From a virus, in IMG/VR virus record IMGVR_UViG_3300037322_000228, positions 1 to 31,212 of that record: a stretch of DNA of 31,212 bases; one strand, 5' to 3'. Below, piece by piece: positions 1 to 31,212 of the stretch. The stretch's first letter is position 1; each line of letters begins with the position of its first letter. The notes under the pieces were generated by a model. It made no database searches and had not been told where the DNA came from. It was given only the letters and a program-made list of their open reading frames with translations. The position numbers and the translations under genes are program-made.

Positions 1-127
1 CTTGCCTCTGTACTACTTCGATCCATGAGGTCGTATCTGCCTGAGTAGCCGTTGCGCCAATACCAGTCAAGGCTCCTGCTGCAAAATTGCCACCTGTCAC
101 TTCTCTAAATTTTATAAATCCAGTCGT
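1..127. repeat. Terminal direct repeat, left copy (circular closure)
   Basis: These 127 bases are identical to 31086-31212. An open reading frame reads through the join without a break, so the contig is a closed circle with an assembly overlap. The odd length of exactly 127 matches a common assembler k-mer size, which argues against a true packaged terminal repeat. Confidence 0.95.
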
Positions 128-475
128 AGGCATAGCTGCACCCACGTCGGTAGGTGCTGTGTTTAATCCTACCCACACACCTAAAAGATAACCTGAAACT
201 CCGCCTTGAGTAATTATTGTACCGATAGACGGAACAGTTCCCGATCCTGTATTAAATAGAACCTGGCGAACATTTCTACCATCAAATAAAACCCCTCCAC
301 CTAAAGTGGCTGAAATAGTCATAGCTCCAAAAGTGCCTGTCATGTTGGCAGGAGAGTTAGAGTGCCATCTAGTATCCGTTCTTACTGTTAAGATACCGCC
401 GTTCATTGACCATACTTCGCCTGCTGTTCTGGCAACACCTGCATCAAGAAAAGTGTCCGTTGTAATTGTTGCCAT
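1..475 (-). CDS. Beta-helix fibre protein, N-terminal part (continues across the circle junction)
   Basis: The gene starts at ATG 475, just after an AGGAT ribosome binding site that overlaps the stop of the upstream gene. It begins MATITTDTFLDAGVARTAGE. It is open to base 1 and continues in frame at 31085 down to 28102, for a total of about 1,152 residues. The N-terminal 150 residues are Gly/Thr/Ala-rich beta-type sequence, as in phage fibre attachment domains. The protein lies between the capsid and connector genes, so it may be a head fibre rather than a tail fibre. I infer the role from sequence type and position. The frame across the junction is seen directly. Confidence 0.85.
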   Translation of the reverse strand, partial: MATITTDTFLDAGVARTAGEVWSMNGGILTVRTDTRWHSNSPANMTGTFGAMTISATLGGGVLFDGRNVRQVLFNTGSGTVPSIGTIITQGGVSGYLLGVWVGLNTAPTDVGAAMPTTGFIKFREVTGGNFAAGALTGIGATATQADTTSWIEVVQRQ

Positions 476-483
476 TATTCATC

Positions 484-945
484 CTACGCGTAAGTAATTG
501 AGGTTAGGTTCACACCTGTATAAACAAGCGTCTTTATGAGATCAATACTAGCAGGAGTGTCACCACTCAACACAATCGAAGTTAATTGTGTGCCTGTATA
601 ATTAAAAGTTTTTACAATTGTATCCACGCCATCTGTGTAACTGATCGATGTTAACTGTGATCCAGTATAAGTGAATGATGCGTCTTTAGATTTAAGGTTT
701 TTGGAAACTGTTTCAAATGCATCGCCGCCTGATGCACTAGTACCGCGTAAAGCAAGTATCTGCCAAAAGGCTGCATCTGTCGGAAGATTTCCAGTTGTCG
801 AACCTCTTGCAATATAGCTTGAGCCATCGAAGGAAACTGATTCGCCGCCGCCGTATGAAGTTAATGCATCATAGGCACCGAGCGGATTGCTCCCCTGTAA
901 TAAAAAAATCTGAACAGGAGAATCAACTATCTTGAGACTAAGCAT
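484..945 (-). CDS. Capsid-module surface protein with carbohydrate-binding-like domain and YTG repeats
   Basis: This 153-aa protein has two visible parts. Residues 31-66 (with GSSYIARGSTTGNLPTDAAF and a following W) match the small aromatic modules, often called chitin-binding-type modules, seen in phage fibres: a 'SYNGSSY...TGNxPTxxxxW' pattern. Residues 91-153 hold three copies of YTGxxLTSI at 93, 116 and 142, about 23-26 residues apart, which resemble YD/RHS-type repeats. It overlaps the preceding gene by 8 bases and is followed by the large fibre gene. It is probably a virion surface protein that binds sugars. The role is inference; the repeats are plain in the sequence. Confidence 0.7.
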   Translation of the reverse strand: MLSLKIVDSPVQIFLLQGSNPLGAYDALTSYGGGESVSFDGSSYIARGSTTGNLPTDAAFWQILALRGTSASGGDAFETVSKNLKSKDASFTYTGSQLTSISYTDGVDTIVKTFNYTGTQLTSIVLSGDTPASIDLIKTLVYTGVNLTSITYA

Positions 946-1219
946 AATTTAAGCTCGCTCGGTTATCCCATACGCTTGAAAAGTTTCCATTTGTAGCATA
1001 CAGAACTTCTGTACCGCCTCCACTTGTTACCACTCTCATGATGCTCCAGACTGCCTGAGATCCAGTTGATCCGGGCAATGCTTGCCCTATGTAGTTAGTG
1101 TTGCCAGTCTTATCTATGAGAGTAATGAGCGTAGGAGTAGACGTTTGCACAGTTGTCTTTCCTGCAACGTCTCTAAATTTATCTTGCTCCCTGTCTGCCC
1201 TACTCCCCGATATCGGCAT
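938..1219 (-). CDS. Small conserved phage protein of the head module
   Basis: The protein is 93 aa. I chose ATG 1219 because an AGGAG site lies six bases upstream; an in-frame TTG at 1222 is less likely. The pattern resembles a small protein family common in tailed phages: an N-terminal KFRDV motif, a central YIGQALPGS, and a C-terminal VWSIMRV followed by VWDNRASLNYA. The function of that family is unknown to me. It sits between a 71-aa gene and the carbohydrate-binding-like gene, overlapping both, just downstream of the capsid gene. It may be a capsid-associated or fibre-adaptor protein; this is inference from position only. Confidence 0.65.
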   Translation of the reverse strand: MPISGSRADREQDKFRDVAGKTTVQTSTPTLITLIDKTGNTNYIGQALPGSTGSQAVWSIMRVVTSGGGTEVLYATNGNFSSVWDNRASLNYA

Positions 1220-1415
1220 CAAGCTCTCCTAAGTTTTTAAGTGTCCTGTAATACCAGGCAACCCATTTCTTTTTTTCAGCCTCATCATATTGTTGAATAT
1301 CAAAATATCTATACTGTGTGCCATCTTTGGCATTAGTTATAAACATAAGACGGCGCAGTCCAATTAAAGACTGCGCCGTTAGATAGCTAGGAATCAGATC
1401 GCTATGCTGGGACAT
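1200..1415 (-). CDS. Small hypothetical protein next to the capsid gene
   Basis: The protein is 71 aa. Its ATG overlaps the capsid stop codon (TAATG), so it is probably translated by coupling. It has no signal peptide or membrane segment. The C-terminal half is charged and aromatic (YDEAEKKKWVAWYYRTLKNL) and probably helical. I do not recognise the family. The position directly after the capsid gene is where many phages encode decoration or head-completion proteins, but the sequence gives no direct support for either. Confidence 0.6.
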   Translation of the reverse strand: MSQHSDLIPSYLTAQSLIGLRRLMFITNAKDGTQYRYFDIQQYDEAEKKKWVAWYYRTLKNLGELDADIGE

Positions 1416-2266
1416 TAGTCTTGTAGCTTAGCAATCAAAGGTGACTTCGTTGCAGCAGCAGTACCCTCAGCAATTTGAAGACCGCCAACTCCATAAAGAA
1501 CATCAACAGCAACCTGACGACCGCCTGTTCCATATTGAAGCGCAACGTCTTCTGCAACAGATGGCTGCTTCTGAAAAGCGATAGCAGAACCTTCTGTGTT
1601 GACCATGTATGCCTGTTGAGTGCCGATCTGTTGGTTGATTACGACAGGAACGCCGTAAACGAAACCAATTTGACCATTAACGATCGGGCTTGCGCCTGTA
1701 CCGCGATAGTCATAACGGGAGAACTCAGCAAGCTTGAGCATTGCTTTCTCTTGGTCTGCGCTGATGACAAGAAAAGACTTAGTCATATCAGCGAAGTTTT
1801 CAATGAGGAACTCACGCATATCAAGGATAGCGTTTACAGTGATGTCGGCAGGAACAGCAGCGTTTACAGAAAGACCGGCAACAGTATTCCATGCAGTCAA
1901 GATGTCAGTATTGATCTGACGACCATGAGCAGAAGAAGCGCGACTGATTGCAGTTGTCATGTAGTCGATTGAAGACTGCATTTCATCGTTTGAATCGTAA
2001 CCAAAAAGGACAATCTTGTTTTTGTTCAAAACGATTGTGTCTACTGAGCTAACAAGAGCAGTGTTCTCAGAAGCAGCAGCACCAAAGGCGCGATCTTGAA
2101 CCGTGAAGCCAGAGAGCTTAGGAATTTCAAGCTGCTTTGCACCTTTGCCAGCGAGGCTTGTGAAGTCAGAAAGAAAAGGAAGAAGAGAAGCTTTCTCACG
2201 TAACTCAGCTTGTACGAGTGCAGCTACGAGATCAGCTTTGAGAGCGACTAAATTATTTGCAGCCAT
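1415..2266 (-). CDS. Major capsid protein (HK97-fold type)
   Basis: This 283-aa protein forms the head shell. It begins MAANNLVALKADLVAAL after a strong AAGGAG site. The helical N-terminus, the central segment on a single-particle 'INTDILTAWN' region, the segment ILDMREFLIENF, and the late FVYGVPVVINQQIG loop are typical of HK97-fold coat proteins. The size fits the small end of the family. It follows the scaffold gene directly. I see no long cleavable N-terminal delta domain and no protease gene in the head cluster, so scaffolding appears to be done by the separate 191-aa protein. The call rests on sequence pattern plus position. Confidence 0.85.
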   Translation of the reverse strand: MAANNLVALKADLVAALVQAELREKASLLPFLSDFTSLAGKGAKQLEIPKLSGFTVQDRAFGAAASENTALVSSVDTIVLNKNKIVLFGYDSNDEMQSSIDYMTTAISRASSAHGRQINTDILTAWNTVAGLSVNAAVPADITVNAILDMREFLIENFADMTKSFLVISADQEKAMLKLAEFSRYDYRGTGASPIVNGQIGFVYGVPVVINQQIGTQQAYMVNTEGSAIAFQKQPSVAEDVALQYGTGGRQVAVDVLYGVGGLQIAEGTAAATKSPLIAKLQD

Positions 2267-2267
2267 G

Positions 2268-2843
2268 TTAAACTCCTTTGAGTTTGTTTAAGATTTCTTG
2301 TTTTGTCATAGTAGTAATTTGTTTTTCGCCCGATGAGATCCGTGCAGCAGGGATAGCATCATTGATTTTTACAGCAGGCTGTGAAAATAGAAACGAGTTC
2401 TCTTTCCTTGCCTTCTCAATCAGAGAGTTTAAAGACTCCTGCTTAAGATTGTAGCCATCAGCATCAGCTTGCAGCATTTCAAAATCGGACTTGTCTAGGA
2501 GTTTGATCAACTTCTCAGGGTTTTGACAGCCAGCCTTCAAGGCTTCTGTTTTAACTCCAGTCGTGATACGTTCCCACAAATAGGTTTCGCGTTCTTTTTT
2601 AACAGAAGTCTTGAGCGTTTCGTTTTCTTCTTTAAGTTGAAGGACAAGCTTTTCATATTGTCCCTTACTCTCCATTTCTTTCCGCTCAAACTCTTGAACT
2701 CTTGACTCTAAATCTTGGGCACGTTTTCTTGCGTTTTTTTCCGCCTCTACTGACTTGCGGAAAGAATCGTAAGAAACTTTATCCTCCGCACTGCCACTGG
2801 CAACGACGTTCGAATCCGCTGGACTCGTGACTTCTGGTTCCAT
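2268..2843 (-). CDS. Capsid scaffold protein
   Basis: This 191-aa protein is highly charged, with a long coiled coil at about residues 25-100 containing many E, K, R and Q residues. It ends in a basic, helical tail (MTKQEILNKLKGV). A coiled-coil protein encoded immediately before the major capsid gene is the standard position and composition of a phage scaffold, which fills the procapsid and then leaves. No serine-protease or ClpP-like motif is visible in it. GGAG lies upstream of the ATG. Two bases separate its stop from the capsid start. The function is inferred from composition and gene order. Confidence 0.8.
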   Translation of the reverse strand: MEPEVTSPADSNVVASGSAEDKVSYDSFRKSVEAEKNARKRAQDLESRVQEFERKEMESKGQYEKLVLQLKEENETLKTSVKKERETYLWERITTGVKTEALKAGCQNPEKLIKLLDKSDFEMLQADADGYNLKQESLNSLIEKARKENSFLFSQPAVKINDAIPAARISSGEKQITTMTKQEILNKLKGV

Positions 2844-2866
2844 TTTCTACGCTCCTATCGGTTGTG

Positions 2867-3373
2867 TCAATTTTTATAAAAGTTCCTAATTGACGTTTTT
2901 AGCTTTCGGGTTATTAACTCAAGAAAGTCTCGACGAGTAAAGATCTGGGCAATGTCTCTGCCAGCATCTTTTTGAAACTTGAATATATCGACAAGAGATG
3001 GCATCGAGCTTTTACCTTTATTGGTTCCCGTCTTATATCTTTTGTGTTTGGTATCTGATGAAATGAGATTGATAGTTAGTTTTGCAGCGATGAACCTGGC
3101 TCTTATTGAATCCAAGAGCTGTCCTGTTAAGGTTAGATTTGATTTATCTGGTCTAAAGTCTGATTGAGTCGCATTGAAGTTTTGGAGATAGCGTCTAGTC
3201 TTTATGGTTGATGGCTTAAGTTGTGGCTCAACTCCATTCTTTCTAATCTCACTAACGACCTCAGATTGAAACACTTTAGCGAAACCTGACTTAGAGATAG
3301 CTAATCCGATCTTGGATTTTATCCTAGGAGTCAGGTTCTCGAATCCTATTATTCTAATCTTCGTCAACGACAA
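2867..3373 (-). CDS. Virion morphogenesis / tail-completion-like protein (copy 2)
   Basis: This is a basic 168-aa protein. Residues of the form LKPSTIKTRRYL, followed by LTLTGQLLDSIRARF, match the layout of Mu gpG-like 'phage virion morphogenesis' or tail-completion proteins: a 'P..TI..R' stretch, then 'L..TG.LL.SI'. The preceding gene has the same layout with a different sequence, so the two are probably diverged duplicates. It overlaps that gene by 20 bases and sits before the scaffold gene, much as gene G lies between portal and scaffold/protease in Mu. The family assignment is by pattern only. Confidence 0.6.
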   Translation of the reverse strand: MSLTKIRIIGFENLTPRIKSKIGLAISKSGFAKVFQSEVVSEIRKNGVEPQLKPSTIKTRRYLQNFNATQSDFRPDKSNLTLTGQLLDSIRARFIAAKLTINLISSDTKHKRYKTGTNKGKSSMPSLVDIFKFQKDAGRDIAQIFTRRDFLELITRKLKTSIRNFYKN

Positions 3374-3851
3374 ACCCGATGTTATTTAGAATCTCAGTAA
3401 GGTTTAACTCCCTGGCTGAATCAGATGCAGGTCCAATGCCTAGTGTAGATGCGAGATCTTCTGTTTCGGTATCAGTAAGCCCAAAGTAAGTTCTTTTAGG
3501 TAGAGTGTCGCCAGTGTTATGATTGTATGACTTTAATACTTGCTCTTCGTCTACAAAGATTTTTACCATGCCGCGATCAAACTCTCCCGCCATAGATGCT
3601 AGCATTTCAGATGTAAGCGTTAAGTCAACAGATCCTCTTGATACGCCTTTAAATCTTGCATAATCGGAAGAGTAAGCCTTAAACTGCTTGCCGTTTATAT
3701 CAACACCTGACTGAGTTCTCTCAATGATCAAATCAAGCGCATCATCAATAAACTGCTTTGCCTCGACGTCAGTAGGCACGCGACCAAGGATACTTTCTAG
3801 GTCAACCTCTTGGCTTACATCATCCAGGGAGTATTTGGGCTTCAAGCGCAT
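3354..3851 (-). CDS. Virion morphogenesis / tail-completion-like protein (copy 1)
   Basis: This is an acidic 165-aa protein. The core pattern is GVDINGKQFKAYSSDYARFKG, then VDLTLTSEMLASM, then a HNTGD segment and PKRTYFGLTDTE. This order (solvent-exposed 'G..F..Y...YA..KG', 'LTLTGEML', 'KR.FFGL') is characteristic of Mu gpG-like and gp10-like head-tail completion proteins. It overlaps the portal gene by 32 bases. It probably acts at the portal vertex or tail terminus during assembly. Compared with the next gene it keeps the KR.YFGL element that copy 2 lacks, so it looks like the more typical member. Confidence 0.7.
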   Translation of the reverse strand: MRLKPKYSLDDVSQEVDLESILGRVPTDVEAKQFIDDALDLIIERTQSGVDINGKQFKAYSSDYARFKGVSRGSVDLTLTSEMLASMAGEFDRGMVKIFVDEEQVLKSYNHNTGDTLPKRTYFGLTDTETEDLASTLGIGPASDSARELNLTEILNNIGFVVDED

Positions 3852-5310
3852 TGTCCTTTTGGATTGTGGTGTAAAGTTCCTCTGCTTGCTTTCTAGTTAG
3901 GTCTTCGAGTTCCATTAGCCCTGTAATGGGTGAGGCTAAGCCGATCTCTATTTTCTTCTGCAAGAGTTCGATCTTATCAAGCTCAGTCTGCACCATTTCA
4001 GGCATCTTGTATTTAACAGTTAGGTCGCAGTCGCTTGGTAGGGATGTGTGGTAAATAGAATCAAGAGAAGCGTTACCATTCAAAGCATTTAGCCAAGCTT
4101 TAACGAGCTTAAATACTTGCGTCTCTGCATATTGGAATACGTCATAATCATCCCTAGAAGCTTGCATCTTATCAATCAAAGACAAGAGCCTGTCGATCCC
4201 AGAGGTAAATTGTGTTGTCTCTCCCGACATTGAAACAGTCTTTGGATCAATACCCTCAGAAGTTAGAAAGCCCGAAAGCATGACCTCTAGGAAACGAATC
4301 GCGCCATCAATGTTAGCAGTAGGAGAAGCAAACTCAAACTCGGTCTTGACTCCATTAAGCTCATCGTTTGGTAGATGCAGAATATAGTTAGGACCAATTT
4401 GAAGATTACTGAACTGCATTTCTTTTGGAGCTTTTACAATGGCTACAGCAAATGATTGCATCTTAACAGTTTGACGAGTCTCAGTTAAGGCAGCATTAAA
4501 CTCTACAGTGAAGTCACCATATGCCGATGCTTGCCTGATCCAATATTCAAAATCTTTTTGCTCGCTGATCTCAAAGAAAGGAAGCTCATTAATAGGGTTA
4601 GGCAGTACCTCGCCAATGACTTCGCCTTTCTTATTCATGATGAAATTTTCGGTCAAAGTCCATACTAGGTACGTTTTGCCGTTTTGTCTTTCGCGCTCCT
4701 GCATGTCTAGGTTCTCGCGATAGTTTCGATTGTTCTGCTCAGATAGAGAAAAGTTCCCTGTAGGTGATCTCTTTAAATTGTCTTGAAAGCTCTCTGTTTT
4801 ATCGAAAGAAGAAACAATATATGCAATTGCTTTCTCTGGATCACCCGGATCCGTGATCACATCCCACTGATGAGGCTGCAATACGCGCATAATAAGCTTG
4901 CCATCTTTTGGGATGACTTGCCCTAGGCATTGCTTATGGAGCTTGTAAAACTTGTTAGCAGTGCCAAGCTTTTTGTTGACGTTCATCTCATGATAAACAC
5001 TCCAGAGAATATCTTTTTGGTCATCAGAAACATTAAGCCATTCTCTTTCGGGAGCATTTGAGTAGATCACTGATTGATTGTTGACGCAACGCTTTGCAAT
5101 ATTAACAGACTTAACAAGTGGCATCTCGGTAACTGTTTGCTCGCTGAATTGAGTTCTGAGCGACTCAAGGACGTAAGTACCTATTCGGTCTTTATAGATC
5201 TCTGACTGCTTAAATGATTCTACTTTTCTGCCTAGGTTGTCTCTTGATTCGATATACTGGACAAGCTTCTTACGTCCCTCTTGAGATGATAACATTTCAA
5301 CGGTAAGCAT
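3820..5310 (-). CDS. Portal protein
   Basis: This 496-aa protein is read as the dodecameric portal through which DNA enters and leaves the head. It follows the large terminase gene, has an AAAGG ribosome binding site seven bases before ATG 5310, and is of usual portal length. Typical elements are the N-terminal NIAKRCVNNQSVIYSN region near residue 70, a beta-rich wing with VLQPHQWDVITDPGDPEKAI near 145, a helical stem near 265-300, and a C-terminal helical tail with a KKIEIGLASPITGLMELEDLT segment. This last element is common in SPP1/HK97-type portals. No fusion or truncation is visible. Confidence 0.85.
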   Translation of the reverse strand: MLTVEMLSSQEGRKKLVQYIESRDNLGRKVESFKQSEIYKDRIGTYVLESLRTQFSEQTVTEMPLVKSVNIAKRCVNNQSVIYSNAPEREWLNVSDDQKDILWSVYHEMNVNKKLGTANKFYKLHKQCLGQVIPKDGKLIMRVLQPHQWDVITDPGDPEKAIAYIVSSFDKTESFQDNLKRSPTGNFSLSEQNNRNYRENLDMQERERQNGKTYLVWTLTENFIMNKKGEVIGEVLPNPINELPFFEISEQKDFEYWIRQASAYGDFTVEFNAALTETRQTVKMQSFAVAIVKAPKEMQFSNLQIGPNYILHLPNDELNGVKTEFEFASPTANIDGAIRFLEVMLSGFLTSEGIDPKTVSMSGETTQFTSGIDRLLSLIDKMQASRDDYDVFQYAETQVFKLVKAWLNALNGNASLDSIYHTSLPSDCDLTVKYKMPEMVQTELDKIELLQKKIEIGLASPITGLMELEDLTRKQAEELYTTIQKDNALEAQILPG

Positions 5311-5369
5311 TTATAAACCTTTGATTATTTTGGCAGTTACTTAAATCTTGATTTATAAATTAAGCTTTG

Positions 5370-6641
5370 TCACCTTTTGTGTGACTCTGGTCTTAAGCCT
5401 GATTGATTCATTAGCGGAAACATTTTCCAGCAAACATAAGCCAAACAGTCGACCAAGTGAGAAAGGCTCTTATCTGTCGTTTGGTTTAACTGTCCGTGTC
5501 TGTCCCATTTAAGGCTCTTGAGATCCCTAGTAAGCTTTCGGCATCGAGGGTTAATCTTAATGAGTCCCATCGTAAAGCATCTATTGAGATTGGCTATCTT
5601 GTCAATAACCGCAGGGTTAAGGGTTTGAGTTACATTGAACCCTGCCTCTCTTAGAATCAAGAAATCAGACTTACCAGAAGTTCTTCTATTTATTCCAGTT
5701 GAGTCAGCTATAATCGTTGCCCCTGTCGCGCCCTTTTCTTTTAGTGTGTGAGCTTTCTTGAAGGTGTCCCCTGGTATCTGGATCTCATCCCATACATAAA
5801 TTCCATGGGCGTGCTGAGAAAGAATAATGTCCGAGTTGTATTCAATGTTAAAATCTGAGCCCACGTAAATCGTTCCTGCGAGTTTGATAGCATCCTCTGA
5901 TATATGGTCGTCATTGAATGAGTAAACAGCACATGAGCTATTCTCGGTGTCGTACTCGCCATACAAGAAGCGCATCCTTTCTTTCTCTGGTAGACGCTCA
6001 AGAGTCTTAATATAATTCTCGTCCAGGTTCTCAATGTTACTTTGCGGACTCATCTTGATTGTCAGATAGTCAGCTCCATTGCTTAGTGATTCGCCATCCT
6101 CTGGGTTAATACCCTGGTGAAACAATTGATAAACCCATGAGCTTGTCTTTGTCGGGTTAAGATCATAGTAAGCCATCTTTTTAAGTGTGTTCTTCTGCGC
6201 CAAGCGGGTCTTAAGTTTTGAGATCGCTGTAAATGGGATCTGATTTGATTCATTAAACCAAAGAGTGGAGTATTCAGTACCAAGTAGCCTTTCAAGTTTG
6301 TCGCCATCATCTAGCCCAGCAAGAAAGATTCGTGAGCCATTGATAAGCCTAATATAATAGTCAGTGCGATGCCATTCAGGATTAAGCATGGGAAAGCAAA
6401 GCCTAAGAACATCGGGTGCAGTCTTGAGCCATAGTGATCGCTTGGCTGAGTTAAATGTCTCTCTAACAATAAGGTGGTCTGAGTTTGGTTGCTTTGCCGC
6501 CCTTATAAAGATCTGCCTCATGATCTCAAAAGACTTTCCAGCCCTTGATCCCCCCTCAATACATACGTCAGTAGCAAGAGAGTTTATGATTGTTTTAACG
6601 GCTAGTGATTGAGCTTCTGTTTTCTTAAACTCGTTCATCAT
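5370..6641 (-). CDS. terL: Terminase large subunit (PBSX-like ATPase-nuclease)
   Basis: This 423-aa protein is the DNA packaging motor and headful or site-specific nuclease. Walker A is GGSRAGKS at residues 30-37. Walker B ends in E131 (STLWFNES). A coupling motif, YYDLNPT, lies at 158-164. The nuclease half shows the expected acidic residues: D263 in VGSDFN, D313 in IIADST and D398 in SHLVDCLAY. This order is that of the PBSX/Terminase_3 group. It overlaps the small-subunit gene by 17 bases. The start could be either of two adjacent ATGs (6641 or 6638). The motifs make this one of the firmest calls in the window. Confidence 0.95.
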   Translation of the reverse strand: MMNEFKKTEAQSLAVKTIINSLATDVCIEGGSRAGKSFEIMRQIFIRAAKQPNSDHLIVRETFNSAKRSLWLKTAPDVLRLCFPMLNPEWHRTDYYIRLINGSRIFLAGLDDGDKLERLLGTEYSTLWFNESNQIPFTAISKLKTRLAQKNTLKKMAYYDLNPTKTSSWVYQLFHQGINPEDGESLSNGADYLTIKMSPQSNIENLDENYIKTLERLPEKERMRFLYGEYDTENSSCAVYSFNDDHISEDAIKLAGTIYVGSDFNIEYNSDIILSQHAHGIYVWDEIQIPGDTFKKAHTLKEKGATGATIIADSTGINRRTSGKSDFLILREAGFNVTQTLNPAVIDKIANLNRCFTMGLIKINPRCRKLTRDLKSLKWDRHGQLNQTTDKSLSHLVDCLAYVCWKMFPLMNQSGLRPESHKR

Positions 6642-6978
6642 CTGAGTCGATCTTTATTTCGTAAACGCCTTGAGCAACTTCTGACTTATCTTTCTGACCT
6701 AGCTCATTTTTGCCGAGCCAAATTAGCATTGAGACATTCCCAGCCATTGCAACGTCATACTGTTTTTTTAATAAATTGATTCTAAGTGGTTCTTTCTTTT
6801 GTTGTTTATACTCGGAAAAACTTAACCCAGTGCGCTCTTTTATTCTTGCTGATAAAGTGTCTATATTGATACCTAGCTTTTCAGCACAGTAAACTTGAGA
6901 AGCCCAGACTATTAAAGCGTCTAGCTGATCCCACCCGTTAAACTCCATCTCTTCAAGGTCTTTAGTTGGTCGTGCCAT
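6625..6978 (-). CDS. terS: Terminase small subunit
   Basis: This 117-aa protein starts at ATG 6978, with GGAG a few bases upstream; a GTG at 6981 is in frame. It recognises the packaging site and hands DNA to the large subunit. The N-terminal half looks like a helix-turn-helix (WDQLDALIVWASQVYCAEKL and GINIDTLSARI). The C-terminal stretch YDVAMAGNVSMLIWLGKNEL is the conserved 'A..GN..ML.WLGKN.LG' end found in many small terminases. It overlaps the methyltransferase gene upstream and the large subunit downstream. The call is supported by both sequence pattern and position. Confidence 0.8.
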   Translation of the reverse strand: MARPTKDLEEMEFNGWDQLDALIVWASQVYCAEKLGINIDTLSARIKERTGLSFSEYKQQKKEPLRINLLKKQYDVAMAGNVSMLIWLGKNELGQKDKSEVAQGVYEIKIDSDDERV

Positions 6979-8218
6979 CACGCTCCACCTTTAGTTCTTC
7001 GTATGTTTGATTTGTTAGTTCTAGCGTTGCTTTCTTACCAGTGTATGCTTCCCAGCGTTTAATTATAACGTCACAATATTTTTCATCTAACTCTATAGTT
7101 AGTGACCTTCTTGATGTTTTTTCTGCGGCTATTATTGATGTACCACTTCCGCCAAATGGCTCGTAAATATATTCACCAGAATTTGTGTGGTTGTTAATTG
7201 AGTTTACATATAGGGCGACTGGCTTTTGAGTTGGGTGAGATGTTTTCCCTCCTCCATCTTTTTCAAACATTACGTTTTGAATATCCCATACAGTTTTTTG
7301 CTTCCTATCTCCTAGCCAGTTATGATTGGCCCCCTTTCTTATTCCATACCAGCAAGGCTCATGCTTCCACTGGTAGTCAGACCTAGATAGTGCGTGAACA
7401 TTCTTGTTCCAAATTATCTGTGCTTTAATTTCAAAACCGGCCCTCTTTAAACCATCCATTACAACGTCTGTAAAAAATGATGCATGCCAAACATAAGCTA
7501 TGTTACCTTTATGAAGAACATAAGAGTCGTACCAGTCTGATCTATCATCATTTTGCAAATTTGAGCTTTCTTCTCTTTCCGTCTTTTTAACACCTTTAGC
7601 CTCTGCTCTCCACCCTGCCTCATACTTAACACCGTAAGGTGGGTCTGTTATCATTGTATTTGGGCTTTGACCGTTTAAAAGCTTCTCAACATCATCAATC
7701 ATGGTTGAGTCACCGCATAACAGCCTATGATTCCCAAGCAACCATAAATCACCCTTGCGAGTAATAGGATGAACCACTTCAGGCACAGCATCCTCATCAC
7801 TTTGAGGGTCAAACTTCTCAACTGGCTCAATAACGAAGTCTTTAATACCCAACAAATCAATATCAAAGTCAGGGCCAAAGTCGAGCATCTCAGTATTAAC
7901 CATACTCAAATCTAATTCGGCCCACGAGGCGATTGCGTTATCACTTGTTAGGTAAGCATATTCCTGCGCTTCGCTTTCGAAGTCCTGATACATAACAGGA
8001 AGCTTGTCCATTTTAAGTTTACGCGCAGCTTCAATTCTTCCGTGGCCGGCGACAACAAAGCCTGATCTATTCGAAACAACGATAGGATTGCGAAAGCCCT
8101 GGAACTCGATCAGTTTTGCGAGTCTGTCGATTTGTTCTTGGCTGTGAATATTGTTATTTTTTGGACAGGGAACAAGTTTAGTTATATCAACCAAACTGAT
8201 TTCTCTTGACTGAATCAT
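6962..8218 (-). CDS. ParB-domain DNA methyltransferase (beta class, N6-adenine or N4-cytosine)
   Basis: The protein is 418 aa from ATG 8218; an in-frame TTG at 8242 would add eight residues. Residues 10-90 form a ParB/Spo0J-like nuclease-type domain, with GHGRIEAARKL near 60. The rest is a methyltransferase: DPPY (motif IV) at 192-195, HPTQKP at 328-333, and the AdoMet-binding motif EPFGGSGTS at 353-361. Motif IV preceding motif I marks the beta class. The fusion is a known phage type. It lies directly upstream of the small terminase gene, so it may modify phage DNA before packaging or protect against host restriction. No matching restriction enzyme gene is present. Confidence 0.92.
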   Translation of the reverse strand: MIQSREISLVDITKLVPCPKNNNIHSQEQIDRLAKLIEFQGFRNPIVVSNRSGFVVAGHGRIEAARKLKMDKLPVMYQDFESEAQEYAYLTSDNAIASWAELDLSMVNTEMLDFGPDFDIDLLGIKDFVIEPVEKFDPQSDEDAVPEVVHPITRKGDLWLLGNHRLLCGDSTMIDDVEKLLNGQSPNTMITDPPYGVKYEAGWRAEAKGVKKTEREESSNLQNDDRSDWYDSYVLHKGNIAYVWHASFFTDVVMDGLKRAGFEIKAQIIWNKNVHALSRSDYQWKHEPCWYGIRKGANHNWLGDRKQKTVWDIQNVMFEKDGGGKTSHPTQKPVALYVNSINNHTNSGEYIYEPFGGSGTSIIAAEKTSRRSLTIELDEKYCDVIIKRWEAYTGKKATLELTNQTYEELKVERDGTTN

Positions 8219-8255
8219 TCCACCCACTAGGTTTTTAAGCAACTTGCTTTTAAGT

Positions 8256-8285
8256 AGGCTATTTTAATATTTCAGATTGTGTCAA
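8256..8285 (-). promoter_or_regulatory. Candidate promoter upstream of the methyltransferase-terminase genes
   Basis: The minus strand carries a perfect TTGACA at 8285-8280 and TAGCCT at 8261-8256, 18 bases apart. The -10 keeps only the three most conserved positions. It lies in the 93-base gap between the 52-aa gene and the methyltransferase start, one of the few non-coding gaps in this arm. It would allow packaging genes to be expressed separately from replication genes. Chance occurrence is possible. Confidence 0.35.
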
Positions 8286-8311
8286 ATGTTTAATACAGCC
8301 CTCTCGATTAC

Positions 8312-8470
8312 TTAGCTTTTAATATAGCCCATTTTCTTGACTGCTTGCCACGACTCAAAAGAAATGGTTTTGCTTGACTTGGGATTGATGAGAGTAAAAA
8401 CTCTATCCTTCTTGGTGCGGTCGTAGCTTGACCAGAATTTCTGATTGCCTTTTGTCCATACGTTTTTCAT
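8312..8470 (-). CDS. Small basic protein, 52 aa
   Basis: A short frame starts at ATG 8470 with the sequence MKNVWTKGNQKFWSSYDRTK and ends IKS. A strong GAGGAG site lies five bases upstream and overlaps the stop of the preceding gene, so translation is probably coupled. The protein is basic and rich in aromatics (three Trp in 41 residues). It has no membrane segment and is probably a small nucleic-acid-binding or regulatory factor, though no family is recognised. The region would otherwise be an unexplained 230-base gap, and the ribosome binding site is the main support. Confidence 0.7.
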   Translation of the reverse strand: MKNVWTKGNQKFWSSYDRTKKDRVFTLINPKSSKTISFESWQAVKKMGYIKS

Positions 8471-8471
8471 T

Positions 8472-8906
8472 TTACTCCTCTTCTTTGTTTAATTTAACCA
8501 AGCAAGCCCTGTCACGTTTTCCGCCATCTAAAATATCCTTATGAATATCTCTGTAATTTTTTAAAGTCTCTCTCATTATTTTATTTTCCTCTTTAAGGCG
8601 AGTGTTTTGCTTTTCCAATAACATTCGTGCAGCCTGCGCTGAGATGTGCTCCGAGATCTCTATTTTTATCGCTGGCTCCTTTTCTATAACTTTACTTTCA
8701 AGCCACTTTATTTTTCCTTTTAAATATGCTGAGTCCTGTGCCGCATGGGCAGTAGCCAGCTCATAGCCCTCAGCAAATCCTGCATGGTGATTTCTAACCT
8801 CAGCATCCCATAGAGACTCATCAAATTCATCCTCTAAGTCAGGGCCTTTTATATACGCGAGTGCATCTGCCTTGCTCTTGATTTTTTCTGGTATTTTTAT
8901 TTCCAT
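8472..8906 (-). CDS. Hypothetical coiled-coil protein of the replication operon
   Basis: The protein is 144 aa. I chose ATG 8906 because it lies one base after the stop of the preceding gene and has an AGAGGG site; an upstream in-frame ATG at 8984 would give 26 extra residues overlapping that gene heavily. It is highly charged. An acidic centre (residues 20-45) is followed by a predicted coiled coil at about 60-125, with many K, E and L residues. No known domain is recognised. Its position after the replication genes suggests an accessory role there, without direct proof. Confidence 0.65.
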   Translation of the reverse strand: MEIKIPEKIKSKADALAYIKGPDLEDEFDESLWDAEVRNHHAGFAEGYELATAHAAQDSAYLKGKIKWLESKVIEKEPAIKIEISEHISAQAARMLLEKQNTRLKEENKIMRETLKNYRDIHKDILDGGKRDRACLVKLNKEEE

Positions 8907-8907
8907 T

Positions 8908-9450
8908 TTAGCCCTCTTGGTTTTGTTGTTTAAATAAACTACTGCCTGGCTTTCCATAGAAGAAATCAAACACTTTTGCCTCAACTTCGTTGTGCCTATT
9001 TGATGCTGTTGGAATAAATTTAGCTCGCCCTGAAAGACACTCTTTGATCTTTGCTTTTGCCGCGATAACTAAAGGGTGATCAGGGCTTTCACTGAACAAA
9101 ATGAACACACAATCTTTTACAGATTTCCCTCTTTTGAAAACTTTCGTTTCATCAAAAAACCAGTCGTCACCCAAAAAGCCGATATCAAGAGTGGCAGCTT
9201 TGTGCGGTACATCAGTGTTCTTTATTGATACTGTGCGCTGAATATTAAGTTCACGGATAGCTTTTTTGAAGTCATCAGGTAGTGGAGCATAACGAGAAGT
9301 ATCAACGAGATGCTTATCTAGCCTCCGAAGTTCTTCAAATTCTATATTTTGTGTTATTTCTGCAATCCGAGCGACACGAGCGGCACCTAATGCGCTCGGA
9401 AACAGCTCTAAAATGCCCTTAAATGCGTTTTCAAACGTCGACCTATCCAT
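8908..9450 (-). CDS. Replication accessory protein, possibly helicase-loader-like
   Basis: This is a 180-aa protein. The first 70 residues are helical: FENAFKGILELFPSAL, then EELRRLDKHLVD, then RYAPLPDDFKKAIRELN. They have the form of the N-terminal domain of phage helicase loaders and G39P-like proteins, where a helical bundle ends in a 'P.P.DF..A' element. The C-terminal half has no visible ATP-binding motif. It directly follows the replication initiator gene, where helicase loaders are often encoded. The loader assignment is tentative, and 'hypothetical replication-operon protein' is the safe reading. Confidence 0.55.
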   Translation of the reverse strand: MDRSTFENAFKGILELFPSALGAARVARIAEITQNIEFEELRRLDKHLVDTSRYAPLPDDFKKAIRELNIQRTVSIKNTDVPHKAATLDIGFLGDDWFFDETKVFKRGKSVKDCVFILFSESPDHPLVIAAKAKIKECLSGRAKFIPTASNRHNEVEAKVFDFFYGKPGSSLFKQQNQEG

Positions 9451-10235
9451 TACCCCTCCTCGGTTCCAAAATACGCATCTAGGGCAATCTTGGCTTGATT
9501 AGCTTTGTCGTAAGCTCCATCCAAAACCATTAGTGCGTTATCGTAGTTTACAGCCCATTGCAGCGTACAATTCCATCCATTAGGGCCGCCGCCAATTAAA
9601 AAAGGCGTGTTTAAAATTTTTACAAAATAATCTTCCCATTTTTCAGGTGTATCAAAAAACTTCCTAGAATCAATAAAATTTACCAAGTGCTTGCCTACCC
9701 CGATTCCGTGCGAATGTTTTAGCTTGGACGATAACACATCGTTCCATAGATTAGTGATTCTATCAGGTGAGATACTTGATCTCACACTTTCCTCGATTTC
9801 GGGAACTTTGCTTGTATGTGTATTGTATTCTTCTTTAGAAGTAGAGCTAGAAGAAGAGGAAGAGGTTTCGAGCCGATCCGAGATCGAAGCGACCGTTAAC
9901 GACCGTTCCTTTGTAACATCTTGTTTTCTCGTTTTGGGTTTTTTACCCGCGTTGGATCTTTGACGCAACCACCCAAACTGTTTTTCAGCACCTTCAACAA
10001 AAACTTGCCCATTAATGCAGTAAGCCAATCCGCAATCTATGACCTCGTTTCTCAGTTTTTGTCTATCCCAAATGTCTTGCGGGATGCCACCGTTAGCCTT
10101 TAAAAAGTATTCTTGCGCCGTGCTCCAAACCCTAACAAGCGAACCCAAAGCCATCTCGAAAGAGCCTGTTTTTTGAGTCAATTCAAGGAATCTTGTGTCT
10201 TTATAAATCGAGTCCTCAACGTTTATCCTGGCCAT
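9450..10235 (-). CDS. Replication initiator / replisome-organiser-like protein
   Basis: The protein is 261 aa. Its N-terminal 95 residues (ARINVEDSIYKDTRFLELTQ and ALGSLVRVWSTAQEYF) match a conserved phage domain with a winged-helix look that is common in O-like replication proteins. A Ser-rich linker (seven serines in a row near residue 128) joins it to a C-terminal helical region, EKWEDYFVKILNTPFLIGG followed by WAVNYDNALMVLDGAY, similar to DnaD-like ends of such initiators. It is the first gene of the leftward arm, with GGAG seven bases before ATG 10235, downstream of a terminator-like leader hairpin. It probably binds the origin and recruits helicase. Confidence 0.7.
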   Translation of the reverse strand: MARINVEDSIYKDTRFLELTQKTGSFEMALGSLVRVWSTAQEYFLKANGGIPQDIWDRQKLRNEVIDCGLAYCINGQVFVEGAEKQFGWLRQRSNAGKKPKTRKQDVTKERSLTVASISDRLETSSSSSSSTSKEEYNTHTSKVPEIEESVRSSISPDRITNLWNDVLSSKLKHSHGIGVGKHLVNFIDSRKFFDTPEKWEDYFVKILNTPFLIGGGPNGWNCTLQWAVNYDNALMVLDGAYDKANQAKIALDAYFGTEEG

Positions 10236-10257
10236 ACATAAGCTCCAAAAAGAAAGA

Positions 10258-10310
10258 GCCTGAGCCGACCAATGAACACTCGTCAGAGGAGTTCAAAAGC
10301 CGATTCAGGC
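10258..10310 (-). promoter_or_regulatory. Terminator-like leader hairpin (candidate attenuator) of the replication operon
   Basis: Read on the minus strand, GCCTGAATCGGC (10310-10299) pairs with GTCGGCTCAGGC (10269-10258) as 12 positions with one A-C mismatch and two G-U pairs. Four bases on each side lead to an inner stem, GAAC...CTC with GAG...GTTC, closed by a TGAC loop. The layout is symmetric: 12, 4, 21, 4, 12. The T-rich run TCTTTCTTTTT follows at once, then the GGAG of the initiator gene. The G-U pairs favour an RNA structure on this strand. It may be a regulated intrinsic terminator. Confidence 0.65.
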
Positions 10311-10312
10311 GA

Positions 10313-10326
10313 ACCCATTTATGGGT
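10313..10326. promoter_or_regulatory. Short palindrome, candidate operator
   Basis: ACCCAT and ATGGGT arms are separated by two bases, adjacent to the 53-base leader dyad and next to an AT-rich stretch with TATAAT-like sequence at 10335-10340. The size suits a dimeric repressor site, but no repressor gene has been recognised in this genome. Confidence 0.3.
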
Positions 10327-10525
10327 ATTTCTTATATAATTTGTGCCTGACGAGCTTGATTTTTCTAAACCATTTCGCTTAAATATGTAAAGAGCTATAA
10401 ATATTCTACACAACTGCTTTACTTTTAAAATGATCATGGTAGAACGCTCAGGTATTCGCAACACACATAAAAACTATTCACTCTTAACAACTCCTTCTCC
10501 TGGGACTTTTTTGAGTGGCTTAAAA

Positions 10526-10563
10526 CGCCTTCACAGATTTCTTGCGAATACTCTGTGGAGGTG
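10526..10563 (+). promoter_or_regulatory. Leader hairpin covering a ribosome binding site
   Basis: CGCCTTCACAGA (10526-10537) pairs with TCTGTGGAGGTG (10552-10563) at all 12 positions, including two G-U pairs, around a 14-base loop. The 3' arm contains GGAGG (10557-10561), which would serve an ATG at 10570. The G-U pairs would be mismatches on the other strand, so an RNA structure in the rightward transcript is favoured. The loop holds one half of a 10-base inverted repeat. Confidence 0.6.
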
Positions 10564-10569
10564 TCCTAT

Positions 10570-10599
10570 ATGAGGTATCTTTATGAACACTTTAGATGA
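10570..10599 (+). CDS. Possible nine-residue leader peptide
   Basis: ATG 10570 opens the frame MRYLYEHFR, which overlaps the start of the 85-aa gene in another frame. GGAGG lies eight bases upstream and is sequestered in the 10526-10563 hairpin. Ribosomes on this frame would pass over the TGAGG site of the next gene. It is too short to judge by composition. Confidence 0.3.
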   Translation: MRYLYEHFR

Positions 10600-10840
10600 A
10601 TTAGTAAGGCTTGAACAAACCTTGATTGCACTAGAAAGGGATGGCGAAATAATGCCTACCTTTGTATTTGCATTACAACTTAGGAATTGTTTTTCTGCTG
10701 AATCATTCTCTCACCTTGTCCAGTTGATTAAAGATGCCCAGCTATTACGCGAAGGATTGATTGAGGCTGCTGACAATGTTGATGAGGCTATCTATGCACT
10801 CAAACCCCTAGAAGCTCTCTTGAGGCAAGCACGTGACTGA
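10583..10840 (+). CDS. First gene of the rightward arm, hypothetical helical protein
   Basis: This 85-aa acidic protein starts at ATG 10583 with TGAGG seven bases upstream. It is almost entirely helical in composition: LDELVRLEQTLIALERDGEI, then FSHLVQLIKDAQLLREGLIE, then ALKPLEALLRQARD. It has no cysteine pair, signal peptide or membrane segment. It shares the sequence GTGACTGA with the next gene: GTG starts the next one and TGA ends this one. It may be a small regulatory or structural partner. No family is recognised. The upstream leader hairpin suggests its expression is controlled. Confidence 0.6.
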   Translation: MNTLDELVRLEQTLIALERDGEIMPTFVFALQLRNCFSAESFSHLVQLIKDAQLLREGLIEAADNVDEAIYALKPLEALLRQARD

Positions 10841-11015
10841 GTTATATCATTGTGTAAAGTGTCGCGACTTTCACGAATGGGATGAGCAAGGCAGGATTGA
10901 TTTCTGCTTCCGTTACAAGCCTTTTATATATGGCGAGAAAGAAAAAAACATTGTTAGAAACTTAGGCATTGATCTAATGATTAAACAACTCAGTAAGGAG
11001 AATAGAGATGAGTGA
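10833..11015 (+). CDS. Small zinc-ribbon-like protein, GTG start
   Basis: The 60-aa product starts at GTG 10833, eight bases inside the end of the preceding gene, with TTGAGG seven bases upstream. CVKC at residues 7-10, followed by an aromatic stretch and a further Cys (DFCFRYKPF), suggests a small metal-binding fold, although the full ligand set is not clear. The C-terminus is charged and helical. It overlaps the ERF gene start by eight bases. No family is recognised. Confidence 0.6.
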   Translation: MTELYHCVKCRDFHEWDEQGRIDFCFRYKPFIYGEKEKNIVRNLGIDLMIKQLSKENRDE

Positions 11016-11616
11016 GAAAACTTTTCAGGAAAAAATAGTAGAACTTCAATCAAGAGTTCGTGTCACAAAGGATCAATTTAATTCTTTTGGTAAGTATTCC
11101 TACTGGACAGTGGGGGACATTCTCGCAGAAGCAAGACCAATCGCTAATGAGCTTGGTTTAATTCTTTATATTGAAGATCAAATAGCCGAGACATCAGGCA
11201 GATTTTACGTTAAGGCAATTGCCACGATCAGCGACGGCAAAGAAAAGATTGTCGGTCAAGCTTTTGCCAGAGAAGCTCTAGAGAAAAAAGGAATGGACGA
11301 GGCTCAGGTTACAGGAGCGGCATCATCCTACGCTAGAAAGTATTGCCTTGCTGGTTTGCTTGGCTTGGATGGCGAGAAAGACTCAGATGCAACAAACACG
11401 CACGACAAGGCTCAGCAAAGACCGCAAGCACCAAATATAAACGCTTCTGTTGGTGCCGAAAACCCTGCATCAGAAAAACAAGTCAACCTTATTAAATCTT
11501 TGTGCGAACAGGTTGGCGAAAAGATGCCTGTAGTTAATAACTCTAAACACGCATCTATTTTGATCGAAAGATTAAATGAGCTTCGTAATGGCGCAAATAG
11601 AAAGCCAAGGCTTTAA
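11008..11616 (+). CDS. erf: ERF-family single-strand annealing recombinase
   Basis: This 202-aa protein anneals complementary single strands, in the role of lambda Red beta. The ERF core is clear: FGKYSYWTVGDILAEARPI near residues 28-45, and MDEAQVTGAASSYARKY at 96-112, followed by the hydrophobic LAGLLGLD and an acidic DGEKDSD. A linker rich in Q, P and N leads to a C-terminal helical domain (ASEKQVNLIKSLCEQ) of the kind found at the ends of such proteins. AAGGAG precedes the ATG. With RusA and the exonuclease elsewhere in the genome it forms a recombination set. Confidence 0.92.
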   Translation: MSEKTFQEKIVELQSRVRVTKDQFNSFGKYSYWTVGDILAEARPIANELGLILYIEDQIAETSGRFYVKAIATISDGKEKIVGQAFAREALEKKGMDEAQVTGAASSYARKYCLAGLLGLDGEKDSDATNTHDKAQQRPQAPNINASVGAENPASEKQVNLIKSLCEQVGEKMPVVNNSKHASILIERLNELRNGANRKPRL

Positions 11617-11703
11617 ACAATAGCCAGTACGTTACGGATTTGGTCACATACTAACCAGGCAAATAGAAGCAATTTCACTTTTAATAACTAACTCAGAGAA
11701 ATA

Positions 11704-11793
11704 ATGAATAAAATAGAAGCAAGCTTATTAATTATCTACTTTGTCACGGCATCATTTGTGCTTGGCGTTTGGGTTATGCAGGAGGGTTTGTGA
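11704..11793 (+). CDS. 29-aa membrane peptide
   Basis: A frame from ATG 11704 gives MNKIEASLLIIYFVTASFVL and ends VMQEGL. Residues 8-25 form a clear membrane-spanning segment. Its TGA overlaps the GTG of the next gene (GTGA), the same coupling seen elsewhere in this arm. AGAG lies upstream as a weak ribosome binding site. It might be a tiny inner-membrane regulator or holin-like factor. The overlap and hydrophobic pattern support it, but the short length limits certainty. Confidence 0.5.
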   Translation: MNKIEASLLIIYFVTASFVLGVWVMQEGL

Positions 11794-12173
11794 TCAGGTC
11801 GTTTTCAGATGCGCCAGCCTTTAGGGCAGAGCTTGCGGAGATAAACAGAACAGGCAAGGGAAACATTGGCTATTATTGGAAGCGACGCTCGACTGGACAG
11901 GTTGAGGTTATTTTTAATGGAGCTTGTTTTGCGGAAGCTAAAAATAACACTGAAGCCCTAGCTTTTGTTGTCGCTCATGCAAAGAGAGATGGCACTTATT
12001 ATGATGCCCCTGACTTGAATCACTACTACTCTTTTAGGGATGATTTTATTTTTCTATATATTGACGGGAGATTCTCTAAAAAAAGTAAGTCTCAAGCCTG
12101 TCTAAAGGCTTACGTTGAAGCAACGGCATGGCTTAGACATTCTGGGCTTGGGCATATCTGGATAAAAAAGTGA
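11790..12173 (+). CDS. Hypothetical early protein, GTG start
   Basis: The protein is 127 aa from GTG 11790, chosen because AGGAGG lies a few bases upstream and the codon overlaps the preceding TGA (GTGA). A TTG at 11769 is an alternative. It is a basic, aromatic soluble protein: FSDAPAFRAELAEINRTGKG, then YYWKRRSTGQVEVIFNG, then HYYSFRDDFIFLYIDGRFSK. There are no membrane segments or recognised motifs. I cannot assign a function. It belongs to the run of small early genes between ERF and the lipoprotein. Confidence 0.65.
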   Translation: MIRSFSDAPAFRAELAEINRTGKGNIGYYWKRRSTGQVEVIFNGACFAEAKNNTEALAFVVAHAKRDGTYYDAPDLNHYYSFRDDFIFLYIDGRFSKKSKSQACLKAYVEATAWLRHSGLGHIWIKK

Positions 12174-12316
12174 CTTATCATTCATTCATGCGCCTAGGGT
12201 TTTGGGCTTGCGTTAGCTTTTTATGTATGGTCGCATTAGAGAACCCAAAAACTTTTAAAGGTTTATCCAATGCGCTTACTTTTAATCTTTCTTTTTTCTT
12301 GCTCGACAGTGAATAA
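12170..12316 (+). CDS. Possible 48-aa membrane peptide
   Basis: A frame from GTG 12170 overlaps the preceding stop (GTGA) and encodes MTYHSFMRLGFWACVSFLCM, continuing to FFLLDSE. Residues 8-23 are hydrophobic. It fills the 96-base gap before the lipoprotein gene and overlaps that gene's start by 47 bases. No good ribosome binding site is visible; ATG 12188 is another possible start. It is listed because the overlap style matches its neighbours, but it may be chance. Confidence 0.3.
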   Translation: MTYHSFMRLGFWACVSFLCMVALENPKTFKGLSNALTFNLSFFLLDSE

Positions 12317-12797
12317 GCCATCAGTCACAGTCCAAGAAATAGTCGAGGCATGGCCATCAAAGATTTATTTCACCACTAAAAGAACTGAGCCATGGGTTAT
12401 TAAAGCTGTGGCTGACTCCAATTGTGTAATGAACTTAAAAGAATTTAGAGATGAGGTTGGTCGCTTTGGTTGGTTTTCTTACTCAGATCATACTGGCGAC
12501 AAGGTAGCAAAGAATCTTTTCTCAGAAGAATTAACCGAGATTGATCTTCATAGGTTTGTTAATCCCTGGACAAGTGCAGTCGCCGTTACGTTTCCCGATC
12601 AAAAAGAAAGAATCTTTTTTAACTCAAGAAAGAACGCACGTAAGAGATCCGCTTATATTGCCAGCGCTATTCACGAAAGGCTGCATCTTCCTCCTGGCAA
12701 TTACTCCCATCCCTTTAATCACACGATTGATCGTCCTGCTTCTGTGCCTTACAAGATTGGAGAGATCGCGGAGAAATATGCACCAAGATGCTTCTGA
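12270..12797 (+). CDS. Exported lipoprotein-like protein with an HExxH metallopeptidase motif
   Basis: The protein is 175 aa from ATG 12270 with AAAGG upstream. The first residues, MRLLLIFLFSCSTVN, form a short signal peptide ending in a lipobox-like LFSC (imperfect at position -2), so the product may be a lipoprotein anchored at C11. Residues 135-139 are HERLH, a zinc metallopeptidase HExxH motif. H147 or H151, or a later Glu (E165 or E168), could be the third ligand. I know of no phage family with this combination. It might act in the periplasm on envelope proteins or peptidoglycan. The two motifs are seen directly; the activity is inference. Confidence 0.65.
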   Translation: MRLLLIFLFSCSTVNKPSVTVQEIVEAWPSKIYFTTKRTEPWVIKAVADSNCVMNLKEFRDEVGRFGWFSYSDHTGDKVAKNLFSEELTEIDLHRFVNPWTSAVAVTFPDQKERIFFNSRKNARKRSAYIASAIHERLHLPPGNYSHPFNHTIDRPASVPYKIGEIAEKYAPRCF

Positions 12798-13044
12798 TTT
12801 GCATAATTATGCAGAGGAACTTTTTTGCTTGATCTGCCATGATCCTGCTAAGCTTTGTAAAATTAAAACCTATGCAGGATTAGATACCAATCAGCCATGG
12901 AATTTAGTGCCCCTTTGCCCTTATCACATCAGTCATCCGACAAGATTTTCCTTGATACCGTTTAAAGCCTGGGCTATCAAGAATGGTTGGTTCTATCATA
13001 ACGGAATAAGAAGAAAAAACTCAACCGATTGGACAAGTCAATGA
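12778..13044 (+). CDS. HNH-like zinc protein, first of two
   Basis: The protein is 88 aa. ATG 12778 is chosen because GGAG lies close upstream; it overlaps the lipoprotein end by 20 bases, and longer in-frame starts overlap far more. FCLICHDPAKLC, then WNLVPLCPYHISHP, gives CxxC followed by the 'N..PLC..H' element of HNH-type zinc folds. The C-terminus is basic and aromatic. It shares ATGA with the next gene, which has the same fold pattern. It is probably a nuclease or a DNA-binding relative of one; the central HH pair of active HNH enzymes is not evident. Confidence 0.6.
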   Translation: MHQDASDLHNYAEELFCLICHDPAKLCKIKTYAGLDTNQPWNLVPLCPYHISHPTRFSLIPFKAWAIKNGWFYHNGIRRKNSTDWTSQ

Positions 13045-13319
13045 GCAAAAATTATGAAGCACATGGTCACGCATGTATTGTTTGCGGAATGATCGGTGAG
13101 GGCTTGGTTGCATGGCATCACCTTATGACCAGAAAGGCGCATCCTGAATTAGCAGAAGAGCCAAGAAATAAGATCCCTGTTTGCCAACAAGACCACAACA
13201 ATTTTCACACCAAAGGTGCTTTCTCGATGGCTGCAAAGCATCCCAGGGTAAGCGCATGGCTTATTAATCGTGGATGGCAAAAAGATTTAACTAGAGAGAA
13301 ATGGCTTTTAGGGAAATAA
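13041..13319 (+). CDS. HNH-like endonuclease-type protein, second of two
   Basis: The protein is 92 aa from ATG 13041, in ATGA overlap with its neighbour; an in-frame TTG at 13029 is less likely. It carries ACIVCGMIGEGLVAWHHLMT followed by NKIPVCQQDHNNFHTKG. That is CxxC, the HH pair, the central N, then CxxxH and a final H, the ligand and catalytic pattern of HNH endonucleases. It is compact, like the small Nin-region or DUF968-like proteins of lambdoid phages. It ends convergently with RusA, overlapping it by 29 bases. A role in recombination or packaging cuts is possible. Confidence 0.7.
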   Translation: MSKNYEAHGHACIVCGMIGEGLVAWHHLMTRKAHPELAEEPRNKIPVCQQDHNNFHTKGAFSMAAKHPRVSAWLINRGWQKDLTREKWLLGK

Positions 13320-13662
13320 GTATTTTCCATTTATCTGAAATAACTTTCTTGAGGCTAACCTCCATGATCTGAGAGTCGTCAAAACCATACCTTTCACCAA
13401 TTGCATCAAAAATTAACTTAGTAAAGTTGTCAACGTCCCCTGCTGTCCTGGATATTTGACCTTTCTTCGTTAGCCAAGGTCCATGGAACTCAGCTTTACA
13501 ACCGATTGCCCCTGTGTAGCCTGACAAAAAAGAAAGCTTGCTACAACTCAAGGCTATTATTTTCTTGTAGTCACTGGCTTCCTTAGTAAGAAATCGTCGC
13601 CCACTCTTGGTTTGCGACCAAGCCCTGCCCATCGACATGGGTTTTATTTTTATTTCAATCAT
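13291..13662 (-). CDS. rusA: RusA-family Holliday junction resolvase
   Basis: The protein is 123 aa from ATG 13662; a TTG at 13698 is in frame, but the family normally begins with a short beta strand such as MIEIKIKPMSMGRAW. It resolves four-way junctions before packaging. The catalytic set is visible: D76, D78 and K82 in GDVDNFTKLIFDAIG, then D95 and D96 in YGFDDSQIMEV. It is the only minus-strand gene inside the rightward arm, and its 3' end overlaps the HNH gene by 29 bases. It shares the 13663-13803 gap with the metallopeptidase gene as a divergent control region. Confidence 0.9.
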   Translation of the reverse strand: MIEIKIKPMSMGRAWSQTKSGRRFLTKEASDYKKIIALSCSKLSFLSGYTGAIGCKAEFHGPWLTKKGQISRTAGDVDNFTKLIFDAIGERYGFDDSQIMEVSLKKVISDKWKILISLKAISL

Positions 13663-13734
13663 ACTGAAAGAATAAAGCAGAAACTCTTTTAAAGACAACC
13701 TAACTTTTCTACCTCAAGATTAATATGTGGCTTC

Positions 13735-13788
13735 CTCGCCTCAAAGTGTGTTGAGTGGCGAGTACAATCAAGGACGATTTGCTCGCCA
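13735..13788 (+). promoter_or_regulatory. Mutually exclusive hairpins before the metallopeptidase gene
   Basis: CTCGC-CTCAA (13735-13744) pairs with TTGAG-TG-GCGAG (13751-13762): ten base pairs with a two-base bulge and a six-base loop. The same TGGCGAG (13756-13762) also pairs perfectly with CTCGCCA (13782-13788), which lies 15 bases before the ATG and overlaps no coding region. Only one can form. This resembles an RNA switch or paired protein-binding sites. No G-U pairs are involved, so DNA operators are equally possible. Confidence 0.5.
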
Positions 13789-13803
13789 TTTTAAAAGGAA
13801 GTT

Positions 13804-14091
13804 ATGCACCTGACTATTTTGGGAAGAAAGATCAGAGTAAAAGTCATACTTCAAAGAAATCTTATTAAGCTTGCTGAGGATCCCAACACTGTCGCCATGT
13901 ACGATCCAAACAATCAGTGCATTTATATTTCAAAAGAACTCTCAGAGAAGCAAAAAAGATACTATCTTATTCATGAAGCAGTGCATTGCCTCCACGATTT
14001 AACAGGTATTGATCAGACTCTTCATGAATCACTAATCGAGGTTATTTGCCAGAGCACCGCCACTCTCTTTGAAGACCTTTGCCGAAAATGA
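13804..14091 (+). CDS. Minimal ImmA/IrrE-like zinc metallopeptidase
   Basis: This 95-aa protein starts at ATG 13804 with AAGGAAG upstream. A short beta-rich N-terminus ends in CIYISKELSEKQKRYYLIHE. HEAVH at 57-61 is the zinc motif, and E75 or E79 in TLHESLIEVICQS can supply the third ligand. This small form of the ImmA/IrrE or SprT-like fold is common in phages, where it is thought to cleave repressors or other targets. No repressor gene is visible here, so its substrate is unknown. It overlaps the next gene by four bases (ATGA). Confidence 0.75.
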   Translation: MHLTILGRKIRVKVILQRNLIKLAEDPNTVAMYDPNNQCIYISKELSEKQKRYYLIHEAVHCLHDLTGIDQTLHESLIEVICQSTATLFEDLCRK

Positions 14092-14324
14092 ATCGGGTTA
14101 TTTTCTTCCCTTTGCTCTTTGTTCAAACAGAAGAAAACCTTACTGACCTACTTAAGACGCAGGATCGCCTATATTACGCGCGAGTTTCGTTTCTAAACAC
14201 TATTAAAAGAGAAAACCCATACCAACAGCGACTCGCCCACGACAGGCTTAAAACAATAATTAAAGAGCGAATATTTGTGGTTAGGTCAGAAGATTCGAGC
14301 GCAGATGAGTGCTCAGTAAATTAG
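14088..14324 (+). CDS. Hypothetical helical protein
   Basis: The protein is 78 aa from ATG 14088, overlapping the previous stop (ATGA); a TTG at 14079 is an alternative. A hydrophobic start (MNRVIFFPLLFVQ) is followed by a basic helical stretch (DLLKTQDRLYYARVSFLNTI and RLKTIIKERIFVVR). The N-terminal stretch is too short for a confident membrane segment or signal peptide. It is the last gene of the rightward arm and overlaps the exonuclease gene tail-to-tail by 44 bases. No family is recognised. Confidence 0.5.
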   Translation: MNRVIFFPLLFVQTEENLTDLLKTQDRLYYARVSFLNTIKRENPYQQRLAHDRLKTIIKERIFVVRSEDSSADECSVN

Positions 14325-15234
14325 ATTTTTCTCTTAGCGTTTTACCACATTCAATGCATTGATAGGTTTTAAAGACACCTTGGTTAGTTATTGTGGGCTC
14401 AATCTTTCTCATCTCACTAGATCCGCAATCACACTTATTGTCCTGGCTAAAAACATTAAACTTAATACGCTTATCATACCGCCTGAGTTTTAAGTATATT
14501 GCCTCAAGGGTTAAAACGTCCCGACAGTTGTAGTCTTCAAGCTCTTTAAATGCGTCCACATTACCCAGAGCACACTCTTTAAAAAGACTCATGCCTGGAT
14601 ATTTTCCATGAGCGAGCTTTTCAATAACACCCAGGAATCTTGCTAGATACTCTAGCTTATTAGAAGTGAGCCGAAAGTTACTCTTTGCAATCTGATAGGT
14701 GCAGACCCTTCGAAAGTCCTTCATGCTGATCATGTCGTAAAAAACAAATCTAGCCTTAAGCATTTTAACATCAAAGCTTATATTGTGAGCAATAACGCAG
14801 TCAGCAGAGGCAAGTAAGTCATAGGCTTTTTGTACCAAAGCTCTATCGTTTCTCGGATCATTCGGATCAACTGAGTGATAAATCATCTCTTCTGAATCAA
14901 GCCATTTTGCAGCAAATGATAAAAGAGTCCAGTCCTGGTCTATTTGAGAAACGCCTATATGCTGCTCTCTTATCCCATAAGTGTAGACAGTTAGGGGAGC
15001 AGTCTCGATATCTATCAGGAGTATTCTTGGAGTAAACGGATCTATCAGAGAGGTTTTCTGATTAGGGTGAACAGGTAGGCCAGCAAGAGCGAGTAGACCG
15101 TTAAAAGTTAGGTGCCTAAAGTAATGATGCGAAACACCTGAATCAACAAACTCGTTTCTAGTTGGTTTTCTTCCAAGCTCAGCAGCGAGCTTCTTAAGTT
15201 TCTCGACCAGAAGTAAGTCGCCATCTGACACCAC
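14281..15234 (-). CDS. DnaQ-like 3'-5' exonuclease with N-terminal helical domain and zinc ribbon
   Basis: The protein is 317 aa from GTG 15234 (a second GTG follows), with AAGGAT five bases upstream. Residues 10-55 resemble the HNH/homing-associated helical repeat (KLAAELGRKPTRNEFVDSGV). The exonuclease core has LIDIET (D75, E77), HNISFD (H150, D155) and YNCRD (Y235, D239), the DEDDy set. The C-terminus has CDC at 268-270 and CIEC at 293-296, a likely zinc ribbon. It is the last gene of the long leftward arm. It probably processes DNA ends in replication or recombination; all catalytic residues are present. Confidence 0.88.
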   Translation of the reverse strand: MVSDGDLLLVEKLKKLAAELGRKPTRNEFVDSGVSHHYFRHLTFNGLLALAGLPVHPNQKTSLIDPFTPRILLIDIETAPLTVYTYGIREQHIGVSQIDQDWTLLSFAAKWLDSEEMIYHSVDPNDPRNDRALVQKAYDLLASADCVIAHNISFDVKMLKARFVFYDMISMKDFRRVCTYQIAKSNFRLTSNKLEYLARFLGVIEKLAHGKYPGMSLFKECALGNVDAFKELEDYNCRDVLTLEAIYLKLRRYDKRIKFNVFSQDNKCDCGSSEMRKIEPTITNQGVFKTYQCIECGKTLREKSNLLSTHLRSNLLT

Positions 15235-15286
15235 TCTTAATCCTTGAGGTAGTTTATTTAATGATGTGTGCCATTACCTGAGAAGT

Positions 15287-15442
15287 CTATTTTTTATTGA
15301 TGAGCGAAATTATGCGCTGAATGAGTACTGCTGTTTTTGTGTCATTATTAAGCAATGCTTGAATCTTTTGAGCCTCAAGCTTACTTAAGGATGCTGATTT
15401 GTGATCTTTGCTTGGCTTACTGGCATCGTCTTGGCGCGGCAA
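15287..15442 (-). CDS. Small basic protein, 51 aa, TTG start
   Basis: A frame from TTG 15442 gives MPRQDDASKPSKDHKSASLS, then a helical end, TAVLIQRIISLINKK. GGAG lies exactly seven bases upstream, inside the end of the spanin-like gene, suggesting coupled translation. It otherwise fills a gap of about 180 bases. The basic N-terminus and amphipathic C-terminal helix suggest a soluble binding protein. The TTG start lowers confidence. Confidence 0.45.
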   Translation of the reverse strand: MPRQDDASKPSKDHKSASLSKLEAQKIQALLNNDTKTAVLIQRIISLINKK

Positions 15443-15734
15443 GGCATATCTCCAATCTTTGAGTTACGTCTTGAAAATGATCTCTCAATCTTTGGTAGTC
15501 TTCTGCGCTTGTTGAGATGTGACCGAAACAATCTGTTTCATAATCCACTTCTCCATTAAAGCAAGAACACATTGAGTTTTCCAAGACTACGCACTGATCA
15601 ACTCTTGGTGCTCTTATTCTCTGGCTGTTGCAGCTTGACGTTATACTCAACAATATAAAGAAGCTTATTAAGATTGATAAGTTTAACAGCATCACGCGAC
15701 GCTCTTGCGAAAACAATCTGCTTAATGAGTTCAT
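15417..15734 (-). CDS. Spanin-like outer-membrane lipoprotein
   Basis: The protein is 105 aa from ATG 15734, with GAGG six bases upstream. A 14-residue charged start is followed by a hydrophobic segment (MLLNLSILISFFILLSITSS) and a lipobox Cys at residue 35, so the mature protein would be an outer-membrane lipoprotein. It is encoded in another frame over the 3' half of the 89-aa gene, the nested arrangement seen for Rz1 within Rz. The mature part is Cys-containing (CVVLENSMCSC) rather than Pro-rich, so it is not a typical Rz1. It sits downstream of the endolysin. A lysis role is inference from signal and context. Confidence 0.6.
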   Translation of the reverse strand: MNSLSRLFSQERRVMLLNLSILISFFILLSITSSCNSQRIRAPRVDQCVVLENSMCSCFNGEVDYETDCFGHISTSAEDYQRLRDHFQDVTQRLEICLAAPRRCQ

Positions 15735-15867
15735 GTCGTGCCTCTCCGATTGAATTATGGTCTGACCTGATAGACTGAATCTTCCAAGCTATATAAGCCT
15801 CACTAAACCTTTCTAAAAGTTTTGCAGTAGTTTCCCATGCAGCCAAGAATGATATTAGTGAAGCCAT
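15598..15867 (-). CDS. Lysis-cassette protein of unknown role (possible inner spanin or holin partner)
   Basis: The protein is 89 aa. The N-terminal 32 residues are mildly hydrophobic and amphipathic (MASLISFLAAWETTAKLLER), and a helical central part follows (HELIKQIVFARASRDAVKLI). No strong membrane segment is visible, so a normal Rz or holin is not well supported. Its 3' half is overlapped in another frame by the lipoprotein gene, as Rz is by Rz1. It lies two genes downstream of the endolysin. The gene is likely real from its packing, but its role is open. Confidence 0.55.
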   Translation of the reverse strand: MASLISFLAAWETTAKLLERFSEAYIAWKIQSIRSDHNSIGEARHELIKQIVFARASRDAVKLINLNKLLYIVEYNVKLQQPENKSTKS

Positions 15868-15871
15868 ATAA

Positions 15872-16144
15872 TTATGCTTTCTCGATTTCTTTTACCATTC
15901 CATTAACTTTCTGGATCAATACGATAACCTCAGAAACATCGATATCTTTGCCTTGCTCAATCACTTCTTTCCATGCAGTGAAAGAATCAATGATTAAAGG
16001 AAGTTTTACAAGAAGTTCCATGGCTGCTGGCAAATCAGCAAGATCTACTTTTTTGTCAGCAGAAATTTTCTTTGCAGCTAAAGCAACGTGCTTAAGTGAC
16101 TCAACTACCTTTTCAATTTTATCAATACCAATTTGCTCACTCAT
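15872..16144 (-). CDS. Hypothetical helical protein following the endolysin
   Basis: The protein is 90 aa, overlapping the endolysin stop (ATGA), with GGAGG four bases upstream of the start. It is helical throughout and acidic-basic balanced: IEKVVESLKHVALAAKKISA, then LPAAMELLVKLPLIIDSFTA, then VIVLIQKVNGMVKEIEK. The middle helix is hydrophobic but interrupted by K and D. It recalls small helical proteins encoded beside phage endolysins, but I cannot name a family. A holin-like or endolysin-regulating role is possible. Confidence 0.6.
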   Translation of the reverse strand: MSEQIGIDKIEKVVESLKHVALAAKKISADKKVDLADLPAAMELLVKLPLIIDSFTAWKEVIEQGKDIDVSEVIVLIQKVNGMVKEIEKA

Positions 16145-16551
16145 GTATCCTCCATAAATTCTGTTCCTATCTGTATATGCAGATGAGGTTGTTTGTTCTT
16201 AGATTTATCCACAATAAATCGACGTTGTCCATCGGTCAGGGACTTTGCCCCTATGTGGTTATACTTTTTATTGAAATCATAAACAAACATTTTTACAAAA
16301 TTCTCAGTCCAGTCTCGCGTGCGTATGTCGGCTGCTCTTCTCTGGTTGTGAGAATTGCTCACTCTTTTTAGCTTAACATCTTCGTCTATAGTTGTGACTG
16401 TTTCTGTTAGGACAAAATCATGACCTCTGGCAGAACAAAACCAACCCATCTCTACTAGGATTGAGAATAAGTTACGATCAAGGGTTTTTGTTCTTTCTTC
16501 TACTTTTTTGTTTTTAAATTTAACCACTGACGCCAAAGATGTATTGTCCAT
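16141..16551 (-). CDS. M15-type peptidoglycan peptidase (endolysin)
   Basis: This 136-aa protein probably cuts peptide crosslinks in peptidoglycan, as L-alanyl-D-glutamate or D-Ala peptidases of family M15 do. The zinc signature is visible: H68 with D75 in SHNQRRAADIR, and HLH at 123-125 in PHLHIQIG. That gives the 'H......D ... H.H' order of M15C enzymes. No signal peptide is present, so release needs a holin, which is not clearly identified. AAGGAT lies seven bases before ATG 16551. The length is at the short end of the family, but all ligands are present. Confidence 0.82.
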   Translation of the reverse strand: MDNTSLASVVKFKNKKVEERTKTLDRNLFSILVEMGWFCSARGHDFVLTETVTTIDEDVKLKRVSNSHNQRRAADIRTRDWTENFVKMFVYDFNKKYNHIGAKSLTDGQRRFIVDKSKNKQPHLHIQIGTEFMEDT

Positions 16552-16627
16552 TCTGGAGATCCTTTAAAAAGCTGCAGACTGAAAAGTAAGCTTTAATTAT
16601 CTCGCCGTTACAGACAGATACGATCAT
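16520..16627 (-). CDS. Possible 35-aa peptide before the endolysin
   Basis: A frame from ATG 16627 overlaps the preceding stop codon (ATGA), the coupling style of this genome. It encodes MIVSVCNGEIIKAYFSVCSF and ends YIFGVSG, with a 32-base overlap into the endolysin gene. It fills an otherwise empty 72-base gap. No ribosome binding site is well placed. It may be a leader peptide or chance. Confidence 0.28.
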   Translation of the reverse strand: MIVSVCNGEIIKAYFSVCSFLKDLQNGQYIFGVSG

Positions 16628-16938
16628 GGTATTGAGTATTCCCTGACGACAAAATCCCATGTAGAGTTTGGACTAGCGCTCGTGTTTACTGTTAAAAAAA
16701 CAGTTTGCCCCTCAAATAAAACGTACTCTTTGGCTTTTTCTGCCACAATATTAGGTCCCGCAATAATTCTCATTGCTCCCACGTCAACATCGGTATTCGC
16801 CCCTCCCGAAACAAAACTTCCCATACTTACTATTGCATAAGTTCCTGTGGGGACGGTGTAGACAGTGGTATTTGCATTTGTTGATCCATTGACTCGAATT
16901 GCCCTAATTAGTGTCTCACCGCCAAAAAAAGTAGCCAT
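16624..16938 (-). CDS. Small beta-rich structural protein at the end of the tail cluster
   Basis: The protein is 104 aa with AAGGAT upstream of the ATG. It is beta-rich, beginning MATFFGGETLIRAIRVNGST and holding GTYAIVSMGSFVSGG, then EYVLFEGQTVFLTVN. The pattern resembles small phage 'tail fibre domain' proteins that often carry a jelly-roll or beta-sandwich head. It sits between the 182-aa structural gene and the lysis cassette. No catalytic motif is seen. It may be a tail-tip or fibre decoration. Confidence 0.55.
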   Translation of the reverse strand: MATFFGGETLIRAIRVNGSTNANTTVYTVPTGTYAIVSMGSFVSGGANTDVDVGAMRIIAGPNIVAEKAKEYVLFEGQTVFLTVNTSASPNSTWDFVVREYSIP

Positions 16939-16947
16939 AAATATCCT

Positions 16948-17496
16948 TTAAATAGGTCTGTAGTAAATAGTAAATTGCAAAGTCTTTCCGCCAACCATAC
17001 CAGAAATAAGATCAAGCCTCACGCCTTGCCCTGCTGTGAAGAACCTATTTGAATCAGGAAAAATAGTTCCGATAGAGTGACCCGTTGGCAAAGCAAGTGT
17101 TACGCCATCGCTCCATCTGTAAGCTGAGAATGATCCAGAAACAGAAGTGGAGTTAACGAAAGGGTTAATGAAAAACATGTCTCCTAAGACTACACCACCA
17201 ACATCAAGCCTTTTAATTGCAATCTCGGTCGTTCCACTTAGCCCGACTGTGCCTGAATAGAAAGCATGGGCAACAATCTCAGCAGCAAAAGGAAAAACAA
17301 AGATTCCGTCTGGTCCAGCAGATCCAACACCTAAACGATAAGGACCGTTTAAATGCCAATCATGCTTGTCGTTTTGTCTGCGATTAATGAAGTTAATTGA
17401 TGAGCCAATCTTGCCGCCCACTGCTTCTGAAACGGACGACCTAAAGGCAACGTCTTCAAGTGCTATATCTTTTCTGGCTTCGACTAAGTTTGACAA
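16948..17496 (-). CDS. Tail-tip or fibre structural protein, TTG start
   Basis: The protein is 182 aa. The start is TTG 17496: GGAG lies five bases upstream and no ATG occurs near the beginning in this frame. It begins with a helical segment (SNLVEARKDIALEDVAFRSS) and continues as beta-sandwich-like sequence (YRLGVGSAGPDGIFVFPFA, then TEIAIKRLDVGGVVLGDMFF). This is common in small virion proteins encoded after tail-tip genes. It directly follows the baseplate-hub-like gene. I recognise the style but no named family. Confidence 0.6.
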   Translation of the reverse strand: MSNLVEARKDIALEDVAFRSSVSEAVGGKIGSSINFINRRQNDKHDWHLNGPYRLGVGSAGPDGIFVFPFAAEIVAHAFYSGTVGLSGTTEIAIKRLDVGGVVLGDMFFINPFVNSTSVSGSFSAYRWSDGVTLALPTGHSIGTIFPDSNRFFTAGQGVRLDLISGMVGGKTLQFTIYYRPI

Positions 17497-17505
17497 GAAA
17501 GCTCC

Positions 17506-19917
17506 CTAGAAAAACGCATAATAGTTTCCGCCATCACCAAAGCCAATAAAGTCTATAAGTGTGTTGACAGGTATTCCGCCGATTGGTTCTTCTCTAATTG
17601 TGATAAAGTTACCATTAATTGACAAGATAGTCGTATCAAAAGAGCGAGTGTAAAGCTCGTCCCTTAGCCTGATTTCGTTGTTTACTTTATAAATTGAGCC
17701 ATCTGCTACCTCGAGAACCTTAGGAGAAGGCACGTCTATGAGCACATCAATCTTGCACCAAGAAGCATGAAGGGTTTTATAAAGCCTCATCTTAAAAGTA
17801 GATGATTGATCATATTGAGGAACGTCTAAAATATAGTTTTGAAAAGGTGCAGTTATCGGAGGAGAGACAATGATCTCAACCTGGCTTGTCTGAACTATCT
17901 CAATAATGCGAGTTTCCTGGACTGACGACCAATCTTCCGTTCTTACGATCACGGTTTGATTTATATAGTCAGACCACTTGCGAGACTCTGCTGCAAGTTC
18001 TTTGGTCGAGAATGATCTCTTAAGTTTTATGCTTGTTGTAGTTGAGCCACCATCTATCAATGATGAAGGTGCCCATGTGCTATATCTTGCGTTAGTGCTG
18101 TAGCCCGTATCAGTCACCTCAAGCTTAACCATGCCGCTTTTAAGATTGATTGATTTGTTAGTCACTTCCATAACGCGCGGAGCAAAGTCTCTTGAGCCTG
18201 ACTTTGAATCAGAGATCCCTAGAGATGCACCCTCCAAAAGGACAGTGTCACCAACCTCAACCTTAAACCCTGCTTTAAATGTTGTTTCAATTGAAAGCTT
18301 TTCTGCTCCAAATTGGTAGCGATCCAAGAACCTTCTAGCCTGAACGTCTAAAAGATTGCTTGTTGTCTGATCATCTCTCAAGCCGTTTGATTCGATAGTT
18401 AAAAACTTGTTTCCAATCTTAATTCTTGAAGTAGAAACTGCTGACTGAGTGATTCTTGCAGATAAAAACCTGTCACTGACTGAGTCAATATTATACTTAT
18501 AGACTACAGCGTTATAAAATCTTTGATTAATAGTTCTTTCAACTGAGATTGCAGCTGCGTTTGTGGTTGTGTCTTCGTTTAAAACAACAGTGTCAGCTGA
18601 AGCAATAGGAGGAGTCGTAACATTACAAGAGATTCTTCCTTTCCTTGGTACCGAATAGATACCCACAGGGAAATAAATCTCTTTCTCAAGAAAGTCAGAG
18701 GCTTTAATTGTGTCTTTTATGTAAAAAAGATAGTCAGGGTGGGAAGAACCCACAAGATTGTCGAGCTTTTCAAACTGCTCAACGTCTACCTGGTAAGGTT
18801 TTAATCCGCATCCAAAGTTTAGTAAGTTATATTTTGAAGTAAAGCTACATGTCGAAAGAGAATCAACTTCAACCTCAAGAACACTTGCAAGAACTATATA
18901 GGATCCAAGTGAAGTGCGCCCAGAGTCTATGATTGTGCTTGTTAGATTGTTAGCCAGAACTGTCGCGCCAGTGATTTGGACAGTGTCGCCTTGAACTAAT
19001 CCAAGGTTTTCCATAACGTCGAACTCTTCAAAAAAGATTGCGTTAGGTATAAGTGTTGCGGCGTCCATTGAAACAAATCGGGTTGCTTTTTTTGTGGCAA
19101 AAATAGCCTCACCACCCGATAGCAAGATCTGTAAGGCCAGAGAAAATGGTCTACCTTCTAAAGTATAAAAAGATTCAACCTCATCATCTATCTCATGAGC
19201 TTCTGCTACGCTACCAAGCGCACCACGAATCAACGTAAGGAACTCTGTTGATGAACTTGTGGCATATTCAAGGATCTCATCGCCTATCCTTAGAAATGAT
19301 TTTAGCCCTGCCTGAGAAGGAGTGAACCCTGCTGTGCTTGCGACATTTGCCGTTGTGCCAGCAATCAATAAATCAACAGTTAGTTTAGCCGTAGCCTTCG
19401 CAAGAATGTCTTGTCTTTTAAGCTGATCAGGGTGAGCCACGTTAATTACAACTGATCCCTGCTTAAGGCTAAGGGTGTCAATTACTCCGATGAATAATGT
19501 CGCTGCGTCGCGAGGAAAAGCCGCTTGCGCTGGCATCCAGTAAATTCTTGCCTCCAATCCAAGCGGATCTTGAACCAAAACAGAAGGTGATAAAAGGCGC
19601 GTTAACTCTCCGTTTTTATCAATGAGCGAAATCTTGAAACTTGTTATTGATGAACCCTCGGCTCTATCAATATTGACCTGCTGAGAAATATTATTAGTTG
19701 TCCCATTAAGCATGATCCAGTCTTTCGATTTCTCAAGCCTCTGAGTTCCGCCAATCTTTGAGCCGTCGCCAATAACGAAGCCGCCGATTTTTACAGTTTC
19801 AAATACTGCTTGTGCTCCAAAGACAAAAGGAAAACCTTCAATCTCAAGGATGATATTAGGCTCAATTGCTTGGCCCTGCAGATACGCGTTAGCTGTTACC
19901 GAAAGTTCTATTGCCAT
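17506..19917 (-). CDS. Tail-tip / baseplate hub-like protein
   Basis: This large 803-aa beta-rich protein is probably the central tail-tip component. Residues 211-247 carry IGDEILEYATSSS, then LTLIRGALGSVAEAHEI, a beta-barrel element recurrent in siphophage and baseplate tip proteins ('IG.E...Y....... RGA.G..A..H'). The N-terminal 170 residues (ANAYLQGQAIEPNIILEIEG, with EARIYWMPA) resemble hub proteins that describe a surface patch joined to the tube. The C-terminal half alternates beta segments and may bind fibres. It follows the signal-peptide protein and a membrane protein. The assignment is from pattern and order, not a full family match. Confidence 0.65.
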   Translation of the reverse strand: MAIELSVTANAYLQGQAIEPNIILEIEGFPFVFGAQAVFETVKIGGFVIGDGSKIGGTQRLEKSKDWIMLNGTTNNISQQVNIDRAEGSSITSFKISLIDKNGELTRLLSPSVLVQDPLGLEARIYWMPAQAAFPRDAATLFIGVIDTLSLKQGSVVINVAHPDQLKRQDILAKATAKLTVDLLIAGTTANVASTAGFTPSQAGLKSFLRIGDEILEYATSSSTEFLTLIRGALGSVAEAHEIDDEVESFYTLEGRPFSLALQILLSGGEAIFATKKATRFVSMDAATLIPNAIFFEEFDVMENLGLVQGDTVQITGATVLANNLTSTIIDSGRTSLGSYIVLASVLEVEVDSLSTCSFTSKYNLLNFGCGLKPYQVDVEQFEKLDNLVGSSHPDYLFYIKDTIKASDFLEKEIYFPVGIYSVPRKGRISCNVTTPPIASADTVVLNEDTTTNAAAISVERTINQRFYNAVVYKYNIDSVSDRFLSARITQSAVSTSRIKIGNKFLTIESNGLRDDQTTSNLLDVQARRFLDRYQFGAEKLSIETTFKAGFKVEVGDTVLLEGASLGISDSKSGSRDFAPRVMEVTNKSINLKSGMVKLEVTDTGYSTNARYSTWAPSSLIDGGSTTTSIKLKRSFSTKELAAESRKWSDYINQTVIVRTEDWSSVQETRIIEIVQTSQVEIIVSPPITAPFQNYILDVPQYDQSSTFKMRLYKTLHASWCKIDVLIDVPSPKVLEVADGSIYKVNNEIRLRDELYTRSFDTTILSINGNFITIREEPIGGIPVNTLIDFIGFGDGGNYYAFF

Positions 19918-19928
19918 CTTGTCCTTGG

Positions 19929-20165
19929 TTAGTTCTTCCCTTCCATTAATATTTTTTTAATTATCCTTACGTCACCTTTAATATCGTTTAACTGAGTATC
20001 AAGATGCCTCATGTCGTCTTGTCTAAATTCTTTAACCTTACTTATTACTTTTAACTCTACTGCTTCAAGCTCTGATTGATGCCACTTTACGCCTGTGAAT
20101 GTTAATCCCACTAGGAAGACAATAAAGCCGACAAACTTTTTCAAAGCTTCAAGTATTAGGTTCAT
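19929..20165 (-). CDS. Membrane-anchored coiled-coil protein
   Basis: The 78-aa product has a membrane segment at about residues 9-27 (KFVGFIVFLVGLTFTGVKW), then a charged helical stretch, ending in a coiled coil (DIKGDVRIIKKILMEGK). It overlaps the signal-peptide gene by four bases (ATGA). Proteins of this shape include holins, XhlA-like factors and inner spanins; here the membrane segment is at the N-terminus, more like a spanin. Its place between tail genes rather than in the lysis cassette is odd and may tie it to the exported protein next door. Confidence 0.6.
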   Translation of the reverse strand: MNLILEALKKFVGFIVFLVGLTFTGVKWHQSELEAVELKVISKVKEFRQDDMRHLDTQLNDIKGDVRIIKKILMEGKN

Positions 20166-22222
20166 GGTATTTTACCATGACAGAAAAGAGTTATTGTCTC
20201 ATCAAGAGTTATGTTGTTGTTGTATGCCCTAACTACTACTGATGAGGTGCTTGCTGGCTCAGCAGCGCAAGACGTTCCTGATCCAGAATTATGTCCTACA
20301 TTACAAGAGCAATTGGGAGCCTCTGCCCAGTACCCAGCGGCAAAAGTAAAAGTCCTTACTGCCGTACCAGACGAAGATGCTACACACCCACCAAGATCTC
20401 TACTTAGAGTGTTTCCGACAGCACTCGCAACGCTACACAGAACAACTTTTATTGCCCCTGGACTTGTAACAACATCTTGAAAAGTCCCTGTGATTATGTT
20501 TCTAAACTTGTAGTCAGGAGGAGATTTTGTGCAGATAACTGAAACAGATTGATCCCAAGAATAGTAGACATTAGTAGGCGTGACAAAGTTTGCTATAACA
20601 AAGGAAGATGTAGAGTTTGAGTTTAAAGTAATAGCCCTTTCATTTACTCCTGTAGTTGTTCCATCTATTGTTGCAGTACAAACAGGATTAGCAGTAAAGA
20701 TCGAAGTGTTATAAGTACAAGTCACTCTGCTCGTAGCTCCTGATCCAGTGATTACGCAGTTTCCATTTATAAAGTCTAGTGTGTCTCCCGTAACAACTCC
20801 TGAGCCACTTACTTTTGCGCTGAATACGTTTTCACAATCAGTCTGTCTTACACACTGTTGAGAGTATAGATTAGTTCTAGCGTTTAGGTTTTGCCCTCTG
20901 AATTTCACGGTGAAGGAGTAGCTTAAGTTTCCGATATTGATTCCATAATACGAAGCAGATATGGGGGATATGGAATTATGGAGGGCTTGTCCTACAACCC
21001 TAAAAGATGTTTGAGAAAACTTTACTGCGGAAACCACATCCCCCATTGTGCCTGGATTGCTAGAATAACCTACTATCTCTATATCTCCTGCGTTTAGCGG
21101 TACTCTTACCAGGTCACCGATAGTTGTTTGATTTGGAATGTCGCTACTTATTTCTATTCCAGGAGGAAGATTAAATATATATTGTCCTGATCCTGGTGCT
21201 GATCCTGCTGCTGATGCGGCAGAGTATTTAAACTCACACTCATAGTTTCCTCCAACTTGACGGCATCTTACCTTGTCACGCTGTCTTACTGTCGCCTTAG
21301 TAGGGTTTGTTGTGGTTGCAGTTATTGTCATTGGACCATAATCTATCCACTCTCCCACTGATCCAGCTTCATAGATTGAGCCAGCAGGTGGCGGACCCAC
21401 ATAGGCATCATCTATTACTATTGTACCTGTTGATGATCCTGCGTCTACTTGAATACCGTTGGAGGTTGTGCCTCCGATAAACATAATTTCATAAACTGTA
21501 CTCGAGCCCGTTGTGTCGAGAAAGATACAGTTTGCGACTACAACTGCACCATTAACGCGAGGACAAACTCTAGCGGAAACAGCCGTATTGCTTGCGATTA
21601 TTGAGGCATAAAGCTGACGGTTAGAGGTCGCAGCATATAGAGTTGAGTCTTGAAAGATCTCTACAGTGTTCGCTGATGTTATCGCTCTAAATGATTTTGC
21701 CCCCGCAACAACCTGAGCAGCAAGAGATGTTGAGGCAACAGTAGCAAGCCCCGAAACTGTCCACCCTGTTTGGTAGGCTTGATGCTCAAAGCCTGGATTT
21801 CTTAATCTGTTTTGATTTCGCGTCTCTAGGAGCATTGATGATGTAGCTATTCTTGTTGCTTGGTTATTCGGAAGAACGATCTCGGTTACGTTTACAGGCT
21901 CAACCGTTGTCTCTGTTGTAACGTCAGGTGCAGTTGCGCTTCTTTCTTCTCCGCTTGAGTCTTTTTGATAGAGTCTTGAGTCTGATTTAAAGTATATCTT
22001 ACCAAAGCCAGCTCCAGGATCAGACTGAGTGTCCTCCTCCTCTAGAAGCAAAGCGCCGCTTAATTGAGCACCACCTGAAAGATTAAACTGATCAACTTGA
22101 GCATCTATTGTTTCATTGTTTCCAAAGAGCAAGCCATTCTGGAAAGTCTGCAACCTTTGACCATTAGGCCAGATCGCTGCTGCTGAAACATTTAGGGAGA
22201 TTAAAAAAAATAGCCACTTCAT
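20162..22222 (-). CDS. Exported Cys-rich adhesin-like protein encoded in the tail cluster
   Basis: This 686-aa protein starts MKWLFFLISLNVSAAAIWPN, a typical Sec signal peptide with likely cleavage near residue 14-16. A GAGG site lies six bases upstream. After an unusual fibre-like segment (residues 17-130), residues from about 140 (NRLRNPGFEHQAYQTGWTVS) have the 'N.GFE...GW' start of CBM4/9-like carbohydrate domains. The rest is beta-rich with 16 cysteines (an even number), suggesting up to eight disulfides formed outside the cytoplasm. Neither a signal peptide nor disulfides fit an ordinary virion protein assembled in the cytoplasm. It may be a surface protein of the infected cell. Confidence 0.75.
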   Translation of the reverse strand: MKWLFFLISLNVSAAAIWPNGQRLQTFQNGLLFGNNETIDAQVDQFNLSGGAQLSGALLLEEEDTQSDPGAGFGKIYFKSDSRLYQKDSSGEERSATAPDVTTETTVEPVNVTEIVLPNNQATRIATSSMLLETRNQNRLRNPGFEHQAYQTGWTVSGLATVASTSLAAQVVAGAKSFRAITSANTVEIFQDSTLYAATSNRQLYASIIASNTAVSARVCPRVNGAVVVANCIFLDTTGSSTVYEIMFIGGTTSNGIQVDAGSSTGTIVIDDAYVGPPPAGSIYEAGSVGEWIDYGPMTITATTTNPTKATVRQRDKVRCRQVGGNYECEFKYSAASAAGSAPGSGQYIFNLPPGIEISSDIPNQTTIGDLVRVPLNAGDIEIVGYSSNPGTMGDVVSAVKFSQTSFRVVGQALHNSISPISASYYGINIGNLSYSFTVKFRGQNLNARTNLYSQQCVRQTDCENVFSAKVSGSGVVTGDTLDFINGNCVITGSGATSRVTCTYNTSIFTANPVCTATIDGTTTGVNERAITLNSNSTSSFVIANFVTPTNVYYSWDQSVSVICTKSPPDYKFRNIITGTFQDVVTSPGAIKVVLCSVASAVGNTLSRDLGGCVASSSGTAVRTFTFAAGYWAEAPNCSCNVGHNSGSGTSCAAEPASTSSVVVRAYNNNITLDETITLFCHGKIP

Positions 22223-22223
22223 A

Positions 22224-22952
22224 CTAAACCTCGGTTAGAAAATTAACAGCAAGAACACCTGATGTGATCGTGGTCTGTCCAGAGACAAGAGTCAGGCTCA
22301 CTCGACTATTTGGAGGGATAGAGACAGACTCCTCTCCTCCTCCTGGTTGCAAGATAAAATCATCAACCTCAGAAGATGCTGCACCTACAGCAAAAATAAG
22401 TATTGAGCCAGCAGGATAAAAAGCATTGATCTTTTTAATCTCAACCGCGCCAGTGTCGGCAACAAGCTGAGTGTATCCTGCATCGCTTATATTATTCGAG
22501 CTCATATCTAGTGTGTTAAAAAAGCTCACTGCTAACCTCTCTTTGTCCAATCTCTTCCATATAGCAAGAGCGGTAGTTGAATCAACACAAGCAAAAACCC
22601 TGTCGTTTGTTACGTTAAACCATCTTGAACCCACTGCATAACCTTGAATATTATCATTCGAGGAGAGGGGATCGACTGTGGCATTTAAGTTTGATAACGG
22701 ATTAATTAATTGAAGTGCTACAATAGCCCCTTCTGCTGCAACAATGTCAGCCTCGATCACGACAACATCAGCCTCAGTGACCGTGAGTCTCGCTAAACTA
22801 TCATTAATCGTTTGTTGAGTATCTACAACCTGCGCTCCTGAGCCTGTTCGATTAAGAGTTACTCTTGAAATAACTGTAGAGTTAACAAGTTTTGAAACAA
22901 AGGCACCATTGAAAACAATTTGATCAGCATTTTGACCATTAGTTACCGACAT
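22224..22952 (-). CDS. Tail fibre-like protein
   Basis: The protein is 242 aa with AAGGAG upstream. It begins MSVTNGQNADQIVFNGAFVS, a start shared by small fibre proteins. Next comes a Thr/Val/Ala-rich coiled-coil-like stretch (residues 55-80: INDSLARLTVTEADVVVIEA), then a 'GSRWFNVTNDRVFACVDST' module near residue 105 that is seen in fibres with carbohydrate-binding tips. The C-terminal part is beta-rich. It directly precedes the exported gene. A short trimeric fibre attached to the tail tip is a reasonable inference. Confidence 0.6.
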   Translation of the reverse strand: MSVTNGQNADQIVFNGAFVSKLVNSTVISRVTLNRTGSGAQVVDTQQTINDSLARLTVTEADVVVIEADIVAAEGAIVALQLINPLSNLNATVDPLSSNDNIQGYAVGSRWFNVTNDRVFACVDSTTALAIWKRLDKERLAVSFFNTLDMSSNNISDAGYTQLVADTGAVEIKKINAFYPAGSILIFAVGAASSEVDDFILQPGGGEESVSIPPNSRVSLTLVSGQTTITSGVLAVNFLTEV

Positions 22953-22954
22953 AA

Positions 22955-23728
22955 TTACTCCTTAAGACGCCATTTAAGCGAACCTGTATCGAAATAACCT
23001 GGCAAGCCTTTAGAGTACAGCTCATTTAATTTGTAACCCGTCCCTGATGATGATGCTTCTGTGGTTTCTAGAATTATTGTCTGATAAGTTGATCGGTCTG
23101 TCATGTCTGGCATGAACTCAAGGGTCCCTTTTGTGATGCAATATCTTAAAAAGTCCCTGATCTTTTCAACACCCTGAGAGTCTGTGCGAATTATGCCAGC
23201 CTTACCCTGGTTGAAATTAGTAGAATAGTTGATTGCGAACTCCATGAACTTCCTCTGCCCGATAGTGTAGACCTCGATCTCACCCGATGCGCTCTCATTA
23301 ACCTTGGCGTCTGCGAACTCTTGGAAGTCTTCAAAGTCTACGAAATTTTGGAGCGAAAACTGTGGGATGAACTCTTTGCCCGACTGCTCATTAGCTTGGT
23401 AAGTGGTTAACCCAGTAAGATCTGCACCAATAAAGCCAAGAACTGGATAGGCACTTAAGCCAGCATTTGATCCAGTGAACACCAATAAATCAAAAGCAAA
23501 GGGAGCAGAGAAAGAGAAGAGTCTCAAAGCTCTATTGAAAGAACAAAGGTAGACTTGATCCCCTGCCTCATTCATTACTCTTGTGACTTCATTAGCAAGC
23601 TCTTGCGCTGAGTAGTTTCCGGGAGAGACTAGAGCAGTGCGCTCACCAAGTCCCTCGTTAAAGTTGATATAAAAGTTCTCTGCGCTTATTTTAAAATCAT
23701 AATAGAAAATTGGTATTGTATTAATCAT
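22955..23728 (-). CDS. Minor tail / distal-tail-like protein
   Basis: The protein is 257 aa, overlapping the tape-measure stop (ATGA). It has a beta-rich first half (IFYYDFKISAENFYINFNEG and LRLFSFSAPFAFDLLVFTG) and a longer second half (RKFMEFAINYSTNFNQGKAG, ending FDTGSLKWRLKE). The gene right after the tape measure usually encodes the distal tail protein that closes the tube. Size and position fit, but the sequence has no recognised Dit motif. Its role is inferred from order. Confidence 0.6.
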   Translation of the reverse strand: MINTIPIFYYDFKISAENFYINFNEGLGERTALVSPGNYSAQELANEVTRVMNEAGDQVYLCSFNRALRLFSFSAPFAFDLLVFTGSNAGLSAYPVLGFIGADLTGLTTYQANEQSGKEFIPQFSLQNFVDFEDFQEFADAKVNESASGEIEVYTIGQRKFMEFAINYSTNFNQGKAGIIRTDSQGVEKIRDFLRYCITKGTLEFMPDMTDRSTYQTIILETTEASSSGTGYKLNELYSKGLPGYFDTGSLKWRLKE

Positions 23729-25551
23729 GCGAAGACCGTTGCCCTTACGTTATTATTTAAAGACGACTCTCTTAAAATGTTGGAGATGCGGAGTCCTGTT
23801 TCTTCTGAATCAAAAACATCTCCCATGATAGTTACGTTTACGCCTGTGCTTGGCTCGATTCTTTCTTGTGATGCAGCTATGCCTGTTCTTGGATCTGTGA
23901 TTATTTCGCCTGAAATAGTAGATCCGCCGTTTGCAACATTTGGTGATCCTGCTCCGCCACCTGCTCCAGTAAAAGCTCCGAGTGCGCCACCAAAAGCAGC
24001 TAAAGCCGCACCTGCTCCGATTAATGCTGTACCCGTACCTTGAAAGCCTGGCACGATCTGATAAGCAATACCCTGCAATATAAAAGCTGAACCTTGTTGA
24101 ATGGCGATCTGCGCAATTGAAGAAATAAACGCTTTTGCAAAAGCCTCAAGCGCATTATTGCCACTAGCCAAAGCAGCACCAAACTGAGCAAAGGCTTGCC
24201 CTGCTCCGTTGGCTATTCCTGCTTGTAGGTTTGTTCTTATCTGTTGACCAAATGTTTTTGTTTTATCTGTAAAGTTAGCAAGAGTTATTTCTGATTGACC
24301 AAAGCCCGACATAAATGAATCAATAAAAGATCCACCCTGTACCGCTTCTGGTTGCATTGCGTTCTTGATTCCTGATTCTTCAATTGAAGCCTTTGCAGCC
24401 TCAAGATTCATTCTTAGGTTTTCAAGAAAAACCTCACCCTTACCAAAAGCAGTGCCATCAAAGAGACCATCAACGGATGCCTCAAGTGCTTCTCTGTTTT
24501 CAGTTAATACCTCAAGAGAAGATTCTCTAAAAGCTTGCAGTCCTTGAGTAAAGCCATTGTCGACACCGATCTTATTTAAAAGATCTGCAATCTTGCCAAC
24601 CCCTGCTCCTGCCTGGCTAATAGCTCCTGCAAAAAAAGTGTTGATTGAATTAAAAAATAGTTTACCAATATTAAAAGCAAGCTCAAAAGGAGCAATAACA
24701 AAATTATTGATCGCAGTCCCAAAGCCTATGATTGAATTAATATTGAATAGCTCATCAAACTTTATATCCGCCGCTTCAACAGAAAGCTTAGTAAACTCAT
24801 CACCAAGAGTTTTCAAAACCCCTAACAAGACAGGCGACTTCGTTATAGCCCCACCAATACCTTCAAGAATATCATCAAACGCATTAGCTGTTCTTGTGAT
24901 CTGTCCTTGAAAAGTATTTAACTGAGCTTCTGCTGCCCCTCCAAACTTACCTTCAAGAACAGTAAGTGCGTTTGAAAATGTTTCTGATGCGGTCGCTGCA
25001 GTCTTAATTGATAAACCATACCGAGAAAAAGCGCTTACGTTTCCAGCAGCAGCTTTTCCGACTAACGTAGAGGCAGATGTTAAATCAATACCAAGAGCAG
25101 CCGAAAGATTCGCAGCTGCTAGCGTTGCTCGCTTAAGTCCATTGCTATCAAGGTTGCCGAGCGATTGAATTAATGCGGCATTTTTTAAAATGACCTCATC
25201 ACCAAACGTGCTTGTATTTTGAAGTGCAGAAGCAAAGTTTTGAAAGTCTTGAGATGCCTTTGCAGTAAATTGCCCCGAGGCAGCGAGCGATCTATTAAGG
25301 TCATTGATTGCGTTTTGTTGGGCAATCGCTGAATCAATCGACTTTCTAAAAATCAGTCCTGTTGCGACAACCCCAGCAAGAACCGCAAGTCTCTTTGCGA
25401 CTCCTCCAAAGATATCCCCGGAGAATGACCGCTTGAACCCATCAGCAGAGTCTTGCCCTGTCTTTGTGATCTTTGCTTTAGTTTGTCCCAACTGCCTATC
25501 AAAGTTCTTTTGATCAAGATCTAGTTGAACACTAATTATTGGCTCAGCCAT
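23725..25551 (-). CDS. Tape measure protein
   Basis: This 608-aa protein sets tail length and is threaded through the tube. It is the longest gene after the tail chaperones. It is helical and Ala/Gly/Ser-rich, with a start of VQLDLDQKNFDRQLGQ, a hydrophobic segment near residues 52-68 (RLAVLAGVVATGLIFRK), the repeated-helix region LAASGQFTAKASQDFQNFAS, and a GAALAAFGGALGAFTGAGGG tract at the C-terminal end. By the usual rule of about 1.5 angstrom per residue, a tail near 90 nm is expected. No lysozyme-like domain is seen. Confidence 0.9.
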   Translation of the reverse strand: MAEPIISVQLDLDQKNFDRQLGQTKAKITKTGQDSADGFKRSFSGDIFGGVAKRLAVLAGVVATGLIFRKSIDSAIAQQNAINDLNRSLAASGQFTAKASQDFQNFASALQNTSTFGDEVILKNAALIQSLGNLDSNGLKRATLAAANLSAALGIDLTSASTLVGKAAAGNVSAFSRYGLSIKTAATASETFSNALTVLEGKFGGAAEAQLNTFQGQITRTANAFDDILEGIGGAITKSPVLLGVLKTLGDEFTKLSVEAADIKFDELFNINSIIGFGTAINNFVIAPFELAFNIGKLFFNSINTFFAGAISQAGAGVGKIADLLNKIGVDNGFTQGLQAFRESSLEVLTENREALEASVDGLFDGTAFGKGEVFLENLRMNLEAAKASIEESGIKNAMQPEAVQGGSFIDSFMSGFGQSEITLANFTDKTKTFGQQIRTNLQAGIANGAGQAFAQFGAALASGNNALEAFAKAFISSIAQIAIQQGSAFILQGIAYQIVPGFQGTGTALIGAGAALAAFGGALGAFTGAGGGAGSPNVANGGSTISGEIITDPRTGIAASQERIEPSTGVNVTIMGDVFDSEETGLRISNILRESSLNNNVRATVFA

Positions 25552-25831
25552 TCATCAACCCTTCTAATGCATCAAAAGTCAAAACCTTTGACTTGTTGTT
25601 AGGATAGGCAATCTTGTGAATACTTTTGTGTAATTTATTTCTTGGATCTGATTTCATTGTGGGAAAATCAGCGCAAGTCATCTGGATGAGTGTTTCTCTG
25701 TTTGATAGAACGTCTTCACAAATCAACATTGTTTTAAAGTCCTCGGCATCCATTCCGTTTACTTGATCCAGTGTCCAAGAGTAAAACCTGCACACCTTTG
25801 CAATGTCTAACTCAAAGTCAGTAACTAGCTT
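25544..25831 (-). CDS. Tail assembly chaperone, frameshift extension (T part)
   Basis: This frame follows the 78-aa chaperone one base back and shows no start codon with a ribosome binding site; a GTG lies at 25795. If ribosomes slip -1 at the poly-A run, translation continues from 25831 as KLVTDFELDIAKVCRFYS for 95 residues. The fused product is about 172 aa, like lambda GT. It would bind the tail tube and tape measure proteins during assembly and is not part of the virion. Its end overlaps the tape measure start by eight bases, as expected. Confidence 0.75.
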   Translation of the reverse strand, partial: KLVTDFELDIAKVCRFYSWTLDQVNGMDAEDFKTMLICEDVLSNRETLIQMTCADFPTMKSDPRNKLHKSIHKIAYPNNKSKVLTFDALEGLMNG

Positions 25832-26061
25832 TTTTTTTGGCCCGTAAGGGCATCAATTATATCCTTAATATTCTCAGGCTCCATGTCTTCTAGTGTTACC
25901 ACAGGGAGACCAAGCTCTGCCAAGAAGCGGAAAGTCATGTCGGTATCTGACTCCCCTTCTTTTTTAACAACTAGCTCTCTAAGTTGTTTAACGGTAGGAT
26001 ACTTTATTTCAAAGTCCATACCTTCAAACTTAACTTTTAATACTCTTTTTTTAATATCCAT
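25825..26061 (-). CDS. Tail assembly chaperone (G part)
   Basis: This 78-aa protein starts at an ATG sharing a base with the tail tube stop (TAATG). It is a small acidic-basic helical protein (MDIKKRVLKVKFEGMDFEIK, ending DALTGQKKS). Position between tail tube and tape measure is the fixed place of tail chaperone G in siphophages. Its last codons, CAA AAA AAA AGC TAG, contain the slippery site. The start and the short length match the upstream partner of a G/GT pair. Confidence 0.78.
   Translation of the reverse strand: MDIKKRVLKVKFEGMDFEIKYPTVKQLRELVVKKEGESDTDMTFRFLAELGLPVVTLEDMEPENIKDIIDALTGQKKS
25831..25837 (-). promoter_or_regulatory. Slippery site for -1 frameshift in the tail chaperone pair
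   Basis: Minus-strand A AAA AAA (25837-25831) lies in a run of nine As (25838-25830) in the frame CAA AAA AAA AGC TAG. Both tRNAs can re-pair perfectly one base back. The new frame is the one used by the 25544-25831 reading frame, and the original frame stops at 25825, six bases after the site. No downstream stem or pseudoknot has been fixed. Confidence 0.75.
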
Positions 26062-26999
26062 TATGCGTCAAGCTCTTGAGTCCAATTGCCTTTAGCAAAG
26101 AGATTAATTTTTTTGTCTTTTGAAACATCAAGATAAGCCATAAACTCGACAGACAATGCTTGAGGAGCAGTACCATCAAAGTTTAAAGACTGAGGCTTTG
26201 GGGCAGACTTCCAAAAGATAACATCTGATGAATAGTCTGAATCAGGCAATCTGATTGGGTGTAGAATTAACTGACCACCTAGATCATCAAGAGATTGAAA
26301 CAATCTTGACTCTCCGTAGCCTGTTACAGAAGTTCCGCCAACAGGAGTTACACTGTCGCCAGTTACTTGACCAACAAGAATGTCAAAACGCTCCTTGGTA
26401 ACTTCGATAAGTGATAGAGCCAACGATGCGCTTGATCCTGTATAGATCTGAGAAGCGATGATGCCGCCTGTTTGGTTCGATGTAATGTCTACAGACTGAG
26501 CCTCAAGAGCAAGCTCGATGCCTTCTAATGTTGCACCTAAATCAAGTCCAACACCTGCAACAAGAGTAGTGCGAGTGATGCCAGTAGTATCTGGATCACT
26601 CTCATCAGTGATTGATCCGATGAATTTATTTTCAACCTGAATAACCGCACCAGTAACTAATGATGGCTTAAATGCTTTGATTATTCCCGTAACAACAGCA
26701 GCGTCAAGGGCAGTCTTGAGAGCATACGCAACAACCGAGGCAGTGTCTCCGCTCGTAACTGAAACTTCTCCAATACGAGTAAAACCAGAAGGAGTAGGAT
26801 CAGTGGCAACGCCATCATTAAACCATACGTAGCCGCGAGTCTCGACAAGGTTGGGGTTTAAGAAGTTAACAGGTAGATACCTCCCTGCAAGCGCATTGGC
26901 AGTATTCGCAACAGCGACAAGCGTGCGACAATGGGTTTTGCCCCATTTTACTTTTGCAGCCTCTAGAACTGCGTTAACTCTTTTCGTAGTCTGTGACAT
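26061..26999 (-). CDS. Major tail tube protein
   Basis: The protein is 312 aa with AAGGAC before ATG 26999. It is beta-rich, with LPVNFLNPNLVETRGYVWFN near residue 43, GDTASVVAYALKTALDAAVV near 84, and a long beta region ending in NLFAKGNWTQELDA. It is encoded after the tail terminator and before the chaperones, the normal tail tube position. No sheath gene is present, so it forms the wall of a non-contractile tail. At 312 aa it is longer than lambda V-like proteins, so it may carry an extra surface domain. Confidence 0.75.
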   Translation of the reverse strand: MSQTTKRVNAVLEAAKVKWGKTHCRTLVAVANTANALAGRYLPVNFLNPNLVETRGYVWFNDGVATDPTPSGFTRIGEVSVTSGDTASVVAYALKTALDAAVVTGIIKAFKPSLVTGAVIQVENKFIGSITDESDPDTTGITRTTLVAGVGLDLGATLEGIELALEAQSVDITSNQTGGIIASQIYTGSSASLALSLIEVTKERFDILVGQVTGDSVTPVGGTSVTGYGESRLFQSLDDLGGQLILHPIRLPDSDYSSDVIFWKSAPKPQSLNFDGTAPQALSVEFMAYLDVSKDKKINLFAKGNWTQELDA

Positions 27000-27008
27000 T
27001 TTTTGTCC

Positions 27009-27431
27009 TTAATTAAAAGTAAAATCAACCCTAATGGTTAATAGTAAAGTGCATTTAAACGTCTTGTCATTAGTATTCAAAGCCTCAATTGAAATCGACT
27101 GAATTAAAGCATCATTAAAGGGAACCTGGGTTTTGATCTGCCCAGGTGAAATGATTGCATTTTTGACATTGATACCCAGAGTATAAAGAGCGTCGTGAGC
27201 GTCTATCTGGGATTGCTTGGACGAAGAGTAAAGCTCAATCGTCACAGGGATCTGTTCAACGTATGAATTGCCGGTGTACTCAGGAGAGTTCTGTCCAAAG
27301 ATTATTTTATACCTACAGTCCACATCAATTCGAGCAATATCATCATTGCCAACAGGATCATCAATTTGTTTATAAGCGGCGTCCACATTCGCAATTCTAC
27401 CCTTAAAGTAAGCCCGAAGAGATGCTATCAT
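27009..27431 (-). CDS. Tail terminator / tail-completion-like protein
   Basis: The protein is 140 aa, overlapping the connector gene by four bases (ATGA). Start IASLRAYFKGRIANVDAAYK, then the beta strand pair VDCRYKIIFGQ and YVEQIPVTIELYSS, then helices and a C-terminal strand (TFKCTLLLTIRVDFTF). This mixed alpha-beta layout, the size, and the place between connector and tail tube fit gpU-like tail terminators that cap the tube and join it to the head. The assignment is by order and fold pattern. Confidence 0.65.
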   Translation of the reverse strand: MIASLRAYFKGRIANVDAAYKQIDDPVGNDDIARIDVDCRYKIIFGQNSPEYTGNSYVEQIPVTIELYSSSKQSQIDAHDALYTLGINVKNAIISPGQIKTQVPFNDALIQSISIEALNTNDKTFKCTLLLTIRVDFTFN

Positions 27432-28105
27432 CTACGCACCAAGCGACCAGAAGTTAGGCTTACACCTGTATCAGGCAAGCCATCGCTATCTACATCCAGA
27501 GTTATAGCCGCTCGATTAGAAGCTCTCTCAGCGTGCTCTCTATACATCTGAGCCTTAGCAGAAAAGATGTCTCCCACCTCGTTTTGAGCATTAGAAAATA
27601 TCGTGCTTAAGGTTAAAAATTTAGACCACTGTCTTACCTCTTGAGTGTTGTGGATATTCTCTTTTACAAGAGGGACTCCGGGTAAACGATATAAGCCGCG
27701 CTGCAATAATGAATCAAGAATGATTGATTGCGATGATCTGTGAATGTGATTAAAAGAAGAGTAACCCTTTGGGAGGTAATCATAAATGGCTGATTCGTGG
27801 CTTAACAGATCTCCATCTGTAGAAAAAAGCTTGTCTGTAGCCGCACTTAATACAGAAATGTTTGAAGTTACTGACTGAGTTCCGTTAGCGTTTGTTAACT
27901 CTAACTGTATTGGAATAGAGCCTGTAACAGAAAATGAAAAATCTAAAAAATTATTAGGGAATATATTTAAAGGAACCATATTAATGGTCAAAGTAATTGC
28001 GGTTATCTCTAGCTCATCTGGCGTTATAAATGATCCGCTTGCATCAATTCGCACCTTATCGCCTATTTGTGTGACAGGCTCAAATCTTAAGACTGGAAAA
28101 ATCAT
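27428..28105 (-). CDS. Head-tail connector with an N-terminal Ig-like domain
   Basis: The protein is 225 aa. Residues 1-88 look like an Ig or PKD-type beta-sandwich (VRIDASGSFITPDELEITAI and PIQLELTNANGTQSVTSN). Residues 105-225 are helical (SQSIILDSLLQRGLYRLPGV, then FLTLSTIFSNAQNEVGDIFS, then KAQMYREHAE) and end in a 'DVDSDGLPDTG' stretch. That helical part matches gp6/gp15-like adaptor proteins, which bind under the portal and often end in such a D-rich loop. It lies between the fibre gene and tail terminator. The fusion of an Ig-like domain to an adaptor is unusual and may dress the neck. Confidence 0.65.
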   Translation of the reverse strand: MIFPVLRFEPVTQIGDKVRIDASGSFITPDELEITAITLTINMVPLNIFPNNFLDFSFSVTGSIPIQLELTNANGTQSVTSNISVLSAATDKLFSTDGDLLSHESAIYDYLPKGYSSFNHIHRSSQSIILDSLLQRGLYRLPGVPLVKENIHNTQEVRQWSKFLTLSTIFSNAQNEVGDIFSAKAQMYREHAERASNRAAITLDVDSDGLPDTGVSLTSGRLVRR

Positions 28106-31100
28106 AAAGCCGCCGGTATTAAATTAGTATTAGTTTTAATCAAATCAAGCTCTGCATCAATGCCTGTTAAATCTGTATTGTCTAAAGTATCAACCTTTGT
28201 TTTGATTAAGGCAATATTAGCATTGTCAGGAGCCACATAAGAAGCTGATGCCAGTCTCGTCGAAGTAGCTACGTCAATCCTAGTTAACTCTGTAGCGAGA
28301 TTGGTTCTAACTGCGTCAGCGTTATTAACAGCGGTCGGAGGAGAGACAGCATTTCTGCTAGATACTGTTACATCCACTCTAGCGAGTTCAGTAGCAAGTT
28401 CTGTCCTTACAGCAGAAGCAACAACGGAAGCAGATGGAGCGGAAGCCGCATCAAGATTCGCCCCTGTAGAGCCAGCAGTCAAGTGCCCTGCAATTGCTTC
28501 ATCCCATACAGCGTCAGCTATCGCCCCAACAGTCAAAGAAGATCCTCCGGCTGTTTCAAGTGCCTTGGTTGTAAACCTCAATCCGCTTGAGTTTTCTGTG
28601 AGCGTATCTATTTTAGATAGAGTTAAATCTTGAGCTGCTGATAGTCCTGATCCAGAGGAAAAAGGAATAACCAAATCTGGGTTTGAGAATATGGTCCCGC
28701 CTGTATTATCGATCATTGTTGTGGTTAGTCCTGTTGCTGAATCCCTGCCCCAACCGTTCACTATTGTAAGTGGCACAGAAGGATTTGAAACGTTCTTGAT
28801 TTTAAAGTCTGTAAAAATATAGTTAGCTTGGTTTGTAGCTTCAACAAATTGTCCCTCATCCCTGATCCCCTGAGCCGAATATAACCACGAAACAGCATAG
28901 GCGTAAACTGTTGACCAAGAAAGAGAAGGAGAATTAATCTCTACAAGGAAAAGATTGTCTACGACAGCAATCCCTGTAACTGAAAAGCCGTCTATTGCAT
29001 TACTTACGTAGACCGAATCAATCTCAGGACTCACTGATCTTGACAGACCATTGATTGTAACGGTGTCGGATAGCTCGATAAACAAATCAGCAGTCGCCGC
29101 CGCTGCGCTCATGACTCTTATTCTTGCTGTATAGTTTGCAACAAAGGGAGCAGTGAGGGTTAAAGTTGTTCCTGCTACGATCTCATTAAATAATTCAACG
29201 GTATTAGTTACGTCGAATATCTGCACCCTGCTATTCGCTCTTAATCCACTAATTGTAATTGCGGAAGTATCTAGAGGGTAGAGTGCTGCTTCTTGATCTG
29301 CTGATGTTGAATCTGTATTAACTCTAATATAAGTAAGAGCGTTTGACACGTTAGCTGTTACTGTCGTTATTCTATATCTGAGCCTAAAGCCGATAGTTGG
29401 ATTAAGTGTTTCAGTAATTAGGTTAGCCGCATCTAGTGTTTTGTAAACGGCACTGAACCCTGAGCCAGTATCTATATCATACTCAAGAGTAAAGTTTCCA
29501 AAATTGGCACCTGTTAAGACAGGAGCCGAGTTATCAAAGGCAGTATGCCCGATAGCAAAGTATCCCATAGTGAAAATAATTTGGTCACCAATGTTAGGCA
29601 TAACGATTTGACCAGCAGAGGTAAATCCTGCACCTGCTCCTAGTAACACCGCTTCATATTGAGAAGCTGTAAAGGCAGTAGGTTCATTAAATGCTAAACA
29701 AACTCTGCCCTGCGTATCATCTTCAAATATATCAAACCAGTGCGAGCCGTAAACAGATACCCCTCCAATAGTAGAGTTAGAAGCTGTTCTCATGCCTTTG
29801 ACTTGAGTGTTCGCTGATAAAGTTTGAACCGGCGACCCTGCACCATTGCAATTTTCATAGGTGATATTTTTAGAAGTGTTAAGTCCTATGAACGGTCTAA
29901 TCCTAGTTGCCTCTAAAAAGCATCTTTGAATTCTGACTCCATCATTGTTTCCACCGTCCTGATAAATATAAGCGGGGGCTGCTGATGCGTTCACATCTAC
30001 AGGTACAGCATAAGTTCCGACATTTCTAAAAGTTAAGTTTGAGCAGTTTGAAGAGTTAAAAACTCCGAGGTAAGGACCAAGCTCTCCGACGAAACTCAGG
30101 ATAACTCCATCCACCATAATATTATCGCAAGAGACAGTGCACTGAACTGCATATTTTCCTGTAGTGGCATTAGTAACTCCAACAATGCGATCAATATAAT
30201 TAAACCCTTGAACCAAAACATTCGAGCAGGTTGTAAATACTAGGGTTGTTGCATAAGAAATAAAGTCATTAAATACTAAGTTTCTACACTGACTAAATAG
30301 CACGTTCCCTGAGCTTCGAGCATATTGCACAACACCTGTCCTAGTAGCTGAGAAAGTATAGTTAGAGCATCCAGTGAGCACCATACTGTGACCGTTAGAT
30401 GAAGCGTTGGGCCTTACGAATCGACAGTTACTTATCGTGCCACCTAGAGAGTTATTAAGTCCTGTAAAAGTTTGCCCAGCGATAAATGCCCCGCAGGAAT
30501 AGTTATCTAATTCTGTAGGGCTTGCCTCGTTGCTTGATGAGTGAGCGTCAAAGGTAGCGACATTAATCATTCTAACTCTAAAAGGAGAAGAGAAAAAGTG
30601 GTACCAGTCATTTATAAAAAACTCAAAATCAATCTCACCTGACGAGGTCGTGGTAAAATCCGGGCGTGAGGCTATATTAGAGTTAGGCACCTGATTAACG
30701 GAATCACCTAAAGCAGATGTTGCCTGTCTTCCAATGACGTTTGGTATCCTTACTCTGCATCCTGCAGGAGGCACAAAACCAGCGTTGTCGGTTCCATCAA
30801 ATCCAATTCTTACTTGACCTGTTCCGATTGTTTCGCAGAACTTAGAGCGAATGTCTGTCGACAAGTTTGTCGAGTTGTACCATGTATCTCTAATACAAGG
30901 ATAGATTTCAAACTCATTTGATCCTGCTGCTGTTTCAATCCAAACTGAGGGAACGTGAGTTCCCTCGCCTCCGCCATTAGTCGGAGTCTGAATAACTTGA
31001 TTAGCAGATCCAGTTGTTTCGTCGAGGTAAAACCAATCGCCGCGAGTCCTGTAAAAACCAAGACGAGGCACAACATTAGCCACTGCTTGCCTCTGTACTA

Positions 31101-31212
31101 CTTCGATCCATGAGGTCGTATCTGCCTGAGTAGCCGTTGCGCCAATACCAGTCAAGGCTCCTGCTGCAAAATTGCCACCTGTCACTTCTCTAAATTTTAT
31201 AAATCCAGTCGT
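28102..31212 (-). CDS. Beta-helix fibre protein, main part (starts at 475 across the circle junction)
   Basis: The frame is open to the window edge and continues in frame to ATG 475, giving about 1,152 residues. A GTG at 31185 in the frame is an internal valine. Residues near 300-575 of the full protein show short repeated beta strands with Asn/Cys/Thr turns (VLTGCSNYTFSATRTGVVQY, NLVFNDFISYATTLVFTTC and CSNLTFRNVGTYAVPV), as in right-handed beta-helix adhesins or depolymerases. The C-terminal 140 residues hold ADAVWDEAIAGHLTAGSTGA, two 'AVRT.LATEL.R.DV' repeats and a coiled coil. It may bind or degrade a surface sugar. Confidence 0.85.
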   Translation of the reverse strand, partial: TTGFIKFREVTGGNFAAGALTGIGATATQADTTSWIEVVQRQAVANVVPRLGFYRTRGDWFYLDETTGSANQVIQTPTNGGGEGTHVPSVWIETAAGSNEFEIYPCIRDTWYNSTNLSTDIRSKFCETIGTGQVRIGFDGTDNAGFVPPAGCRVRIPNVIGRQATSALGDSVNQVPNSNIASRPDFTTTSSGEIDFEFFINDWYHFFSSPFRVRMINVATFDAHSSSNEASPTELDNYSCGAFIAGQTFTGLNNSLGGTISNCRFVRPNASSNGHSMVLTGCSNYTFSATRTGVVQYARSSGNVLFSQCRNLVFNDFISYATTLVFTTCSNVLVQGFNYIDRIVGVTNATTGKYAVQCTVSCDNIMVDGVILSFVGELGPYLGVFNSSNCSNLTFRNVGTYAVPVDVNASAAPAYIYQDGGNNDGVRIQRCFLEATRIRPFIGLNTSKNITYENCNGAGSPVQTLSANTQVKGMRTASNSTIGGVSVYGSHWFDIFEDDTQGRVCLAFNEPTAFTASQYEAVLLGAGAGFTSAGQIVMPNIGDQIIFTMGYFAIGHTAFDNSAPVLTGANFGNFTLEYDIDTGSGFSAVYKTLDAANLITETLNPTIGFRLRYRITTVTANVSNALTYIRVNTDSTSADQEAALYPLDTSAITISGLRANSRVQIFDVTNTVELFNEIVAGTTLTLTAPFVANYTARIRVMSAAAATADLFIELSDTVTINGLSRSVSPEIDSVYVSNAIDGFSVTGIAVVDNLFLVEINSPSLSWSTVYAYAVSWLYSAQGIRDEGQFVEATNQANYIFTDFKIKNVSNPSVPLTIVNGWGRDSATGLTTTMIDNTGGTIFSNPDLVIPFSSGSGLSAAQDLTLSKIDTLTENSSGLRFTTKALETAGGSSLTVGAIADAVWDEAIAGHLTAGSTGANLDAASAPSASVVASAVRTELATELARVDVTVSSRNAVSPPTAVNNADAVRTNLATELTRIDVATSTRLASASYVAPDNANIALIKTKVDTLDNTDLTGIDAELDLIKTNTNLIPAAL
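31086..31212. repeat. Terminal direct repeat, right copy (circular closure)
   Basis: Exact copy of bases 1-127. Removing it gives a 31,085 bp circular genome. The coding frame of the large fibre gene continues from this copy into base 128 of the window. Confidence 0.95.

Follow-up and report, generated by a model that had tools for sequence, protein, structure and literature searches.

A tail-fibre-like protein of 686 amino acids (P0001), encoded in the tail operon of the phage represented by IMG/VR record IMGVR_UViG_3300037322_000228, is well supported, by comparison with its relatives, as a protein exported through Sec. This export is supported by two independent lines, the signal peptide and the cysteines; the steps after export we infer. 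The explanation tentatively preferred here is that P0001 is a receptor-binding fibre that would be exported, disulfide-bonded in the periplasm, released at lysis and then joined to virions. Tailed phages are taken to build their virions wholly in the cytoplasm, and no prior report of a Sec-exported tail fibre with a signal peptide of this kind was found in the open-access literature searched.

The window (the whole record, 31,212 nt) has an exact 127-bp direct terminal repeat (1-127 and 31086-31212) and therefore represents a complete phage genome of about 31,085 bp. Since no sheath gene is evident in the window, the virus is likely a siphophage. The fibre gene was correctly placed by the original prediction and lies on the minus strand (Table 1). 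Its location between the tail-tip genes and the hub-like gene, in the tail-tip/fibre region of the structural operon, is that of a virion tail fibre or receptor-binding protein. The same synteny is kept in phage L007 and even in L009, where the identity of the tape measure falls to only 31%.

Table 1. Coordinates of the fibre gene, its predicted parts and other features of the window
Feature	Position	Strand	Basis or remark
Major capsid protein	2266-1415	minus	PHROG match
Portal (probable)	5310-3820	minus	position and synteny
Terminase large subunit	6641-5370	minus	PHROG match
DNA methyltransferase fused to ParB-like domain	6962-8242	minus	adjoins terminase
Protein with lipoprotein-like leader	12270-12797	plus	HERLH motif
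Peptidase M78/IrrE-like protein	13804-14091	plus	HEAVH motif
RNase H-like exonuclease	14281-15234	minus	57% identical in L011
Probable lysis block (putative endolysin, 90-aa, 89-aa and spanin-like ORFs)	15417..16551	minus	53-60% identity to L011
Hub-like protein	19917-17506	minus	position and synteny
78-aa protein (one N-terminal TM segment, then probable coiled coil)	19929..20165	minus	start overlaps fibre stop (ATGA)
Exported tail-fibre-like protein (P0001), 686 aa	20162..22222	minus	translation; syntenic orthologues L007 (41% identity) and L009
Cys-rich C-terminal modules, residues 457-686 (12/16 cysteines)	20165..20854	minus	paired gain/loss of cysteines
Knob-like domain, residues ~290-445	20888..21355	minus	low-confidence model, fold comparison
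CBM-like jelly-roll domain, residues ~130-280	21383..21835	minus	fold comparison
N-terminal region of mature protein, residues 17-108	21899..22174	minus	alignment; common only to phages of same tail type
Signal peptide, residues 1-16	22175..22222	minus	rule-predicted cleavage after Ala14 or Ala16
Tail-tip genes	23728-22224	minus	position and synteny
Tape measure	25551-23725	minus	position and synteny
Major tail protein	26999-26061	minus	position and synteny
Neck/tail protein	27009-27431		1.4% cysteine
1027-aa protein	28102-31185	minus	14 cysteines (1.4%)

Using the major tail protein as bait, the syntenic phages L007 and L009 were recovered, while searches with the fibre itself yielded L011, L013, L014, L015, L024, L028, L029 and L030. 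A phage-collection search with L028 added the cultured Sulfitobacter phage pCB2047-C, Synechococcus phage S-RIP1 and the podovirus MW202898; P0001, L014 and L015 had no tblastn match in the phage collection. The family comprises ten members, all but one from metagenomic viral contigs. The genes upstream of the fibre in the relatives belong to different virion types: in L013, L014 and L029, for instance, they encode large proteins of the internal-virion type, and in L015 a long protein of the central-tail type. P0001 itself has no match in Pfam or PHROGs, and nothing significant was obtained in Pfam and PDB sequence searches; L028 and L030 do match a known tail fibre family, phrog_24210 (PHROG E 7e-24 for L028).

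The N-terminus of P0001 reads MKWLFFLISLNVSAAA-IWPNG, with the charged start, hydrophobic core and Ala-x-Ala of a Sec/SPase I-type signal peptide, in agreement with the original prediction. The ORF starts right after the upstream stop and its next Met is residue 129; therefore, no alternative ATG removes the signal peptide. A simple set of rules (not SignalP) was used to call signal peptides in 275 non-redundant ORFs of these phages, each at least 150 aa long. Signal-peptide-like starts were found in 22 ORFs, comprising 10/10 fibre family members and 12/265 others, two of the latter being gp68 and gp75 of the cultured Bdellovibrio phage phi1422. By the same rules, P0001 shows the n-, h- and c-regions and the small residues at -3/-1 of a Sec-exported SPase I substrate, and a lipobox is absent from all ten members.

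These ten are the family members with a readable 5´ end: the window, L007, L009, L011 (read from a TTG start at 7881, where L013 is identical), L014, L015, L024, L028, L029 and MW202898. Their signal peptides differ in sequence but stand at the same place. The N-termini are alike in the window, L007 and L009, and most of the others are mutually unrelated. Judged from this comparison, the family signal peptide is not a chance feature, as it is kept across several unrelated tail types.

The second line of evidence comes from the cysteines. P0001 has exactly the 16 cysteines originally predicted (2.3% of residues), and they do lie toward the C-terminal side, none of them before residue 220 (residues 220, 232, 320, 329, 457, 463, 489, 502, 515, 564, 596, 613, 638, 640, 652 and 681). 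Most other virion proteins of this genome contain 0-0.8% cysteine, the exceptions being the 1027-aa protein and the neck/tail protein. In the family alignment, most variable cysteines are gained or lost as adjacent pairs. Both the 220+232 and 457+463 pairs are missing from L009 and L015, 320+329 are both missing from L014 and L009 (L015 retains one), 640+652 occur in the window protein only, and a pair at alignment columns 213+262 occurs in L009 and L015 only. Because L013, L014, L015, L024 and L029 end at contig ends, their cysteine counts are minima (at least 4 in L029).

Related fibres that have no signal peptide are nearly devoid of cysteines (one in the 651 aa of L030, none in pCB2047-C or S-RIP1). 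The L030 fibre, most of which has homology to L009 and L028 in rearranged order, keeps 0/23 aligned cysteines, replaced by A, S, V, T, Y and F, whereas exported relatives keep 278/391 at the same overall identity of ~37%. Aligned cysteine cells are not independent, and a P value computed over them is therefore not to be relied on; the simplest comparison is that of L028, which has 11/13 cysteines kept versus L009 and 0/9 versus L030. The C-terminal tip domain of the phrog_24210 fibres of Sulfitobacter phage pCB2047-A/C and Synechococcus phage S-RIP1 is likewise homologous to that of exported L028 (41% and 33% identity), but these fibres, unlike the exported family, lack both signal peptide and cysteines. 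Cysteines that are paired, and lost where export is lost, are those expected of a disulfide-bonded periplasmic protein. The original view of P0001 as an exported, adhesin-like tail-operon protein is well supported, with a signal peptide kept across unrelated tails and a cysteine content that tracks it.

Regarding its fold, the full model of P0001 has a mean pLDDT of 51, and the CBM-like domain, already recognized in the original prediction, has local values of mostly 51-81. In the fold comparison, residues ~117-280 are closest to tailspike 4 (TSP4) of phage CBA120 (Z 13.5) and also match Klebsiella tailspikes and CBM4/16/61 (Z 10-12), as well as a porphyran-binding CBM (Z 11.9). In a second model, of residues 285-686 (pLDDT 54, too weak for judging disulfide geometry), the knob-like domain most resembles Dettilon tailspike gp208 (Z 8.6), with a less certain resemblance to reovirus sigma heads (Z 6-7) and adenovirus attachment heads. 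Fibre-type receptor-binding folds were therefore found in P0001, on low-confidence models. The receptor-binding protein could instead be another tail protein (the hub, a 182-aa or a 104-aa protein). L007 (14779-17205) has two tandem copies of the Cys-rich C-terminal module.

Residues 17-108 carry the motif WPxGxxLxTFQNG, and matches to relatives with other tails begin at residue ~109 or later, which suggests a virion- or partner-binding end. The window, L007 and L009 have homologous tails and a common fibre N-terminal region. The rest of the fibre has recombined along with the lysis block, and in L011 both sit in a phage whose virion genes are different. The ORFs of this block have no Pfam family, and their functions are putative. 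The exonuclease, an RNase H-like protein with an HNH-associated repeat, was passed on with the lysis block as well, between phages that differ in their virion genes. An N-terminus that follows the tail type, joined to a remainder that recombines with the lysis block, is as expected for a virion fibre, although the N-terminal swap could be plain recombination.

According to the preferred explanation, the receptor-binding fibre would be a late product that leaves the cytoplasm through Sec, loses its signal peptide and folds in the periplasm with about eight disulfide bonds, probably as a trimer. As a soluble exported protein with neither a lipobox nor a known outer-membrane route, it should stay in the periplasm until lysis by holin, endolysin and spanin. 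The fibre may then meet the cytoplasmically assembled virions and dock through the N-terminal region that is specific to the tail type, so that the CBM-like, knob and Cys-rich modules would be free to bind the next host. Of the two roles originally proposed, the evidence agrees best with attachment to particles at the time of lysis; coating of infected cells (exclusion, clumping) is less likely and has no direct support. The lipobox of the exclusion lipoproteins is missing, and no route through the outer membrane was identified.

More broadly, several unrelated tailed phages may share a Sec-exported, periplasm-bonded fibre that joins the virion only after lysis, a two-compartment virion completion that we put forward still more tentatively. 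One fibre family with exported, cysteine-paired and unexported, cysteine-free forms is a natural experiment on the rule of cytoplasm-only assembly. Should virions contain the exported form, their assembly would involve two compartments; should they lack it, these fibres would form a new class of large proteins secreted by phages. To produce such fibres in active form, expression under oxidising conditions would be needed.

The main alternative, though rather unlikely, is that P0001 is a soluble receptor-binding decoy outside the virion, made late and exported to occupy receptors on the dying cell, debris or neighbours, thereby preventing superinfection or the loss of progeny on debris. The signal peptide and the disulfide evidence fit such a decoy equally well, and a second fibre, without signal peptide, is present in L014, L015 and L029. 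There is also a precedent in phage T5, in which the gene of the exported lipoprotein Llp adjoins that of pb5, the receptor-binding protein, and infection is blocked when pb5 is added (PMC9586334). On the other hand, P0001 lacks a lipobox, no path through the outer membrane ahead of lysis was identified, and a decoy would need no tail-type-specific N-terminus, whereas the N-terminal region of the fibre follows the tail type and is not common across phages. The tail-type-dependent N-terminus and the recombination of the remaining part with the lysis genes are the reasons for favouring attachment at lysis over the decoy.

T5 Llp and the Cor protein of T1/phi80 resemble P0001 in being phage-encoded and exported. 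However, they are small lipoproteins, including the one that T5 encodes beside its receptor-binding protein (PMC9586334), whereas P0001 is a multidomain, fibre-like protein. A superinfection-exclusion lipoprotein of the Llp/Cor type was rejected for P0001 because the lipobox is missing, and P0001 should therefore remain soluble until lysis.

It is improbable that P0001 is an ordinary virion fibre that is never exported, with its hydrophobic N-terminus packed into the tail tip as an uncleaved anchor. The operon position and the fibre-like domains are compatible with this, but the charged start, hydrophobic core and small -3/-1 residues recur on mostly unrelated N-termini and tail types, and the cysteine content tracks the signal peptide. 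The tail-type proteins PblA and PblB of a streptococcal prophage act as adhesins and so resemble P0001 in character; unlike it, they belong to a Gram-positive host and are released by lysis, and they are not known to have a signal peptide. Adhesion mediated by PblB has been described (PMC4508584).

Least probable is that P0001 is an adhesin displayed on the surface of a predatory host and carried by the phages that infect such hosts, along the lines of the mosaic adhesive trimer (MAT) fibres of Bdellovibrio, which share a signal peptide and phage-fibre-like domains with P0001 (PMC10769870). In its favour, gp68 of phi1422 (and gp75) is a signal-peptide protein among fibre genes, but gp68 is not detectably homologous to P0001 (hhalign probability 3.6%), no window protein matches the three Bdellovibrio phages phi1422, phi1402 and MAC3UK, and phi1402 shows no such fibre. 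Like P0001, gp68 is a fibre-like sequence of the tail-fibre region followed by a small one-TM, coiled-coil-like protein; unlike that of the window, phi1422 is contractile-tailed, and gp68 as a homologue of P0001 is not supported. The fold match H9C0P2 has the same 614-aa length as gp68, and gp75 (44298-44810 in phi1422, L018) has a fibre-tip-like sequence. The genes of MAT fibres lie on bacterial chromosomes, and behind the signal peptide these fibres have a conserved N-terminal beta domain of ~130 aa (PMC10769870); no S74 domain was found in the window. Scans of genome contigs with P0001 and with the family alignment gave no relative that would indicate a host, nor did an L024 query in plasmids. 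Bdellovibrio is a lead only, on the grounds that phi1422 has an analogous fibre-region protein and that Bdellovibrio exports MATs (PMC10769870), since the window phage shows no homology to phages of Bdellovibrio.

A small one-TM protein is encoded directly 3´ of the exported fibre, overlapping or at most 1 nt away, in the window, L007, L009, L011 and L028, those of the four relatives being homologues of the 78-aa protein. MW202898 has a small TM protein of other sequence after its fibre, so that a one-TM neighbour is present in every exported-fibre relative with a readable next gene. In the L013 and L014 records, the one-TM gene lies at the opposite contig end, as expected if these records are closed circles, while the gene after the fibre in L030, pCB2047-C and S-RIP1 is of another type. 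By the positive-inside rule, the coiled coil would lie in the periplasm in L009, L011 and L028; the rule gives no clear answer for the window and L007. Holin genes commonly come after fibre genes, and a dedicated fibre partner is therefore only one option; a holin or spanin-like role is as likely for the 78-aa protein.

Other genes of the window deserve mention. The 1027-aa protein, encoded between the capsid and neck genes without a signal peptide, is possibly a head fibre. The product of 12270-12797 combines a short lipoprotein-like leader, MRLLLIFLFSCS, with an HExxH-type motif; it has no Pfam match and is a possible exported metalloprotease. The small M78/IrrE-like protein matches its Pfam family at the cut-off (22.0 bits) and is also present in L011.
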